Shown piece by piece: positions 1-64,000 of a stretch of 64,000 nt of DNA (position 1 is the stretch's first letter; the number at the start of each line of letters is the position of its first letter). Position numbers and translations under genes: made by a program. The notes under the pieces are model-generated. The model saw only the letters and a list, made by a program, of their open reading frames with translations. It did no database searches and had not been told where the DNA came from. Source of the stretch: Acidisarcina sp. (GTDB lineage Bacteria; Acidobacteriota; Terriglobia; Terriglobales; Acidobacteriaceae); contig DATLIY010000007.1 of NCBI GenBank assembly GCA_035539175.1, positions 806,001 to 870,000 on the forward strand, written 5' to 3'.

Positions 1-2007
1 CGCGTCACCTCTCTTTTTGAGCAGTACGTCAAGCTGCAGCAGTCCCTGAACTACGAGACCATGATTGCCGCCGTTCGCATGGACGAGCCGGCGAAGCTCT
101 CGGATACCATCGCGGCCAATCTCCAGCTCTCGATTGAAGAGAAGCAGGAACTGCTCGATATCTTCGACCCCGCCGAGCGGCTCGCGCGAGTTGCCGACGT
201 GCTCGACATGGAGATCGAAAAGCTCAACATGGACCGCAGCATCCAGTCCCGCGTGAAGCGGCAAATGGAGCGCGCGCAAAAAGAGTACTACCTCAACGAA
301 AAGATCAAGGCCATCCAGAAGGAACTGGGCCGCGGCGAAAAGAGCGAATTCGACGAACTGAAGAAGAAGATCGAGCTCGCCGGCATGCCGAAGGACGTCT
401 TTGAAAAAGCCATCCTTGAGCTGAAGAAGCTCGAAGCCATGCCGCCCATGTCCGCGGAATCGACTGTCTCGCGCAATTACCTCGACTGGCTCCTCGCCGT
501 GCCGTGGAAAAAGAAGTCCAAAGAGACGCGCAGCATCGATCATGCGGAAAAGGTCCTGAATGAGGATCACTACGGCCTGGAGAAGATCAAGGAGCGCATC
601 CTGGAGTTCCTCGCCGTGCGGCAGTTGGTCAAGAATCCCAAGGGTTCCATCCTCTGCTTCGTTGGCCCTCCAGGCGTCGGAAAAACCTCGCTCGGCATGT
701 CCATCGCCAAGGCCACTGGACGCAAATTTGTCCGTATGTCGCTCGGTGGAGTGCGCGACGAAGCCGAAATCCGTGGTCATCGCCGCACCTATATCGGGGC
801 GCTCCCCGGCCAGATTATCCAGTCCATGAAGAAGGCTGGCACGCGGAATCCCGTCTTCATGCTCGACGAAGTCGATAAGATGGCCTCCGATTTTCGTGGC
901 GACCCCGCATCGGCATTGCTGGAAGTCCTTGATCCGGAGCAGAACACCAGCTTCCAGGATCACTACCTCGACGTGGAGTACGATCTGTCGCAGGTTCTCT
1001 TCGTGGCAACGGCAAATGTGCTGCACACGATCCCCGGCCCGCTGCAGGACCGCATGGAGATCCTGCGCCTGCATGGCTACACGGAGGCGGAGAAGCTGGA
1101 GATCGCCAAGCAGTACCTGGTGAAAAAGCAGCGCGAAGCTACTGGCCTCAGCGACAAGAACATCGTCTTCACCGACGATGCCATCGTGGAGGTCATTCGC
1201 TCCTACACTCGCGAGGCGGGCGTGCGAAATCTGGAGCGCGAGATCGGCAACATCTGCCGCAAAGTGGTTCGCCGGGTCATCAAGAACGGACTGAAGCATA
1301 AGGAAGAGATCACCGCGGAAAATGTCTCGTCGTTTCTCGGAGTGGCTAAATTCCGCGACTCGCAGGTTCACGAGAAGAGCGAAGTCGGCCTGGTCACGGG
1401 TCTGGCATGGACAGAGATGGGGGGCAGCATTCTCTCCACCGAAGTGCAGGTCCTCGATGGCAAGGGCAAGCTGACTCTGACCGGGCAACTCGGCGATGTC
1501 ATGCAGGAGTCGGCTCAAGCCGCGCTCTCCTACATCCGCAGCCGCTCGCAGCATCTTGGCCTGCCCAAAGATTTCTATCGCAATGTGGACATCCACATCC
1601 ACGTGCCGGAAGGCGCCATCCCCAAGGATGGCCCCTCTGCCGGCATTACCCTGGCCACCGGCCTGGCCAGCGCCCTCACCAAAATTGCTGTGCGGCGCGA
1701 TCTGGCCATGACCGGCGAGATCACCCTGCGAGGAAAGGTCCTTCCCATCGGCGGTTTGAAGGAGAAACTGCTGGCGGCGCATCGTGCCGGCATCTTTGAA
1801 GCGATTCTGCCGCGCGAGAACGAAAAGGATCTGGCGGATCTGCCGGAGAATCTCAAGAGCGCGATGAAGCTGCACTTCGTCGATCAGATGGACGAGGTAC
1901 TGAAGATCGCTCTGGAGGCTCCGCTGCCCGAGCTGAAAGAGGAGGCGCCGGCGATTCTTGCCGCTGTTCCTCCTCCGCCTTCGCCGGAGCCGCGCGCCCA
2001 CCAGTAA
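1..2007 (+). CDS. lon: ATP-dependent Lon protease, 5' end cut by the window
   Basis: This is a cytoplasmic AAA+ serine protease that degrades misfolded and regulatory proteins. The frame is open from base 1 and 668 residues are present, against about 800 in full-length Lon, so roughly 130 N-terminal residues lie outside. Visible parts, in order, are the end of the substrate-binding N domain, Walker A GPPGVGKT at about residue 222 of the fragment, Walker B MLDEVDK, and the protease domain. That domain has the catalytic serine in DGPSAG (about 546) and the lysine in GGLKEKLL (about 587-589), so the Ser-Lys dyad is intact. The tail is proline-rich. A hairpin terminator follows the stop. The identification is certain. 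Confidence 0.97.
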
Positions 2008-2013
2008 CCACAG

Positions 2014-2055
2014 ACCGGTATGCGTTGCCAGGCCTGTCCTGCACCGCATACCGGT
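2014..2055 (+). terminator. Rho-independent terminator after lon
   Basis: An 11-bp perfect inverted repeat (ACCGGTATGCG at 2014-2024 and its complement at 2045-2055) encloses a 20-base loop and runs into TTTCCCTT. It starts 7 bases after the lon stop, so it probably ends the lon transcript. It also argues against engB starting at the upstream ATG at 2020, which lies inside the stem. Confidence 0.65.
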
Positions 2056-2121
2056 TTTCCCTTCTCAGGCCTGATTCACCACGCAGCTATGCGGATGAGT
2101 GCCTGGATCGATAGCAGCCCG

Positions 2122-2127
2122 TATACT
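2122..2127 (+). promoter_or_regulatory. Candidate -10 box of engB
   Basis: TATACT lies 12 bases before the ATG at 2140. I see no good -35 at the matching distance. If it is used, the transcript would start within a few bases of the start codon and be nearly leaderless. Confidence 0.3.
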
Positions 2128-2139
2128 GAAACAGTCCCC

Positions 2140-2745
2140 ATGCGCCTCTTCCCACGCTTTCTGCTTTCCGCGATGTCTCCCGAGCAGTTCCCGCCGTCCT
2201 CCGTTCCGGAGTTCGCCTTTCTTGGCCGTTCCAATGTCGGCAAATCGAGCCTGATTAACGCGCTCCTCGGCTCAAAGGAAGCGAAGGTCTCCTCGACTCC
2301 CGGGCGCACGCGCGCCATCAACTTCTTTGCCCTCTGCAGCACGCCGCAAAAGCAGGTTCCACGCTTCCTCTTTGCTGATCTGCCCGGCTATGGATACGCA
2401 AAAATCTCAAAGTCGATCTCTGCAGAGTGGCCCAAATTCATCGAGCCGTACCTCGCTGGCCGTGCTCCACTCACCATGTGCATCTGCCTGGTCGACAGCA
2501 ATATCCCCCCGCAGCCAAGCGATGCGCAACTGATCAGCTACCTGCAATCGACGGGAAGAAGATATCTTGTTGTCGCCACCAAATCGGACAAGCTCTCCGG
2601 CAATGAGCGAACCAAGGCTTACAAGGAACTGAAGACTGGCCTGGATGTCGAAACCATCCTGATGATCTCCGCCAAGACTGGCGCGGGCATGAAGGAGCTA
2701 TGGTCGGCCATTGAGGATGCAGCCGGCGAGACCTCGCCGGACTGA
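2140..2745 (+). CDS. engB: Ribosome biogenesis GTP-binding protein EngB/YsxC
   Basis: This TRAFAC-class GTPase is needed for late 50S subunit assembly. The P-loop GRSNVGKSS, the TPGRT switch, DLPGYGYA (G3), TKSD (G4) and SAKTG (G5) are all present in order. The reading frame is open further upstream, but the start at 2140 gives 201 residues. It also lines up the N-terminus (SAMSPEQFP) with the equivalent SAVKPEQYP of Bacillus YsxC, so I chose it over 2020 and 2089. The gene follows lon behind a terminator and converges on the next gene, stop to stop. Confidence 0.93.
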   Translation: MRLFPRFLLSAMSPEQFPPSSVPEFAFLGRSNVGKSSLINALLGSKEAKVSSTPGRTRAINFFALCSTPQKQVPRFLFADLPGYGYAKISKSISAEWPKFIEPYLAGRAPLTMCICLVDSNIPPQPSDAQLISYLQSTGRRYLVVATKSDKLSGNERTKAYKELKTGLDVETILMISAKTGAGMKELWSAIEDAAGETSPD

Positions 2746-2747
2746 AA

Positions 2748-2764
2748 GGCTGCGGCTTGCAGCC
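2748..2764. terminator. Short hairpin between convergent genes
   Basis: A 6-bp stem (GGCTGC/GCAGCC) with a 5-base loop lies between the stop of engB and the stop of the opposing gene. There is no U-tract, so its function as a bidirectional terminator is only possible. Confidence 0.3.
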
Positions 2765-2769
2765 CTGAT

Positions 2770-3585
2770 CTAGCGTGCGAGAGTGAGCCGCTCTTCGCCG
2801 CTGTGAAATTCGACCGTCACCGCAGTCTCGATCCTGCCTTCCCCGAGCTTACCTTCACGGAGCAGCACTCGAATCGCAGCTAGAAATGATTCAGTCTCCC
2901 GATCCGTCATCTCGACGTACCGCTGCGTGAGAGCACGCCGCCCCAGGTAGCGCGGAGCCAACCGCAGCCAGCGGCAGCGCAATTCGTCTCCCAGCACATC
3001 GGCGGCAGCCGCATCGACCTTTGGCAACCACAGCGCAGGAAGCTCTGCAACACTCCAGCGAACTCCCTCCCGGCCCGGCGCTGCCTGCACCGGCGATACC
3101 GGCAACTCCACCGCCCCACGCTGCAACAGCAGAGCCGTTTCCTCCCCGCTCCCCGCCACATCCTGAGCGGTCAGTGCCAGGATGTCTGGCTGGACCCCGC
3201 GCGCCGCAATCTCCCGCATCGTCTCATCCAGCGGTTGCTCAAGGCATACCGATACAGGCTGCTTCTTGCGGATCTCGTTTTTCAGAATCCGCAGAGCCTC
3301 GTCGAGAGCATTCACCAGAAAGTCACAGACACCGTTACGAACTGCGAGCTTGAGCTGCTCCGTATTCGCGGTGATTCCCAGCGAGGCGGCTCCGGCGATG
3401 CTTGCCGCCAGCGCGCACGCGGAACCGTACTCGTCTGCGTCGCCGTAGAGCAGCATGCGACCGCCGAGAGATGTGCCCGTCGCTGCATTCAGCTTTTTCG
3501 CCGCGAGCCGATGCAGCGCGATATAACGTTCGTACACCAGCGCCGCGTCGAGCGAAGGAATCATGGGAGAGACTGCCGGTTTCAC
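2770..3585 (-). CDS. Urocanase-like protein lacking catalytic motifs
   Basis: This 271-residue protein has no obvious family at first glance. Its body nevertheless follows the central domain of urocanate hydratase: a SLxGR stretch, LAASIAGAASLGI (urocanase LAATLAGACSLNI), LDEALRIL, then PVSVCL and ARGVQPDI (urocanase ISIAL and KRGVRPDM). Near the end is RWLRLAPRY followed by a REGKLG segment matching urocanase SGELSAP. The NAD-binding GGMGGAQ is replaced by DADEYGSA. TDQTSAHDP and the catalytic cysteine segment are missing, and the protein is about half the family's length. The GTG start overlaps the stop of the pseudopilin gene as GTGA, so the two are probably translationally coupled. The function is unknown; a non-catalytic role is my inference. 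Confidence 0.75.
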   Translation of the reverse strand: MKPAVSPMIPSLDAALVYERYIALHRLAAKKLNAATGTSLGGRMLLYGDADEYGSACALAASIAGAASLGITANTEQLKLAVRNGVCDFLVNALDEALRILKNEIRKKQPVSVCLEQPLDETMREIAARGVQPDILALTAQDVAGSGEETALLLQRGAVELPVSPVQAAPGREGVRWSVAELPALWLPKVDAAAADVLGDELRCRWLRLAPRYLGRRALTQRYVEMTDRETESFLAAIRVLLREGKLGEGRIETAVTVEFHSGEERLTLAR

Positions 3586-4061
3586 CAGCTGGAGTAGGGT
3601 TCCCCGTTGCTTGACACTTCCTGGGAGCCGCTGTGCACGTCATCGATGCCGGGATCAGTCTGGTCCAGGGTATGCAGCGTGTCGGTCGTCTCCGCCACCC
3701 ACGTAGTGCTGCTGCGTGTCATCGGATCCACCGGCAGCGATTTGAGATATCCCGCCTGCACCAGGTCGTCGAGGGATTGCGGAGCCTTCTCTTTGTCCAC
3801 CGTGTAGGCGTCGATCGCCTGGCGCATCACATGCAGATCTTCTTTGAGGACCGCTTCTTTCGCGCCCTTCAGCGACGACAGGTAATTCGGGACGGCAATC
3901 GCCATCAGGACCCCGATGATGAGCATGACAATCATCAGCTCAACCAGCGTGAATCCCGCCGCGGCCCGCTCCGATGCGCGGATGCGCTTCCAGCTTCGCA
4001 GCATGTTGCCGCGGGCCCTGCGGAGCGAATTGTCGTGAGTGCTGCTCAAACGTCTCACCAT
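3582..4061 (-). CDS. Type II secretion/type IV pilus-like pseudopilin (GspG type)
   Basis: The protein has the prepilin cleavage and methylation motif GFTLVELM at about residues 36-43, followed by a roughly 20-residue hydrophobic helix, a helical DLHVMRQAIDAY segment and the LPVDPMT element typical of GspG-like major pseudopilins. It would be processed by prepilin peptidase at the inner membrane. The ATG at 4061 overlaps the preceding gene by 7 bases (ATGGTGA), which supports coupled translation. A shorter start at residue 20 would give a more usual leader. It lies third in a secretin-pseudopilin-pseudopilin-unknown operon with no ATPase or platform gene nearby. Confidence 0.88.
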   Translation of the reverse strand: MVRRLSSTHDNSLRRARGNMLRSWKRIRASERAAAGFTLVELMIVMLIIGVLMAIAVPNYLSSLKGAKEAVLKEDLHVMRQAIDAYTVDKEKAPQSLDDLVQAGYLKSLPVDPMTRSSTTWVAETTDTLHTLDQTDPGIDDVHSGSQEVSSNGEPYSSW

Positions 4062-4519
4062 TCCGAGTATTTCGTTCCATCAATTGCTGTACCCGTAGAC
4101 TTCGAGTACACGTCAAACACGTTCTGCCCGCCCCATGACTCGCTCTTGGGGTCATCCTGCATGGAGCGTTCCCCCCACTCCGTCTTGCCCGTCATCGGGT
4201 CCACCGGGATGCGCCGCAGGAATTTCACCTTCTTGCCCTGCACATCCACCCCATTCACCAGCGTATCCAGGTCGGGAGGATAGCCGTTGCTGTCCACTTT
4301 AGTCTGGAAGCCGCCGCGATCCGCCGCATCCTTGTAGTGATCGATGGCGTCCCGCATCTGCCAAAGGTCATAGCGCAGCTCGCGCTCTTTCTCCCGTTGC
4401 ACCCGGAAGCGTGCAATGGGCACAGCGGCGGTTGCGAGCACGGCGAGGATGGCAACCGTAACAATCAGCTCTACCAACGATAGCCCGGACTCAGGATCGT
4501 TCTGTTGCATCGGCTGCAT
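4055..4519 (-). CDS. Pseudopilin, GspG-like
   Basis: A second prepilin-like protein of 154 residues. The cleavage motif is GLSLVELI with the conserved glutamate at +5, followed by a hydrophobic helix, a charged helix (RELRYDLWQMRDAIDHY), a LRRIPVDPMTGK element and a C-terminal SW dipeptide shared with the next pseudopilin. The frame extends upstream, but the ATG at 4519 sits 10 bases after the secretin stop behind an AGGGAA ribosome site and gives a normal short leader. The paired pseudopilins look like a tandem duplication that has diverged. Confidence 0.87.
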   Translation of the reverse strand: MQPMQQNDPESGLSLVELIVTVAILAVLATAAVPIARFRVQREKERELRYDLWQMRDAIDHYKDAADRGGFQTKVDSNGYPPDLDTLVNGVDVQGKKVKFLRRIPVDPMTGKTEWGERSMQDDPKSESWGGQNVFDVYSKSTGTAIDGTKYSEW

Positions 4520-4529
4520 CTTGAGTTCC

Positions 4530-6911
4530 CTACTGCACATGCACCACGGCCTGCGAGCCGACCGCGGGGATGGACTGCTGGGTGCTGTTTTTCGCTCCCG
4601 GACGGGTGATGGCGATCGTGGCATCGCCCGGCGCCTTTGCCTGGAACGTGAGCACACAGATTGAACCCACTCCGGTCACCCCAGCCACACCGGGCGGCCG
4701 TGAAGCGGAGATGGTCAGGCCACCCGCTCCGTCATCGCGATGTACCAGCGCTACCGCCTGCCCATCACGCCCCAGCAGATTGCCGGAATCCACGTTGGTC
4801 AGGATCAGCCGGTTTGCGTCGTACTGAATCTGCATCGGCACCGAGTAGATATCCTGCCCGCCCGAGAGATTCACCGCAACCTGGAAAGTCGCATTCAACT
4901 TCTGCGTGCTCTGCGCCGGAGTCACCTGCAAGTTGACGGTACTCGGGTTTGGAGGCGGATTTGCAGGCGCCGCCGCACTTGGAGGCACTGCATTTTGCCC
5001 AGCCGCTGCGGGAGTCCCTGCAGGTTCCCCCTGATTCAACTGGTTCACAGGCGCATTCGCAGGGGCTGGCGCGGGCTTATTCACCGGCGGAGCCAGTGCC
5101 GCGGGGATCTCCGACGGCTGGATGCGGCGTATCTCCACCGATGTACCCGTCCCGCTGTCAACACTCTGCAGGTTCATCGCACTTAGCTGGGACGCGCGAA
5201 CCACATGCGGAATCAGTAGGAAGACGATCTCGTCGTTCTGAACCTCGTGGCTCTGCGAAGAGAAGAAATACTTCAGCAGCGGAACCTCTCCCAGCCCTGG
5301 AGTACCGTTGGAGCTCCGCGTGTCCTGTTTGCTGATGATGCCGCCCACGATGTTGGCTTCACCCTCGCGCAGACGAATGACCTGCTCAATCTTGCGCTGG
5401 CTGATGATCGGCTCGGTTACGCCGCTGATCGTGACGTTGCCGTTCTGCGAGGAGACCTCAATGGCAAGTTTCAGCGTGATGTCGCGGTCATAGTGCACAG
5501 TCGGCGTCATATCCACGTTTACGCCGACGTCCAGGTATTGAAATTGCGTCTGCACTGCGCTCACGCCGATGCCCGAGGAAACGCCATTCGAAAACGATCC
5601 GGTTGCGATCGGAATTCGCGAACCGATCTTGAGCGTTGCCTTCTGGTTATCGGTGGCGCGAATCCGCGGATTCTGCAGAATGCGTGTATTCGAGTCGGAG
5701 AGCAGCAGGTTTGCCGTCGCCTGGCCAATCGTCACTGCAAAGTTGTTTGCATTCAGATTCGCCAGCGTGTTCAGCGTGAGATTCCCGGTGCTGCTGGTGG
5801 TGGAGGTGCTGGTCGTGCCAGTCCCCGTCGTGTTGCTTGAGGTATTGGAGGTATTCCCCTGCAGGGCGACGGTCGCCGTACCAGGCAGAGCAATGCCGAT
5901 GTTGCGCAGTTTGTCGCGGCTCACTTCCAGCACGGCGAGATCGACCACAACCTCCGGCCTTGCCTTATCAAGATCGCTGATGAGCTTCTGCGCCAGCAGC
6001 AGCTCGTCCGGGGTCGCGCGCATGACGATCGCATTCTGGCTGGGCACGCCATACAGTTTGGCATTCGCCAGCACGTTGCGCAGCGCGGTCTGGATATCGT
6101 TCAGATCGTTTGCCTGGGCAGCGTTCGACAAGTAGAAGGTCTGTACCGCCTGCTCATCCAGTTCAGTGCGCTTGGCACGGGTATTTTGCGCCACAAAAAT
6201 GGTATTCGCGGTTACCGGACGCCAGAAAGTTCCCGATACCGTTCCGACAATCCGGAGCGCGTCAAAGAGCGAGACATTGGTCAGGTCGATCTGGACTCGC
6301 TTTGAGTTGTACTCCGGATCGAACAGGACATTCACGCCCGAGGCTTTCCCCACCGTCTGGTAAACAATCTTGCTGTCTTCCGACATGTGCAGGGTGATGG
6401 GATCGTTGGAGATCGGCTTGAGCTCCACGGGTCCCGCAACTTCGCTCAGCGCTGCACCGGCATTCTTCTGCACCGACGACTCGCCCACACTGGAGGCCGC
6501 AGCCGTGCCGCTGCGCCGCCGCACCTCATCGATATCCTGCTTGGCAATTTCGTCGCTGGGATCGATCTCGAGCGCGCGCATGAACTCGGTCAGCGCTCCC
6601 GGGTCGTCCCCCTGTGCGCTCAGCTTCTCGCCCAGATGCACGTGATAGGCCGCAGCGGACAGCCTGAGGCGGTAATAGGAGGTCTTGTAGCGCAGGTCCT
6701 TGGGGTTCTGCTGGTATGCCTTGTAGAAGAACTCATACGCGGCTGGAATATCTTCCCGCGCCTCGGCCCGCTGGCCCTGTTTATAGAGCGAACCGGCAGA
6801 CTCGGCGTGCGCATAGAAAACTGCAGCGCCAGTTGTCAGCGAACACACAGCCGCCAGCATGGCCCATTTCTGCAAGGGGAGACGAATTTGATGAAGGATT
6901 CGGTGGTTCAT
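4530..6911 (-). CDS. Secretin (GspD/PilQ family) with N-terminal TPRs and C-terminal cohesin-like domain
   Basis: An outer-membrane channel protein of 793 residues. Seen in order: a signal sequence (about 15-36); TPR-like helices (38-125); a short secretin N1-type domain (170-245); a second N-domain ending in a KLISDLDKARPEV segment (255-325); a Ser/Thr/Asn-rich insert (352-390); the secretin core (395-575) with the VPLLKYFF and LLIPHVV motifs; a Pro/Ala-rich linker (600-655); and a beta-rich domain (657-790). The last domain has the pattern of a cohesin-type fold (FQVAVNLSGGQDIYS, IQYDANRL). It heads an operon with two pseudopilins. Secretin-cohesin fusions are known in Acidobacteria; what the cohesin domain binds is unknown. 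Confidence 0.9.
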   Translation of the reverse strand: MNHRILHQIRLPLQKWAMLAAVCSLTTGAAVFYAHAESAGSLYKQGQRAEAREDIPAAYEFFYKAYQQNPKDLRYKTSYYRLRLSAAAYHVHLGEKLSAQGDDPGALTEFMRALEIDPSDEIAKQDIDEVRRRSGTAAASSVGESSVQKNAGAALSEVAGPVELKPISNDPITLHMSEDSKIVYQTVGKASGVNVLFDPEYNSKRVQIDLTNVSLFDALRIVGTVSGTFWRPVTANTIFVAQNTRAKRTELDEQAVQTFYLSNAAQANDLNDIQTALRNVLANAKLYGVPSQNAIVMRATPDELLLAQKLISDLDKARPEVVVDLAVLEVSRDKLRNIGIALPGTATVALQGNTSNTSSNTTGTGTTSTSTTSSTGNLTLNTLANLNANNFAVTIGQATANLLLSDSNTRILQNPRIRATDNQKATLKIGSRIPIATGSFSNGVSSGIGVSAVQTQFQYLDVGVNVDMTPTVHYDRDITLKLAIEVSSQNGNVTISGVTEPIISQRKIEQVIRLREGEANIVGGIISKQDTRSSNGTPGLGEVPLLKYFFSSQSHEVQNDEIVFLLIPHVVRASQLSAMNLQSVDSGTGTSVEIRRIQPSEIPAALAPPVNKPAPAPANAPVNQLNQGEPAGTPAAAGQNAVPPSAAAPANPPPNPSTVNLQVTPAQSTQKLNATFQVAVNLSGGQDIYSVPMQIQYDANRLILTNVDSGNLLGRDGQAVALVHRDDGAGGLTISASRPPGVAGVTGVGSICVLTFQAKAPGDATIAITRPGAKNSTQQSIPAVGSQAVVHVQ

Positions 6912-7043
6912 CGAGCTCCAGAGTGGCAGGCTAAATCCTGGGAGAGCACTGGTTTCCCCCGGAAAACCGGCGAGTCAGCGCACTCTGCTTCTAACGCAAA
7001 TGGGATACCAAGTGAAACCCGAGCGCCAGGCAAAGCGATCCAT

Positions 7044-7072
7044 TTGCTTGCCCAATGTGGGGCGATTATAAC
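7044..7072 (+). promoter_or_regulatory. Candidate sigma-70 promoter of smpB
   Basis: TTGCTT (7044-7049), 17 bases, TATAAC (7067-7072). A start near 7079 would leave a leader of about 65 bases before smpB. The region 6912-7144 is the divergent control region of the secretin operon and smpB and contains nothing else I recognise. Confidence 0.45.
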
Positions 7073-7144
7073 ATCGCGGCCATGCAGAATGTGCTGATTC
7101 GAACCGCTCCCGCCGCTGCGTGCTAGCATGGAAGTTCGGACAGT

Positions 7145-7681
7145 ATGCCACGCCAATCCAGCCATTCGACGGAACAATCTCCACAGAAAACCAAGCCACG
7201 GGATCCGGTTGCCGCCGGCAACCGGGACGCTGCCGTCAATCGTGCCGCAAGCCATAACTACTTCCTGCTGGAGAAATTTGAGGCGGGAGTAGCCCTGCGC
7301 GGGACCGAAGTTAAGTCCATCCGTGAAGGCAAAGCCAATCTCAAGGACGCCTACGGCATCATCAACAACGGCGAGGCTTTTTTGCTGAACGTCCACATCG
7401 GCCCCTATTCGCACGGCAATATCTCCAATCACGATGCCACACGAACCCGCAAACTGCTATTGCATCGTGAGGAACTACGTAAGCTACTGATGAAGACGCA
7501 GGCCAAAGGCCATACGCTCATCCCCACCCGGCTCTATTTCAAGCACGGCAGGGTGAAGTGCGAACTTGCCCTGGCCAAGGGCAAGCAGGACTGGGACAAG
7601 CGCGAAACCGAACGCCGCCGCGAAGCCGACAAGGAAGCGCGTGCCGCCATCGCCCGCAGCAAGGGCAAGATGGACCGGTAA
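7145..7681 (+). CDS. smpB: SsrA-binding protein SmpB
   Basis: This small RNA-binding protein delivers tmRNA to stalled ribosomes for trans-translation. The 178 residues show the SmpB landmarks: NYFLLEKFEAGVALRGTEVKSIR, KDAYGII, HIGPYSHGN, RKLLLHREEL and the basic C-terminal helix KQDWDKRETERRREADKEARA, which occupies the mRNA channel. A 40-residue low-complexity N-terminal extension precedes the core, making it somewhat longer than the usual 150-160 residues. It is followed 22 bases later by pepA on the same strand. Confidence 0.97.
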   Translation: MPRQSSHSTEQSPQKTKPRDPVAAGNRDAAVNRAASHNYFLLEKFEAGVALRGTEVKSIREGKANLKDAYGIINNGEAFLLNVHIGPYSHGNISNHDATRTRKLLLHREELRKLLMKTQAKGHTLIPTRLYFKHGRVKCELALAKGKQDWDKRETERRREADKEARAAIARSKGKMDR

Positions 7682-7703
7682 AGATTCGAACACAGGGGTA
7701 AAA

Positions 7704-9215
7704 ATGAAGACAGAACTGCTGCAAAATGAAGCGGCCACGACCACGACAGAGCTTCTGGTCGCATTCGCCGCCGACCAATCGACCTCGAAAGATCCCAATG
7801 CCAAGGCTGAACCCGCCCTTCTTACAGAGGAAGCGGCCCTGCTGAAAGCAGCACAAGCTGTTCTCGCCAGCGGCGAGTTCAAAGCGGCAAGCTGTGAGAC
7901 TGTCCTACTGCACGCTCCCGCCGGCCTGAAGGCTGCCCGCCTGCTGATCGTAGGCCTGGGCAAGCAGGCAAAGGTCACCGTCAACGATCTCCGCAAAGGC
8001 GCGGGTACGGCCGTTCGCTTTGCCAAGCCACGGGGCATCCGCGAGCTGGCGATCGCACTCCCGGCTGGCGACGCATTTCCCGCCCAGGCCACAACGCGCG
8101 CCGCTGTAGAAGGAGCCTTTGTCGGCGACTTCGATCCGGACGTCTATAAGTCCGACCGCAAGGACCAGAGCATTCAGTCGCTCACTATCCTTTCCCCCAA
8201 GGGAGCGGATCAGGCGCAGGCATCAGCCGGATACGCCGAAGGCGTCATTGTTGGCGAGTCGCAGAATTTTACCCGCAGCATGGTCAACGAACCCGGCAAC
8301 CGGATGACGCCGACAATCCTCGCCCAGCGTGCCGTCGCCATGTGCAAGGAAGCCGGCCTGAAGTGCGAGGTATACAGCACGGAGAAACTGCACGAGCTGA
8401 AGATGGGAGCCTTCTGGGCCGTCGCCCAGGGCTCGGACGAGCCTCCAGCCTTGATCGTCATGACCTACGAGCCTCAGGGCGCGCCCGCCGAACCCGTACT
8501 CGGACTCGTCGGCAAGGGCATCACCTTCGACTCCGGCGGCATCTCCCTCAAGCCGGGCGATGGCATGGAGAAGATGAAGTACGACATGGCCGGCGGAGCC
8601 TCCATGATCGGCGCCATGCGCGCCATCGCTGCGCTGAAGCCAAAGGTCAAGGTGGTCGCCGTTGTCTGCGCCACGGAGAACATGCCCTCCGGCAAGGCAT
8701 ATAAGCCCGGCGATGTCGTGATCGCGATGTCCGGCAAGGCAATTGAAGTCATCAATACCGATGCCGAGGGACGTATGGTTCTGGCGGACGGCCTGGCCTA
8801 CGCGAAGAAACTTGGCGCCACCCACCTGCTCGACGCTGCAACCCTGACCGGCGCATGCGTCGTTGCACTGGCAAGCATCAACGCCGGAGTCTTCTCCAAT
8901 GACGACGAGGCCTACCAGCACTTCACCGATGCCCTGGCTGTCTCAGGCGAGCGTTTCTGGCGGCTCCCGGTCGAAGAAGAGTACCGCGATTTGATTCGCT
9001 CCAATATCGGCGACATTTTGAACACCGGAGGACGGTGGGGCGGAGCCATTACCGCAGCCATGTTCCTGAAGGAGTTTGCCGAGGATACGCCGTGGCTCCA
9101 TCTCGATATCGCGGGCGTGGCATGGATGGAAGAGCAGAAGCCCTGGATTGCCAAGGGCCCCTCGGGAATCCCCGTCCGCAGCATCGTGGAATGGGTTCGC
9201 AGCTACGCCAAGTAG
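7704..9215 (+). CDS. pepA: Cytosol (leucyl) aminopeptidase, M17 family
   Basis: A cytoplasmic two-metal aminopeptidase that releases N-terminal residues from peptides. The M17 signature NTDAEGRM is at about residue 351, with metal-binding GKGITFDSGGISLKPG and MKYDMAGGA upstream, giving an intact active site. The N-terminal macro-like domain covers about residues 1-160. The chosen ATG gives 503 residues with a GGGG ribosome site just upstream. The frame is open further into smpB, but that extension is out-of-frame coding sequence of smpB. A strong hairpin follows. Confidence 0.95.
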   Translation: MKTELLQNEAATTTTELLVAFAADQSTSKDPNAKAEPALLTEEAALLKAAQAVLASGEFKAASCETVLLHAPAGLKAARLLIVGLGKQAKVTVNDLRKGAGTAVRFAKPRGIRELAIALPAGDAFPAQATTRAAVEGAFVGDFDPDVYKSDRKDQSIQSLTILSPKGADQAQASAGYAEGVIVGESQNFTRSMVNEPGNRMTPTILAQRAVAMCKEAGLKCEVYSTEKLHELKMGAFWAVAQGSDEPPALIVMTYEPQGAPAEPVLGLVGKGITFDSGGISLKPGDGMEKMKYDMAGGASMIGAMRAIAALKPKVKVVAVVCATENMPSGKAYKPGDVVIAMSGKAIEVINTDAEGRMVLADGLAYAKKLGATHLLDAATLTGACVVALASINAGVFSNDDEAYQHFTDALAVSGERFWRLPVEEEYRDLIRSNIGDILNTGGRWGGAITAAMFLKEFAEDTPWLHLDIAGVAWMEEQKPWIAKGPSGIPVRSIVEWVRSYAK

Positions 9216-9243
9216 AGCTAAAAACTAAGTAGCAGCTAAATAA

Positions 9244-9275
9244 CAAGGGCGTACCTCGATTTGGGTACGCCCTTG
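9244..9275. terminator. Bidirectional terminator between pepA and argS
   Basis: A 12-bp perfect stem (CAAGGGCGTACC / GGTACGCCCTTG) with an 8-base loop lies between the convergent stops of pepA and argS. There are few Us on either side. Confidence 0.6.
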
Positions 9276-9337
9276 ATTCATTGCCACGTATTCATTGGCA
9301 AATATTTATTGCCACGCCGCTCCAGCGTTCAGCCTGC

Positions 9338-11362
9338 CTACATCACTTCCGGAGCGGTCACGCCCATCCAGCCAAGCGCCTGAATCAATTCACGCTGCGC
9401 AATCGCAGCGGTGGCCAGCAGCAGTTGCTTCCTGGCCGGGTCCTCCTCCGTCAGGATGTGGTGGCGGTGGTAGAAGTTGTTGAATTCCTGCGCCAGTTGA
9501 AATGCGTGCTTCGCCAGGTAGGCGGGCTCGGCCGTGGCAATGCACTGCTCCACCAGCAGGGTTCGCTTGGCAGCCCTCACCCAGAGCGACCAGATGTCTT
9601 CCGCACCTTCGGCAGCCAGGTAGGCGTTCGCGCCCTCGGCACTAAACTCAGCCAACACCTCCTCGGGCGTCGTCCCGGCCTTGCGGAAGATGTTGCGCGC
9701 GCGCACGACCGCATACTGCACATATGGCCCGGTTTCACCTTCGAAGCTCAACGCATCCTTGAAGTCAAAGGCGATCACGGAATTGCGCGTGTACTTCAGC
9801 ATGAAATAGCGCAAGGCTCCGACGGCAATCTCCTGCGCAATCTGGTTGCGCTCATCTTCTTCGCGCTCGGTCTGGCGGCTGTCCACTTCCCTCTTCGCGG
9901 CCTCCACCAGCTTGTCGATCAGATCATCTGCCTTGACTCCAAAGCCCTTGCGCCCGGAGACCTCGATGAATGGCCGGCTCCGGTCCGCCTCTGCCACCTG
10001 GTAGCCCAGTTCCGTGGCACAACGCGGCGTCAGCGCCACCATCTCGTAGGAGAAGTGCGTGTAGTGATCCGCCTCCGCTGTATAGCCCAGCCCACGCAGC
10101 GCTTCGATCACAATGCTTTGGGGATCGGACTGGCGGCTGTCGATTACGTTGTAGATCGCCTGAGCCCCGCCGAAATGCGGATGCTGCGCCTCACCGTGCT
10201 CGGCGGAGATCCAGCACTCGCGGTCGGCATAGGAGAAGAAGCGCAGATACCCGAAGTCGCGGCCCAGCAGCCCGAACTTCCACAGATGGTAGGCAATGTC
10301 CTTGCCTACATAGGTGACGGTGCCGTTGGAGCGCACGATCACCTTGGCGTCTTCATCGGGTCCGGCTTCGGCGTCGCCATTCCCGGCGAGTCCCTTCTCT
10401 TCCGCATCCGCGGTGGGCTCGCTGCGGTTACCCGCACGTTTCATCACCCAGCAACCCTTGTTCTTGCCTTCCGTCTCGTGGTAAAGCACGCCCTTTGCCT
10501 TGAGCTGCTCAAAGGCCAGTTCCCAGAACTTCAGGTGCAGAATCTCGCTCTCCCGCGGCAGAAAGTCGTACTCGATATCCAGCCGGAGCATGGTTTCCAG
10601 ATGCCGCCGCAGCACAGCCGTGGAGAAGATCTCCGCGATTTCTGCGGTCTCGTTGCCGCCCTCTTCCAAAAGGTGCAGGGTGGCCAGCCGGATCTGCTTC
10701 TTCTGCTGCTTCTCCTCGTCGCTGCCCTCGTCATACCAGGCGGAAACGCGGGCATAGAGATCCCAGCAGTAATAGTCGATGCGTTCGCCGCGCGTTTGCA
10801 GCAGGGCCAGCAGCGCCTTCACCTCGTGAAAGGATAGCTTTTCCAGATGCTGCAATCCGACGACAACATCGGCCACCTGCACTCCAGTGTTGTCGATGTA
10901 GTTCTGCACATCTACTTTTTGTCCGGCCGCACGCAACAGGCGCACAAACGTGTCGCCAAGGATCGCGTTACGCAGGTGCCCGACGTGTGCCGCTTTATTG
11001 GGATTGATGCTGGTGTGCTCGACGAGCACGTGGGGGCCGCTGGCTGGAACCGTTGTTCCCTCCCGGGTGAAGGCCAATACAGCCGCAGCGCGATCGAGGT
11101 GAGCGTTGATGTAGCCTGCTCCCGCCACCTCAAACGAGGCAAAACCCGGCAGCGGCGCCAACTCTGCGACCAGCTCTTCGGCGATCTTTCGCGGAGCCTT
11201 CTTCAGCCGCCTGGCGAGCTCAAAGGCCACCGGCAGCGCATACTCGCCAAAGCGAATCTCCGGTGGCTGCTCGATGGCGAGGTTCGCCAATTCTATGCCG
11301 TACTTGCTCTTTAGAACGGAGCGAAGCCGCTCCAGAAGAATTTGCTGCTGCTTTAGATACAC
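9338..11362 (-). CDS. argS: Arginyl-tRNA synthetase
   Basis: A class I aminoacyl-tRNA synthetase that charges tRNA(Arg). The 674-residue protein has the N-terminal additional domain, the HIGH-type motif HVGHLRNAILGD at about residue 126, a Rossmann fold interrupted by a lysine/acidic-rich insert (about 310-345, GKNKGCWV followed by an Asp/Glu/Ala stretch), and the DALR anticodon-binding domain at the C-terminus (GPYVQYAVVRARNI). The start is GTG at 11360-11362. It is divergent from metG, so the two synthetase genes share a 180-base control region. Confidence 0.95.
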   Translation of the reverse strand: MYLKQQQILLERLRSVLKSKYGIELANLAIEQPPEIRFGEYALPVAFELARRLKKAPRKIAEELVAELAPLPGFASFEVAGAGYINAHLDRAAAVLAFTREGTTVPASGPHVLVEHTSINPNKAAHVGHLRNAILGDTFVRLLRAAGQKVDVQNYIDNTGVQVADVVVGLQHLEKLSFHEVKALLALLQTRGERIDYYCWDLYARVSAWYDEGSDEEKQQKKQIRLATLHLLEEGGNETAEIAEIFSTAVLRRHLETMLRLDIEYDFLPRESEILHLKFWELAFEQLKAKGVLYHETEGKNKGCWVMKRAGNRSEPTADAEEKGLAGNGDAEAGPDEDAKVIVRSNGTVTYVGKDIAYHLWKFGLLGRDFGYLRFFSYADRECWISAEHGEAQHPHFGGAQAIYNVIDSRQSDPQSIVIEALRGLGYTAEADHYTHFSYEMVALTPRCATELGYQVAEADRSRPFIEVSGRKGFGVKADDLIDKLVEAAKREVDSRQTEREEDERNQIAQEIAVGALRYFMLKYTRNSVIAFDFKDALSFEGETGPYVQYAVVRARNIFRKAGTTPEEVLAEFSAEGANAYLAAEGAEDIWSLWVRAAKRTLLVEQCIATAEPAYLAKHAFQLAQEFNNFYHRHHILTEEDPARKQLLLATAAIAQRELIQALGWMGVTAPEVM

Positions 11363-11468
11363 TTGGGAACACCCGCCCCGGCTGCGCGGCTAAGTCGTCG
11401 CGCGGAAATAGCTGATTTTGTTGCCGATTTTAACAGGTTTTTGGCTCGGGGCTTCCTCCCCTAGCGGT

Positions 11469-11497
11469 TTGACGCTCCCCCTTCCTACCCCTAAGAT
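11469..11497 (+). promoter_or_regulatory. Candidate sigma-70 promoter of metG
   Basis: TTGACG (11469-11474), a 17-base spacer, then TAAGAT (11492-11497). It lies 44 bases upstream of the metG ATG. This is a good match in both boxes and spacing. Confidence 0.55.
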
Positions 11498-11540
11498 TGA
11501 AGTAGAAATCCGCGTCGCGCGAAGTACCTCCTAAAAGCTC

Positions 11541-13706
11541 ATGCACAATCCAGGCAAGTTTTATCTCACTACGCCGATCTACTACGTCAATGCGCGGCCC
11601 CATCTCGGTCATACGTATACCACCGTCGTCTCCGATGCCATCTGTCGCCGCAAGCGGGCGCAGGGCTACGACACATGGTTCCTGACAGGAACGGACGAGC
11701 ACGGCCAGAAGATCGAGCGATCCGCCCAGCTCGCCAACCGCACGCCGGCCGAGTTCGCCGCAGGTGTTTCCGCGCAGTTCCGCTCGCTGTGGGACCGCAT
11801 GCACCTCAGCTACGACGATTACATCCGCACTACCGAAGAACGCCATCGCCGCGGCGTCCAGAAGCTGTTTTCCACGCTCAAGGACAAGGGGTTCATCTAC
11901 AAGGGCACCTACACCGGCCAGTATTGCGTCTCGGACGAACTTTACGTCGACGCGCCTCCCGGTTCCCCCTGCCCCGACTGCGGACGCATCACGGAGACGG
12001 TGAGCGAGGAGAACTACTTCTTCAAGCTTTCCGCCTTTGAGCAGCGGCTGCTGGCGTACTACGAGGAGCATCCCGACTTTATTCGCCCCGAGGCACGGCG
12101 CAATGAGGTTCTGTCCTTCGTGCGCAGCGGGCTCAAGGATCTCTCCATCAGCCGCACCAGCTTCAACTGGGGCATTCCGGTGCCGGGCGATGAGAAGCAC
12201 GTGATTTACGTGTGGATGGATGCCCTGGCCAACTACATCACCGCCATCGGTTATGGCAGCGATGCACCGGAAGACGTCGCCCGCTTCCAGAAATACTGGC
12301 CTGCCGACATCCACATGATCGGCAAGGAGATAAGCCGCTTCCATTGCGTCTACTGGCCAGCGTTCCTGATGGCTGCCGGGCTGGAACTGCCGAAGAGCAT
12401 CGTGGCCCACGGCTGGCTCCTGTTCGAGCAGAGCAAGATGTCGAAGTCGCGGGGCAACATCGTTCGCGCGGAGACCATTCTTGAGGTCCTGGGTGCAGAT
12501 GCGCTGCGCTACTTCCTGATGCGCGAGGTCGTCTTCGGCCAGGATGGCAGCTTCTCCTTTGACGCGCTGGTGCAGCGGTACAACTCCGATCTGGCGAACG
12601 GCTATGGCAACCTCGTCAGCCGGACTCTGACCATGATTGGCAAGTACTTCGATGGCGTTCTGCCTGCAGGCAAACTGGAGCCCCGCATTCAGCAGGCAGC
12701 AGAGGCAGCACAATCCGTCTTTCAGGACCGTTTCGAGGCGCTGGACTTCTCCCGCGCGCTGGAAGCGGTGTGGGCCTTCGTAGGGACCGTGGATGGCTAT
12801 ATCACGGAGCAGGCTCCCTGGAAGCTGGGCGCCAAAATCGACGATCCGCCAAACCGGGAACGGCTCGCCGGAATTCTCGCAACTTGCGCCGAGTCGCTGC
12901 GTATCATCACGGCACTCGTCTACCCGGTCCTGCCGGAGTCGACGGCGCGCATCTGGCAGCAGCTTGGATTGGGCGAGATTCAGGACGCAGTGAAGAGCGG
13001 CGAACTCACCTCGCTGAAGTGGGGCAGCCTGAAACCCGGGACAAAACTTGGCGAAGTAACCCCTGTCTTCCCCCGCGCGGAAAAGGACGCGATCGAACGT
13101 ATGCAGGATCTGGAACAGAACAACAACAGCAATCCCGTTGACAACGCAAAGCCCGCAGCTACGCCGGAGACATCGCAGGTGGCAGAGACCGGCAAAGAGG
13201 CCGCGCCGCACATCTCCAAGCTCGTCTCCAGGCTGGAGGGCGTAGCCGTCGCTGTGGCGGAATCCACCAGCTCCAGCGCAGCCGCCGCCGCCATTGGCGA
13301 GGCTCTGCTCGGTATACCGGACGAGGCGAGCGCACCGGCGGAACCCGCCGCGGCGACCCCTGCCGTCCCGGAGATACCGAAGATCACCATCGACGACTTC
13401 GCCAAAGTAGAGTTGCGCGTGGCGCAGATCCTCGTCGCGGAGCGCATCCCCAAGGCCGACAAGCTGCTTCGCCTTGAAGTGGACCTCGGCTATGAGAAGC
13501 GGCAGATTCTTGCCGGCATCGCAGAGGCCTACGAGCCCGCCTCCCTGGTCGGGCGCAAGGTGGTCATCGTCGCCAACCTGTTGCCCCGCAAGATGCGCGG
13601 CCTGGAGTCGAACGGCATGATCGTCGCGGCTTCCCTGGGCGAGAAGGGCAAGCCTGTCCTTGCCGGTTTTCTGGAAGATGTCGAGATCGGTGCGCGGCTG
13701 AAGTAG
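11541..13706 (+). CDS. metG: Methionyl-tRNA synthetase with C-terminal tRNA-binding domain
   Basis: A class I synthetase that charges tRNA(Met). The signature motifs are PHLGHTYTT near the N-terminus and KMSKSRGN at about residue 299, with a zinc knuckle containing CVSDELY and CPDCGRI. The catalytic and anticodon parts end near residue 520. An Ala/Ser/Pro/Glu-rich linker of about 100 residues leads to an EMAPII-like (OB-fold) tRNA-binding domain from about 615 (VELRVAQIL to GMIVAAS), which dimerises MetRS and helps bind tRNA. The length of 721 is normal for the two-domain form, although the linker is long. Confidence 0.96.
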   Translation: MHNPGKFYLTTPIYYVNARPHLGHTYTTVVSDAICRRKRAQGYDTWFLTGTDEHGQKIERSAQLANRTPAEFAAGVSAQFRSLWDRMHLSYDDYIRTTEERHRRGVQKLFSTLKDKGFIYKGTYTGQYCVSDELYVDAPPGSPCPDCGRITETVSEENYFFKLSAFEQRLLAYYEEHPDFIRPEARRNEVLSFVRSGLKDLSISRTSFNWGIPVPGDEKHVIYVWMDALANYITAIGYGSDAPEDVARFQKYWPADIHMIGKEISRFHCVYWPAFLMAAGLELPKSIVAHGWLLFEQSKMSKSRGNIVRAETILEVLGADALRYFLMREVVFGQDGSFSFDALVQRYNSDLANGYGNLVSRTLTMIGKYFDGVLPAGKLEPRIQQAAEAAQSVFQDRFEALDFSRALEAVWAFVGTVDGYITEQAPWKLGAKIDDPPNRERLAGILATCAESLRIITALVYPVLPESTARIWQQLGLGEIQDAVKSGELTSLKWGSLKPGTKLGEVTPVFPRAEKDAIERMQDLEQNNNSNPVDNAKPAATPETSQVAETGKEAAPHISKLVSRLEGVAVAVAESTSSSAAAAAIGEALLGIPDEASAPAEPAAATPAVPEIPKITIDDFAKVELRVAQILVAERIPKADKLLRLEVDLGYEKRQILAGIAEAYEPASLVGRKVVIVANLLPRKMRGLESNGMIVAASLGEKGKPVLAGFLEDVEIGARLK

Positions 13707-13728
13707 CCCGGACGCGAAAGGGAAATAC

Positions 13729-14553
13729 GTGCTGGTAGATTCGCACGCACATCTTGACAGCAGCCGCTACGAGGAAGATCGCGAAGCGATGCTGCGCCGT
13801 GCCTGGGAAACAGGCGTGCGCACCATCCTCTCCATCGGAATCGGGGATGGGCCGTCGACCATGCATCGTGCCCTTGAGCTAAGCCGTCAGTATGCCGGCC
13901 ACGCTGAGATGCCTCGCATCCTGGCCACTGCGGGGATTCATCCCCACGAAGCCAGCCTTGCGGACGAGGATGCTTTATCGGCTCTCGATCAGCTTCTTCA
14001 GCAGCCAGAGGTGATCGCCTGCGGAGAAATCGGACTGGACTACTTCTACGACCACTCCCCCCGCGACCAGCAGAAGCGCGTCTTCGCCACCCAGATGGAG
14101 ATTGCCGCGGCGAGGAAGCGCCCCATCATCATTCACTGCAGGCCCTCCGAGAACAGCAGCGACGCATGGGACGACACACTCGCGATGATCAGCGAGCAAT
14201 GGGCCGCAACGGGACTGGGCGGGCTCCTGCACTGCTTTACTGGAAACTGGGACCATGCCAGCCATGCGCTCGACTATGGATTTCTGCTTTCCTTTGCCGG
14301 TAATGTAACCTTTCCTAAAGCTCAACCAATCCGCGATGTTGCACGAAAGGTACCTTTGGGCAGTATGCTCGTAGAGACCGATGCGCCTTTTCTGGCACCG
14401 GTTCCCAATCGCGGCAAGCGTAACGAGCCGGCCTGGGTGCGTGAGGTAGCAGCAAAGATCGCCGAAGTGCAGGAAATAGATTTGGAAACCGTCGCGTCCA
14501 GCACCACGGAAAATTTTCATCGTTTTTTTGGTCTGACGCCTGGCTTGGTATAG
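13729..14553 (+). CDS. TatD family metal-dependent hydrolase/DNase
   Basis: An amidohydrolase-fold protein of 274 residues. It shows VDSHAHLDSSRY at the N-terminus (two metal-binding histidines), ATAGIHPHE, CGEIGLDYFYD, a HCR motif, HCFTGNWDHA and LVETDAPFLAP. These are all metal-ligand blocks of the TatD/YcfH group, whose members have 3'-5' exonuclease or D-aminoacyl-tRNA deacylase-related activity. The GTG start has AAAGGG 7 bases upstream. The gene follows metG by 22 bases, the common metG-tatD order, so they are probably cotranscribed. Confidence 0.92.
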   Translation: MLVDSHAHLDSSRYEEDREAMLRRAWETGVRTILSIGIGDGPSTMHRALELSRQYAGHAEMPRILATAGIHPHEASLADEDALSALDQLLQQPEVIACGEIGLDYFYDHSPRDQQKRVFATQMEIAAARKRPIIIHCRPSENSSDAWDDTLAMISEQWAATGLGGLLHCFTGNWDHASHALDYGFLLSFAGNVTFPKAQPIRDVARKVPLGSMLVETDAPFLAPVPNRGKRNEPAWVREVAAKIAEVQEIDLETVASSTTENFHRFFGLTPGLV

Positions 14554-14616
14554 TTCGAAGTCGCCGATAACAGGACAGCGCACTTTGCGCAGATAATAGG
14601 GATAAGAGAGAACTCG

Positions 14617-15117
14617 ATGGCCGCAGAGAATACCTTTGATATTGTGAGTAAAGTGGATGTGCAGGAAGTGAGAAACGCGGTGGACCAGGCGATCAAGGAG
14701 ATTCGCGCCCGCTTTGATCTGAAGGACTCGCACTCCGAGATCACGATCGAAGGCGACGAGGCCCTGCAACTCGCCTCCGCTGACGATTACAAATTGAAGG
14801 CGGTGGTCGAAATCCTGCAGCAGAAGCTGGTCAAGCGAGGCATCTCGCTCAAGTCGCTGGAGTATGGCAAAGTGGAACAGGCCGCCGGCCAGAGCGTGCG
14901 CCAGAAGATTACCCTGAAGCAGGGCATCGCCATCGAGAAGGCTAAGGAAATCGCCAAGTTCATCAAGGACTCGAAGAAAAAGGTACAGGCCTCGATCCAG
15001 GGAGACTCTCTGCGCGTCAGCGGCAAAGATCGCGATGCTTTGCAGGAGACCATCGCACTGCTCAAGGGACATGATTTTGGCATTGATATGCAGTTCACCA
15101 ACTACCGATCAAACTGA
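14617..15117 (+). CDS. YajQ family nucleotide-binding protein
   Basis: A 166-residue protein with two ferredoxin-like halves. The family hallmarks are TFDIVSKVD at the N-terminus, [15 protein letters not shown], a Lys/Gln-rich [14 protein letters not shown] and the end [11 protein letters not shown]. YajQ homologues bind nucleotides, and some bind cyclic di-GMP and act as effectors; whether this one does cannot be told from the sequence. It lies 63 bases after the TatD gene on the same strand. Confidence 0.93.
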
Positions 15118-15205
15118 GATCATCAGCAAGGTAGTTTGAATCAAATTTTGTGTTGCACGAATCAGAAAGAGCCTGGGATAGTGTTCGGGCGCAGCGGGAG
15201 ATTGA

Positions 15206-16195
15206 GTGAGTACATTGGCGATAGCGACGGCGAAAGAGGTCTTCGACCTGCTTCGCGACGATCTGCGCGCGATTGAACGCGAATTGGGCGCCGACGCCGT
15301 CTCCAACGTTGGAGCCATCACGGAGATCGCCGACTACCTGCGCGCAGGCGGCGGCAAGCGCATCCGTCCCTCGCTGCTGCTGCTCTCTGCCAAATCGCAA
15401 GGCTATAACGGCAACGGGATGATCCGGCTGGGCGTTGTGGTCGAGATGCTGCACACTGCCACCCTGGTCCACGACGACATCATCGACGGTGCGGATAAGC
15501 GCCGCGGACGGCCCTCCGCCAACACCACCTGGGGCAACGAAAAGTGCGTCCTGGCTGGCGACTGGCTCTACATGCAGGCCTTTCGCATCGCCCTCGATGA
15601 GCACAACTTCAAGGTTCTTGATCTGCTCATCAGCCTGACGCAGCAGATGGTGGAAGGCGAGCTGCTGCAGATTGAAAAGCTCGGCCGCCTCGTTACCGAA
15701 GCTGAGTATTACGACCTGATCTACCGAAAGACGGCGTGCCTCTTTCACGTCTCCATGCGGCTGGGCTCGGTGCTTGCGGGAGCAAGCGATGCCGTCGAAA
15801 CAGCGCTTGGCGAGTATGGCCGCAACCTTGGCCTCGCCTTCCAGATCGTGGACGACGTGCTCGACCTCACCGCCTCGGAGAAGGTGCTCGGCAAGCCTGT
15901 AGCCAGCGATCTGCGCGAAGGCAAGGCAACCCTCGCCGTAATCCACACCCTGGAGCACGGCACCGCAGACGAACGCAAGATCATCCGCCAGGTGCTGGAC
16001 GACCGCAGCTTCGAGCACGTCGAGCACTCGCAGGTGCTTGAGATCCTGATACGCAACGGATCAGTGGAGTATGCCATGCAGGCTGCGCTTCGCTTTGCCG
16101 ATGCTGCCCGCCTGGCACTGGGCGATCTGCCCGACTCCGACTTCAAACGCGCACTGATGTGGGTTCCCGACTTCGTCGTTGCGCGCGACAAGTAA
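15206..16195 (+). CDS. Polyprenyl diphosphate synthase (long-chain, octaprenyl/heptaprenyl type)
   Basis: A trans-isoprenyl diphosphate synthase of 329 residues, probably making the quinone side chain. The first aspartate-rich motif is HDDIIDGADKRRG (about 90-100) and the second is DDVLDLTA (about 217). The spacing and the residues before the first motif (VVEMLHTATLVHDDIID) are those of IspB/HepT-like long-chain enzymes, not of FPP synthase. The GTG start at 15206 gives the expected N-terminus. A separate short-chain enzyme (ispA) lies at 36520. I cannot fix the chain length. Confidence 0.92.
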   Translation: MSTLAIATAKEVFDLLRDDLRAIERELGADAVSNVGAITEIADYLRAGGGKRIRPSLLLLSAKSQGYNGNGMIRLGVVVEMLHTATLVHDDIIDGADKRRGRPSANTTWGNEKCVLAGDWLYMQAFRIALDEHNFKVLDLLISLTQQMVEGELLQIEKLGRLVTEAEYYDLIYRKTACLFHVSMRLGSVLAGASDAVETALGEYGRNLGLAFQIVDDVLDLTASEKVLGKPVASDLREGKATLAVIHTLEHGTADERKIIRQVLDDRSFEHVEHSQVLEILIRNGSVEYAMQAALRFADAARLALGDLPDSDFKRALMWVPDFVVARDK

Positions 16196-16284
16196 TCACT
16201 CCGCAACCCGGAACACCCCACAGCCTCAATCGTGATACCCTTGCGTGGCCTGCGGCAGAGCAAAGCCGCTAGCCGGTAACCCGT

Positions 16285-16707
16285 ATGACGGAAGCTTCCA
16301 AAACCCCGATCCGCGTGCTGGTGGCAAAGCCCGGCCTGGACGGACATGACCGCGGCGCCAAGGTCATCGCCCGCGCCCTGCGCGATGCCGGGATGGAAGT
16401 GATCTACACCGGACTCCGCCAGACACCGGAAATGATCGTCAACGCCGCCATCCAGGAAGACGTGGACTGTGTGGGCCTCAGTATCCTTTCCGGGGCGCAC
16501 AACGTCATCGTGCCGCGCGTAACGGCGCTTCTGAAAGAGCGTGGTGCGAGCGACATCCTCGTGGTCCTTGGCGGCACCATACCCCAGCAGGACATCGAAT
16601 TCCTGCGATCCCAGGGCGTAGCCGCCATCTTCGGGCCAGGAACGCCGCTGGATACGACGGTCAATTTTATCCGCGAAAACGTCAAGCCCCGAGGCGTAGC
16701 CGCCTGA
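16285..16707 (+). CDS. Cobalamin-binding subunit of methylmalonyl-CoA mutase type
   Basis: A 140-residue stand-alone B12-binding domain. It has the cobalamin motif DGHDRGAK, with the lower-ligand histidine, then GLSILSGAH and GGTIPQQD, matching the C-terminal domain or small subunit of methylmalonyl-CoA-type mutases. In a two-protein mutase it would pair with a separate catalytic subunit, but none is visible in this window. It may belong to branched-chain or propionyl-CoA metabolism, which would fit the acyl-CoA genes at 26-31 kb. That link is inference. Confidence 0.88.
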
Positions 16708-16778
16708 CTTTATTGAAGCCACTCTCTGCTTGATTTTTTGGCCACTCTGGCGACTTTTAAGCCGCTTTGCCGATTTAT

Positions 16779-17204
16779 TTAGGCCTCTTCAAGAAACGGC
16801 CGGATCGCCTGACGATACTTCTCCGCCAGCGGACGCTTCGCCATCGTATGGTCGCAGACGACGTGTACCGTCTCCCCTTCGGCGAGTAGCTGCGAATCCG
16901 CCGCACGCAGCAGCCGGTAACCGAACTTCAGCACAAAGCTGCGCATCCCCGTCACGCGCGTCTCGATCACAAGCTCGTCATCGTAGCGGGCTGAGGCCCG
17001 ATACCGGCAACTGGCTTCCACTACGGGCAAATGGCAATCGTCCTCGATCTCCATCTGCTTGTAATCGAAACCGAGTCCGCGCAATAGCTCGACGCGGCCA
17101 ATCTCAAACCACACAAAATAGTTGGAATGGTAAACAACACCCATCTTGTCGGTTTCCGCATAGCGGACCCGGACATGGGAAAGCGAAGGAGGATGCAGGG
17201 GCAT
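16779..17204 (-). CDS. Acyl-CoA thioesterase, YbgC/4HBT hotdog family
   Basis: A hotdog-fold thioesterase of 141 residues. The 4HBT motif RYAETDKMGVVYHSNYFVWFE contains the catalytic Asp in the usual position, followed by GRVELLRGLG. YbgC-type enzymes hydrolyse short acyl-CoA or acyl-ACP esters near the membrane. The frame is open 31 residues upstream, but the ATG at 17204 begins MPLHPPS just before the conserved core and gives the normal family length. It is an isolated minus-strand gene between two plus-strand genes. Confidence 0.9.
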   Translation of the reverse strand: MPLHPPSLSHVRVRYAETDKMGVVYHSNYFVWFEIGRVELLRGLGFDYKQMEIEDDCHLPVVEASCRYRASARYDDELVIETRVTGMRSFVLKFGYRLLRAADSQLLAEGETVHVVCDHTMAKRPLAEKYRQAIRPFLEEA

Positions 17205-17361
17205 GATACTTCCAGTGTACCCATTGCCCGGAATCATTGCCCGGGATTTCCCCAGAGAACCGAGTGTGTAAGGCGCGAATCGCGTCGCCGGGAGCATCTG
17301 GAACTACCCTGTCCGTCTCTATCTGTGACATCATGGCTCGACCGGGTGTTCCTCTCTCGTC

Positions 17362-17793
17362 ATGGAAATCTACCTGCTTCCGGCGTGGCTCTTTCACTGG
17401 CTTGGGGACCGTGGGCTCTCCGACCCAAGGCTGCGGATGCACTTGGGCTACTTCCTTTCGAACCTTCTGGTGCTGGCGCTGCTGCCGCTTGTGCACCTGC
17501 TGCCGCATCTCTGCCTGCTGAAGGCGGTGATCGGAATTCCCTGCCCCGGCTGCGGCGTAACCCATGCCCTGCTGCTGGCCATGTCCTCCCGCTTCCGCGA
17601 GAGCATGATGGCAAATCCAGCCGGGCTGGCGATTGCCGCGACCATCGCATTTCAACTCATTGCCAGGCCCATCGCCATGGCTCACCTCAGTGCCTCTGCA
17701 TTCGTAGACCGTGCCTCCTGCTGGCTGGGGCGGATAGCCGTTGCCGCCCTGATGACAGCATGGATTTCTACCCTGATGCATCACGCGATGTAA
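17362..17793 (+). CDS. DUF2752 membrane protein
   Basis: A 143-residue protein with three or four hydrophobic segments (about 30-52, 85-105, 120-140) and the DUF2752 hallmark IPCPGCGVTHALL (two cysteines plus Thr) just before a helix. The family is widespread but has no established function. The motif suggests a redox or metal-binding pair at the membrane surface. The zinc-ribbon microprotein follows 13 bases later behind a strong ribosome site, so the two are probably one transcript. Confidence 0.85.
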   Translation: MEIYLLPAWLFHWLGDRGLSDPRLRMHLGYFLSNLLVLALLPLVHLLPHLCLLKAVIGIPCPGCGVTHALLLAMSSRFRESMMANPAGLAIAATIAFQLIARPIAMAHLSASAFVDRASCWLGRIAVAALMTAWISTLMHHAM

Positions 17794-17806
17794 GGAGAAA
17801 ACAGCC

Positions 17807-17971
17807 TTGATACTTTCCTGTCCGAAGTGCGGCGCAGCAACCAAAGTGAGCGGTTTTCCTGTATGGGCCGTTCTTATGTCGATTTGCCTGTTCCCCGTAG
17901 GACTGCTGGCGCTCCTGGCCGGAAGGAAGCCCAGCCAGTGTCCGAATTGCGGATTCAGATGGCAGGCCTGA
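17807..17971 (+). CDS. Zinc-ribbon membrane microprotein, TTG start
   Basis: A 54-residue open frame that starts at TTG and is missed if only ATG/GTG are considered. AAGGAGA lies 9 bases upstream, which is an excellent ribosome site. The protein is CPKCG near the N-terminus, a single hydrophobic helix of about 24 residues (PVWAVLMSICLF onward), then CPNCGFRW. Two CxxCG knuckles on either side of one membrane span suggest a zinc or metal site, or a treble-clef-like pair, held at the membrane. It follows DUF2752 directly and is followed by a terminator. The function is unknown. Confidence 0.75.
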   Translation: MILSCPKCGAATKVSGFPVWAVLMSICLFPVGLLALLAGRKPSQCPNCGFRWQA

Positions 17972-18008
17972 GCGCAGGAGGCTGGGAAAAAGAGTGCCCT
18001 AAAAGAGG

Positions 18009-18037
18009 AACGGCCCGTGCAATCCGCACGGGCCGTT
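18009..18037. terminator. Bidirectional terminator before rseP stop
   Basis: A 12-bp perfect stem (AACGGCCCGTGC / GCACGGGCCGTT) with a 5-base loop between the convergent microprotein gene and rseP. It is followed by TTTAG on the plus strand and by a CCTCTTTT run on the minus strand, so it can serve both directions. Confidence 0.7.
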
Positions 18038-18054
18038 TAGGAAAATCCAGCGTT

Positions 18055-19416
18055 CTACGGTCTTAGCTTTGCAAAGATGGGCAGCTTGGCGAAGTCATTG
18101 AACATGACGAACACCGCGAAGAGCACCAGGGCAACGAATGCCACCTGGTAGATCCTCTCCTTGAACTCCTGGTTGATGTCGCGGCGGATGGTGCCTTCAA
18201 TCAAGAGCAGAAGTATCAGGCCGCCATCCAGAATCGGAATCGGCAGCAGGTTAAAGATGCCCAGGTTCAGGCTGATCACCGCCATCAGCCCGATAATCGG
18301 CTGCCATCCCGGCATAGAGACCGCCAGACCGGTCTGGCGCGCAATGCCGATAGGACCACTCAAGTTCTCCATCGCGATGCGCCGCGTGAACATACGCTTC
18401 AGCACTTCGAGAATCAGGCCGGAGTTGTGTGCATTAAACGTGATGGATTGCCGGACCGCAGCACCCACGGACATCTGCTGCACCTTGAACGGCGGAGGAA
18501 CCGGCTCGAATCCGAGGCGGTAGATCCGGTGGCCCGCACCATCGTCGGCCTTTGCCGGAACGAGGTTCAGGTCCAGAGTCTGACCGTTGCGCGCAACCTT
18601 CAGGTCCACGGGCTTGCCGGATTCCTGTTGCAGATATGCGAGCACCGCCCAGACGGAGTGAAGCTCCATGCCGTTGACTGCCTGAATCGTGTCGCCTGGC
18701 TTCAAACCCGCCTGCAGCGCAGGCATGTTCGGCTCAATCGCCTTGACCACGAGCGGCGTATCCTGCACCCGCGGCAGGAGCCCTAGATCCGGCATGTCAA
18801 AATCTTCGCCCTTACTCTTGTCTTCAATCCGCAGATCGGTGGAGATGCGGGCGCCATTGCGTTCGAGGACCACTGGGACAGTCTGGTTGACGTTGATCAG
18901 GGAACGGATGCGAACCTGCTCCCAGGTCGGATTTTCGACGGTGTCAAAACGAACGATACGATCGCCCGCCTGAATCCCGGCGCGCGCAGCCGGAGTGTTC
19001 TGCGGCACAAAGTCAGGGATGGCCGGCTGGCTCGGATACACCGGCACCTCGTCGTGCATCATGTAAAAGCCGGTCATCAGCGTGAAGGCCAGGACGAAAT
19101 TCGCAGCCGGCCCTGCAGCGCCGATCAGGATCCTTTGCCAGCGCGGGTGAGAGGTGAACTCTCCCGCATCCCCGGTGTGCTCCTCGTTGGGGTTTTCGCC
19201 CGACATCTTGACGTATCCGCCCAGAGGCAAAAGGCTGATGCGATAGTCGGTATCGCCGCGCTTGAAACCCAGCAGACGCCTGCCAAAACCGATGGAAAAA
19301 ACTTCCACCCGCACGCCGCACAACTTGGCGACAGCGAAATGGCCGAACTCGTGGACGAGGACCATGATGCCAAGAACCACGAGCATGGAAAGAGTAGCGG
19401 TAAGCGCGAAATGCAT
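18055..19416 (-). CDS. rseP: Site-2 (RIP) zinc metalloprotease RseP
   Basis: An intramembrane protease that cleaves anti-sigma factors and signal-peptide remnants in the inner membrane. HEFGH (22-26) lies in the first membrane helix. Two PDZ domains follow (about 125-210 and 215-295), and the third metal ligand is in LDGGLILLL near residue 395. Four membrane spans are evident. The length of 453 is typical. It is the last gene of the uppS/cdsA/dxr/rseP set, 37 bases after dxr, the classic envelope/isoprenoid order. Confidence 0.95.
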   Translation of the reverse strand: MHFALTATLSMLVVLGIMVLVHEFGHFAVAKLCGVRVEVFSIGFGRRLLGFKRGDTDYRISLLPLGGYVKMSGENPNEEHTGDAGEFTSHPRWQRILIGAAGPAANFVLAFTLMTGFYMMHDEVPVYPSQPAIPDFVPQNTPAARAGIQAGDRIVRFDTVENPTWEQVRIRSLINVNQTVPVVLERNGARISTDLRIEDKSKGEDFDMPDLGLLPRVQDTPLVVKAIEPNMPALQAGLKPGDTIQAVNGMELHSVWAVLAYLQQESGKPVDLKVARNGQTLDLNLVPAKADDGAGHRIYRLGFEPVPPPFKVQQMSVGAAVRQSITFNAHNSGLILEVLKRMFTRRIAMENLSGPIGIARQTGLAVSMPGWQPIIGLMAVISLNLGIFNLLPIPILDGGLILLLLIEGTIRRDINQEFKERIYQVAFVALVLFAVFVMFNDFAKLPIFAKLRP

Positions 19417-19453
19417 AGTTTAGGGTGAACCTGTTTCGTCGAGTGCAGCCGGT

Positions 19454-20656
19454 TTAGCCGAGCCGGGCGACAGTGGATTCCCGCCCTGCTCCTGCGAGGA
19501 GACTCGCAGCTTTGCCGCGAGCTTCCTGGTCAAGTCGAAGCACTTCCTGAATCGAAGCCGGATGGCTCTCGGGCGTCGCCTCGAGAACTGCTTCAATTGT
19601 ACGCGGAATGCCCATAAAGGGGATGCGTCTTTCGAGGAATGCCGCAACCGCGACTTCATCTGCTGCATTCAGCGCAATGCAATGGGCACCACCTGTCTCC
19701 GCAGCCTCATACGCCAATCGCAGGCAGGGGAAACGTTCGAAATCCGGCGGCTCAAACTCAAGATGTCCCAGCGCTGCCATATCAAATGTCAACTCAGATT
19801 GGATGCGCTCCGGGTAGCTGAGGGCGTAAAGAATCGGCAGGCGCATATCTGTAACGGATATCTGGGCCAGAATACTGCCGTCCACATACTCCACCAGCGA
19901 GTGCACCGTCGACTGCGGATGCACCGTGACCTTTACCGCCGAAGGCGGCAGATCGAAGAGGCGGCAAGCCTCAATGATCTCCAACCCTTTGTTGAGCATA
20001 GTCGCGGAATCGATGGTGATCCGCTGGCCCATCACCCAGGTCGGATGCTTCAGTGCCTGCTCCACGGTAATTTGCCGGAACTGACTCAGAGGCAGAGTGC
20101 GGAATGGACCGCCGGACGCTGTAAGCCAGATGCGCCGGACCTCTGCTTTCGCCCCGCCTCGCATGCATTGGTGAATGGCGTTGTGCTCCGAATCAATCGG
20201 CAACAGCGGCACCTTGTTTTCGCGGGCCGCGCGGGTAAGGATCTCGCCCGCCGCTACCATGCATTCCTTGTTGGCCAGGCCAATCGGCTTGCCCGCAAGC
20301 ACCGCGGCATAGGTCGCTTCCAGTCCGGCGACCCCCACGATGGCAGATACCACGAAATCCACTTCGGGTAGAGTCGCAACGCGAACGGTTCCCTCGGTGC
20401 CATGGAGAATCTCGATTCCAGAGACACCTGCGGCCTTGAGCCTTCCGGCCAGGTCGGAGGCAAGAGCTTCCGTGGCCAGCGACACAACCCTGGGACGCCA
20501 GCGGACACACTGTTCAAAAGCCGTGTCGACGTTGCGGCCGGCGGCAAGCGAGGCTACCGCAAACCGGTCAGGATAGGACTCTATGATGGAGAGGGTGCTC
20601 CTGCCGATGGAACCGGTAGAGCCAAGAATCGCAACTTGCTTGATAGGACTGTTCAC
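19454..20656 (-). CDS. dxr: 1-deoxy-D-xylulose 5-phosphate reductoisomerase
   Basis: The NADPH-dependent second step of the MEP isoprenoid pathway. The NADPH motif is GSTGSIGRSTL, with SEHNAIHQC and LTASGGPFR (the metal and substrate site), and NKGLEIIEA. The frame is open to 20689, but a GTG at 20654-20656 overlaps the cdsA stop by one base (TAGTG) and puts the NADPH motif at the usual place, giving 400 residues. The product feeds the polyprenyl synthases elsewhere in the window. Confidence 0.95.
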   Translation of the reverse strand: MNSPIKQVAILGSTGSIGRSTLSIIESYPDRFAVASLAAGRNVDTAFEQCVRWRPRVVSLATEALASDLAGRLKAAGVSGIEILHGTEGTVRVATLPEVDFVVSAIVGVAGLEATYAAVLAGKPIGLANKECMVAAGEILTRAARENKVPLLPIDSEHNAIHQCMRGGAKAEVRRIWLTASGGPFRTLPLSQFRQITVEQALKHPTWVMGQRITIDSATMLNKGLEIIEACRLFDLPPSAVKVTVHPQSTVHSLVEYVDGSILAQISVTDMRLPILYALSYPERIQSELTFDMAALGHLEFEPPDFERFPCLRLAYEAAETGGAHCIALNAADEVAVAAFLERRIPFMGIPRTIEAVLEATPESHPASIQEVLRLDQEARGKAASLLAGAGRESTVARLG

Positions 20657-21498
20657 TAGAAAGGCTGCTGTACTAATTGAGCGTACCACAGCACGGGGGC
20701 TGCCAGCAGCAATGCATCAATCCGGTCCAGCATCCCGCCATGTCCCGGCAGCAGGGTTCCTGAGTCCTTGACGCCCGCTCCCCGCTTCAGCGCAGACTCC
20801 ACGAGATCGCCAATTTGCGCGGCGATATTGAGCAGCACCGCGAGAAATACCCAGCGGAAAACAGAGCCCGGATACGCCAGAAGACTGCTGCCATGCCGTT
20901 CCAGGACGCTGGCGATTAACACTAAGACCAATGTAATCAGTACACTGCCGCCTATGGAGGCGAAGGTTCCCTCCCAGGTCTTGTTGGGGCTGATATGCGG
21001 CGCCAGCTTGCGGCGGCCAAAGGCACGGCCAATATAGAGCGCAGCAATATCTCCAGACCAAACCACACATAGCAGGAAAGTTAGCAGGGAGGGACCATTC
21101 TCCTGCGCCGCCAGCCACGGAATCGTAGCCATCGAAAGCCCGACATACACGAGGCAGAAGATGGAAGAGGCTGAATCTGCCAGTACGCTCTCCATCGGAC
21201 CGCGAAAGGCGCAATAGGCAAAAATTGACAGGCTGAGCGCGCTGAGCACGGGAGCAACCTGGTATGGCAGGCGAAAGCTGACAAACAAAAGTACCGCCAT
21301 GGCGACGAGTACCAGGATGCGAGGCGCACGGGCGCCGCTGGCATTGGTAAGTCCTATGAACTCCCAGCCGGCCAACTCCGCGACCAGACCCGCCCCCACC
21401 GGCATCAGCCAGAAGGGACCTTTGAATATCGCCAGTAACACCAGTGGAATCAGGATGGCCGCGGTAAGGATTCGCTTCATTTCTTGAAAAGGATACAC
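20656..21498 (-). CDS. cdsA: Phosphatidate cytidylyltransferase
   Basis: An integral membrane enzyme that makes CDP-diacylglycerol for phospholipid synthesis. About eight hydrophobic helices and the CdsA signature near the C-terminus (KDSGTLLPGHGGMLDRIDALLLAAP) are clear, and SPNKTWEGTFASIGG is also diagnostic. I place the start at the GTG at 21498, 9 bases after AGGAAGG. An ATG six codons later (21480), with no ribosome site, would give the more usual MKRILTAA beginning. It is coupled to dxr by TAGTG. Confidence 0.93.
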   Translation of the reverse strand: MYPFQEMKRILTAAILIPLVLLAIFKGPFWLMPVGAGLVAELAGWEFIGLTNASGARAPRILVLVAMAVLLFVSFRLPYQVAPVLSALSLSIFAYCAFRGPMESVLADSASSIFCLVYVGLSMATIPWLAAQENGPSLLTFLLCVVWSGDIAALYIGRAFGRRKLAPHISPNKTWEGTFASIGGSVLITLVLVLIASVLERHGSSLLAYPGSVFRWVFLAVLLNIAAQIGDLVESALKRGAGVKDSGTLLPGHGGMLDRIDALLLAAPVLWYAQLVQQPF

Positions 21499-21604
21499 TC
21501 AGCACAGCCTTCCTGCCTCGCCTTTGTAGTTTTTGTCGGCCGCTATGGCTACTGTTATCAATCCGCTGGCCCCACCAGGGCTAAACAAGGGAGAACGCCA
21601 AGGA

Positions 21605-22561
21605 ATGCCGTACTCTACGATTTGGAAACAATTGCTGGTTTGCTGTGCCATCGCCGTAACCACCTGCGCCAGCGCGCAAACCGGGCACACGATCGTGACC
21701 GTCGAACAGAAGGCGGGAAATTCAGACGCTGTGCTGCGGGAGAATATCCTCGCATTTGAAGCGGGCAAACGCGTCCCGATCACGGTCTGGCAGCCGTTTA
21801 CCGGAGACCGCGACTCCCTGCAACTGCTGATTCTTATCGATGACTCCTCCGCCAGCGGCCTGGCAAACCAGCTTGCCGATATCCGGACCTTCGTCATGGC
21901 GCTTCCGAAGACTGCCGAGGTCGGCATCGGATACATGCAGAACGGCCGCGCAGAGATGGCCCAGAACTTTACCGCGGACCATGCCCTGGCGGCGAGGGCG
22001 CTCCGGCTGCCCCAGAGCATTCGGGGCGGAGGCAGCCCCTACTTCACTCTCTCCGCAGTGGCGCAGCAATGGCCAGCGGCGCAGCAGAGGCCGAGCGAGA
22101 AGACAGCCGGGCGGCGGGAGATCCTGATGATCAGCGATGGCGTCGATCGCTACTCGGATCTGGAGTTCAACCCGGAGAATCCCTACGTCACCAAGGCAAT
22201 CCACGATGCCCAGCGAGCTGCCATTCCGGTGTTCACTATTTACTACCGGGGAGCGGGCCGGCTGGATGCCAACCCCGTCGTGACCTCAGCCGGGCAAAAC
22301 TACCTGGTGCAGATGTCGCAGGAGACAGGGGGCAAATCCCTCTATCCGGGGATGGGGAATCCGGTGTCTCTCACTCCGATGCTGACCGAGCTTTCCAAAA
22401 TCCTCAACAACCAGTATGAGCTGGAATTCAAGTCCCGGGCGAAGCCTATGAATGGGCTGGTACAGCTCAAGCTTAAGATGGAGACCCACGGAATCAAGCT
22501 CATCGCTCCGACCTTCGTCCCCGTCGACGAGCCGGCCAATCCGGAAAGGCTACCCCGGTAG
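21605..22561 (+). CDS. Secreted VWFA-domain protein of the Acidobacteria type
   Basis: A 318-residue protein with a signal peptide ending near AQTG (about residue 25), then a von Willebrand factor A domain. Its MIDAS-like DDSSAS lies in LLILIDDSSASG, with a later MISDGVDRYSD. This matches the VWFA-related proteins that occur in many copies in Acidobacteria. I chose the ATG at 21605 because the signal sequence starts there. The gene runs opposite to its neighbours, and its stop lies 2 bases from the uppS stop, so it interrupts the uppS-cdsA-dxr-rseP order. The ligand is unknown. Confidence 0.85.
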   Translation: MPYSTIWKQLLVCCAIAVTTCASAQTGHTIVTVEQKAGNSDAVLRENILAFEAGKRVPITVWQPFTGDRDSLQLLILIDDSSASGLANQLADIRTFVMALPKTAEVGIGYMQNGRAEMAQNFTADHALAARALRLPQSIRGGGSPYFTLSAVAQQWPAAQQRPSEKTAGRREILMISDGVDRYSDLEFNPENPYVTKAIHDAQRAAIPVFTIYYRGAGRLDANPVVTSAGQNYLVQMSQETGGKSLYPGMGNPVSLTPMLTELSKILNNQYELEFKSRAKPMNGLVQLKLKMETHGIKLIAPTFVPVDEPANPERLPR

Positions 22562-22563
22562 CC

Positions 22564-23385
22564 TCACGGGGCAATCGCGTTGGCAGGAACTTCGGCCATG
22601 TCGCCGGATTCGCTCAATCCGCCGTAGCGGCGCTCCCGGCGCTGGAAATCTTCGACGGCCTCCAGCAGGTGGACTCCGCGAAAGTCCGGCCATAGCCGGT
22701 CCGTGACATAGATCTCGGTGTAAGCGATCTGCCACAGCAGGAAATTCGACACCCGCATTTCACCGGATGTCCGGATGAGCAGATCGGGATCCGGCATATT
22801 CGCCGTGTAGAGATGGCGATGCAGATCCTCCTCGGTAATGTGCTCCGGGCGGATATGCTTTTGCTTCATCTCCGCGTAGAGGCCGCGAAAGGCATCCACG
22901 ATCTCCGATCGACCGCCGTAGTTCAGCGCGAGAGTCAGCACGGTGCCAGTGTTGCTGGCGGTCGTCTCCTCCGCCCAGCGCATCTTTTCCTGCACCTCTG
23001 GCGGCAGCTCATGGGTTCGCCCGATGTAGCGCAGCCGGATGTTGTTGTCTGCCATGCGGCGCACATTGCTATCGAGGTAGCTGCGCAGCAGCCGCATGAG
23101 GAAATTCACCTCGGTCTTGGGGCGCCGTAGATTATTTTCCAGAGAAAAAGCGTAGAGCGTCAGCCAGGGGATTTTGACGCGAGCGGCAGTCTCTACCACA
23201 TACTGCACGGCTTCGGCCCCCTGTTGATGGCCAAGAAACCGCTTCAGGCTCCTCTTCCCCGCCCAGCGGCCATTGCCATCCATGATGATGGCCACGTGCC
23301 GGGGCAGGCGATCCGGATTGAGGCGGGCAAATATGGCCCGTTCTTCAGGCGTCAAAAGTTCCACGTTGGGGCGAGGGGATAGCAA
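22564..23385 (-). CDS. uppS: Isoprenyl transferase (undecaprenyl diphosphate synthase)
   Basis: The cis-prenyl transferase that makes undecaprenyl diphosphate, the lipid carrier for peptidoglycan. The catalytic Asp is in IMDGNGRWAGKR (about 34-45). YAFSLENNLRRPKTEV and RTSGEMRVSNFLLWQIAYTE complete the family set. The apparent start is TTG at 23385 with a GAGGAAG site 4 bases upstream. A GTG seven codons in is an alternative. The gene is separated from cdsA by the opposing VWFA gene. Confidence 0.94.
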   Translation of the reverse strand: MLSPRPNVELLTPEERAIFARLNPDRLPRHVAIIMDGNGRWAGKRSLKRFLGHQQGAEAVQYVVETAARVKIPWLTLYAFSLENNLRRPKTEVNFLMRLLRSYLDSNVRRMADNNIRLRYIGRTHELPPEVQEKMRWAEETTASNTGTVLTLALNYGGRSEIVDAFRGLYAEMKQKHIRPEHITEEDLHRHLYTANMPDPDLLIRTSGEMRVSNFLLWQIAYTEIYVTDRLWPDFRGVHLLEAVEDFQRRERRYGGLSESGDMAEVPANAIAP

Positions 23386-23562
23386 GAGACTTCCTCTTCA
23401 ACTTCGACCGTAGCACACGCAGTTAGTCACCGCAAACGGAACGGGATTTACCGCGCAGTCAACAACGGCAGCACCGGAGCCATCGCTCAGGCATTGTCAC
23501 CACAGCGCCACGACAGCATCACCATCCCCTGCGCAGGCAAAGGATGGAGCACCTCGCGGCGA

Positions 23563-24102
23563 TTATGCGGTACGGCGGTTCCGGCCTGTCGCCATCTCCC
23601 GAACCTGGTTCAGGAAGATCGAACGCTGCATCGCATCCAATTGGCATGCATAAGACGCCAGCTCTGCCAGAAATGGATCGGCGAAGATCGATTGGGTTTC
23701 TTCCTGACGATGGCTCCGGCTATCCCGCAGCAGATCGCAGATATTGACCTCGAGAGCATCTGCCAGGCGCTGCAGCGACGACAACGTCGGGCATGCCTTA
23801 CCATTCTCGATCTTCGAAATGTACGTGCGAGGAACCTGCATCCTCCCCGCCAATTGACGCTGGCTCAGGTTGCGACCCCGGCGAATATCACGCACGGCAC
23901 GCGCGACCTGGGGGCTGCCATCCGGTTCTGGCGCTTCCATGCTGGGAACGACCAGTTGTGGTGCTTTGGGTTGCGGTTCTTCTAATTCAAGTGGTTTGTG
24001 GCAGCGCCGGCAAAGCGAGTTCGCTGTTCTGAACTGCACCAGACTGCAATGATCGCAACGTAAAACCTCGCGTGCCTCGACACTAGCTAAGGTAGTTGCC
24101 AT
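23563..24102 (-). CDS. XRE-family transcriptional regulator with N-terminal zinc ribbon
   Basis: A 179-residue protein. Residues 16-34 carry CDHC and CRRC, a compact zinc-ribbon-like knuckle. A proline-rich linker follows, then a Cro/C1-type helix-turn-helix (about 66-122: LSQRQLAGRMQVPRTYISKIENG). A helical tail completes it. The frame is open 66 codons upstream, but ATG 24102 starts at a natural N-terminus. A TTGACA lies upstream on the minus strand, and beyond it is an array of CGGGA elements shared with the divergent GT87-like gene. It may be autoregulated. Its target is not known. Confidence 0.85.
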   Translation of the reverse strand: MATTLASVEAREVLRCDHCSLVQFRTANSLCRRCHKPLELEEPQPKAPQLVVPSMEAPEPDGSPQVARAVRDIRRGRNLSQRQLAGRMQVPRTYISKIENGKACPTLSSLQRLADALEVNICDLLRDSRSHRQEETQSIFADPFLAELASYACQLDAMQRSIFLNQVREMATGRNRRTA

Positions 24103-24229
24103 AAGTTGTACGGAGCGCCAGAGCGGACGCTCGGGCGATTGCCAGCATTGTATGCCGGGGAATCGCCATCCCTGTTTACTGTCGAGGCAAGGTACCTTTC
24201 TTGTCAAGTGGAAACTGTGATTCGAGCAT

Positions 24230-24273
24230 AAAAATCCCGAAAAAAACGGGACAACTCCGGGAAAAACCGGGAT
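24230..24273. promoter_or_regulatory. Phased CGGGA/A-tract array, candidate operator
   Basis: Four copies of CGGGA in 38 bases: one inverted (TCCCG, 24235-24239) and three direct at 24247, 24258 and 24268, which is a 10-11 base helical repeat. They are separated by runs of 5-7 adenines (24230-24234, 24240-24246, 24262-24266). The first pair forms the palindrome TCCCG-A7-CGGGA. The array lies between the divergent XRE regulator and GT87-like genes, so it is a candidate binding site for that regulator. Confidence 0.5.
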
Positions 24274-24300
24274 AGATATCGCAACGCAATACCGCGGCAC

Positions 24301-24328
24301 TTTGTTTGCATGAAGTTGGCGCTATAGT
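24301..24328 (+). promoter_or_regulatory. Weak candidate promoter of the GT87-like gene
   Basis: TATAGT (24323-24328) is a fair -10 box. TTTGTT 16 bases upstream is a poor -35. It lies 30 bases downstream of the CGGGA array and about 56 bases before the ATG I chose, so it fits regulation by that array. Confidence 0.3.
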
Positions 24329-24383
24329 GAGAATCGCGGCATCCCCATGCCGGGAACGGAGCCGGCGCGTCCCTCGCGAAGCC

Positions 24384-25664
24384 ATGGACAAACAACGATT
24401 CCGCGCGCAAGCCATGGTTCTGCTCTTCGTCTTCGCCACCCTGTGCTTCTTTCTGCGTGGACTCTACGGACTGCGGTCTCCAGTCGACTTCATCCCGGTC
24501 TATGCGGGCGCGCGCTGCCTGGTCGTGGGCTGTAATCCATACGACACCGATCAACTGGATGCGCTCTACAAGCAGCAAGGGGTTCCGGATAGCGATCTGT
24601 ATGGCTGGGACAGCTCGCTTCCCGTTTACCCTCCATCGGCGCTGCTGGTTCTCGCTCCGCTGGGCGCGCTGAAGTACACAACCGCCCGAGTCTGCTGGTT
24701 CCTGCTGATTGGAGCGCTGTATGTTACGGCGGCAGGCACGATTCTGCAATTATGCCCACCGCCGCACAGGCTGCTCGCAGTGGTGCTTTGCTCCTGGCTG
24801 CTCATCCGCAGCAACAAGCTCATCTTCATGGGCCAGCCGGCCACTCTGGCAATCGCCCTGTTGGCGATAGGCACGGTCCTGTTGCTCCGAAAACGCCTTT
24901 CCGGATTCGCCGCCCTTTGCCTGATCCTCAGCCTCGCAGTCAAGCCGCATATTGGGCTTCTGGTGGTGCTCTATTTGGCGGTGCGCGGAGTGCAACGCAG
25001 ATATGCCATCACGGCCCTGGCAGGAGCGATGGGAATGCTGCTTCTCGGAGGTGCGATTCTGTATAGCCGCCCGATCAGCGCGCACTGGGTTGGCGATCTC
25101 AAGACAAACATCGTATCCGCGGCACTGCCGGGAAGGCCCGCCGATCCACGCCCACATCTGGACTGGGTGCCCCAGGCAGATCTGCAGGCGGTCTTCAGCA
25201 TCTTTACGCCGGATCAGGCCACGTATAACAGGCTTAGTTACACAGCCTCGCTGATTCTTTTCTCGCTGTGGCTGCTCGGGCTGCGCCGCGCGGGAAGAAG
25301 CTTCGACGCACATCTGGTTGCGCTCGCAGCCATCCTCTGCATCACCATTCTGGCGATCTACCACACTGCCACGGATCTGGGTGTGCTGATGCTGGCTATT
25401 CCGGCAACGGTAGTCCTCTGGAATCGCAACCGCCGTCTGGGAGGAGTTGCGGCGGCGGCGCTTTTTCTTGTTCTGTCACCGCTGCAGCGGATCCTGCAAT
25501 TCCAGTTTCTTTCCCATCCGCGGTGGCAGCCTGTGCTGGATAGTCCCTGGCTCTACACGCTGTTGTTGCGGCAACAGGTGCTGCTTCTCCTGCTCCTGAC
25601 GTGCGTCTACCTTACCGCTTTGTTTGCTGTGCGGATGCAGGAGGAAGCGCCCGCATCCGCATAG
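24384..25664 (+). CDS. Polytopic membrane protein, GT87/DUF2029-like
   Basis: A 426-residue protein with about ten hydrophobic helices. It starts with a membrane span followed by DFIPVYAGARCL and a short periplasmic loop with VYPPSALL, the layout seen in GT87-type (DUF2029) polyprenyl-phosphate-dependent mannosyltransferase-like proteins. The donor and acceptor are not predictable. Frames upstream of the ATG at 24384 are arginine-rich and improbable. It stands alone, divergent from the zinc-ribbon regulator. Confidence 0.75.
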   Translation: MDKQRFRAQAMVLLFVFATLCFFLRGLYGLRSPVDFIPVYAGARCLVVGCNPYDTDQLDALYKQQGVPDSDLYGWDSSLPVYPPSALLVLAPLGALKYTTARVCWFLLIGALYVTAAGTILQLCPPPHRLLAVVLCSWLLIRSNKLIFMGQPATLAIALLAIGTVLLLRKRLSGFAALCLILSLAVKPHIGLLVVLYLAVRGVQRRYAITALAGAMGMLLLGGAILYSRPISAHWVGDLKTNIVSAALPGRPADPRPHLDWVPQADLQAVFSIFTPDQATYNRLSYTASLILFSLWLLGLRRAGRSFDAHLVALAAILCITILAIYHTATDLGVLMLAIPATVVLWNRNRRLGGVAAAALFLVLSPLQRILQFQFLSHPRWQPVLDSPWLYTLLLRQQVLLLLLLTCVYLTALFAVRMQEEAPASA

Positions 25665-25670
25665 CAACTA

Positions 25671-25904
25671 CTAGATGACTCGAAGGATTTCGCTCGCCGA
25701 AAGAATGTCGGCCGCCCGTATCGTGAAGCAATTATCTGGACGGGTCTGCGGAAACGCTCCGGGCAAGTTGGTTTCCAGCACATCGACCATGATGTCTTCG
25801 TACTCCAGATCTACCGAGTTGACCTTCACAATGGCCATTTCGCCGTCGGTTAACTGCAACATGACCGTCTTATTCTGCAGATTCCTTACTTCATTGATTT
25901 GCAA
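25671..25904 (-). CDS. Small hypothetical protein, LSm-like candidate
   Basis: A 77-residue protein without a recognised family. The first half (LQNKTVMLQLTDGEMAIVKVNSVDLEYEDIMVDVLET) has the rhythm of an Sm1 motif: gly/asn-K-V-x-L-x-L-x-D-G, then alternating hydrophobics, then a V-D followed by acidic residues. The C-terminal CFTIRAADILSASEIL could be the Sm2 strand pair. This is pattern resemblance only. Upstream is a 98-base gap shared with the mccB gene; the stop is 6 bases from the GT87-like stop. Confidence 0.7.
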   Translation of the reverse strand: MQINEVRNLQNKTVMLQLTDGEMAIVKVNSVDLEYEDIMVDVLETNLPGAFPQTRPDNCFTIRAADILSASEILRVI

Positions 25905-26002
25905 GTACTACCTCCACGAGCCACAAAGGACATTAAAAGCCGGAAATGAGGCATGCAATGACCAGTCAGTGCTATGCTGACGGGTTTTGAGGCGTATCGA
26001 CA

Positions 26003-27742
26003 ATGACTGATAAGACACCTCCCAATCCGCCATCTCCCTCTGCGCCGGCGACGCTCGAAAACACGCTACCTTCTGGATTAGACGCAGCCAGCCCCCGTGC
26101 GCGCTCAAACGCCAGCGGAATGCTAGCCCTCCTGGGCGCAATTCGCCAGCAGGAAGCAAAAATTCGCGAGGGGGGTGGCGAGAAAGCTATCGCCAGCCAG
26201 CATAGTAAAAATCGGCTGACCGCTCGCGAGCGCCTGGCTTTGCTGCTGGATCCCGGCACGGAGTTCTTCGAACTCAGCCTTTTTGCGGCTTTCGGCATGT
26301 ACGAGGAGTGGGGTGGAGCGGCCGCCGCCGGGGTCATAACCGGGCTGGGGCGCGTTGCCGGACGCCTGGTCATGGTGATCGCCAACGATGCCACGGTCAA
26401 GGCGGGAGCCTTCTTCCCCATGACGGCCAAAAAGGTGATTCGCGCCCAGACCATCGCGATGGAGAACCGGATTCCGACGCTCTACCTGGTTGATTCCGCA
26501 GGGGTTTTCCTGCCCTTGCAGGAGGATGTCTTCCCCGACCAGGACGACTTCGGACGCATCTTCCGCAACAATGCGGTGATGAGCGCCATGGGGATCCCGC
26601 AGATGACCGCCATCATGGGCATGTGCGTGGCCGGGGGCGCGTACCTCCCCGTGATGACCGATCACGTGCTGATGACGGAAGGCAGCGGACTCTTCCTCGC
26701 CGGACCTGCACTGGTGCAGGCAGCAATCGGCCAGAAATACTCTGCGGAAGAGCTGGGGGGAGCCGCGATGCATGCGGAGATCTCCGGCACTGTGGACTTC
26801 AAGGAGCCGAACGACCATCTCTGCCTCGCCCGCCTGCGGTCGCTGGTAGCCCGGCTTGGACATGGCCAGCCTGCTCCCTTTGACCACCGCAGCTATGACC
26901 CCGCGCGCGACGCGCCGAAGTACTCCGCCGAAGGGCTGTATGCGCTGCTCGATCCTGATCCTGCCAGGCAGAATTCCTATGACATGCATGAGGTGATCGC
27001 ACGGCTGGTCGATCGCTCGAAGTTTGACGAGTACAAGCCCGACTATGGCCGAACGGTTCTCTGCGGATACGCACGCATCGGCGGCTACTCGGTCGGCATT
27101 GTGGCCAACCAGAAGCAGCACCAGCCGCAGATTGCGCATACTGGCGAGAAGCGCGTCGAGTTTGGCGGTGTCATCTACGCGGAGAGCGCGGAGAAGGCGG
27201 CGCGCTTCATCATGGACTGCAATCAGAACCTGATTCCGCTGATTTTTCTCCACGATGTCAACGGCTTTATGGTGGGGCGCGACGCGGAGTGGAGCGGCAT
27301 CATCCGTGCCGGGGCCAAGATGGTCTCCGCCGTAGCCAACTCCACGGTGCCGAAGATAACGGTCATCCTCGGCGGCTCCTTCGGCGCGGGAAACTATGCC
27401 ATGTGCGGCAAGGCATACGATCCGCGCTTCCTCTTCGCGTGGCCGACGGCGCGTTACGCGGTGATGAGCGGAGCTTCCGCGGCAAACACCCTGGTCGAGG
27501 TGAGGATCAAGCAGCTGGAGCGCGGCGGCAAGCACCTGACCGAGGCGGAAAAGAAGCAGCTCTTCGAATCCATCAATGCTACCTACGAAGAACAGACCGA
27601 CTGCCGCTACGCCGCCGCGCGGCTATGGGTAGATGCTGTCATCGATCCTGCAAAGACGCGCGAGGCGCTGATGCTGGCGCTCGAAGCCGCGGCGCTCAAC
27701 CCCGAGGTTGCAAAGTTCAACGTGGGCATCATCCAGACATGA
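26003..27742 (+). CDS. Acyl-CoA carboxylase beta subunit, methylcrotonyl-CoA carboxylase type
   Basis: The carboxyltransferase subunit of a biotin-dependent acyl-CoA carboxylase, 579 residues. Both crotonase-like halves are present. The acyl-CoA and biotin sites include DSAGVFLPLQEDVFPDQDDFGRIF and GSFGAGNYAMCGKAYDPRF, which resemble methylcrotonyl-CoA (leucine catabolism) carboxylase more than propionyl-CoA carboxylase. With the downstream HMG-CoA lyase and enoyl-CoA hydratase this suggests leucine degradation. The biotin carboxylase alpha subunit is not in the window. The N-terminal 30 residues are Pro/Ser-rich. Confidence 0.9.
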   Translation: MTDKTPPNPPSPSAPATLENTLPSGLDAASPRARSNASGMLALLGAIRQQEAKIREGGGEKAIASQHSKNRLTARERLALLLDPGTEFFELSLFAAFGMYEEWGGAAAAGVITGLGRVAGRLVMVIANDATVKAGAFFPMTAKKVIRAQTIAMENRIPTLYLVDSAGVFLPLQEDVFPDQDDFGRIFRNNAVMSAMGIPQMTAIMGMCVAGGAYLPVMTDHVLMTEGSGLFLAGPALVQAAIGQKYSAEELGGAAMHAEISGTVDFKEPNDHLCLARLRSLVARLGHGQPAPFDHRSYDPARDAPKYSAEGLYALLDPDPARQNSYDMHEVIARLVDRSKFDEYKPDYGRTVLCGYARIGGYSVGIVANQKQHQPQIAHTGEKRVEFGGVIYAESAEKAARFIMDCNQNLIPLIFLHDVNGFMVGRDAEWSGIIRAGAKMVSAVANSTVPKITVILGGSFGAGNYAMCGKAYDPRFLFAWPTARYAVMSGASAANTLVEVRIKQLERGGKHLTEAEKKQLFESINATYEEQTDCRYAAARLWVDAVIDPAKTREALMLALEAAALNPEVAKFNVGIIQT

Positions 27743-27827
27743 GAGAAAGATGCAAATCTGCTTTGTTCGGGATGGGACACTGCTTTGCTATCTTCGAGCC
27801 GCCGACCCGCCGGATATTCTGGAAGTC

Positions 27828-28205
27828 ATGAGTCCCGCACCGAAGAAGAGATCCAGAAAGAAGAAAAATTCCGCCGGATGGCTGGCCTGGTGGCCGCTGA
27901 TTCTCGGCATTCTAGTGACGCCGTTCGCGGTTCGCGCCGCTGGCATTCTTGCCCTTACCGGCCCCACCGCATTGCGGATGCTGTACCCCTTCGCGCTGCT
28001 TCCGGCAGAGCACGCCCTGGGCTTGCGCGATTCGCTCGCCGACACGGCATCGCAGGCGATGATGTACCTGCAGTTCCCTCTGTATGGCCTGCTGGCGATG
28101 CTGTTGCAGCGCTGGAAGAGTATTGGATTTGCGCTGCTGGTGATTGCAGGGTTGCACCTGGCGGGCGTGGGAGCGCTCTGGGTGCTGGCAAGCCTGGCGA
28201 AGTAA
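27828..28205 (+). CDS. Small membrane protein of unknown function
   Basis: A 125-residue protein. A short basic N-terminus (KKRSRKKK) is followed by a hydrophobic helix (WLAWWPLILGILVTPFAVRAAG), a second region (about 50-75) and a final pair of helices in the last 40 residues. It looks like a three- or four-helix inner-membrane protein with the basic end inside. It lies 85 bases after the carboxylase gene on the same strand. I recognise no family. Confidence 0.7.
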   Translation: MSPAPKKRSRKKKNSAGWLAWWPLILGILVTPFAVRAAGILALTGPTALRMLYPFALLPAEHALGLRDSLADTASQAMMYLQFPLYGLLAMLLQRWKSIGFALLVIAGLHLAGVGALWVLASLAK

Positions 28206-28352
28206 GCCTCTGGAAGAGAAGCTCTTCGGCAACTTCAGCGCGTGCGGTGTATCGTGTTCCGTTGTGGTGACAGGCGCGGAGTAGCAACGAAACGAATGGA
28301 AGAAAGCGGCCAGGGAGAGGACCAGGGAAAGGACGAAGGAGAGGCAGAAGCG

Positions 28353-29156
28353 ATGCCCGGGAAACGGATATGGAAGCACCTGGTATTGACTGAGGTGAGG
28401 ATGCGCTTTCTCGGCGCCCTGGCCCTGCTCATGGTCTTTTTTCTGGCGCTGACAGCCGTATATCTCTACGAGTGGCGGCGGCACGGGGATGCGCACGCAG
28501 AGGCAATGGGAAGCCTGCTTACCTTCTTCGCCGCAATCATCACCGCCGCGGTGACGCTGGTCTATTTGCACCTGACCCGGCGCTCGCTGGCGGCGGCCGA
28601 GGCGGCGACCCAGTTGCAGCGCGAGCAATGGCAGATGCGCATAACGGTAAAGCCGCGATTCTGGATCGTAAGGCAGGCCCTGGATCCGGCAGCCAAGGTA
28701 CGCGACAAGACAGTGACCTACCGCAAGGACATGGCCACGCGCTACCGCAAAGAGTCCTCCCACGGCAGCTACTACTATGACTCCATGAACTGGCCTTTCT
28801 ACGCCGTCGATGTGTGGAACGACGGCGAGCGCTCGATGCGCATCTCCAGCTACAGGCTATGGGTCCGCGACGAAGAGAGTATCTCGATTACCCGGCCGGT
28901 GGTGGGTTTCGTCATCCCGCCAAATGAGCTTCGCTCCTTTCCCATCACGGAAGAGATGATTGCGCTGGTGTTTCGCGGCCGCACGTTTATGGAGCGCTAT
29001 GAGCGGATGCCCTGCAAGGAAACGGTGATCGGACTGCGGCTGCTCTACTCAGACTGGCGCGGGGATGACCACTCCAGCCACGATGAATATTACCTGGTGA
29101 TTGCATCGGAAGAGAGCCACGAGGTTTCCGTGGAGCGGATGGAGTATCGGCATTGA
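28353..29156 (+). CDS. Membrane protein of unknown function with two N-terminal helices
   Basis: A 267-residue protein with two membrane helices (about 18-38 and 50-70), a short helical linker (RRSLAAAEAATQLQREQW) and a roughly 180-residue domain rich in aromatic and charged residues (KPRFWIVRQ; PVVGFVIPPNEL; GLRLLYSDWRGDD). I chose the ATG at 28353 because GGAGAGG lies 8 bases upstream. The end overlaps the HMG-CoA lyase start (TTGA), which implies translational coupling and a shared operon. The function is unknown. Confidence 0.75.
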   Translation: MPGKRIWKHLVLTEVRMRFLGALALLMVFFLALTAVYLYEWRRHGDAHAEAMGSLLTFFAAIITAAVTLVYLHLTRRSLAAAEAATQLQREQWQMRITVKPRFWIVRQALDPAAKVRDKTVTYRKDMATRYRKESSHGSYYYDSMNWPFYAVDVWNDGERSMRISSYRLWVRDEESISITRPVVGFVIPPNELRSFPITEEMIALVFRGRTFMERYERMPCKETVIGLRLLYSDWRGDDHSSHDEYYLVIASEESHEVSVERMEYRH

Positions 29157-30025
29157 AACAGGAAATGAAGATCATCGAGTGTCCTCGCGATGCGTGGCAG
29201 GGTCTGCCGAAGACGATGCCCGCGGAGGTAAAGGCGGAGTATCTCCGCATGCTGATCGGCGCGGGCTTCCGCCATATCGATGCGGTATCGTTTGTCTCTC
29301 CCGCGGCGGTGCCGCAGATGGCGGACTCCGAGCAGGTGCTCGAATATCTCGACGCGCCGCCGGAGGTGGAGATCCTGGGCATCGTGGTAAACGAGAAGGG
29401 TGCGGAACGCGCCATCCATACGGGCCGCGTGCAGACACTCGGCTTCCCTTACTCCATCTCGCCGGAGTTTCTGCGGCGAAATCAGAAGCAATCTCCCGAA
29501 GAAGCGCTTGACCAGCTTGAAGCGGTAGGCCAGGCTGCGTTTCAGGCGGGGCTGGACGTGGTCGCCTACGTCTCCATGGCCTTCGGCAACCCATATGGAG
29601 ATCCGTGGGACATCGAGGAAGTGCTCGCTGCCTGCGATCTGCTGACCGACATGGGAATCCGGCAGATTTCACTCTCGGACACGGTGGGCCTCGCCTCTCC
29701 GCAAGAGGTGGAAGACCTGCTCAAACCAGTGCTGCGCGAATACGGCGACGTGGAGATTGGAGTGCACCTGCACGCTCGTCCCCAGGAGGTTGCAGCCAAG
29801 GTTGCCGCAGCCTATAACGCTGGCTGCCGACGGATGGATATGGCGATAGGCGGCATGGGTGGATGTCCCTTTGCGCAGGATGCGCTGGTCGGAAATCTGG
29901 CAACCGAAGTGGCGGTGGACGAACTGAGAAGACTCGGCGCGGTGCTGCCGGAGCTGCAGCCCCTCGACGCGTTGATTCGGGCCACACACGCCATCGAGGA
30001 GCAGTTTGGCCTGCCAAAACAGTAG
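29153..30025 (+). CDS. Hydroxymethylglutaryl-CoA lyase
   Basis: A DRE-TIM metallolyase of 290 residues that cleaves HMG-CoA to acetyl-CoA and acetoacetate. PRDAWQG near the N-terminus supplies the metal-binding Asp, DTVGLASP the barrel strand, GVHLHAR the metal histidines, and GGMGGCPFA the catalytic cysteine, all as in the family. It starts at TTG 29153 with the upstream gene's TGA one base later, GGAG 8 bases upstream, or possibly at the ATG 12 bases on. It fits the last step of leucine degradation. Confidence 0.9.
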   Translation: MKQEMKIIECPRDAWQGLPKTMPAEVKAEYLRMLIGAGFRHIDAVSFVSPAAVPQMADSEQVLEYLDAPPEVEILGIVVNEKGAERAIHTGRVQTLGFPYSISPEFLRRNQKQSPEEALDQLEAVGQAAFQAGLDVVAYVSMAFGNPYGDPWDIEEVLAACDLLTDMGIRQISLSDTVGLASPQEVEDLLKPVLREYGDVEIGVHLHARPQEVAAKVAAAYNAGCRRMDMAIGGMGGCPFAQDALVGNLATEVAVDELRRLGAVLPELQPLDALIRATHAIEEQFGLPKQ

Positions 30026-30106
30026 CTGCCGCGGGGAACTGCCCAGCGCTCCAGACGGTGGTTTAAGATGTGTATTCTTCAGACTTGCGGGGGCTAAGGC
30101 AGAGCT

Positions 30107-30898
30107 ATGGAACACCATCGCTACATCCAAACGCGGCAGGACGGCGGCATACAAACCATTACTTTGAACCGTCCGGAGAAGCGGAATGCGCTGGATGAGG
30201 AAGTCATTCGAGAGTTGACAGAGGCGCTCGAGGCCGCGGCGGTATGCCGATGCGGCGTCGTGATCCTGACCGGCGCCGGATCCGCCTTCTGCGCGGGGCT
30301 GGATCTGGAGCATCTCGAAGCAATGACCGCCAAGACTCCGGAAGAGCATCGCAGGGATTCCGAGCGCGTAGCCAAGGTGCTGCGTACCCTCTACGATTTC
30401 CCCAAGCCGACCATCGCTGCAGTCAATGGCGCGGCGATAGCGGGAGGCATGGGAATTGCGACCGTTTGCGACTTCACGCTGTCCGTTCCCGAGGCAAAGT
30501 TTGGCTATACCGAAGTCCGTATCGGCTTCATCCCCGCCATCGTATCCTCCTTCCTGAAGCGGCAGGTGGGAGAGAAGCGCACCCGCGAACTGCTGATCAG
30601 CGGCCGCATCATGAAGGCTCCCGAGGCGATGGAGCTTGGACTGGTAACCCGCATCGTGCCGGACCAGGACCTGATCCGGGAGGCAGAGAAATTGGCACAC
30701 GTATTGTTACGAAATAGTCCGGAATCGATGATCGCAATCAAACGGCTCTTGAGCCAGCATGCGAAAGAAACCCTGGACCGCGAGATCGAAGAAGCGATTG
30801 AATGGAACTCAAAGCTGCGCGCCACCGAAGACTTTAAGGAAGGCGTGCGGGCGTTCCTGGAGAAGCGCACACCGGTGTGGCCCAGCCAATGCAAGTAG
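30107..30898 (+). CDS. Enoyl-CoA hydratase/isomerase family, possible methylglutaconyl-CoA hydratase
   Basis: A 263-residue crotonase-fold protein. The oxyanion hole is formed by AFCAGLDLEHL and NGAAIAGGMG. The second catalytic region is KFGYTEVRIGFIPA, so glutamates equivalent to those of enoyl-CoA hydratase are present. With the neighbouring carboxylase beta subunit and HMG-CoA lyase, a role as methylglutaconyl-CoA hydratase in leucine degradation is likely but inferred. It is 81 bases after the lyase on the same strand, with a start ATG. Confidence 0.88.
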   Translation: MEHHRYIQTRQDGGIQTITLNRPEKRNALDEEVIRELTEALEAAAVCRCGVVILTGAGSAFCAGLDLEHLEAMTAKTPEEHRRDSERVAKVLRTLYDFPKPTIAAVNGAAIAGGMGIATVCDFTLSVPEAKFGYTEVRIGFIPAIVSSFLKRQVGEKRTRELLISGRIMKAPEAMELGLVTRIVPDQDLIREAEKLAHVLLRNSPESMIAIKRLLSQHAKETLDREIEEAIEWNSKLRATEDFKEGVRAFLEKRTPVWPSQCK

Positions 30899-31031
30899 CT
30901 GCCATGGACTGATGCTGGCCCGACGTGTTGATGCTGGCCTGAAGGAGCCGAGCGGGCACGCGGCTTTCCCTCTTCTCCAGACTCATCTTCTCAAGACTCA
31001 TCGCAAAGAGAAGTGAGGAGAAGCCCCCAGC

Positions 31032-32039
31032 TCAACGAGAAGACAGCATGACGTGCTGAGGGTTGTGAGCACGCAACCCGGCAACAATCTCCGCGGCAGC
31101 TTCACGGGCAAGCTCCGACTTATCGGGAGGAAAACTGATCGCCCCTACCCGTGCATGTCCTCCGCCGCCGTAGCGCTCGCACACCGAGGCCAGGTTCACC
31201 ATGGTCGTGGGATCAACCCTGGTCCACGGATTGGAGCCGACAGCGACCTTGGTTCGGAAGCTCGACTTCGACAAGCCGATGGAATACACAGCATCCGGAA
31301 ACAGGTAGTAGGGGATGAACTTGTTGAAACCCTCCAGCGGGTGATCGGTGATGTCGAAATAAATCGTTCCGTCCTTGCACTCGGCGCGTTCGCGGATGAG
31401 CGCCAGCGCTTCCTGGTGGCGCTCCAGCAGCGGCGGCAACAGCGGGCTCACGAATGGCTGCTCCAGGATTTCCGCGAGCGGCATCGAGGTAAGCAGGGGG
31501 ATCAGCCGCGGAATGAAGGCCGGATCTTCGGCGGACTCGATGATGAGCGTCAGCTTCATCGCGGGCTCGCGCATTTCAACGGCAGCCTGGGGACTCTCAT
31601 AGAGCGCGCCGTCCACGATGTCCGCCCATTTGAGCATCTCCGCCATCGGCCGGGTATCGAATCCAAAATACTTTTTCGCGACATCCGCCAGAAAATTTGT
31701 GCACGAGGTGTAGTCGGGGTCGTAGAAATGGCGCATGGCATAGGAGCCGTCGCGCTGGCCCTGGAGGAAGTGCTCGTGATCGGCAGGCGTCAAAAAAGCG
31801 CTCAAATGATGATCGAACCACCAGGTGATTCTTGGCGATGGCGAATACTTGAAGTCGACAATGGCGTTCTCCTCGCCCGCGAAGTCACCCTCCTGAAACA
31901 AGGCCCCGGCGCGGTGGACCAGGCCGTGATATTCATATTCATCGCCGGAACGAATGCACTCGCGATGAAAACGGGTGAAGAGGGAAGCCGAACAGGCTCC
32001 ATCAAAGCACTTGTCGTGATACAAGACGCGAACCTTCAC
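31032..32039 (-). CDS. DHH-family phosphoesterase
   Basis: A 335-residue DHH/DHHA1 protein. YHDKCFDGACSA at the N-terminus and WWFDHHLS (the DHH motif) supply the metal ligands. The C-terminal GGGGHARVGAISF is the DHHA1 phosphate-binding loop. Related enzymes hydrolyse short RNA, cyclic dinucleotides, pAp or polyphosphate; I cannot tell which. The GTG start has GGGAG 9 bases upstream. It converges on the enoyl-CoA hydratase gene across a 133-base gap that holds only a two-fold TGATGCTGGCC repeat. Confidence 0.9.
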   Translation of the reverse strand: MKVRVLYHDKCFDGACSASLFTRFHRECIRSGDEYEYHGLVHRAGALFQEGDFAGEENAIVDFKYSPSPRITWWFDHHLSAFLTPADHEHFLQGQRDGSYAMRHFYDPDYTSCTNFLADVAKKYFGFDTRPMAEMLKWADIVDGALYESPQAAVEMREPAMKLTLIIESAEDPAFIPRLIPLLTSMPLAEILEQPFVSPLLPPLLERHQEALALIRERAECKDGTIYFDITDHPLEGFNKFIPYYLFPDAVYSIGLSKSSFRTKVAVGSNPWTRVDPTTMVNLASVCERYGGGGHARVGAISFPPDKSELAREAAAEIVAGLRAHNPQHVMLSSR

Positions 32040-32240
32040 TGCGTAACGCTCCCTTTAAACAGTCCACAAAACTCTGGAACACGAAACAACTAGCATTGCT
32101 GGGAGTGAGCGGGAAGTCAAGCGGGGAAGCGGATGGCCGCATCCATCGCCAGCCTTCTCGCGGACCACAACTCGCGGTGCACAATGAGACAATGGGCATG
32201 ATTCCGCTTTCTGGATTGATGCTCTGTGCCAATGAGGACG

Positions 32241-34640
32241 ATGAACGAAGAACGGCTCCGGCCCTGGTTGAAATTCTTTGTCGGCTTGTTGCTCCTGCTC
32301 GCGGTGCTGGCTGTAATTGCCTTGCCGGGCGCCGCTGTGTGGTTGAAACACGCCATGCGCGATTCGCTTCCACTGCTCGATGGCGAAGAGCATCTGGCCG
32401 GTCTGCAGGCCGCTGTAACCGTCCGCCGCGACGTGCACGGAGTTCCGCATCTCAACGCTGCCAGCCTGGAGGATCTTGTTGAGGCTCAAGGCTACGTAAC
32501 GGCGCAGGACCGCCTGTGGCAGATGGACATGGAGCGGCGAAACGCGGCTGGAGAGCTCTCGGAAATCCTGGGCAGCCGCACGCTGGAGCACGACAGAGTC
32601 CAGCGCCTGCTGCAGATGCGCGCCACCGCGGAGCGCATCTCCGCGGCGATGCCCGAGCGCGACCGCCAGTATTTTGAGGCTTATGCCCGCGGCGTCAATG
32701 CCTACATCGACACGCATGCGCAACATCTGCCGGCTGAGTTCCGTCTGCTTTCTTACAAGCCCCGCCCCTGGCGCACGGCGGACTCCATCGTGATCGGCCT
32801 GAGCATGGTGCAGACACTCGACGAACACTTTTATGAGAAGTTGAGCCGCGAGCGGATCGCGGCAAAGCTGCCCTCCGATCTCGTCAAGGACCTGTATCCT
32901 ACCGGCTCCTGGCGCGATCATCCGCCCATCACATCCGAGCCGGATCTGACGCAGCCACAGCAGGAAATCCCCAATGTTCCCCTCGACGAGTCGCAGGCGG
33001 CGGTAGAGGATCTGCTGCACCTGCGCGAGGCGTTGGGCAGGCAGAGTTGCCGGGCGTGCCAGCCGGGATCGAACGAGTGGGCGATCTCAGGCGCGCACAC
33101 CGCAAGCGGCAAGCCTCTGCTTGCGAACGATATGCATCTCGATCTCGGCATTCCGAACATCTGGTATGAGGCGGATTTGCGATCGGGAGATTTTCATGCC
33201 GAGGGAGTTGCCCTCCCAGGAGTGCCGTTCATCGTCGCCGGCCACAATGATCACTACGCATGGGGAATAACCGCCCTCTACGGCGACACGCAGGATATCT
33301 ACGTAGAAACGCTTAACAATCAAGACCAATACCAGGCGCCGGATGGATGGCATCCGCTGGAGCACCATCAGGAACGGATCGCGGTGCGTGGCGGCCGCAC
33401 GCAGACGCTCGATGTGCGCCTCACGAACCATGGGCCAATCCTGAGCCCGATGCTGGCGCATGAGCAGCGCGCGCTTGCTCTGCGCTGGGTTGCCTACGAC
33501 TCCACCTCCACAGGCTTCCCCCTCTTTGATATGGACTCCGCGAAGGACTGGACGGAGTTTCGTGATGCTGCATCGCGGTGGTGGGGCCCGACGCTGAACC
33601 TGGTGTACGCAGACGCGGAGGGCCATATCGGCTATCAGGCGGTTGGCAGAATTCCGATCCGGCCGAATGGACTCAGCGGAGTTCCCATTGACGACGCGCA
33701 GCACGAATGGGCGGGCTATGTTCCGTTTGAAGCGCTTCCAAGCACCTTCGATCCTGCGCTCGGCCTGCTGGCAACGGCAAACTCCCGTATCACTCCCGAT
33801 GGCTACGCATACCCGCTGACACTGAGCTGGGCCGCTCCTTATCGCAATGAGCGCATTTGGAAGTGGCTGGCCGGTAAGAACGGTCTGAAGCGTGAAGATA
33901 TGATTACGCTGCAGACGGATGTCTATTCCGAAGTCGATCAGGAGATGGCGCAGCGCTTCGCCTACGCGATCGATCATGCGACAAAGGCCGACGATCGCCT
34001 GAAGCAGGCGGCAGACCTGCTGCGATCCTGGGATGGCATGATGGGCGTTGACTCGTCCCCAGCCGCCATCGTGACCGCTGCGCGCGCTGCATTCTGGCCA
34101 TTGATCCTCGAGCCGAAGCTGGGACCGGAGTGGAACATCTACGAATGGCCTGAGAGTTCCTTCGCACAGGAGGAGATCGTCATGCATGCTCCGCCGCAGT
34201 GGCTTCCCAAGGGCTACAAGGATTGGGACGACCTGCTGACCGCGGCCGTGAGCAAGGGTCTGGAGGAGACGCATGCCCCACGAGATCTGGCCCATTGGCA
34301 ATATGGCTCGCAGCATGTCATCGATCTGGAACACCCCATCTACAGCATGATCCCATGGGTTAAGAAGTGGACGGGAACGGGAGCGCAGCCGCAGAGCGGA
34401 GGCTACACCACGGTGAAGCAGGTAGGCCGCACCTTTGGGCCGTCGCAACGCTTCACCATGGACTGGAGCGACCCGGATGCATCGACGGAAAATATCGTCA
34501 TGGGAGAGTCGGGCGATCCTCTCAGCCCGTACTATCGCGATCATTGGAGCGCCTGGTATGGCGGCACAACCTTCGCGCTTCCCTCTTCCGATGCGGCGGT
34601 GCAGGCCGCGACCCGGCATACGCTGCGGCTGGTTCCATAA
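32241..34640 (+). CDS. Penicillin acylase family N-terminal nucleophile hydrolase
   Basis: An 799-residue protein: one N-terminal membrane helix, then an alpha region, and the beta region beginning at GSNEWAISG, where Ser (about residue 277) would become the N-terminal nucleophile after autocleavage. LANDMHLDLGIPNIWYE completes the signature. Homologues deacylate beta-lactams, acyl-homoserine lactones or other N-acyl compounds in the periplasm. The substrate here is unknown. Starts at 32226 (GTG) and 32232 (ATG) are also possible. It overlaps the next gene (TAATG). Confidence 0.9.
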   Translation: MNEERLRPWLKFFVGLLLLLAVLAVIALPGAAVWLKHAMRDSLPLLDGEEHLAGLQAAVTVRRDVHGVPHLNAASLEDLVEAQGYVTAQDRLWQMDMERRNAAGELSEILGSRTLEHDRVQRLLQMRATAERISAAMPERDRQYFEAYARGVNAYIDTHAQHLPAEFRLLSYKPRPWRTADSIVIGLSMVQTLDEHFYEKLSRERIAAKLPSDLVKDLYPTGSWRDHPPITSEPDLTQPQQEIPNVPLDESQAAVEDLLHLREALGRQSCRACQPGSNEWAISGAHTASGKPLLANDMHLDLGIPNIWYEADLRSGDFHAEGVALPGVPFIVAGHNDHYAWGITALYGDTQDIYVETLNNQDQYQAPDGWHPLEHHQERIAVRGGRTQTLDVRLTNHGPILSPMLAHEQRALALRWVAYDSTSTGFPLFDMDSAKDWTEFRDAASRWWGPTLNLVYADAEGHIGYQAVGRIPIRPNGLSGVPIDDAQHEWAGYVPFEALPSTFDPALGLLATANSRITPDGYAYPLTLSWAAPYRNERIWKWLAGKNGLKREDMITLQTDVYSEVDQEMAQRFAYAIDHATKADDRLKQAADLLRSWDGMMGVDSSPAAIVTAARAAFWPLILEPKLGPEWNIYEWPESSFAQEEIVMHAPPQWLPKGYKDWDDLLTAAVSKGLEETHAPRDLAHWQYGSQHVIDLEHPIYSMIPWVKKWTGTGAQPQSGGYTTVKQVGRTFGPSQRFTMDWSDPDASTENIVMGESGDPLSPYYRDHWSAWYGGTTFALPSSDAAVQAATRHTLRLVP

Positions 34641-36478
34641 TGCTCGCGACTCCAGAGCTTATCCGCGGCGAACGGAACGCGGGCCTGCGGCGGCAGGATC
34701 TGCCTGGGATCGGCTGGATCTTTCTGTGTGCTCTCGCTGCTGTTCTCCCATTAGTGGTGCGGGGAAACTCCTTCGGTCACGACTTCGACTTCCACCTGCT
34801 CTCGTGGATGGAGACAGCGAAGCAGTGGCATGAGGGCGTTGTCTACCCGCACTGGCTGGCAGGCGCAAACTATGGCGCGGGAGAGCCGCGATTTCTCTTC
34901 TACCCCCCCGCCTCATGGATGCTGGGTGCTCTGCTGGGGACACTGACGAACTGGGCAGCGGCGCCCATCCTCTTCGTCTTCGTCTCCCTTTTTCTCTCCG
35001 GGATCAGCCTCTACTGCCTGGCCCGCGACTGGATGCCGCGCAGCGCGGCAACAGTGGCAGCCTGCATCTATGCGGTCAACCCCTATGCGCTCTTCAACGC
35101 CTATGAGCGCTCGGCCTATGGCGAGTTGCTGGCCGGTGTGTGGATGCCTCTGATCCTGCTCTACGCGCTGCGCCGTCGTGGCTCCAATCCTGGCTCGCGT
35201 CGCGGTTGCCGCCGTGGCTGCCGTCGTGGCTGCATGGTTCCGCTGGCTCTCGTGGTTGCCGCCGTCTGGCTTACGAATGCTCCCGCCGCCGTGATGGCCT
35301 GTTATACGCTGGCAGGCGTGGCAGTGGCCCTTGCGATTGCAGAACGGGAGCCGTGGACGCTGCTCCGGCTTGGGTTGGGCGGCGGCCTTGGTATGGGGAT
35401 CGCTTCCTTCTATCTCATCCCCGCGGCATATGAGCGCCGATGGGTGGAAATTGCGCGAGCCATCGGTCCGGACATGCGGGTTGAGGACAGCTTCCTCTTC
35501 GCCCGGGCCGGTGAGGCCTTTCATGTAGCCGTGTTGCGAACAGCATCGATCCTTGCCGTTACGCTGATGGCAGCTACCCTGATTGCGCTCGCCATCCTTT
35601 GGCGCAGAAGGAACCGGGCCGCTCTTGCCCCTGACCTGCGCCGGTGGCTGATTGGATCGCTGCTGATTAGCGCCGCAATATTCTTCCTCCTGCTGCCGTG
35701 GAGCGAACCCATCTGGCGTTTCGCGCCTGAGATCCGGTTCCTGCAGTTCCCCTGGCGCTGGCTTCTGTTGCAAAGCGCGGTGATGGCGTTTGTCTCGGGC
35801 CTTGCGGTATGGACCCTCCTTGCGCGCCGCTCCTCTGCTTTCTGGGTCAGGCTGGCGGCGGTAGCGTGTCTCGCGATCCTTGTCGCGGCGGAGATGACGG
35901 CCTTCTACCAACCGGAGGATGAGGACGATACACTGGCGCACCAGATCGCGACCTTCCGCTCTGGAGCGGGAGTCGAAGGCACGGACGAGTACACGCCCAG
36001 GAACGCGGACAACTCCGCCATCCAGAAGAACCTGCCTCGGCTGCGCCTGCTCGCCTCTCCCGACGCCGAAGTCCTAGATAGCAAAGTTGAGGAGAGCGAA
36101 GTCGAGAGCAACCCTGTCTATACACCGCAGGCTCCGCATCTCGACGGCAAGATCCAGGTGGATCGCTGGCAGTCGCAGCACAAGCTCATCCGCGTCACGA
36201 TGAAAACTCCAGGATTCGCCGTGTTGCGGCTTATGGATTATCCCGGTTGGAGGGTTCTCGTCAACGCCAGTTCGCAAACCGCCCGTCCTCGGCGCAGAGA
36301 CGGGCTGCTGGTGGTGCCGCTGCCTGCCGGGGCCTCACGAATCGAGGTGCTTTGGCAATCCACCCCCGACGAGACATGGGGCAAAGCGGTCACTTTTTTG
36401 GCTTTGCTCTTGCTGATTCCCATCGCCATGGCCGAACGGTTGGACGACATGGATAGTTCGGCAGCAAACGAAGAATAG
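34640..36478 (+). CDS. Polytopic membrane protein, PTPS-related family (PF10131-like)
   Basis: A 612-residue protein with about ten membrane helices. The N-terminus has GHDFDFHLLSWMETAKQWHEG, PHWLAGANYGAGEPRFLFYPP and AVNPYALFNAYERSAYGELLA, which is the layout of the '6-pyruvoyl-tetrahydropterin synthase-related' membrane family. That family's own function is not established, but it resembles lipid-linked glycosyltransferases. A cytoplasmic loop has the tandem repeat RRGC three times. The soluble C-terminal part includes ITVKAP-type beta strands. Its ATG overlaps the acylase stop as TAATG, so the two are translationally coupled. Confidence 0.78.
   Translation: MLATPELIRGERNAGLRRQDLPGIGWIFLCALAAVLPLVVRGNSFGHDFDFHLLSWMETAKQWHEGVVYPHWLAGANYGAGEPRFLFYPPASWMLGALLGTLTNWAAAPILFVFVSLFLSGISLYCLARDWMPRSAATVAACIYAVNPYALFNAYERSAYGELLAGVWMPLILLYALRRRGSNPGSRRGCRRGCRRGCMVPLALVVAAVWLTNAPAAVMACYTLAGVAVALAIAEREPWTLLRLGLGGGLGMGIASFYLIPAAYERRWVEIARAIGPDMRVEDSFLFARAGEAFHVAVLRTASILAVTLMAATLIALAILWRRRNRAALAPDLRRWLIGSLLISAAIFFLLLPWSEPIWRFAPEIRFLQFPWRWLLLQSAVMAFVSGLAVWTLLARRSSAFWVRLAAVACLAILVAAEMTAFYQPEDEDDTLAHQIATFRSGAGVEGTDEYTPRNADNSAIQKNLPRLRLLASPDAEVLDSKVEESEVESNPVYTPQAPHLDGKIQVDRWQSQHKLIRVTMKTPGFAVLRLMDYPGWRVLVNASSQTARPRRRDGLLVVPLPAGASRIEVLWQSTPDETWGKAVTFLALLLLIPIAMAERLDDMDSSAANEE
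35198..35233 (+). repeat. Three-fold 12-bp in-frame repeat
   Basis: Three 12-base units encode RRGC-RRGC-RRGC between two membrane helices of the PTPS-related protein. The units differ slightly at wobble positions (cgtcgcggttgc, cgccgtggctgc, cgtcgtggctgc). Confidence 0.75.
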
Positions 36479-36519
36479 CGCGGCCAGGAAGAGGAAGAAA
36501 TGGCCGGGCCGCCTCAGGT

Positions 36520-37428
36520 ATGATTGAAGAAATGCACGCCAACGTCAGGGAAATACTCGAATCTGGCGCGGAACTCACAGACCGCGCGCTGGAGAGGTTG
36601 ATGCCTCCGGCTGAGCAGGCTCCATCCTCCATCCACCGGGCCATGCGCCACAGCGTCTTCGCCGGCGGCAAGCGGCTGCGGCCGATTCTATGCATGCAGG
36701 CGGCGATGACCGTCGCCGGCCACGGCAGTTTGCCCGAGGGCATTGAAGATCTCGGTTCTGCGCTGGAGATGCTGCATACCTATTCGCTCATCCACGACGA
36801 CCTGCCTGCACTCGACAACGACGATCTGCGGCGCGGCAAGCCTACCTGCCATGTCGTGTTTGGAGAAGCGATTGCGATTCTTGCCGGAGACGCGCTGCAA
36901 ACACAGGCCTATGAGGTTCTCGCCGGCCTGAAGTGCCCGGCCCCGGCAGCCATCGAGATTGTGCGTCAGGTTGCGCAGGCAACCGGCACGGTAGAAGGCA
37001 TGATCGGCGGCCAGGTGCTGGATCTCGAAGGCGAACACCACAAGCCGACGGCAGAGATGGTCGATGCCATCCATCGTGCAAAGACAGGCGCGCTGATTCG
37101 CGTCAGCATGGCGACAGGCGCTATCTATGCCGGGGGCAGCGCAGACGATGTGCGGCGGTTGCAGGAGTTTGGACGCAAGGCCGGCCTCGCCTTCCAGATA
37201 GCCGATGACGTGCTCGACATGACACAGGATTCAGAGCAGTTGGGCAAGACCGCGGGCAAGGATCTGGCTAGCGAGAAGATGACGTGGCCCGCAGTCTACG
37301 GAATCGAAAAATCGCGGCAGGATGCGGAGAGTCTGATTACGGAAGCCTTTCAGGAATTGACCCCTTACGGCGAGCGCGCCGACGGGTTGAAAGCGGTCGC
37401 ACGGTATCTGGTAGAGCGGACGCACTGA
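36520..37428 (+). CDS. ispA: Farnesyl diphosphate synthase
   Basis: A short-chain trans-isoprenyl synthase of 302 residues. The first aspartate-rich motif is HDDLPALDNDDLRRGKPT, and the residues before it (MLHTYSLIHDD) identify FPP/GPP synthase rather than a long-chain enzyme. The second motif is DDVLDMTQD. It supplies precursor for undecaprenyl and other polyprenyl chains. The starts at 36520 and 36532 cannot be separated. A MIP18-type gene follows about 35 bases later and may be co-transcribed. Confidence 0.93.
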   Translation: MIEEMHANVREILESGAELTDRALERLMPPAEQAPSSIHRAMRHSVFAGGKRLRPILCMQAAMTVAGHGSLPEGIEDLGSALEMLHTYSLIHDDLPALDNDDLRRGKPTCHVVFGEAIAILAGDALQTQAYEVLAGLKCPAPAAIEIVRQVAQATGTVEGMIGGQVLDLEGEHHKPTAEMVDAIHRAKTGALIRVSMATGAIYAGGSADDVRRLQEFGRKAGLAFQIADDVLDMTQDSEQLGKTAGKDLASEKMTWPAVYGIEKSRQDAESLITEAFQELTPYGERADGLKAVARYLVERTH

Positions 37429-37463
37429 CCCGGGTACAGTTCCGGGAGGCAATGGAGCGATGG

Positions 37464-37796
37464 ATGGCATTGACTGAGCAGGATGTACTTACAGCGTTGA
37501 AGGATTGCTACGATCCCGAGGTGCCGGTGAACATTGTCGATCTTGGCCTGGTCTATGGCGTCACGCTGCAGCCGGATGCCGACTCAACTCCCGCCTTTCC
37601 GCGCCAGCATGTCGCCGTTGAGATGACTCTGACAACGCCGCATTGCCCCGCCCACTCGATGATGGTTGAGCAGATTCGCAATCGTCTTGCCGGCATCCCG
37701 GAAATCAGCCAGGCCAAGGTAAACCTGGTCTGGCAGCCAGCCTGGGGCCCGGAGCGAATTACGCCAGAGGGCCGGAAAGCACTGGGCTTCGAGTAG
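37464..37796 (+). CDS. Metal-sulfur cluster assembly factor, MIP18/DUF59 family
   Basis: A 110-residue SufT/PaaD-type protein. The hallmarks YDPEVPVNIVDLGLVYGV and LTTPHCPAHSMM (with the conserved cysteine) are complete, and the end is VWQPAWGPERIT. Family members help deliver Fe-S clusters or assemble multimeric oxygenases. The ATG at 37464 has GGAG 6 bases upstream and beats the ATG at 37452. No suf or isc genes adjoin it. There is a lone cysteine desulfurase at 49501, but it appears dedicated to tRNA. Confidence 0.9.
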   Translation: MALTEQDVLTALKDCYDPEVPVNIVDLGLVYGVTLQPDADSTPAFPRQHVAVEMTLTTPHCPAHSMMVEQIRNRLAGIPEISQAKVNLVWQPAWGPERITPEGRKALGFE

Positions 37797-37872
37797 CACT
37801 CGCGGGCTGCGCGGAGAAAGGGCGTAACCCTCCTCCTCCACAGCAGCCGCTTCCCTCTTCGTTCGAGAACTT

Positions 37873-38196
37873 TTATCTGCGAACCATGCGGCGAACCGAC
37901 TCGCCCTGCTCTGCCAGTTGCTCCACAAATCCTTCAATCTTCTGCAGCAGGTTCTGGCCCGTCTTTACGTAGCCCGGGATACCTTCCCACCACTCTTTGA
38001 TCACTTCCGGCTCTTCTGCCAGAGCGATTATGGTGCCTGCGGCGGCGAGGCCAACACCCGCTTTACGCTTACCCCCCAGCAACAAACAGACGCCCGCGAT
38101 TAAAGATCCGACGGCAACGGTTCGTGTCCAGGGGAACTCCTTTGCCGACCTGGGGAGACGGGCTTCGATTTGCTTTGGCATCGTGGAAAGACTCAT
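37873..38196 (-). CDS. Small membrane protein of unknown function
   Basis: A 107-residue protein with a basic N-terminus (PRSAKEF), two adjoining hydrophobic segments (about 27-57: GSLIAGVCLLLGG; AAAGTIIALA), then an amphipathic C-terminal helix. No family is recognised; it resembles the short envelope-stress proteins (YtxH/DUF883-like) only in its general layout. It begins with a cluster of two methionines (MSLSTM), either of which could be the start. Confidence 0.7.
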   Translation of the reverse strand: MSLSTMPKQIEARLPRSAKEFPWTRTVAVGSLIAGVCLLLGGKRKAGVGLAAAGTIIALAEEPEVIKEWWEGIPGYVKTGQNLLQKIEGFVEQLAEQGESVRRMVRR

Positions 38197-38311
38197 GGGG
38201 ATTCTCGACCCTCTTTTCTACGGGATTGAACTTTCTACTTGGACTGTCGCGCCATGGCGCGCGCCGAAATCATTGCTGATTCTAACTAGGATGCGGTTCG
38301 TCGGGATGCGG

Positions 38312-38623
38312 CTAGTCGAGGTCGAAGTCGCGCAGAGGCTTCTCCCCATCTGGGGTTTCCTTTGCTTTCTTGAGTGCCTCGGCAAATTTCTTCGCCATCA
38401 GGTCGCCCTTGTTCTTCTCCGCGTCGACCGCCTGGCGGAAGATGCTCTCCTTGCGCTCGTCCTGCTCCCGCATGGCGCGCGCGGCCGTCTCGAAGTCCTC
38501 GAACATGCGTTTGCGCGGCGCAGGTGTATGCGTCACCACGGCGCGAGTCACGGGATCGATCTTGAGTACCGCTCCGCAATCCGGGCAGGTTACATCGAAC
38601 GTATTGGTTGATTGGCTTGGCAT
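38312..38623 (-). CDS. Small zinc-finger-like protein
   Basis: A 103-residue protein with a single CPDCG motif at about 14-18, a charged helical middle (FEDFETAARAMREQDERKES) and a Lys-rich tail ending in LRDFDLD. It has the composition of a nucleic-acid- or protein-binding adapter. Only one CxxC pair is present, so a full zinc ribbon would need a partner. It lies downstream of bshC, in the same direction, 63 bases after it. A GTG eight codons upstream is an alternative start. Confidence 0.75.
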   Translation of the reverse strand: MPSQSTNTFDVTCPDCGAVLKIDPVTRAVVTHTPAPRKRMFEDFETAARAMREQDERKESIFRQAVDAEKNKGDLMAKKFAEALKKAKETPDGEKPLRDFDLD

Positions 38624-38686
38624 GGCTCCTCGGGTATTGTAGGACACCCGGGAGACGATCGGCCAGAGGATGCGTGGAAAGCGGCT

Positions 38687-40327
38687 CTAAAGAAAAATTA
38701 CCTTGTGCCCGGGACACTCCTGCCCCGCCTCCTGAACCAGCAGATCCATCAGGCTCTCGCCATAGCGAGCGGGGAAATAAGGCGCGCCAATCAACCGCTC
38801 CTGCGGATGGCGATCCGGAAAGAGGGCGAGAATCAATGCCTCCGCGTGACGTGCCAGGCTTGCTTCCTTTTGCAATTGGTAGTTTGCGGCCAGCCTTCGA
38901 AGCCGGTTCATCTGGTAACGCATTTTCGATGCCGCGACCTCCGCGGATCGGCCCAGTCCCGCATCGAGGGCGCTCATGTATTGCGTCAGGGAGGTCAGCT
39001 CCGCATCGAGCGCATTTCCCGCGGAGGCCAGCTTGCGCTTCCCTTCCACGGACATGGACCGTGCGCCAAGCCTCTGCGCGATATCGTCGGCGGTGGATTG
39101 CAGAATGTCGTCGAGCGAAAGATCGTGACGGCGCAGGACCTCGGCAATCTGCGGCTCAACCAGCGTCGCGGAAAGCCGTGGCAGAATCTGCGTGGTGTGG
39201 CCAAGGATCCGCTCATAAAGAACCTGGGATTGCGCGAAGTAGGCAATCTCCGCCGGCCCACCGATGTACGCGGATGTGGGCAGAATGGCGTCCTGAAAAA
39301 CCGGGCGGAGCAGTGCATTGGGGCTGAGACGCTCAGGCTCACTGTCGAGGATGGCGAGCAGGTCTTGCGACGAATAATTCTGCCGGCCAGCCTGCCATTG
39401 GCCGTCGCTCAAGGTCTTCAGCGCCTGACGGGCTCCGGTGGTGCCATCGATCAAGAACAGAAGACTCGATTGCGCAGTGACCAGGACTTGGGAGTGATAT
39501 CCCGATGCAGTGAGGAGGCGGTCGCGCTCCATCAATGCATCGCGCAGCTCGACAGGATGTTCAATCGCATGTCGAAGCACCCGCTCGCCCAGCGCGTGAT
39601 AGGGACGCAGAGAGGCATCCATCACTACCAGTCCCTGATGCGCAAAAACCGCCGCGATCCATTCGCCAAAGGCCTGTGCAAAGCTGCGTCCGGGCTGGTA
39701 GCTTGTGCGGAGCTGATCCACCACCGGCCCGTAGCCAAGCAGGGCTTCCGCCTGATCCACGAGCGAGCGAATCTGTTCGCCAAAAAGAATTCCGCCAACC
39801 GGAGCATTCGCCACATGCGCACCCTGGTAGGTAAGCGTCTCCAGCGAGCGGCGGGAGGGCAGCGTGACGTGGTTTACCTCGGCGAAATCGTGATCCTCGG
39901 TGGCCAGCCAGAAGACAGGTACGTGCGGCAACCCGGCGGCGGTGGCGTCCTGCGCCTTGCGGATTGCCGTTGCAGCTTTCAGCAGGGTGTAGAGCGGACC
40001 ACCGAAGAGACCAACCTGTTGTCCGGTGACGACAACACTGGCGCCCTGCCGGATGCGCTCGATATTCGCAAGTGCCTTAGGATGCGTATTCTGCGGATGC
40101 GTATTCTGCGACGTCAGCAGATCCGCGAGGGACGCCCGTGCAGCGGAGCTGATTGTCGAGGACGCGCGCATCCAGGAATGGGACCGCGGGCTGGCGGGAA
40201 AGAAAGGTGACAGCGGCTCCGTGCGCTCGCAATACTCCCGAAAGATATGGCTCGGGTGCGGCAGAATCGAGATGGGATAACACTCAGTTTGCAAAGCCAA
40301 ACTCTCTCCCTGTTCGTTACTTCCCAC
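38687..40327 (-). CDS. bshC: Bacillithiol biosynthesis cysteine-adding enzyme BshC
   Basis: The putative cysteine ligase of bacillithiol synthesis. VVTGQQVGLFGGPLYTLLKA and FWLATEDHDFAEVNHV are diagnostic. The start is unsettled: the frame is open to a TTG at 40357, the GTG at 40327 has AGG 6 bases upstream, and a TTG at 40294 has GGGAGAG. The length is about 540. No bshA or bshB gene is in the window. An in-frame duplication gives QNTHP twice. It follows the DUF2520 gene in the same direction. Confidence 0.88.
   Translation of the reverse strand: MGSNEQGESLALQTECYPISILPHPSHIFREYCERTEPLSPFFPASPRSHSWMRASSTISSAARASLADLLTSQNTHPQNTHPKALANIERIRQGASVVVTGQQVGLFGGPLYTLLKAATAIRKAQDATAAGLPHVPVFWLATEDHDFAEVNHVTLPSRRSLETLTYQGAHVANAPVGGILFGEQIRSLVDQAEALLGYGPVVDQLRTSYQPGRSFAQAFGEWIAAVFAHQGLVVMDASLRPYHALGERVLRHAIEHPVELRDALMERDRLLTASGYHSQVLVTAQSSLLFLIDGTTGARQALKTLSDGQWQAGRQNYSSQDLLAILDSEPERLSPNALLRPVFQDAILPTSAYIGGPAEIAYFAQSQVLYERILGHTTQILPRLSATLVEPQIAEVLRRHDLSLDDILQSTADDIAQRLGARSMSVEGKRKLASAGNALDAELTSLTQYMSALDAGLGRSAEVAASKMRYQMNRLRRLAANYQLQKEASLARHAEALILALFPDRHPQERLIGAPYFPARYGESLMDLLVQEAGQECPGHKVIFL
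40080..40109 (-). repeat. 15-bp tandem duplication inside bshC
   Basis: GGATGCGTATTCTGC occurs twice in perfect tandem (40080-40094 and 40095-40109), duplicating five residues (QNTHP) of a variable region of BshC. Confidence 0.85.
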
Positions 40328-40400
40328 TTCAAACCTGCGCACGTATGCATCGCGCAATCACGGTCCATCTACCCTAAGTCTCTCATGACAAAGCCTGTGG

Positions 40401-41318
40401 TTAAAGCGTACTGGCATCTGCACCCACTGTCAGCACGCGCCACATCTCTTCCCGCTTGCGGACTGGCAGAGACTCGAGCGCATGGATCGCCAGCGATCGA
40501 TAAACATCAGCAAGAATCGGATGCGCGGCGAGTGCCTGAAGATGCAGTTGTATCGTGGCAATATCGCCCCGGGCGATCGGCCCGCTGAAGCTCTCCCTCG
40601 CTCCACTCGAGATAAAGTTCTGCACCGTGGAAGCGGCAATCGGAGCGAGAAGCCGCGTTGCCTGGTTCGCGCTTAACCCTGCGAGCATGGCGGCGCTCTG
40701 CGCGGCCACCAGGCTGCTGAGCAACAGCGGCGAAGCCAGCGTGGCCGCCGCGTGATACAGAATCTTATCGGAAGAATCGATGCGAAAAGGCTCGCCATGC
40801 AAGCGCCGCACCAGCAGGAACAGCCTCCGCCGCAGTGCGGAAGAGGACTCCACTGCAAACGGCGCTCCCACTAGGGTGACGGGCTTCCGCGTCGGAAAGG
40901 TCATCAAGGGGTGCACCGCAGCGGTCTGCGCTCCGGCCTCGGAAGCCGCCGCAAGCACCTCGATGGTTCTCACCCCGCTGGAGTGGAGGACGATCTGATT
41001 CTCAAGCGTTTGCCCCAGCTCCCACCGTCGCGCCACCAGCGCTTCACACACCTCTGCGATTGCGCCATCGGGCACGCATATCCAGAGGATCGGCGCATCG
41101 AGAGTCGCCTCGTCGATCGTGGTCAGGTGTAATCCTCTGGACGCCCGCTCAGGCAGGCGCCTCACCACGACTTCTCCAATGGGGAAGCCCGCAGACAAGA
41201 GCGCGGAGACGAGGGAGGTTCCCCAATTCCCCAGCCCGATCACCGTGATGCGAGGCAAGCTCGATTTCTCTTTTGAGACAGTTCCGGCGCGGCGCGACGT
41301 ACGTGGTGATTTCATCAT
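40401..41318 (-). CDS. Rossmann-fold/DUF2520 protein, NADP-dependent oxidoreductase-like
   Basis: A roughly 300-residue protein. A Rossmann GLGNWGTSL motif near the N-terminus (VIGLGNWG) is followed by a DUF2520 domain with AVHPLMTF and the helices LYHAAATLASPLLL and RESFSGPIARGD. Similar proteins are F420/NADP-type oxidoreductases of unsettled substrate. The frame is open 180 codons upstream but overlaps the opposing NUDIX gene. The ATGs at 41318/41315 or a TTG at 41258, right before the Rossmann motif, are plausible starts. The stop lies 43-107 bases before bshC. Confidence 0.83.
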   Translation of the reverse strand: MMKSPRTSRRAGTVSKEKSSLPRITVIGLGNWGTSLVSALLSAGFPIGEVVVRRLPERASRGLHLTTIDEATLDAPILWICVPDGAIAEVCEALVARRWELGQTLENQIVLHSSGVRTIEVLAAASEAGAQTAAVHPLMTFPTRKPVTLVGAPFAVESSSALRRRLFLLVRRLHGEPFRIDSSDKILYHAAATLASPLLLSSLVAAQSAAMLAGLSANQATRLLAPIAASTVQNFISSGARESFSGPIARGDIATIQLHLQALAAHPILADVYRSLAIHALESLPVRKREEMWRVLTVGADASTL

Positions 41319-41372
41319 TGGGGTCCAGATCGAATGGTAACGTAAATGAGAAACTCGGAAGGACGAGGGTAC

Positions 41373-42002
41373 ATGGCAAAGAAAAAAGCAGCCAAGACAG
41401 AGAAGCCTGTTTCGTTGACCAAAAAACCAGCCAGGAATATCGAAGTGGTCTCTTCGGTGTTGAGCTACTCCGGACCACTCTTCAACGTGCATACCGATAT
41501 GGTCCGCGAACCGGGCGGAACTGTCTCGCGCCGCGACGTGATCCGCCACAACGGATCGGTGGTGATGCTCGCCGTGGATGACTCGCGAAGCAAGCGCGAT
41601 CCGCTGATCATCATGGAGAGACAGTATCGCCACGCAGCTAGACAATTCCTGTGGGAACTGCCCGCAGGCAAGATGGATGAAGGCGAAAAGCCGCTGGCGG
41701 CTGCAAAGCGGGAGCTGATCGAAGAGACCGGATATCGCGCGAAACGCTGGACCAAGCTGGTGCGCTACTTCGCCAGCCCGGGCTTTCTCGGGGAGTGGAT
41801 GCAGGTATTTCTCGCCGAAGGACTTTCCGCAGGCATTGCTGAGCCGGAAGAAGATGAACACATCGAGGTCAAGCTTGTGCCGCTGTCGGAGGTGCTGTCG
41901 CTCATCGACGACGGACAGATCGAGGATGGAAAGACTCTGATCGCTGTCATGTTGTATGCGAGAAAAAAAGGTCTACTTCCAAAACGCGGCGCAAAGGCCT
42001 GA
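41373..42002 (+). CDS. NUDIX hydrolase, ADP-ribose pyrophosphatase-like
   Basis: A 209-residue protein with an intact Nudix box GKMDEGEKPLAAAKRELIEETGY and preceding RQYRHAARQFLWELPAG, which identifies the ADP-ribose pyrophosphatase group. The N-terminus is a lysine-rich extension of about 25 residues. The ATG at 41373 has a GAGGGTAC site upstream. It is divergent from the DUF2520 gene with a very short control region. A strong hairpin follows. Confidence 0.9.
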   Translation: MAKKKAAKTEKPVSLTKKPARNIEVVSSVLSYSGPLFNVHTDMVREPGGTVSRRDVIRHNGSVVMLAVDDSRSKRDPLIIMERQYRHAARQFLWELPAGKMDEGEKPLAAAKRELIEETGYRAKRWTKLVRYFASPGFLGEWMQVFLAEGLSAGIAEPEEDEHIEVKLVPLSEVLSLIDDGQIEDGKTLIAVMLYARKKGLLPKRGAKA

Positions 42003-42031
42003 CATAGCAGGCGTTGTGCGATACGCAATTC

Positions 42032-42078
42032 ACGAGCAGGGTCTGAGGCAAGCTTCAGACCCTGCTCGTTTGGTTTTT
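42032..42078 (+). terminator. Rho-independent terminator of the NUDIX gene
   Basis: A 15-bp perfect stem (ACGAGCAGGGTCTGA and its complement at 42055-42069) with an 8-base loop, followed by TTGGTTTTT. This is the most typical intrinsic terminator in the window. Confidence 0.88.
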
Positions 42079-42091
42079 AAGGGATAACCAT

Positions 42092-42121
42092 TTGGTCACT
42101 CATCGCGTCTGTTAGTGATAA
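42092..42121 (+). promoter_or_regulatory. Candidate promoter of the cold-shock gene
   Basis: TTGGTC (42092-42097), 18 bases, TGATAA (42116-42121). It would give a leader of about 45 bases. The -10 box is only moderate. Confidence 0.35.
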
Positions 42122-42173
42122 GCAGGTTGGGTTTCCCCCAGCCTCGATCTGCGTTAAGGAAGGTACGCGGCTT

Positions 42174-42392
42174 GTGGCAAATTACAAAGGCAAGGTGAAG
42201 TGGTTCAACAATGCGAAGGGATACGGTTTTATAGGACGCGAGGACGGCCCTGACGTTTTCGTTCACTATAGCGCCATCCAGCTCGATGGGTACAAGAGCC
42301 TGAAGGAAGGCGATGAGGTCGAATTCGACATCATTGAAGGACAGAAGGGTCCGCAGGCTGATGCGGTCACTCGCTTGCGCGAAGTAGCCTGA
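42174..42392 (+). CDS. Cold-shock protein, CspA family
   Basis: A 72-residue OB-fold RNA chaperone. It has [17 protein letters not shown] (RNP1 KGYGFI) and VFVHYSAI (RNP2), then [20 protein letters not shown]. The GTG start has AAGGAAGG 10 bases upstream (42156-42163). It follows the NUDIX terminator by about 100 bases and is followed by its own hairpin, so it is monocistronic. Confidence 0.95.
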
Positions 42393-42514
42393 CACATTCA
42401 GGTAAACAGTACTAAAGCACACACGCCTGGCACACATCCATCCTGCGCGTGCAGGGAAGGTGTGGGCCTGAGAGCGCGGACCCGAATCCTCGCGGGAAAT
42501 AACTGCATCCACCG

Positions 42515-42551
42515 AAACCCGGCATATGCTGTCAGCGAATGCCGGGTTTTT
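42515..42551 (+). terminator. Rho-independent terminator after the cold-shock gene
   Basis: An 11-bp perfect stem (AAACCCGGCAT / ATGCCGGGTTT) with a 13-base loop, ending in TTTTT. It sits 123 bases after the csp stop and about 65 bases before polX. The region 42393-42514 holds no gene I can support. Confidence 0.75.
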
Positions 42552-42615
42552 GTCTGCGCATTTTCAATGCCGCGTCCGGCCGCGCGATAATGACCGCCGG
42601 GGGTTACGGTAGCCA

Positions 42616-44358
42616 ATGGACAATCAGGGCATGGCCAGATTGCTGGCCGAAACAGCGGATCTTCTGGAAATCGGCGGAGGGGATTCCTTTCGCATTCGCT
42701 CGTATCGCAACGCTGCCGAGGCAGTGGAGTCCACCACCCTGCAAATAAGCGCCATCGTGGACGATGCCAAAAAGCTCCAGCAAATTCCCGGGATCGGCAA
42801 AGGCATGGCGGCAAATCTGCTGGCCATCGAGCGTACCGGCACGCTGCCGCTGCGCGAAGAACTGCTGACCAAATACAAACCGACGATGCTCGAACTTCTT
42901 CGCCTTCCGGGCATGGGCCCCAAGACGGTGAGCCTGTTGTGGGAGGCGCTTGAGGTCGCGGATATCGACGCGCTGGAGGCGGCCATCGATGCGGGCAAGG
43001 TCGAGGCGCTGCCGCGCTTCGGCAAGAAGCAGGCCGAGAAGCTGAAAAAAGGCATCTCCGAATATCGCAGAAACAGCGGCCGCTTCCATATCGATGAAGC
43101 GGAACTCGTAGCACAGCAAGTTGCCGGATACCTGATGGGCTTTCCCGGGATCGATAGCGTCACTCCTGCGGGCTCGCTGCGGCGTGGCCGGGAAACGATT
43201 GGAGATGTGGATCTGCTGGCCACCGGCCCTGGCTGCGAAGAGAACTGCGTGAGTGCCGCAGTGGAATACACGGCAGCGTATCCGCCTATCGCCGACATCC
43301 TTGCCAAGGGAGAAAACAAGGTCAGCTTCCGCCTCCGCAGCGGGTTGCAGGTGGACGTCCGCCTGCTGCCCCGTGCCTCGTTTGGAGCGGCGCTGCAATA
43401 CTTCACCGGATCGAAGGCTCACAACGTAGCCGTGCGGCAACGCGCGTTGAAGCACGGCTACACGTTGAGCGAGTACGCCCTGGCCCGGCTCGACGATGGA
43501 TCGGTGGTGGCCGGCGCGACGGAGCAGGAGATCTACGCATCGCTCGGCCTGGATTGGATTCCACCAGAACTGCGCGAAAACAACGGCGAACTGGAAGCTG
43601 CCGCGGAGCACCGGCTTCCCACGCTCATCGAACTCACCGACATTCGCGGCGATGTGCATATGCACACCGTAGCGAGCGACGGCCGCAACACCATCCGAGC
43701 TATGGCAGAGGCGGCGCTGGCACGCGGCTACGAATACATCGCGATCACGGATCACACCAAGAATCTGGCGATGACCAACGGGCTCGACGACCAACGCGCG
43801 CTGGAGCATATCGCGAAGATCCAGGAAGTGGATCGCGAGATGGAGGGCCGCATCCGCATCTTTCCCGGCATCGAAGTCGATATCCTGGCCGAGGGCGAAC
43901 TCGATTTGTCCGATGAGGTTCTGGCACAGATGGATGTGGTCATTGGCAGCGTCCACTCCCTCTTTAATCAGCCGGAAGAACAGATGACCGAGCGCATGCT
44001 GCGGGCGATGGAGAACCCATATCTGCGAATCCTTGGGCATCCGACAGGCAGGCTCCTGCTGCGCCGCGAGCCATACAAGCTGGATTTGCCAAGAGTGCTG
44101 CGACGGGCGGCGGAACTCGGCGTCGCCATGGAGCACAACGCCTATCCCGACCGCCTGGACCTGTGTGACCGCGACATGAGACTGGCGAAAGAGCTGGGCG
44201 TCCCAATCGTCGTCAATACCGATTCCCACCACATCAGCCACATGGAGAAAATGCACTATGGATTGCTGCAGCTGCGGCGAGCCTGGCTGACGAAAGAAGA
44301 TGTGCTGAATACCCGGGATGCCAGCAATTTTCTTGCTGCGCTGCGGCCTCGTCCGTGA
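42616..44358 (+). CDS. polX: DNA polymerase/3'-5' exonuclease PolX
   Basis: A family X repair polymerase of 580 residues fused to a PHP exonuclease. The N-terminal helix-hairpin-helix parts (IPGIGKGMA; LPGMGPKT) lead to the nucleotidyltransferase core with GSLRRGRETIGDVDLL (catalytic aspartates) and VDVRLL. The PHP domain begins at about 350 with GDVHMHTVASDG and ends in VVNTDSHHISHM, so both catalytic sites are complete. It is an isolated gene between the csp terminator and an unknown gene. Confidence 0.95.
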   Translation: MDNQGMARLLAETADLLEIGGGDSFRIRSYRNAAEAVESTTLQISAIVDDAKKLQQIPGIGKGMAANLLAIERTGTLPLREELLTKYKPTMLELLRLPGMGPKTVSLLWEALEVADIDALEAAIDAGKVEALPRFGKKQAEKLKKGISEYRRNSGRFHIDEAELVAQQVAGYLMGFPGIDSVTPAGSLRRGRETIGDVDLLATGPGCEENCVSAAVEYTAAYPPIADILAKGENKVSFRLRSGLQVDVRLLPRASFGAALQYFTGSKAHNVAVRQRALKHGYTLSEYALARLDDGSVVAGATEQEIYASLGLDWIPPELRENNGELEAAAEHRLPTLIELTDIRGDVHMHTVASDGRNTIRAMAEAALARGYEYIAITDHTKNLAMTNGLDDQRALEHIAKIQEVDREMEGRIRIFPGIEVDILAEGELDLSDEVLAQMDVVIGSVHSLFNQPEEQMTERMLRAMENPYLRILGHPTGRLLLRREPYKLDLPRVLRRAAELGVAMEHNAYPDRLDLCDRDMRLAKELGVPIVVNTDSHHISHMEKMHYGLLQLRRAWLTKEDVLNTRDASNFLAALRPRP

Positions 44359-44425
44359 AATATCGAGAGAAAAAGAGTGTTCCCTATCGTCGAGGCTGCG
44401 CAACTCGGGATACAATTTCCCCACT

Positions 44426-45031
44426 GTGAGCGCCACATTGAACTCTCTCTCAAGCGTGCACGACCCGGATGATCTGGGCCGGTCCTCCGATCCCGGCTCC
44501 CATGCCCTCAAGGTCGTCCTGGTAGCTCTCGTGATCGTGGTCGCAGCCATTGCCGCCTACGTCTACCTTGGCGAGAAGCCTCCGGTGGCAACCGGTGAAG
44601 TGATCCGTGTTACTACGATCCCGGTTCATAAAGAATCAAACCTTCCTGCCGCCGCTGGAATGCCGGGCCAGAGCGAGACCTTCGATGAGGTTCTGGTCAT
44701 GGCCCAGGTGCGCTTCCACAACCAGTCCAAGGGGCCGCTATTCCTTCATGAAATGGAGGCGGTGCTGGATCTGCCCAACGACCTGGAGCGGACAAGCCTG
44801 GCGGTCAGTAAGACCGATTTTGAACGGGCCTTTATCGCCTATCCGGAGCTGGCACCGCTGAAGGGCACTCCCATCGTGCGCGAAATTACAGTCGAACCGG
44901 GACAAACGGTGGAGGGGCTGATGCTCTTTCCCTTCCCGCTGACGCGCGAGCAGTATGAGCAGAAGAAATCCCTCGATATCGACGTAATCTTCCTTCATCA
45001 GAAGACTTTGGCGCTGAGGGCACCGCAGTAA
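44426..45031 (+). CDS. Single-pass membrane protein of unknown function
   Basis: A 201-residue protein. A polar N-terminus precedes a strong membrane helix (about 28-50), then an exported beta-rich domain with VMAQVRFHNQSKGPLFLHEMEA and a final segment IDVIFLHQKTLAL. The alternating pattern resembles an Ig-like or LEA-type domain, but I assign no family. The frame is open upstream into polX; the GTG at 44426 starts 67 bases after the polX stop. It ends at a bidirectional hairpin shared with the next, convergent gene. Confidence 0.72.
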   Translation: MSATLNSLSSVHDPDDLGRSSDPGSHALKVVLVALVIVVAAIAAYVYLGEKPPVATGEVIRVTTIPVHKESNLPAAAGMPGQSETFDEVLVMAQVRFHNQSKGPLFLHEMEAVLDLPNDLERTSLAVSKTDFERAFIAYPELAPLKGTPIVREITVEPGQTVEGLMLFPFPLTREQYEQKKSLDIDVIFLHQKTLALRAPQ

Positions 45032-45062
45032 CGGCCTCACCCCGGCAACTCACGGCAAAAAT

Positions 45063-45089
45063 ACAGCCGGCCTCGATGAGGCCGGCTGT
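45063..45089. terminator. Bidirectional terminator between convergent genes
   Basis: A 12-bp perfect stem (ACAGCCGGCCTC / GAGGCCGGCTGT) with a 3-base loop, followed by TTCTGTCTCC. It lies between two unknown membrane-protein genes that face each other. Confidence 0.7.
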
Positions 45090-45116
45090 TCTGTCTCCTG
45101 CTTCTTTGCTCTTCGG

Positions 45117-45932
45117 TTATTTCCCGGCGCTCTTGGGAGCGGAGATGTAGCCGACAACCTGGTTCTTATTGATATTGTTCACCACGAGTTCGTAAAGCAT
45201 GGGATCCTTGCCTGTATAAAACTGCACCGGCTCGTTCAATCCCTTGTCCTTCTTCTCAATCCTCTTGTCATCTGAGATCACATTCAGCGTGAAGCGATTC
45301 CTCTTGGTATCCGCCTTTTTCAGCTCCAGGCTCACAAGCCCCACCGGAATCGGCCTGCTGCCCTTATTCAGCGTGAATTCGTAGTAGTTGCGATCACCCT
45401 TGTGCTTCAGGATCTCGAGTTCGTCGTGATTGTGCGCGATCAGGCCGCTCTGGATTCCCAGATCGCCCTTCATGCTTTGCAACTGCGTTTGCGTGGCCAC
45501 CAGGTCGCTCTGCGTCTTGGCAACGTCGGTCTTCACACCGCCAACCTCGGTCTTGACTCCTGCCACTTCGCCGGAGACTGCGCCAATCTGTTTCTGAGTC
45601 TCGCTCTGTTGCTTCTCCAGGCGGGAAGCGTCGGCCTGCTGGCGGCGCATCAGATCGGTGGCCTTCGCCTCAAGCTGCTTCTGCGTCATTCCGACGGATT
45701 GGCCCAGGGTTTCAGAGGTGACTCTCAGCCGTGCGTTCGTCTCCTTCAGCGCGCTTGCCAGCTTCTCATTCTCCTGCGTCGCGGCAGCGAGAGCCACCTC
45801 AGACTTTGCAAGACGCGAGGACAGGGTGAAGCTCCATATCAATCCACCAATCGACGCTACGATGGCCAGCACCAGGCCACCGATAAAGAGTGAGGAGTAA
45901 TTCCGTTCCGGTGTTTCCAACAAGTCGTCCAT
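45117..45932 (-). CDS. Coiled-coil membrane protein of unknown function
   Basis: A 271-residue protein. One N-terminal helix (about 15-38), then a long coiled coil of alternating charged residues (LAKSEVALAAATQENEKLASALKET through VKTEVGGVKTDVAKTQSDL), with heptad-like VKTEVG/VKTDVA repeats at about 127-150. The last 100 residues form a beta-rich domain (YYEFTLNKGSRPIPVGLVSLELKKAD). The shape suggests a cell-envelope spacer or septum-related protein. I prefer ATG 45932 (MDDLLE) over 45953. Confidence 0.75.
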   Translation of the reverse strand: MDDLLETPERNYSSLFIGGLVLAIVASIGGLIWSFTLSSRLAKSEVALAAATQENEKLASALKETNARLRVTSETLGQSVGMTQKQLEAKATDLMRRQQADASRLEKQQSETQKQIGAVSGEVAGVKTEVGGVKTDVAKTQSDLVATQTQLQSMKGDLGIQSGLIAHNHDELEILKHKGDRNYYEFTLNKGSRPIPVGLVSLELKKADTKRNRFTLNVISDDKRIEKKDKGLNEPVQFYTGKDPMLYELVVNNINKNQVVGYISAPKSAGK

Positions 45933-46020
45933 ATTGGCCTTTCTTCCGTACAAGGGTAACTACACAAGTTGAAGGGAACTCCTCGACTGGCGTTCCCATT
46001 TCACGTTTCCCGATTTCCTT

Positions 46021-46048
46021 TTGACGCAGGGGAACCCCTTACGATAGT
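46021..46048 (+). promoter_or_regulatory. Candidate promoter of thiO
   Basis: TTGACG (46021-46026), 16 bases, GATAGT (46043-46048), placed 31 bases before the GTG start. A TAGAAT closer to the start (46067-46072) is an alternative. Confidence 0.4.
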
Positions 46049-46079
46049 TCATTCTGCCCCCAGCCCCTAGAATAGAAGT

Positions 46080-47168
46080 GTGAAAAGAGCAGACATCGTC
46101 ATAGCCGGCGGCGGGATCATCGGACTCTCGACCGCATTGGAGTTGGTTGCCGAGGGCCTTCGCGTCGTTGTTGTCGAACGGGGACGCCCGATGAACGAAG
46201 CGTCCTGGGCTGCCGCGGGCATGCTTGCGTCTCACGATCCGGAGAATCCGCCGATTCTCGAAGCACTCTCCGAATTGAGCATCCGGCTCTACCCGGCATT
46301 TCTTGAGCGCGTGCAAGCTCTTTCCGGACAGAGCATCCCGCTGCGCACGCGAAGAGCCCTTCAGGGCACCCGCGCAGGAGAGCACTTTGCCGCGGGAACG
46401 CCCTGCCTGGTCGATGCGGCACAGGCCAGGGACACCGTTCCCGGGCTGAACAGCGAAGGCCGCCAGTTCCTGCTTCTGGACGAGGACAGTCTGGACCCAC
46501 GCGACCTCTGCCGGGCGCTGCCTCGCGCGGTGGCCGCAGCCGGCGCGGAATTGCAGGAAGAGACGACGGTCCTCTCCGTCAAAGCCAGCGGACAACGCGT
46601 TGCGGTGGAAACGACCCAGGGGATGATCGATGCAGGACATTTTCTGAACTGCTGCGGAGCGTGGTCCGGCGGGCTACCGGGCGCAACGGGAGATTTTGCG
46701 CCGGATCGCCTCGGCATCGAGCCCCGCAAAGGCCAGTTGGTCACGGTGCAGATGCCGGATCCAGACAGTCTCCGCAACGTGGTGCGCACGCCAGAGACCT
46801 ACCTCGTCCCTCGCGGAGATGGGCGCATCGTGATCGGCGCTACGCTCGAACGCGCCGGGTTCGATAAGGCCGTCGATAGCGACGTGGTTCAGACACTGGT
46901 CGACGAAGCTTGCGCTCTCTGGCCGCCGCTGACCGCGGCAAGGGTGGTGGATACCTGGGTAGGACTTCGGCCAGGATCGGGCGATGGGCTACCACTGCTG
47001 GGTAACTGCGGAGAAGACCGCCTGTGGATGGCAACGGGCCACTTCCGGAACGGGATTCTTCTGGCGCCCGCCACAGCCAGGGTTATGCGCCAGCTCCTGA
47101 CCGGGGAGCCTCCCGAAGTCCCCGTCCAAAGCTTCACCCCGGCTAGATTCGCGGCGGCTAAAGGCTGA
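46080..47168 (+). CDS. thiO: FAD-dependent glycine/D-amino acid oxidase, ThiO-like
   Basis: An FAD oxidoreductase of the DAO family, 362 residues. The dinucleotide-binding motif is DIVIAGGGIIGLSTALELV at the N-terminus, then the conserved EASWAAAGML. The C-terminal part has VGLRPGSGDGLPLLG and GHFRNGILLAPATA. The closest named group is glycine oxidase ThiO, which supplies dehydroglycine for thiazole synthesis. No other thi gene is nearby, so the thiamine role is inferred. The start is GTG. Confidence 0.85.
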   Translation: MKRADIVIAGGGIIGLSTALELVAEGLRVVVVERGRPMNEASWAAAGMLASHDPENPPILEALSELSIRLYPAFLERVQALSGQSIPLRTRRALQGTRAGEHFAAGTPCLVDAAQARDTVPGLNSEGRQFLLLDEDSLDPRDLCRALPRAVAAAGAELQEETTVLSVKASGQRVAVETTQGMIDAGHFLNCCGAWSGGLPGATGDFAPDRLGIEPRKGQLVTVQMPDPDSLRNVVRTPETYLVPRGDGRIVIGATLERAGFDKAVDSDVVQTLVDEACALWPPLTAARVVDTWVGLRPGSGDGLPLLGNCGEDRLWMATGHFRNGILLAPATARVMRQLLTGEPPEVPVQSFTPARFAAAKG

Positions 47169-47227
47169 TTTTCTGTGACGCACGCCCCGTTTCGGACCTG
47201 TCTGCAGACGCCCGCCAAATCTCGAAA

Positions 47228-47257
47228 GTGACAAATGTCGAATTGCTGCGCTATAAA
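47228..47257 (+). promoter_or_regulatory. Candidate promoter of citrate synthase
   Basis: GTGACA (47228-47233), 18 bases, TATAAA (47252-47257). The leader would be about 120 bases, AT-rich by the standard of this window, with a TTTTTTTAATC stretch before the ribosome site. No regulatory RNA fold was recognised. Confidence 0.4.
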
Positions 47258-47384
47258 TCAAGAATATCTAACGGCAGCCGACATGCAGGATCGGGATTCT
47301 TTGTCTTCCCCCCATTCCGGCCAGGCATTTTTAATACAAGTTTTTTTAATCAACGAAGTCAGTTGCAAGGGAGAGTGAGAAGTT

Positions 47385-48521
47385 ATGTCCACCTCGGTCG
47401 CGGTAAAGGGTCTTGAAGGAATCGTCGCAGCCAGCTCAGGAATTTGTTTTATCGATGGAGAGGCGGGCGTCCTTGCCTACCGCGGCATAAATATCCATGA
47501 ACTTGCGGAAAAATCGACATTTGAAGAGACCGCCTATCTCCTGTGGAACGGCAGGCTGCCGAATCGCGAAGAATTGGCCGAGTTCACAAAAGAGCTGACA
47601 AACGCTCGCGTGCTGGATCCTGGGATCATCAGCATGCTGCGCGCCTTTCCGCACAATGCGACCCCGATGGAAGTGCTGCGCACGGCCGTCTCGGCCCTCA
47701 GCTTTTACGACGAAGATGAAAAGATAAACGACCACAACTCCAACATTCGCAAGAGCTTCCATCTGACAGCGCAGATCGCCATGATCGTCGCTATCTACGA
47801 TCGAATGCGTAAGAATCTGCCCATCATTCCAGCGGACCCATCCCTTTCGCACGCAGCCAATTTTCTATGGATGCTGAACGGCAAGAAGCCCTCGGAGACG
47901 GCAACCCGCGCTCTCGATATTGCTCTGATTCTGCATGCAGATCACGAATTGAATGCCTCTACCTTCGCAGCGCGTGTGATTGCAGCGACCCTCTCCGACA
48001 TTCATTCGGCGATCACTGGAGCCCTCGGCGCCCTGAAGGGCCCGCTGCACGGTGGCGCGAATGAGGCCGTGATGCGGCTCCTCTTCCTTATCGATAAGGA
48101 GGGTGAGGATCCGGTGGAGTATGTGAAAAAACTCCTAGCCGAAAAGAAGAAGGTCATGGGCTTTGGCCATCGCGTCTACCACACGGAAGATCCGCGCGCG
48201 ACCCATCTGCGACAGATGTCCGAGAGCCTCGGGCGCGCCTCCGGCAATTCCAAGTGGTTTGAGATGTCGCGCAAGATCGAAGAGTTCATCCTTAAGGAAA
48301 AGAAGCTCAACGCCAACGTCGACTTTTATTCCGCATCCACCTACACCACCCTGGGCATCGATCTCGATCTCTTCACACCCATCTTCGCGATGAGCCGGAT
48401 TGCGGGTTGGACAGCTCACGTCATCGAGCAGCAGGACGACAATCGCCTGATTCGCCCGCGTGCCGAGTACATCGGGCCAGTCTATCCTGCGCCTTATGTT
48501 CCGATGGATCAAAGGCCTTAA
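47385..48521 (+). CDS. gltA: Citrate synthase
   Basis: The first TCA-cycle enzyme, 378 residues. GPLHGGANEAVM holds one catalytic histidine, GFGHRVYHTEDPR the second (family signature GFGHRVY), and NVDFYSASTYTTLGI the catalytic aspartate. The length fits the short, AT-independent type I dimer class; 2-methylcitrate synthase is a close relative and cannot be excluded. The ATG has GGGAGAG upstream. No prp gene adjoins, so citrate synthase is preferred. Confidence 0.93.
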   Translation: MSTSVAVKGLEGIVAASSGICFIDGEAGVLAYRGINIHELAEKSTFEETAYLLWNGRLPNREELAEFTKELTNARVLDPGIISMLRAFPHNATPMEVLRTAVSALSFYDEDEKINDHNSNIRKSFHLTAQIAMIVAIYDRMRKNLPIIPADPSLSHAANFLWMLNGKKPSETATRALDIALILHADHELNASTFAARVIAATLSDIHSAITGALGALKGPLHGGANEAVMRLLFLIDKEGEDPVEYVKKLLAEKKKVMGFGHRVYHTEDPRATHLRQMSESLGRASGNSKWFEMSRKIEEFILKEKKLNANVDFYSASTYTTLGIDLDLFTPIFAMSRIAGWTAHVIEQQDDNRLIRPRAEYIGPVYPAPYVPMDQRP

Positions 48522-48552
48522 CTCGCAGGCGCGGATGCCGTGGCGGGGGAGA

Positions 48553-48698
48553 AGCAGGTCCTTCGCTTCGCTCAGGATGACAAGCGCTTTGCTGCATGAC
48601 AATCGCTTCGCGCATGACAGTCGCTTCGTTCTGGATGACAAGCCTTCGCTCTGGTTGACAGGCGCTTTGCTGCATGACAATCGCTTCGCTCTGGACGC
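48553..48698. repeat. Imperfect 19-21-bp tandem repeat array
   Basis: About seven units of a TTCGCTCTGGATGACAATCGC-like sequence follow gltA. Two copies of a 28-base block (48584-48611, 48662-48689) are identical. The first unit is preceded by GAAGCAGGTCCTTCGCTTCG and reads as part of a CTTCGCTCAGGATGAC dispersed repeat. There are no spacers, and no gene in the 272-base gap 48522-48793. Confidence 0.75.
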
Positions 48699-48793
48699 AA
48701 GCATGATCTCAGGATGAGGCGGTGACGCTTGGTCCTTCAGCGGGAGCCGCTCCTCGCCAACTCCCGCTGCGGATCCGGCGAGGGAGCCGCCTG

Positions 48794-49363
48794 CTACTTC
48801 CCTTCCATGCGGCTGCGACTTGCCGGTGGCACAATGCCATTCATCCGCATGTACTCCACCATCTGACCGTAGTGGTCCATAAAGTGAGCGATTCCGAACG
48901 AGGTCATCCCGGCGCGGGTGCCTTTCGGGGTCATCTCAAAGGCGTTCTCCGGAGTCATCGTGTCCACCGCCTTCTGGGCGACGACGAAGGAATCCTTGAG
49001 CGCCTTCACTATGTCTGCCTTCGTTGTCAGCTTCTCGATCGACGACCCATCCTCTGACGATCCGGAGAAGGATCCCCAGTAATGATAGTTCGCCTCGGCG
49101 ATATGCTTTACCTGCTGCGCGAAGGTGCGGACGCCCTTGAACTCGCCCTGCGTGGGAGCGAAGTTGTATTTCTCCTCCGGCATAGCTTCGGCAGCGCTAA
49201 CCACCACATTCTCAAATCCGCTAAGCAACTTACCGTAAGCCTGAGAGGGCGAAACTTTGGTGCCGACGGGGGGCATCTCAGGCTTGGCCTGACACAGCGC
49301 AGCCGTGGGCGCAAGCAGCAGGCAACAAAAGGCAAATGCCGGGAAACGGTAGGGGATCTTCAC
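48794..49363 (-). CDS. Exported DinB-family protein
   Basis: A 189-residue protein with a signal peptide (up to CQAKPE, about residue 26) and a DinB-like four-helix bundle. The likely metal histidines are in HIAEANYHYW and GIAHFMDHYGQMV. DinB relatives are metal-dependent transferases or hydrolases, but this one appears exported and its activity is unknown. The GTG at 49363 has a perfect GGAGG 6 bases upstream, so I prefer it to the ATG nine codons earlier. Confidence 0.83.
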   Translation of the reverse strand: MKIPYRFPAFAFCCLLLAPTAALCQAKPEMPPVGTKVSPSQAYGKLLSGFENVVVSAAEAMPEEKYNFAPTQGEFKGVRTFAQQVKHIAEANYHYWGSFSGSSEDGSSIEKLTTKADIVKALKDSFVVAQKAVDTMTPENAFEMTPKGTRAGMTSFGIAHFMDHYGQMVEYMRMNGIVPPASRSRMEGK

Positions 49364-49500
49364 AGAACACCTCCAGAAGGGCGTATCCATTGCGACGAAA
49401 AGCCTACCAGATCCTCGACCTGCATGCAGGGCTCAGCTTGTGATGGGATGAAGGCGCTCCAGCCCGGCACACCGTAGAATAGAAACAGGGGAATCGCAGC

Positions 49501-50712
49501 ATGCACCGCGTATACATGGACGCGAACGCCACCACGCCTCTGCTGCCGGAGGTGATGGCGGCGATGCGTCCCTGGTTCGACGAGCAGTTTGGCAACGCAT
49601 CGTCGATCCATTTCCACGGACAGCGTGCGCGCGCGGCGGTCGACCACGCACGAGAAACGGTTGCCACGATGCTGGACTGCCGTCCGGCGGAGATCGTTTT
49701 TACGAGCGGCGGTACTGAGGGAGACAACCTGGCGCTCTTCGGCATGCTGCAGCCGGGAGATCACCTGATTACCAGCTCGATCGAGCACCACGCAGTGCTG
49801 CATGCGGCCGAGCACCTGCGCGATCGGGGGATCGAGGTCACATTTCTTCCGGTGTCCAGCTCCGGCCTCGTCGATCCGGAGGATGTGCGCCGCGCCCTTC
49901 GCCCGCAGACAAAACTGATCAGCGTGATGACGGCCAACAATGAGACCGGAGTGCTCCAGCCCGTTGCGGAGATCGGCCAGATTGCCCAGGAAGCAGATGT
50001 TTACTTCCATACCGACGCAGTGCAGGCTGCGGCCAAGCTGCCTTTGGATGTCAAGTCGATCGGCTGCGATCTGCTGACGATCTCAGGCCACAAGATGCAT
50101 GCGCCGCAAGGAACGGGCGTCCTGTACGTTCGCCGGGGAACGCAGATTGAGCCGCTCTTTTTCGGCGGCCTCCACGAGCGTCATCGCCGCGCGGGAACCG
50201 AGAACGTCGCAGGCATCGTCGGGCTGGGCAAGGCCGCCGAGCTTGCCATGGCTGGGCTGGAGGCGGGAGTGCCCCTGAAGATGGCCGCGCTCCGCGACCG
50301 CCTGGAGACGCAGATTCTCGGGAGCATCGACGAGGCCGGGATCAACGGCGGCGAATCTCCGCGAGTGGCCAACACGACAAACCTCTGGTTCGACCACGTA
50401 GAGGCGGAGGCGCTGGTCATCGCGCTCGACCTGAAGGGTTTGGCGGTTTCGGGCGGCTCGGCGTGCCAGTCGGGCGCTACTGAGCCGTCGCATGTATTGC
50501 TGGCCATGGGACTCTCAGAGGAACGTGCCCGCGCCAGTGTGCGCTTCAGCCTGATGAAGACGACCACCGAGGAAGATGTAGATTTCGCCGCATCGCTGGT
50601 GCCGCAGGCGGTTGCGCGCCTGAGAGAACTCTCGCCTGTGTATGCGAAGAAGTCCGCGGCCACGAAGACTGCATTTGCAATGAATAGTTATGAGGAGCGG
50701 AGACTTCCATGA
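49501..50712 (+). CDS. Cysteine desulfurase, IscS/NifS class
   Basis: A PLP enzyme of 403 residues that releases sulfur from cysteine. The PLP lysine is in [10 protein letters not shown], with NNETGVLQP upstream. The persulfide cysteine is in GSACQSG, with Q in place of the usual T or S. Its end overlaps mnmA as ATGA, so the two proteins are probably made together. By analogy with Bacillus YrvO it would supply sulfur directly to MnmA for tRNA 2-thiouridine. The separate MIP18-like protein suggests other Fe-S genes lie elsewhere. Confidence 0.93.
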
Positions 50713-51833
50713 CCGAGGGCAGCGTGAATCCGCAGACCATCGCCGTAGCCATGTCCGGAGGTGTGGATTCCTCGACAGTGGCAGCGATGCTGAAGGCGGA
50801 GGGCTACAACCTGATCGGCCTGACTCTGCAGCTCTGGAATCAGCGGCGGCTTGCCGGCAAGGAGGGCATGCCGGAGCAGGTGCAGGGCCGTTGCTGCTCG
50901 ATTGATGACGTATACGACGCCCGCCACGTGGCTGAGGAGCTGGGCATTCCATACTACGTCGTGAATCAGGAGGAGCGCTTCGAGCGCGATGTGGTGCAGC
51001 CTTTCGTCCGCGAATACCTCGCCGGACGCACGCCAATTCCCTGCTCGCTCTGCAACAACCATTTGAAGTTCGATCAACTGCTGCTCACCGCGCGGCAGAT
51101 TGGCGCGGACCGGATCGCTACCGGCCACTATGCCCGCAACGAGTTTGACGCCGAGCGTGGACGCTGGATCCTGAAGCGGCCCGCGGATACCTCAAAGGAC
51201 CAGACTTACTTTCTCTTTGGACTTACCCAGGAGCAACTCTCCCGTACGCTTTTCCCGCTCGGCAATTACACCAAGCCGCGAGTTCGCGAGATCGCTCACC
51301 AGGCCGGACTCGCTCTGGCCTCGAAGCCGGATTCGCAGGAGATTTGCTTCATTCCCGGCGGCGACTATAAGCGCTTCATGGAAGCCTACCTCGAAGAGCA
51401 GGGAGAGGTCGTTCCGGACTCCACAGGGGAACTGGTATCTGCGGCTGGCGAGGTCCTGGGCCGTCACGAAGGCATTCACCACTTCACCGTCGGGCAGCGT
51501 AAGGGGCTGGGTGTCTCTTCCCCCTCGCCACTCTACGTTCTGCAGATCGATAACACCTCGCATCGTGTCACGGTTGGGCCGGAAGCAGATCTGGCCACCA
51601 AGACGCTGCGCGCCCGGCAATTGAACTGGATTGCGATCCCCGAATTAGCTGGCGAGATGCGGGTGCAGATCAAGATTCGCCATCGGTTTGAGCCGGCGTG
51701 GGCCACCATCCGCCAGACCGCTGCGGATGAAGTCACCGCCACGTTCGACGAGCCTGCGCGTGCGGTCACCCCAGGCCAGGCCGCGGTCTTCTATTCCGAA
51801 GATGAAGTCGTCGGCGGTGGCTGGATCGTATGA
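50709..51833 (+). CDS. mnmA: tRNA-specific 2-thiouridylase MnmA
   Basis: The enzyme that thiolates U34 of tRNA(Lys/Glu/Gln). The ATP-binding P-loop is [12 protein letters not shown] near the N-terminus, and the two catalytic cysteines are in IPCSLCNN and [10 protein letters not shown]. Also present are ATGHYAR and [14 protein letters not shown]. It starts inside the stop of the cysteine desulfurase gene (ATGA). The length of 374 is normal, so activity is expected. Confidence 0.96.
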
Positions 51834-51862
51834 CTCAACGCACCCCTTTTGCAGGGTAGCGG

Positions 51863-52381
51863 CTATAGAACCGGGTTTCCGCCGTTTTTGGAGTGATCGC
51901 CAGGAGCGTGATCCCGTTGCAGAAGAGTCTCAAGACCTGCGCGGAAGCCCTGAAACAGCCCCTGCACCTTGCGGACCGGGATGGCAATCCCTTCCTGCAG
52001 GCTGACCGTCGCATGGTGAAGGCCGTCCAGCGTTCCTGAGACCATGTTGTCCATTCGCTCAGCCTGATGGCGAGTGCGGTCCACCATCTCATCGACGGCG
52101 GCGTTCACGTGTTCGGTCTGATGGCGTACCGTGTGGCTCACCTCTGTGAAGTTGGTCGCCATTACTTTGATCTTTGGAGAGACATCCTCAAGGAGATGCC
52201 GGGTGGTCGCCAGTGCCGGCAGGATGTGCTCCTTCAGCTCATCCAGAAGCCGGGTTACCTCAGCTATTGCTTTCCGTGTACCCAGGAATATACCGATCAG
52301 GACACAGGCCTGAATGAAGATGCCAATCGAGGTGATTGCTGTGATCGCGATGAGAGTGTCTTGCATTGTCCATTCGTGCAT
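51863..52381 (-). CDS. Membrane-anchored helical protein, DUF948-like
   Basis: A 172-residue protein. An N-terminal membrane helix (about 6-36) is followed by long amphipathic helices without strong conserved motifs (VTRLLDELKEHILPAL, RHQTEHVNAAVDEMVDRTR). It resembles the DUF948 general-stress-type proteins. A start at ATG 52366 is also possible. It is convergent with mnmA and lies 61 bases after the YtxH-type gene on the same strand, which has a similar layout, so both may respond to envelope stress. Confidence 0.72.
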   Translation of the reverse strand: MHEWTMQDTLIAITAITSIGIFIQACVLIGIFLGTRKAIAEVTRLLDELKEHILPALATTRHLLEDVSPKIKVMATNFTEVSHTVRHQTEHVNAAVDEMVDRTRHQAERMDNMVSGTLDGLHHATVSLQEGIAIPVRKVQGLFQGFRAGLETLLQRDHAPGDHSKNGGNPVL

Positions 52382-52441
52382 GTAGTTCTGGCCCCTCGAT
52401 TGGCATCGTGCTTATATAGAAAGACTGAAATTCCAGCCGGT

Positions 52442-52837
52442 TTAGCTTTGCGTTGGGGAAGAGGGCGTTGCCGAGCGATTGTATGCTTCCTTGCCGGCAT
52501 CTACGGCTGCGGCGACTCTGTCAGTCTGCTCCCCGACGAACCCTTTGCTTTTGTCGACAAACTCTTCCCACTGGGCACGCCCACGCTCGACATACTCCTT
52601 GCCGCGATCGACGTACTGACCAGCCTGGGCCTTGGCACGCTCGGCAAGAGCGGAGGCCTGTTCGGCAGCCTCTTTGGAGCGCTGCTTCAGATACTCCGAT
52701 TTTTCCCGAGCCTGAGCCGCGATATCGTCGCGGGTCTCTTTCCCGGATTTCGGAGCATAAAGAACCCCAATCAAGGCTCCCAGGCCAAGACCTGCAAGAA
52801 ACCAGCTAAAACCACTGCTTTGAGTTTCCTCTGACAT
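52442..52837 (-). CDS. YtxH-domain membrane protein
   Basis: A 131-residue protein. The GLGLGALIGVLYAPKSGKETRDDI signature is the YtxH domain: a glycine-rich membrane helix followed by a charged patch. The rest is a long helix (REKSEYLKQRSKEAAEQASALAERAK). YtxH proteins are small stress-response membrane proteins of unknown function. AGGAG lies 8 bases before the ATG at 52837, so the frame to 52969 is not used. Confidence 0.85.
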   Translation of the reverse strand: MSEETQSSGFSWFLAGLGLGALIGVLYAPKSGKETRDDIAAQAREKSEYLKQRSKEAAEQASALAERAKAQAGQYVDRGKEYVERGRAQWEEFVDKSKGFVGEQTDRVAAAVDAGKEAYNRSATPSSPTQS

Positions 52838-53201
52838 ATTGATTCTCCTAGTCGCCCTAAGCGACGGTAAAACACCCGGATAGTGCCAAATACAGGTTTC
52901 CAGGCAAATCTGCACAACTGATGTAGATGCCTCGGTTAGTAGATATGCTGCCATGAAAAGAGGCAGCAAAGGAACCGGAACCTATTGCGTGGCCTCATCA
53001 TACTGTCTTCCATACCTTTAAGTCGCCTATGGAATCACTGTATTGGAGAATAAGCAAGGGTTTTCGGATGGAAACGCCTATCCCCACTCCCCCTCAAAGC
53101 GTCTTACACTAGGAGCGGCGGAGGCCGAGCCTCAGTCCACCGGTTTAATTTTGATGCAAATCTGTTGTTCCACAAACAGCGGTTTCAGGAGAAATAATTC
53201 G
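52838..53201. other. Divergent control region, no gene recognised
   Basis: This 364-base gap separates the YtxH gene from the BON-domain lipoprotein gene. It holds the ribosome sites of both (AGGAG about 8 bases before each ATG) and a few weak -10-like boxes. I see no gene or structured RNA that I can defend. Confidence 0.6.
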
Positions 53202-54299
53202 ATGCGCACTTCAGGAAAACTCGCACAATTGCTGCAAATCATGCTGGCAGCGTCCTTGCTTGTAGCAGCTTCAGGGTGCAAGAAACAGGCGGCGGACCAA
53301 GCCGCCACGGCGACGACCGCGGCACCGACGGATCAGCAGATGTCCTCGAATATAACGAGCAGATTGAACACGGAATCCGCGTTGAGTGGCCAACCTATCC
53401 AGGTGGCTGTGGATAACGGCAGGGCCACGCTGAGCGGCACGGTAACCGACGAAGCGTCTCGTTCCCTTGCTGCGAACGACGCAGCTTCCGTAGACGGAGT
53501 CAAGACGGTCATCAACAACCTGACGGTGCGGCCGGCGCGGTCGGAAGCTCCGGCGATGCAGGAGCCAGCACCTCGCAGGGAGCGTACACGCGCCTATGCG
53601 CCGGCACCAGCAGCGGAACCACCAGCGCCCGTGCACACCGCTGCCCAACGGACACCGGAGCCAGTCAAAGTTGTGAACCCGCCTGCGCCTCCCAAGCCAG
53701 TCACGCGGACCGTTACGGTACCCTCGGGCACAACCATACCGGTGCGTCTGACCGAGGCCCTGGAGACCGGCAAAACACAGCCAAACTCGGTATTCCACGC
53801 CTCTCTGGCCGGGGACCTGATCGCTGACGGCGTAACTGCGATCCCTCGCGGCGCAAGCGTGCTGGGACGCGTAATCGAGGCGAAGGACGCGACTCACTAC
53901 ACCGGCAACTCCGTGCTGACCCTCGAACTGACGCAGATCACCGCCAACGGACAAACCTTCCACCTCGTCACCGACCCCTACACCCAGCAGGGCAAGGGAC
54001 GCGGCAAGAACACGGCTGAGAAAGTGGGCGGTGGAGCGGCCATCGGTGCCCTGATTGGCGCGCTGGCAGGTGGCGGCAAGGGTGCGGCTATCGGCGCGGC
54101 GACTGGCGGCGGCGTGGGCGCCGGAGCCAACACCATCACCCGAGGAGAGCAGGTAAAGCTGCCCTCCGAAAGCATGGTGAACTTCCGCCTTCAGAACCCC
54201 ATCTCGGTGACGACGACAACCACCCCAGGTGGACAGCAGGTCAAGTCCTATGACAGTGGCGATACATCCCAACCCGATCCAACGCTGCAGCAGCGCTAG
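53202..54299 (+). CDS. BON-domain lipoprotein with glycine-zipper segment
   Basis: A 365-residue exported protein. The lipobox is LVAASGC (lipidated Cys about 26). A BON domain follows (about 45-110: [35 protein letters not shown]), then a Pro/Ala/Arg-rich linker (120-175). Next is a beta-rich region (185-275) with [13 protein letters not shown] glycine zipper (about 280-315: [27 protein letters not shown]) resembles the membrane segments of outer-membrane lipoproteins. The function is unknown; an envelope-stability role like OsmY or SlyB proteins is inferred. The ATG has AGGAGA upstream. Confidence 0.82.
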
Positions 54300-54307
54300 A
54301 AGCTGCG

Positions 54308-54348
54308 AAACACGATGGGGGAGGCACGAGGCCTCCCCCATCGTGTTT
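54308..54348. terminator. Bidirectional terminator between the lipoprotein and fad genes
   Basis: An 18-bp perfect stem (AAACACGATGGGGGAGGC and its complement) with a 5-base loop lies between the convergent lipoprotein and FadE-like genes, 9 bases from each side's stop codon. It has short A/T runs at both ends. Confidence 0.85.
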
Positions 54349-54357
54349 CTGTACACA

Positions 54358-56157
54358 CTAGATCGAGTAGCGCCCTGCCTCGATCATCGCTCTTGCCACG
54401 GAACGGCTGACTTCAATGGTGTTCACCGGCGTATGCTTCGACAGGCGCCGGAAGATGGCCAGTTGCGTCCGCAGCATATCTCCCTCTGCGACAGCCGCCA
54501 GCACGCGGCGGGCGGCGTTCTCGATCACCGAGAAGCAGTTCTCCGCATGGACCCTGGTTATAGCCTGAGCGATAGCCGCGGAAGTGGAACCGGACTGGTG
54601 CAACTTTTGCGCACGCAGCAGTGCCGACTCCAGCGAATAGACCTGAATCAGAATGTCGGCAAGCTCCCCCATCACCTCCTGCTGATCCACTAACGCAGCC
54701 ATGTACTTCTGCGAAGCCGCGCCGGCGGCAAAGAGAGCTATTTTTTTTGCGCTGGCCAGCAGAGCAACTTCGCCGGCGAGCGGGTCGCTGGATTCCCCGG
54801 CATCTTCAAACGAAGGCGGCGCCATCACCTCTTCCATCAGCCTGGAGATTGCAGGCATGAGCGCAAGCTGGCCGGTCATGGCGCGCTTCATCAGCCAGCC
54901 GGTAATGATGAGGCGATTGATCTCGTTGGTGCCTTCGAAGATGCGGTTGATGCGCGAGTCGCGGTAGGCGCGCTCCGCCGGATACTCCTCCACGTAACCG
55001 TAACCGGCGTAAATCTGCACCATGTGATCCGTGACCATGTCGAGCATCTCCGACCCATACACCTTCAGGATGGAACACTCCACGGCGTACTCTTCGACGC
55101 GCTTCTGAATCTCGCGCGAGGAGTGCGCGGCATCTGCGGCAAGGGTCGCCAGCGCCTGATCGATCATGCCCACCGTGCGATATGCCATGCTTTCGCCGGC
55201 AAAGATCCCAATAGCGCAGGCAGCAATCTTCTCCTGCACCATCCCAAACTCCGCGATAGGCTTGCCAAAGGCCATGCGCTCCTTCGCATAGCGGATGCTG
55301 TTGCCGAGAGAGCCGCGCGCCCCTCCCAGGCATGCTGCGGCCAGCTTGAAGCGTCCAATGTTCAGGATGTTAAACGCGATATATTGGCCCTTCCCTGCCT
55401 CGCCGAGAAGATTCTCCACCGGCACCTTGCAGTCGGAAAGAATCAGCGGGCAGGTAGACGATCCTCGAATCCCCAGCTTGTGCTCTTCCGCGCCAATCGA
55501 AAGCCCCGGCGTTCCGCGCTCGATGAGGAAGGCGGAGAACTTCTCTCCATCGATCTTGGCGAAGACGGTAAACACATCGGCAAATCCTGCATTCGTGATC
55601 CACATCTTCTCGCCGTTCAGGATGTAGTGTTTGCCATCCGCCGAGAGTTCGGCGCGCGTGCGGATATTCATTGCATCCGAGCCCGAGGTCGCCTCGGACA
55701 GCGCATAGGCTCCAATCCATTCGCCGGTCGCCAGCTTCGGCAGATACTTCTTCTTCTGATCCTCCGTGCCGTACCAGACAATCGGGAGCGTTCCAATGCC
55801 AACATGTGCGCTGAAGGCAACCGAAAAGCTCGCATAGACAGAGAGACGGTCGGCAACAATTGCGGACGTGGTCTTATCCATTGCCAGGCCGCCATACTCC
55901 TCCGGTATATCGACCGCCATCAGGCCGAGATCCCCTGCTTTTTTCAGGATGCTGCGGGTGACCTCGAAGTTCTTGGCTTCGATCTGATCGGATGCCGGCA
56001 GCACCTCGCTCACCGCAAACTGTGCAGCGGTATCGGCGATCTGGCGCTGCTCTTCGCTGAAGTCTTCAGGAGTAAAGACCTCCTCTGCTGTGCGGTTTTC
56101 GATCAGGAAACTTCCGCCTGCTACGGGCTTGGCGATGGGAGATGCAACGGTGGCCAT
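54358..56157 (-). CDS. Acyl-CoA dehydrogenase, FadE/very-long-chain type
   Basis: An FAD enzyme for the first step of beta-oxidation. At 599 residues it is of the long class (as Bacillus FadE or VLCAD) with a roughly 180-residue C-terminal helical extension. SEATSGSDAMNIRT and WITNAG contact FAD and substrate, and the catalytic Glu is in RIFEGTNEI. The ATG has GGAG upstream. It is the last gene of the fad operon, 57 bases after the thiolase. The substrate is probably medium or long acyl-CoA. Confidence 0.92.
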   Translation of the reverse strand: MATVASPIAKPVAGGSFLIENRTAEEVFTPEDFSEEQRQIADTAAQFAVSEVLPASDQIEAKNFEVTRSILKKAGDLGLMAVDIPEEYGGLAMDKTTSAIVADRLSVYASFSVAFSAHVGIGTLPIVWYGTEDQKKKYLPKLATGEWIGAYALSEATSGSDAMNIRTRAELSADGKHYILNGEKMWITNAGFADVFTVFAKIDGEKFSAFLIERGTPGLSIGAEEHKLGIRGSSTCPLILSDCKVPVENLLGEAGKGQYIAFNILNIGRFKLAAACLGGARGSLGNSIRYAKERMAFGKPIAEFGMVQEKIAACAIGIFAGESMAYRTVGMIDQALATLAADAAHSSREIQKRVEEYAVECSILKVYGSEMLDMVTDHMVQIYAGYGYVEEYPAERAYRDSRINRIFEGTNEINRLIITGWLMKRAMTGQLALMPAISRLMEEVMAPPSFEDAGESSDPLAGEVALLASAKKIALFAAGAASQKYMAALVDQQEVMGELADILIQVYSLESALLRAQKLHQSGSTSAAIAQAITRVHAENCFSVIENAARRVLAAVAEGDMLRTQLAIFRRLSKHTPVNTIEVSRSVARAMIEAGRYSI

Positions 56158-56214
56158 AGATCCGCTCCTAACTTCCGATTCTTAACCCTGGTTGGAGCTG
56201 CGCCGAATGCCGGC

Positions 56215-57399
56215 TCAGCTCAGATTCTCAAAAATTCCGGCAGCGCCCATGCCTCCGCCCACACACATGGTCACCATGCCATAGTGCGAGCCACGCCGCT
56301 TCATCTCGTGCAGCAAGGTTGCGGTAAGCTTCGCTCCGGTGCAGCCCAAAGGATGGCCCAGAGCGATTGCTCCTCCATTTACGTTGACCTTCGCAGGATC
56401 GGCGCCCAGTTGTTGCGTCACAGCCAGAGCCTGGGTGGCGAAGGCTTCGTTCAATTCGATCAGGTCGATATCGTTGAGCGTTAACCCTGCGAGCTTCAGC
56501 GCCTTGGGAACAGCATGAACCGGCCCCAACCCCATCTCCTCCGGCAGGCAGCCGCAGGTTGCGAAGGCTACAAAACGAGCTATGGGCCGCAGCCCCAACT
56601 GCTTCGCCCGATCCGCAGACATCACTACGGAGGCAGCGGCTCCATCGGAGGTCTGCGAGGAATTGCCCGCCGTTACCACTCCATTGGCGTGGAATGCGGG
56701 CTTCAACTTTGCCAGGGCTTCCATTGAAGTGTCTGCGCGGGGGCCCTCATCGGTGCGAAAGACCGTCTGTTTCGTCTCCGGCTTGGTTGCCTTTTGGGTT
56801 GGCGAGATATTTGTCACCGTTACAGGCACAATCTCCTGTGCAAAGCGTCCAGATTGGATGGCGTCGAGCGCCTTGCGGTGACTGCCTAGGGAAAATTCAT
56901 CTGCCTGATCGCGGGTGATGTGATATTTCTGCGCCACTCGCTCCGCGGTCAGGCCCATGCTGAGATACGAATCGGGGTAGTTCTCCACCAGCCAGGGGTT
57001 GGCGCTGATCTTGTTGCCCCCCATCGGCACCATGCTCATCGACTCGGTTCCGCCTGCAAGAATCACCGTCGCCCCGCCACCGCGAATTCTCTCTGCGGCG
57101 ATCGCAATCGATTGCAGGCCCGACGCGCAGAAGCGATTCACCGTCATCGAAGAAACATCGACCGGCAGCCCTGCACGCAGGCTCGCGATGCGGGCCACGT
57201 TCATTCCCTGCTCGGCCTCCGGCATGGCGCAGCCAAGAATCACGTCATCCAACTCTTTCGCATCAAGCTGCGGGATATTCTCCAGCGCGCCACGGATCGC
57301 AACCGCTCCCAGATCGTCCGGCCGCGTCGTAGCAAGTGCTCCCTTGCCGGAGCGCCCAACCGCGGTGCGAACGGTGCTGACAATTACCGCATCTGCCAT
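56215..57399 (-). CDS. Acetyl-CoA acyltransferase (thiolase), FadA-like
   Basis: A thiolase of 394 residues that releases acetyl-CoA. The catalytic triad is visible: Cys in [11 protein letters not shown] (about 90), His in [12 protein letters not shown] (about 350) and Cys in [10 protein letters not shown] (about 380). The length is normal. AAGGAG lies 9 bases before the ATG. It is in the order FadN-like, secreted unknown, FadA-like, FadE-like, as in Bacillus fadNAE except for the inserted gene. Confidence 0.93.
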
Positions 57400-57416
57400 G
57401 TCTCTTGCTCCTTGTA

Positions 57417-58001
57417 TTACTCCGCTCCCTCAATCTGGAGCCACGTGCCGTTCTGGTTGTAACGAATCTCCAGGTATCGATCGACGATGGAGACTTGGAT
57501 TCCATCGTGGTCGTAGGAAGCGGACTGGCTGCCTGCCACGCGCTGCACAAGCTGCGGCTCGGCTACATCCAGTCCCCATGCAAAGCCCAGTGTTCCCTTC
57601 AAACTTACCTGCAGCCGATCCACGTCCTTCGCGTTCTCAAGTTCGATGGGCAGTCCAAGCGCATTGCCGCGAAAAACCAGCAGCGAACTCGTGCCTCCAT
57701 GCGAACAGAGAACCGCCCAATCGAGACTTCCCCGCTGCCAGAAGTCCCCATGAATGACATTCTCGGGACGGTGCGCCTGGAAGGTTTGCGGCACCAGGCA
57801 GTGGCGTTCTTCCAGTGCATAACGGACCGGCGCGGGCAGTTCAGGAAATGCCGACAGCGGCAGCCGCCGAATCTTGTACGGCAGCGTCTTGCCTGCGAAA
57901 TCAAACTGCCCTGCCTCTACCTGTTCCATTGCCTGGGCGCAGGCGGATATCCCCTGGACCGCGCCAAGTAACAGCAGGCAAACTGTGAGCGATCTTTGCA
58001 A
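57417..58001 (-). CDS. Secreted protein of unknown function inside the fad operon
   Basis: A 194-residue protein with a signal peptide (about 1-24, ending AQAMEQ). The mature part has PLSAFPELP and a beta-rich segment with WAVLCSHGGTSSLLVFRGN, and later RYLEIRYNQNGTWLQIE. I recognise no family. It starts at TTG 2 bases after the FadN-like stop with AAGGA upstream, so it is coupled to that gene. An exported protein between two cytoplasmic beta-oxidation enzymes is odd. Confidence 0.75.
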   Translation of the reverse strand: MQRSLTVCLLLLGAVQGISACAQAMEQVEAGQFDFAGKTLPYKIRRLPLSAFPELPAPVRYALEERHCLVPQTFQAHRPENVIHGDFWQRGSLDWAVLCSHGGTSSLLVFRGNALGLPIELENAKDVDRLQVSLKGTLGFAWGLDVAEPQLVQRVAGSQSASYDHDGIQVSIVDRYLEIRYNQNGTWLQIEGAE

Positions 58002-58003
58002 CG

Positions 58004-60529
58004 TTAGTTCCTTAATGGCTTGCCGGTCTTGAGCGTGAACGCGATGCGCTCCTGCGTTTTGCGCTCGCCGCAGAGCGAGAGGAAGGCTTCGCGTTCGAGA
58101 TCCAGAAAATATTGCTCGCTGACCAGGCTGCCGGGTGTGAGAGTTCCCCCACAGAGAATGTGCGCCACTTTGCTCGCCACCTTCAAGTCGTGATCACTGA
58201 TGTACTCCGCTTGCCGCATCATATGAATTCCCAGCTTGAGCGTCGGCAACACAGCCTCTCCTGCCACCGGAATCCTGGCACGTTCGACGGGTGCGGAATA
58301 GCCCGCCTCCGCCAACGTAAGAGCGGTCTGTTTCGCATCGAGCAGGATGCGGTTGCGGTGCAGCGTTATCCGGTCGCACGGCGCCAGAAGACCGAGCGTA
58401 CGCGCCTCCAGCGCGGAGGTGGACACCTTAGCCATCGCCACTATTTCCAGAGATTTCTTGAGCGCATCCAGCATCTCGCCGGACATGGCGAACTTTGCCG
58501 GAGGATCATTCGGCGCAGGCTTCGCGATAGCTGCGGCTGCATCGATCGCGCGCAGAGCCATCTCCTTGGTGCCGCCTCCACCAGGAACCAGGCCGACGCC
58601 AGCCTCCACCAGCCCCATATACAACTCGGCATGGGGCTGACGACGCGCGGCGTGCAACGCGATCTCCGTTCCACCGCCGAGGCAGAGCCCAAAGGGCGCA
58701 ACCACCACCGGACGCGGGCAGAATTTGATCGATGCGGTCATTCGCTGAAAGGCCCGCACCGCCAGATCGAGATCCTCCCACTCCCCCTCCTGTGCGGCGA
58801 GAAGCAGTTGCATCAGGTTTGCGCCCACTGAGAAGTTTTCCGCATCCCCCGAGATCACGAATCCGCGAAACTGCTGCACCGGTTCGCTGTCGCGATGGAG
58901 AACCTGGGTGACGAGATGCACAATGTCATCGCCGATTGCATTCTTGAGCGAGTGCAGCTCGATGCAGCCGATGCCATCTCCAAGATCCACCAGCGATGCT
59001 CCGGCATTCTTGCGCACAACGCCGTGTGCCTTGCGAAACATGGCGACAGTGGCAATCCCTTCGGGCAGAATGACGGGCTCATATTCCCCTGACACAGGGT
59101 TGAAGCAAACGCGGCCGGAAGCCTGGCTGGCGTCGTCCTTGTACCAGGAAGAATGTCCCGCAGCGAGCAGCTTCTCGACATTGGGACAGATGGGCTCGTT
59201 CATGGCCCGCATGTGCTCCACCGTCTCTGCTACGCCAGCCGCATCCCACATTTCAAAGGGACCCAGCTCCCAATTAAATCCAGCGTGCATGGCGCGATCT
59301 ATCGAAGGAATGTCGTCGGCTATCTCGGGTACGCGGTCGGCGGCATAGTTCCACAGGCGAGCCAGCAAGGGCCACAGGAAGGCTGCGGCCTTGTCCTTTC
59401 GGGGCTCCGCCGCGAGCAGCATCTTGAGCCGTGCCCCCAGGGATTCAGCGTTCTTCGCCATGTCCAGGGCGGCAAGCTTCGCCTTTGCCAGCGGGCGGTA
59501 TTCCACCGTGTTCACATCGAGGGCGAGGCGCAACTCCTTGCCCTCCGCATCTTTTTCTTTTTTGTAGAATCCTTGCCCGGCCTTGTCGCCCAGCCAGTGC
59601 CGCTCCAGCATCGTCTTGAGAAAGGCAGGCAGATCCGCCGAGCTGCCATCGCTGCCACCCGAACGCGCAAAGTTAGCGGCAACGTGGGCAAGCACGTCGA
59701 TGCCGACCATGTCCGCAAGGCGAAAGGTTCCCGTGCGCGGCCACCCGATGGCCGAACCCGTCAGCGCATCTACCTCTTCAATGGAGAGTCCCTGCTGCAT
59801 CATCAGGCGAATCGACGTAAACAGCGTGAAGACTCCGATACGATTCGCCACGAAGTTCGGCGTGTCATGGGAATAAACAACTGTCTTGCCCAGCCGCTGA
59901 TCCACGAACCTCGCAATGTCCGCGACTACCTCCGGGTCGGACTCCGGCGTAGGAATGATCTCCACCAGCCGCATATAACGCGGAGGGTTGAAGAAGTGTG
60001 TCCCGAACCAGCGCCGGTGATACCCGCGATTGCGAAACTCCTCGGGCAAACCGGCGGCGATGGAGGCGATGGGCAACCCGCTGGTATTCGTCGTCAGGAT
60101 GGCCAGCGGCGCCAGATGAGGCAATATCTTCCCCAGCAGACTCTGCTTGATGGTGAGATCTTCTGTCACTGCCTCAATCACCCAGTCACATCCGGCGAGT
60201 TGCGGCAAATCATCTTCAAAGTTGCCCGGAGTCACAAGCTGCGCCAGCGAAGCCTCATAGAACGCAGCAGGCTTGGCCTTCAACAGCGCTTCGATGGCCT
60301 GCACCGCGATCCGGCTTCGATTCGCCTGTTCGCCTGCAGGAACGATATCGAGCAACAAAACGGGAACCCCCGCGTTCGCCAGATGCGCTGCGATGCGGGA
60401 GCCCATGGTTCCAGCTCCCAGAACTGCAGCGCGGCGGATCAACGGTAGTTTCGCGGGTAGTTTCGCGGAGAGCTCCGCTGACAGCTCGCGTGAAACCGGC
60501 TGGACATCTCCTGAAACCATGCTGCTCAT
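58004..60529 (-). CDS. 3-hydroxyacyl-CoA dehydrogenase/enoyl-CoA hydratase, FadN-like
   Basis: A bifunctional beta-oxidation enzyme of 841 residues. The NAD-binding GAGTMGSRIAAHL is at about 38-50, and the dehydrogenase helical domain follows (GSAIGWPRTGTF). A crotonase domain is near the C-terminus (GLCLGGGTEIALHAARRQP; VPGGGGTKE). The domain order dehydrogenase-hydratase matches Bacillus FadN, not E. coli FadB. ATG 60529 has AAGGAG 8 bases upstream. A 20-residue Leu/Ser/Ala-rich N-terminal stretch includes a 12-bp tandem duplication. It is the first gene of the operon. Confidence 0.9.
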   Translation of the reverse strand: MSSMVSGDVQPVSRELSAELSAKLPAKLPLIRRAAVLGAGTMGSRIAAHLANAGVPVLLLDIVPAGEQANRSRIAVQAIEALLKAKPAAFYEASLAQLVTPGNFEDDLPQLAGCDWVIEAVTEDLTIKQSLLGKILPHLAPLAILTTNTSGLPIASIAAGLPEEFRNRGYHRRWFGTHFFNPPRYMRLVEIIPTPESDPEVVADIARFVDQRLGKTVVYSHDTPNFVANRIGVFTLFTSIRLMMQQGLSIEEVDALTGSAIGWPRTGTFRLADMVGIDVLAHVAANFARSGGSDGSSADLPAFLKTMLERHWLGDKAGQGFYKKEKDAEGKELRLALDVNTVEYRPLAKAKLAALDMAKNAESLGARLKMLLAAEPRKDKAAAFLWPLLARLWNYAADRVPEIADDIPSIDRAMHAGFNWELGPFEMWDAAGVAETVEHMRAMNEPICPNVEKLLAAGHSSWYKDDASQASGRVCFNPVSGEYEPVILPEGIATVAMFRKAHGVVRKNAGASLVDLGDGIGCIELHSLKNAIGDDIVHLVTQVLHRDSEPVQQFRGFVISGDAENFSVGANLMQLLLAAQEGEWEDLDLAVRAFQRMTASIKFCPRPVVVAPFGLCLGGGTEIALHAARRQPHAELYMGLVEAGVGLVPGGGGTKEMALRAIDAAAAIAKPAPNDPPAKFAMSGEMLDALKKSLEIVAMAKVSTSALEARTLGLLAPCDRITLHRNRILLDAKQTALTLAEAGYSAPVERARIPVAGEAVLPTLKLGIHMMRQAEYISDHDLKVASKVAHILCGGTLTPGSLVSEQYFLDLEREAFLSLCGERKTQERIAFTLKTGKPLRN
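60444..60467 (-). repeat. 12-bp tandem duplication in the FadN-like gene
   Basis: GGTAGTTTCGCG occurs twice in perfect tandem (60444-60455 and 60456-60467) in the N-terminal extension of the FadN-like gene, giving a KLPAKLP repeat. Confidence 0.8.
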
Positions 60530-60602
60530 CGGCTGAACTCCTTCGAGGTGACGGAACGCTCTGTGCGGCAAGCCTGCGAATCAGACTAATAAAAACTGTC
60601 GA

Positions 60603-60632
60603 AGCATAATGAATGACGATTCATTTGGTCAA
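60603..60632 (-). promoter_or_regulatory. fad operon promoter
   Basis: On the minus strand: TTGACC (60627-60632), an 18-base spacer, TATGCT (60603-60608). The start would be about 65 bases before the FadN-like ATG. A palindrome sits exactly in the spacer. The whole gap 60530-60791 shows no gene. Confidence 0.6.
60608..60627. promoter_or_regulatory. Palindromic operator, FadR (TetR family)-like
   Basis: AATGAATGACGATTCATT (60608-60625) is a perfect 7-4-7 palindrome. Read as TGAATGACGATTCATTTG (60610-60627) it matches the Bacillus TetR-type FadR consensus as I recall it (TGAATGAMTANTCATTCA) at 15 of 18 positions. It lies between the -35 and -10 of the fad operon, the usual place for a repressor site. 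Confidence 0.6.
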
Positions 60633-60791
60633 GACGGCGACCTAAGTGACGAAATACCAACATATTTGGCGGCGTACTGAGGTTTGACATGGCGGGAGCG
60701 GGCGGGTAGTTTCGGAATTACTCCCTCCCACCCGTTGATGGGCCATTGGCCAATCGACGCCGGCAGGAGTTTTCCGAGGTCGAATCAGCAC

Positions 60792-62321
60792 ATGAACTAT
60801 CCATCGCGTCTGGCTGCTCGCTCGCTCCTCCTGATGTGCGTCCTCACTCTGTCCGCGTACGCACAGGATCTGGCGAGCTTTGAGAAACGAATCACGACCA
60901 AGGTGCTCCCCAATGGGCTCACGCTCATCGTCTGTGAAAGACCGGAGGCACCAGTCTTCTCCTTCTGGACGATCGTGAATGCCGGAGACGCCAACGATCC
61001 CGGCGGCCAGTCTGGCCTGGCGCATATGTTTGAGCATCTCGCCTTCAAGGGCACCAAGGATATAGGCACCACGGATTATGCCGCGGAGAAGGTTGCGCTG
61101 GCCAAGGTGGAAGCAGCCTACGCCGCTTATGACCTGGAATTCCGCAAGCGCGTCGGGCAGGATCCCGCCCGGTTGAAGCAGTTGAAGGCGGACTTCGACG
61201 CCGCTACGGTGGCAGCGCAGAAGTACGTCATCCCCAACCAGTTCACGGAGATTGCCGAACAAAACGGCGCCACCGGCGTGAATGCATCCACCAGCCTCGA
61301 TTCCACGCAGTACTTCTGGAGCATGCCGTCGAATCGCTTCGAATTGTGGGCCTACCTGGAGAGCGATCGCATCCAGAATCCTGTGCCGCGCGAGTTCTAT
61401 AAGGAGCGGGAGGTGGTGATGGAAGAGCGCCGAATGCGCTCGGACTCCAACCCCATTGGCCGCATGGTGGAGCAGTTTCTGGCGACTGCCTATGTCGCTC
61501 ATCCTTACGGGCGTCCCGGCGTCGGATGGGCCTCGGAGCTCAGCCAGATTACCGCTACCGAAGCCGGAGCCTTTCACCAGGCCTACTATGTTCCGGCGAA
61601 CATCGTGATTGGCGTCGCAGGGGATATCAAAGCCTCCACGGCTATGCCCATTCTCGAGAAGTATTTCGGACGCATCCCCGCCGGCAACCCGCCGGAAGAG
61701 ATGACTACGGTCGAACCTCCGCAGCGGGCGGAAAAGACGGTACTCATCCGCGAGGCGACGCAACCCTTCTTTATCGAGGGCTACCACAGGCCCGACTATC
61801 GCGACCCGGATGACGCAGTGTACGCGGCTATTTCGGATATCTTCTCCAACGGGCGCACCTCGCGCCTCTATCGCAGCCTGGTTCGGGATCAGCAGATTGC
61901 CGCTGTCGCCCAGGGCTTCAGCGGATTCCCCGGAGACAAATATCCTGGCCTCTTCGCCTTCTACGCGGTTCCCGTACCGGGCCATACTCCGCAGCAGATG
62001 CGCGATGCTATCCATAAAGAAATCGACATGCTGAAGACATCTCCGGTGAGCGATGACGAACTGGCGATGTTCAAGACCCGCGCGCGCGCCGATCTGCTTC
62101 GGGGGCTTGCCGATAACCAGGGCCTCGCCGAGCAATTGGCCGTTTACCAGATGCGCTACGGGGACTGGCGCGAGCTCTTCAAACAATTGGACCGGATCGA
62201 CAAGGTATCCAAGGCGGATATTCAGCGAGTGGCCAACAAGATCTTCGTCGATAGCAACAGGACCTCAGCAATGATTGAATTTGCGGCACCGAAATCCGCA
62301 CAAAACGGGGGTGCAAAGTGA
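60792..62321 (+). CDS. M16 family zinc peptidase, catalytic type, exported
   Basis: A 509-residue peptidase with a signal peptide (up to SAYAQ, about residue 24). The inverted zinc site HMFEH follows in GLAHMFEHLAFKG, and the distal glutamate ligand fits a downstream VVMEERRM segment. The remaining M16 half has DRIDKVSKADIQRVA. I chose ATG 60792 because the signal peptide starts there. The next gene overlaps it (GTGA) and encodes a related protein without the zinc site, so a heterodimer as in PqqF-type or mitochondrial processing peptidases is likely. Confidence 0.9.
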   Translation: MNYPSRLAARSLLLMCVLTLSAYAQDLASFEKRITTKVLPNGLTLIVCERPEAPVFSFWTIVNAGDANDPGGQSGLAHMFEHLAFKGTKDIGTTDYAAEKVALAKVEAAYAAYDLEFRKRVGQDPARLKQLKADFDAATVAAQKYVIPNQFTEIAEQNGATGVNASTSLDSTQYFWSMPSNRFELWAYLESDRIQNPVPREFYKEREVVMEERRMRSDSNPIGRMVEQFLATAYVAHPYGRPGVGWASELSQITATEAGAFHQAYYVPANIVIGVAGDIKASTAMPILEKYFGRIPAGNPPEEMTTVEPPQRAEKTVLIREATQPFFIEGYHRPDYRDPDDAVYAAISDIFSNGRTSRLYRSLVRDQQIAAVAQGFSGFPGDKYPGLFAFYAVPVPGHTPQQMRDAIHKEIDMLKTSPVSDDELAMFKTRARADLLRGLADNQGLAEQLAVYQMRYGDWRELFKQLDRIDKVSKADIQRVANKIFVDSNRTSAMIEFAAPKSAQNGGAK

Positions 62322-63793
62322 ATCGGAACGCCACGCTCGCACTGGCAGCGGCCTTGAGCCTCCTCGCGGTTCCAGCGCTTCGCGCGCAATCAGCACAGCC
62401 ACAGGCACAACCGTGGAAGTCCATCGCCATTCCTCCGCTCCATGCCTTTCATCCCCAGCAGCCGAAGAGAATCGCGCTGCCGAACGGCGTGGTCGTGTTT
62501 CTTCAGGAGGACCATGAGCTTCCCTTCGTCAACGGCTTTGTGGAGTTGCGCGGCGGGTCGCGCGACATCGATCCAGCCAAAGCCGGCCTGATCGATCTTT
62601 ATGGAGAAACATGGAGGACCAGCGGAACCGCAACCATAAATGGCGACAAGCTGGACGACCTGCTGGAAGCGAAAGCCGCCAAAGTGGAGACCAACGGAGA
62701 TCTGGATTCCACCAGCGTAGGCTGGTCCTGCCTGAAGGCTGACCAGGACCAGGTCTTTGCAATCGCCGTCGATTTGCTGCTGCATCCCGTCTTCAACCAG
62801 CAGAAGCTGGAGCTGGCGAAGCAGGCAGCGGCGGCGGAGATCGTTCGCCGGAATGAGGACCCCGGCGGGATTGCTGCGCGCGAAGCTGCCAAGCTCGTCT
62901 ACGGCGCCCAAAGTCCCTATTCGCGCATCTCCGAGATCGCAACCGTTCAATCTGTAACAGTCGATGATCTAAAGAAGTGGCATGATCATACAGTCGTGCC
63001 CAACAACATGATCGTCGGTGTCTCCGGCGACTTTGACTCGGCGCAAATGGAGCGCAGGATTCGCGAGGCCTTCGAGCCATTGAAGCCGGGCACGAAGATT
63101 CTTCCGCCAAACGAAAAGTTCTCCGGCCCCACGCCGGGCGTCTACCTCGTCGACAAGCAGGACGTGAACCAAAGCAATATCTGGATTGTCGGCCTGGGGA
63201 CGGAGCGCAGAAACCCTGACTATTTCGCGCTGGCACTGATGAACGAGATCTTCAGCGGCGGATTTGGCTCACGCCTGTTTCAAAAGGTGCGCACGCAACT
63301 GGGGCTTGCTTACTCGGTAGGTGGCTCCTACGGCGCCTCCTACGACCACCCTGGACTCTTCCACGTGGTCGCTGGAACCAAGAGCGCCAGCACGGTGGAT
63401 GCGACACAGGCGATGTTGAAGGAGATCGACAATCTGAAGACGCAGCCATTTACGGAAGAGGAATTGAAGAACGCAAAGGATCAGATCCTGAACTCTTTCA
63501 TCTTCAGCTATGACAGCAAGGAAAAGATTCTCTCCGAAAGCGCGCGGCTGGAGTTTTACGGATACCCGGCGGACTTTCTTGAGAAGTATCGCGCCGGCAT
63601 CGAGAAGGTAACGACAGCCGACGTGCAGCGCGTCGCACGAAAGTATATCGACCCCTCCAAGCTCGCGATCCTCGTGGTCGGCAACGCTGCCGATTTCGGA
63701 ACGCCGTTGGAAAAACTGGGCAAGGTTCAGCCCGTGGATATCACCATTCCCATGCCGCCAGGCATGGAAGCGCCGGGAGGAAAGGGTCGCTAG
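62318..63793 (+). CDS. M16 family peptidase homologue without zinc motif, exported
   Basis: A 491-residue protein with a signal peptide (to LRAQSA, about 26). The M16 fold is clear (NRNATLAL; RLFQKVRTQLGLAYSVGGSYG; AEEELKNAKDQIL), but where the zinc-binding HxxEH should be, it reads GLIDLYGETWRTSG. It is thus the non-catalytic partner. GTG at 62318 overlaps the previous stop by four bases, so the pair is coupled. It is followed by glmU. Confidence 0.88.
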   Translation: MNRNATLALAAALSLLAVPALRAQSAQPQAQPWKSIAIPPLHAFHPQQPKRIALPNGVVVFLQEDHELPFVNGFVELRGGSRDIDPAKAGLIDLYGETWRTSGTATINGDKLDDLLEAKAAKVETNGDLDSTSVGWSCLKADQDQVFAIAVDLLLHPVFNQQKLELAKQAAAAEIVRRNEDPGGIAAREAAKLVYGAQSPYSRISEIATVQSVTVDDLKKWHDHTVVPNNMIVGVSGDFDSAQMERRIREAFEPLKPGTKILPPNEKFSGPTPGVYLVDKQDVNQSNIWIVGLGTERRNPDYFALALMNEIFSGGFGSRLFQKVRTQLGLAYSVGGSYGASYDHPGLFHVVAGTKSASTVDATQAMLKEIDNLKTQPFTEEELKNAKDQILNSFIFSYDSKEKILSESARLEFYGYPADFLEKYRAGIEKVTTADVQRVARKYIDPSKLAILVVGNAADFGTPLEKLGKVQPVDITIPMPPGMEAPGGKGR

Positions 63794-63794
63794 G

Positions 63795-64000
63795 ATGATC
63801 AAAGTTGCAATCGTCATTATGGCGGCGGGCAAAGGCACCCGCCTGAAATCGAAACGTCCAAAGGTGTTGCACGAGATCGGCGGAAAGCCCCTGCTCTCCC
63901 ACGTCATCGCGGCTGCCCGGGAGATCGTGCCGGCGAAGGATATTTATGTCGTGATTGGCCACGAGGCCGAGCGCGTCCAGAACGCCGTCCGCTCCACCGG
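63795..64000 (+). CDS. glmU: GlmU, N-terminal fragment cut by the window
   Basis: The start of the bifunctional N-acetylglucosamine-1-phosphate uridyltransferase/glucosamine-1-phosphate acetyltransferase that makes UDP-GlcNAc. Only 68 codons are present. The nucleotidyl motif MAAGKGTRLKSKRPKVLHE and IGGKPLLSHVI are characteristic. It starts one base after the M16 stop with GGAGGAAAGG upstream. The acyltransferase half lies outside. Confidence 0.92.
   Translation, partial: MIKVAIVIMAAGKGTRLKSKRPKVLHEIGGKPLLSHVIAAAREIVPAKDIYVVIGHEAERVQNAVRST

Follow-up and report, generated by a model that had tools for sequence, protein, structure and literature searches.

Between two divergent genes in a 64,000-nucleotide stretch of Acidisarcina DNA (the window) lies a compact cluster of CGGGA-type repeats and A-runs. 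What does this cluster do, and are its words or its spacing the feature that matters? The plus strand from 24230 to 24272 reads A5 TCCCG A7 CGGGA CAACT CCGGGA AAAA CCGGGA. The first-pass annotation had described four CGGGA elements at 10–12 base spacing with A5–A7 runs between them. The spacing is as described, with element starts 12, 11 and 10 bp apart, but three elements are CGGGA (24247–24251, 24258–24262 and 24268–24272) and the fourth is inverted (TCCCG, 24235–24239). A-runs fill two of the three gaps, A7 at 24240–24246 and A5 at 24262–24266, but the middle gap between CGGGA elements (24252–24257) has no A-run, and an additional A5 (24230–24234) lies outside the four elements. The site can also be viewed as two inverted-repeat 17-mers 21 bp apart, TCCCG-N7-CGGGA and TCCGG-N7-CGGGA. 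The flanking genes, an XRE regulator and a glycosyltransferase-like gene, were correctly recognized.

The putative promoter of the XRE gene and its surroundings

The features of the region are as follows, with the centers of the T-runs given relative to the −35 of the XRE promoter.

23563..24102, minus strand: XRE (HTH_3) regulator gene with CxxC...CxxC N-terminus; start codon 24102–24100
24112..24124, minus strand: leader element GCTCTGGCGCTCC, predicted hairpin just 5′ of the XRE start
24178..24183, minus strand: putative −10 hexamer GACAGT, spacer 18, placed by its position against relatives such as CATGGT
24189..24198, no strand: palindrome AAGGTACCTT in the −35/−10 spacer, candidate XRE operator from GGTA/TACC enrichment
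24202..24207, minus strand: putative −35 hexamer TTGACA of the XRE promoter, TTGAC being anchored in ortholog loci
24212..24214, minus strand: TTT, the T-run nearest the −35, center −6
24230..24234, minus strand: T5 run, center −25
24240..24246, minus strand: T7 run, center −36
24262..24266, minus strand: T5 run, center −57
24235..24272, no strand: GC-rich CGGGA/TCCCG spacers between the T-runs (the reported motif), compared with the C and G flanks of the family profile
24384..25664, plus strand: GT87-like membrane gene, divergent from XRE

Transcription of the XRE gene would start downstream of this −35. A sigma-70 consensus scan of 24000–24500 called no promoter. Among the 74 orthologous loci used below the −35 is TTGACA in 62 and TTGACT in 12.

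We compared the site with an own-genome sample of ~463 kb, comprising the window and twenty 20-kb stretches, using as a measure of curvature a simple sum of AA/TT steps at 10.5-bp phase, which is not a full bend model. The site ranks first of ~462,000 positions at widths of 45, 85 and 125 bp, scoring 11.5, 13.2 and 14.4 against 9.0, 10.9 and 14.1 for the respective runners-up. By a score for T-runs on one strand it is only tenth in the sample. Another phased site of the genome, at 11212–11260 of locus L122, has TTTCCCGC-like words three times at ~10–12 bp.

The repeated word itself is uncommon. TCCCGA7CGGGA with up to three mismatches has two matches in the window, one exact and one with three, against 0.09 expected. 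A search of the genome for other copies, which had been proposed as a check, found one more exact 17-mer, 25 bp before the start of rpoZ. This copy is probably due to chance, because it is missing from the rpoZ locus of the same-genus relative, and TCCCG-A7-CGGGA was rejected as an operator on these grounds. The looser TCCSGN7CSGGA occurs at 41 places in the genome against seven for the reversed control; of the 39 outside the site, the rpoZ copy alone has an A7/T7 core. Within the window this type of pattern, with one mismatch allowed, has 26 matches against 14.2 expected, for which the sole account we offer is composition. CCSGGTTTTTCCSGG with two mismatches has 37 matches in the genome against 19 for its control.

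Phased T-runs in the orthologs

A search with the XRE protein at E up to 0.001 gave matches in 135 of 150 genomes, its own included. Those beyond its own family are weaker, and some span the HTH only. Terriglobus, Edaphobacter, Granulicella, Bryocella, Acidobacterium and Paracidobacterium are among the named relatives in the genome collection, and they mark the family as being of Acidobacteriaceae type. Ninety good matches were taken to their loci, of which 86 had a TTGAC followed by GCTCTGG to serve as anchor. L059, L075 and L084 dropped out with no −35, and L085 with no GCTCTGG. Before counting, L058 was removed as wrongly anchored, L019, L029 and L033 were re-anchored at a second TTGACA, and L086 was flagged and kept. 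The first set is made up of 74 anchored loci of the same family. A second set, not used before and rich in Edaphobacter, Granulicella and Terriglobus, comprised 66 loci, of which nine duplicates, four without a −35 and one without GCTCTGG were removed; L273 is not among the remaining 52. It was rerun with 51, L261 appearing to be the same record as L033 under another anchor. Start codons chosen by the script are unsure in several loci. The loci share ancestry, so that none of the counts below are of independent events.

In the first set, runs of at least three T nucleotides in the XRE sense form eight peaks spaced by ~10.6 bp and in register with the −35, at about −80, −69, −59, −47, −37, −25, −17 and −5. 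Autocorrelation within sequences is elevated at lags 11, 21 and 31–32 and depressed in between, with z = 9.5 at lag 11 and 10.4 at lag 21 relative to dinucleotide shuffles. The best period is 10.7 with an amplitude of 8.7, where a random-phase control given the same treatment reached a maximum of 2.6 in 500, and a further control at period 10.6 only reached 2.3 in 200. The second set gave a period of 10.4 and an amplitude of 5.6 (control maximum 2.5). Its periodicity is clearest in the proximal half, the distal peaks are weak and the −17 slot is missing; its mean profile correlates with that of the first set at 0.58. If the eight peaks are treated as slots, which were thus defined on the same data that they describe, loci of the first set fill 4.4 on average and those of the second 3.3. 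The Acidisarcina array fills four, and it too is missing the −17 tract.

The runs have a marked strand bias. There are 304 T-runs against 27 A-runs in the first set, and 170 against 24 in the second. Curvature alone does not account for this, since pure curvature needs no single strand, and the bias therefore leaves room for a directional reader.

Other upstream regions served as controls. Those of rpoZ and acc from the same family, 30 of each (26 and 28 with T-runs), have no T-run autocorrelation. No T-array was seen by eye in three rRNA upstream regions, 16S having been located in three of the five genomes tried. Nine other callable promoters of the Acidisarcina genome have no phase, a control that is weak because nine are too few to exclude a general trend. 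The window has no Rfam match at the gathering cut-off, and a term-limited search of the open-access literature returned nothing on this element in Acidobacteria.

To compare shape with sequence we scored a fixed 85 bp ending at the −35 for phased AA/TT against its own locus. In the first set 64 of 74 arrays fall within the top 1% and 71 within the top 5%, with a median z of 5.1. Together with the first rank in the own genome this agrees with the earlier view of the site as bent, helically phased and unlike its surroundings. For the second set the corresponding numbers are 25 and 33 of 51, with eight arrays outside the top half. In a sister family of 11 loci they are three and four, and 0–2 of the eight slots are filled. 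Two of these loci, L095 and L096, have their chosen start upstream of GCTCTGG; excluding both still leaves 0–2 slots and three of nine in the top 1%.

Despite this strong phasing, the median ungapped pairwise identity of the arrays in both sets is 0.33. What is conserved is therefore shape and phase, not CGGGA. The annotation had made presence of the motif upstream of orthologous regulator genes a test of its proposal, and there neither CGGGA nor TCCCG-A7-CGGGA is conserved, while the phased T-runs are. One relative of the same genus, with an XRE protein 91% identical, already has a degraded inverted repeat, with its T-runs still in register. In the family profile most T-runs are preceded by G and followed by C, with GC-rich spacers, and CGGGA/TCCCG would be this genome's version of those spacers. 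The arrays do have some sequence in common, because octamers such as GTTTTCTC occur in 26 loci against 0.7 in shuffles. A tandem unit GGTTTTCKCCSGGTTTTCKCC with up to two mismatches was matched 20 times in 80 genomes, its reversed control four times; 13 of the 20 matches fall at the XRE locus and seven outside it. As a strict consensus it misses the Acidisarcina array itself. A regulon of this unit was rejected.

A probable curved upstream region and its alternatives

The computations show phase, register with the promoter, conservation across genera with little conservation of sequence, and near-restriction of the tandem unit to this locus. Those properties of a curved upstream region that can be read from sequence are present: an A/T repeat of ~10.5 bp, register with the core promoter (in the second set mainly in the proximal half), and predicted curvature well above background by the AA/TT phase sum, both in rank within the genome and for the arrays within their loci. 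On balance we think it probable that the repeats belong to an intrinsically curved region of phased T-runs upstream of the XRE gene's own promoter, and an UP-like upstream region is the best reading of the array. T-runs that return with each helical turn before the promoter of this regulator are conserved in a family whose members live mostly in soil, and the DNA there is probably bent in aid of starting the gene.

The T-runs, read in the XRE sense, would all face the same side of the helix, one run to each of as many as eight turns, and the GC-rich spacers (CGGGA/TCCCG in this genome) would face the other side. If the DNA actually bends, the bend could lay upstream DNA back on RNA polymerase, against the alpha-CTD or the body of the enzyme. 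This might raise initiation at the XRE gene, perhaps in a manner sensitive to supercoiling. By analogy with known promoters, the most likely role is that of curved DNA aiding RNA polymerase at the XRE promoter, where the steps from curvature to transcription would be of this kind.

Phased A-tracts do occur upstream of promoters, in cases with an activating effect, as described in PMC9825172, PMC2753651 and PMC4081817. Those of Synechocystis share the phase of the start site and the core promoter elements (PMC9825172). At IS5-glpFK three promoter-proximal A-tracts matter and a 5-bp insert abolishes activation; that paper also mentions unpublished preliminary evidence that the alpha-CTD is not needed (PMC2753651). 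The phased A-boxes of sabA are proposed as alpha-CTD sites in PMC4081817, and in Campylobacter sigma-70 promoters a periodic A/T-rich pattern replaces a clear −35 (PMC3656092). The present array resembles Synechocystis, Campylobacter and IS5-glpFK in that a promoter is preceded by short A/T runs that are periodic or have helical spacing. It differs in scale and setting. The pattern is genome-wide in Synechocystis and Campylobacter and the bend of IS5 lies in an inserted element, whereas here it was seen at the promoter of one gene, extends over as many as eight turns with its T-runs mainly on a single strand, lies in DNA of ~60% GC, and is kept across many genera with drift of sequence. Like an UP element or UP-like A-boxes it places A/T runs directly before the −35, some of them spaced by 10–11 bp, but it reaches much further upstream (PMC4081817, which refers to Ross 1993, Estrem 1998 and Aiyar 1998 for UP elements). 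The UP consensus as quoted there does not match our site by eye, with the start placed as above; GCTCGAATCACAG stands in the place of the AT-rich subsite.

A more specific version of the curved-region reading can be put forward tentatively, though we would not expect it to hold in full. The array might be a shape-only element, with T-tracts on one strand for as many as eight turns in −35 register, dedicated to one zinc-ribbon XRE regulator, its shape selected while its sequence drifts. It might offer RNA polymerase a surface to wrap on, or might sense supercoiling, setting the level of the regulator together with the conserved hairpin leader. At this single promoter, the shape and helical phase of the DNA appear to have been conserved in nature across many genera while the bases drift. 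Natural orthologous arrays can be swapped, and the role of phased A-tracts at promoters, a question of long standing, is therefore testable. The locus also carries a warning, in that a motif found in one genome, here CGGGA, can be a by-product of structural constraint.

The annotation had taken the repeats for a multi-site operator of the XRE protein, which in its developed form would oligomerize along one face of the DNA and autoregulate its own gene. The array does adjoin the regulator's gene, where the tandem unit is also concentrated, and it has a regular GG-T-run-CC unit, the strand polarity noted above and shared octamers. Yet the recognition helix VPRTY[IV]SKIEN (positions 90–100) is nearly invariant in both families, the exceptions being I/V at 95 and a value of 0.97 at position 98, whereas the array occurs largely in just one of the two. 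An operator array is thereby left unsupported. The degradation of the CGGGA palindrome within the genus and the low identity of the arrays also count against it, and we regard this reading as unlikely. A better candidate for the XRE operator than the array may be the GGTA-type element in the promoter spacer, where GGTA/TACC is found in 59 of 113 cluster representatives against 24 expected from shuffles.

It is quite unlikely that another wrapping or nucleoid protein, neither RNA polymerase nor XRE, reads the T-tracts and silences or activates the gene. The narrow minor grooves of phased A-tracts would suit such proteins (PMC9825172), and the strand polarity of the runs would fit. Such a protein should have further sites, however, and this one is the extreme of the 463 kb sampled.

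The RcoLS20 switch of pLS20 has a comparable layout, with an HTH regulator gene, a divergent gene and periodic A/T tracts between them forming a statically bent spacer (PMC4207663). By this model two XRE operators could close a short repression loop, with the array as its curved spacer. The promoter spacer is enriched in GGTA-type words, TGGTTC and GTTAC are each found upstream in 27% of loci against 5% and 10% in shuffles, and in some clades short GGTTC/GTTAC words can be seen by eye on both sides of the array. But the best match between spacer and upstream region averages 6.80 of 9 within the same genome, and 6.73 when cross-paired and 6.70 when shuffled. In pLS20 the 75-bp bent spacer is flanked by two proven operators (PMC4207663), whereas no paired operators were detected here, and a loop of this kind is very unlikely.

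Could the array instead belong to the divergent gene, as its promoter or a purine-rich leader? A divergent gene with an HD domain is present in 59 of the 74 loci, with an extrapolated start 37–261 bp, usually 60–115 bp, upstream of the −35. This places the start within or just beyond the distal array, and the octamers GTTTTCTC/TTTTCTCC read GAGAAAAC/GGAGAAAA in the HD sense. The phase, however, keeps register with the XRE −35, and the 15 loci whose fetched flank yielded no HD gene retain it, with a best period of 10.6 in these and in the 59 loci alike. The Acidisarcina genome gave no HD match, an empty answer that shows little by itself. We consider this reading highly improbable.

A terminator or attenuator hairpin, TCCCG-T7-CGGGA then T5 on the minus strand, was picked up by a pattern scan at 24252–24234, but it was rejected and can hardly be credited, as 24000–24500 holds two terminator-like sites against 0.7 expected in shuffles, the stem is lost in the same-genus relative and the site lies upstream of the putative promoter.

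A predicted leader hairpin and neighboring sequences

Downstream of the putative promoter, the XRE mRNA leader (24100–24180, minus strand) has two predicted hairpins. GCTCTGG, which recurs in the two families of the order, occupies the loop of the second hairpin together with its 3′ arm. Its presence in all 137 loci compared follows from its use as an anchor; among the 90 loci first collected, one (L085) lacks it in the stretch examined. The predicted folding energy of the Acidisarcina leader is −29.6 kcal/mol, with z = −2.28. Support for its pairs beyond shuffles is modest at some positions and none at others, in counts where the L100 row is aligned on a later copy of GCTCTGG. In the sister family GCTCTGG lies 22–31 bp before the chosen start in nine of 11 loci. 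L095 and L096 are the other two; their GCTCTGG follows the −35 by 43 bp, which matches their relatives, but the start chosen by the script precedes it. Twelve class-level XRE loci showed no such word immediately before the gene.

Residues 7–134 of the XRE protein, the CxxC pairs included, match the TIGR00270 model of an archaeal multiprotein bridging factor below its cut-off, at 35.4 of 110 bits. The HD-domain gene that diverges from XRE in 59 of the 74 loci (among L013–L088) has a Pfam HD match just below the cut-off, and in Acidisarcina its place is taken by GT87. In loci of Terriglobus/Edaphobacter type (L215–L254) inspection by eye shows an AAGTTACTACTTTGGTTCC-like sequence upstream of the array, ~45–70 bp before the −35, and AGTAACC in the promoter spacer. 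Many of the rpoZ upstream regions (L123–L152) contain, again by eye, GCGTCTAA, which resembles an ECF-sigma −10 element.
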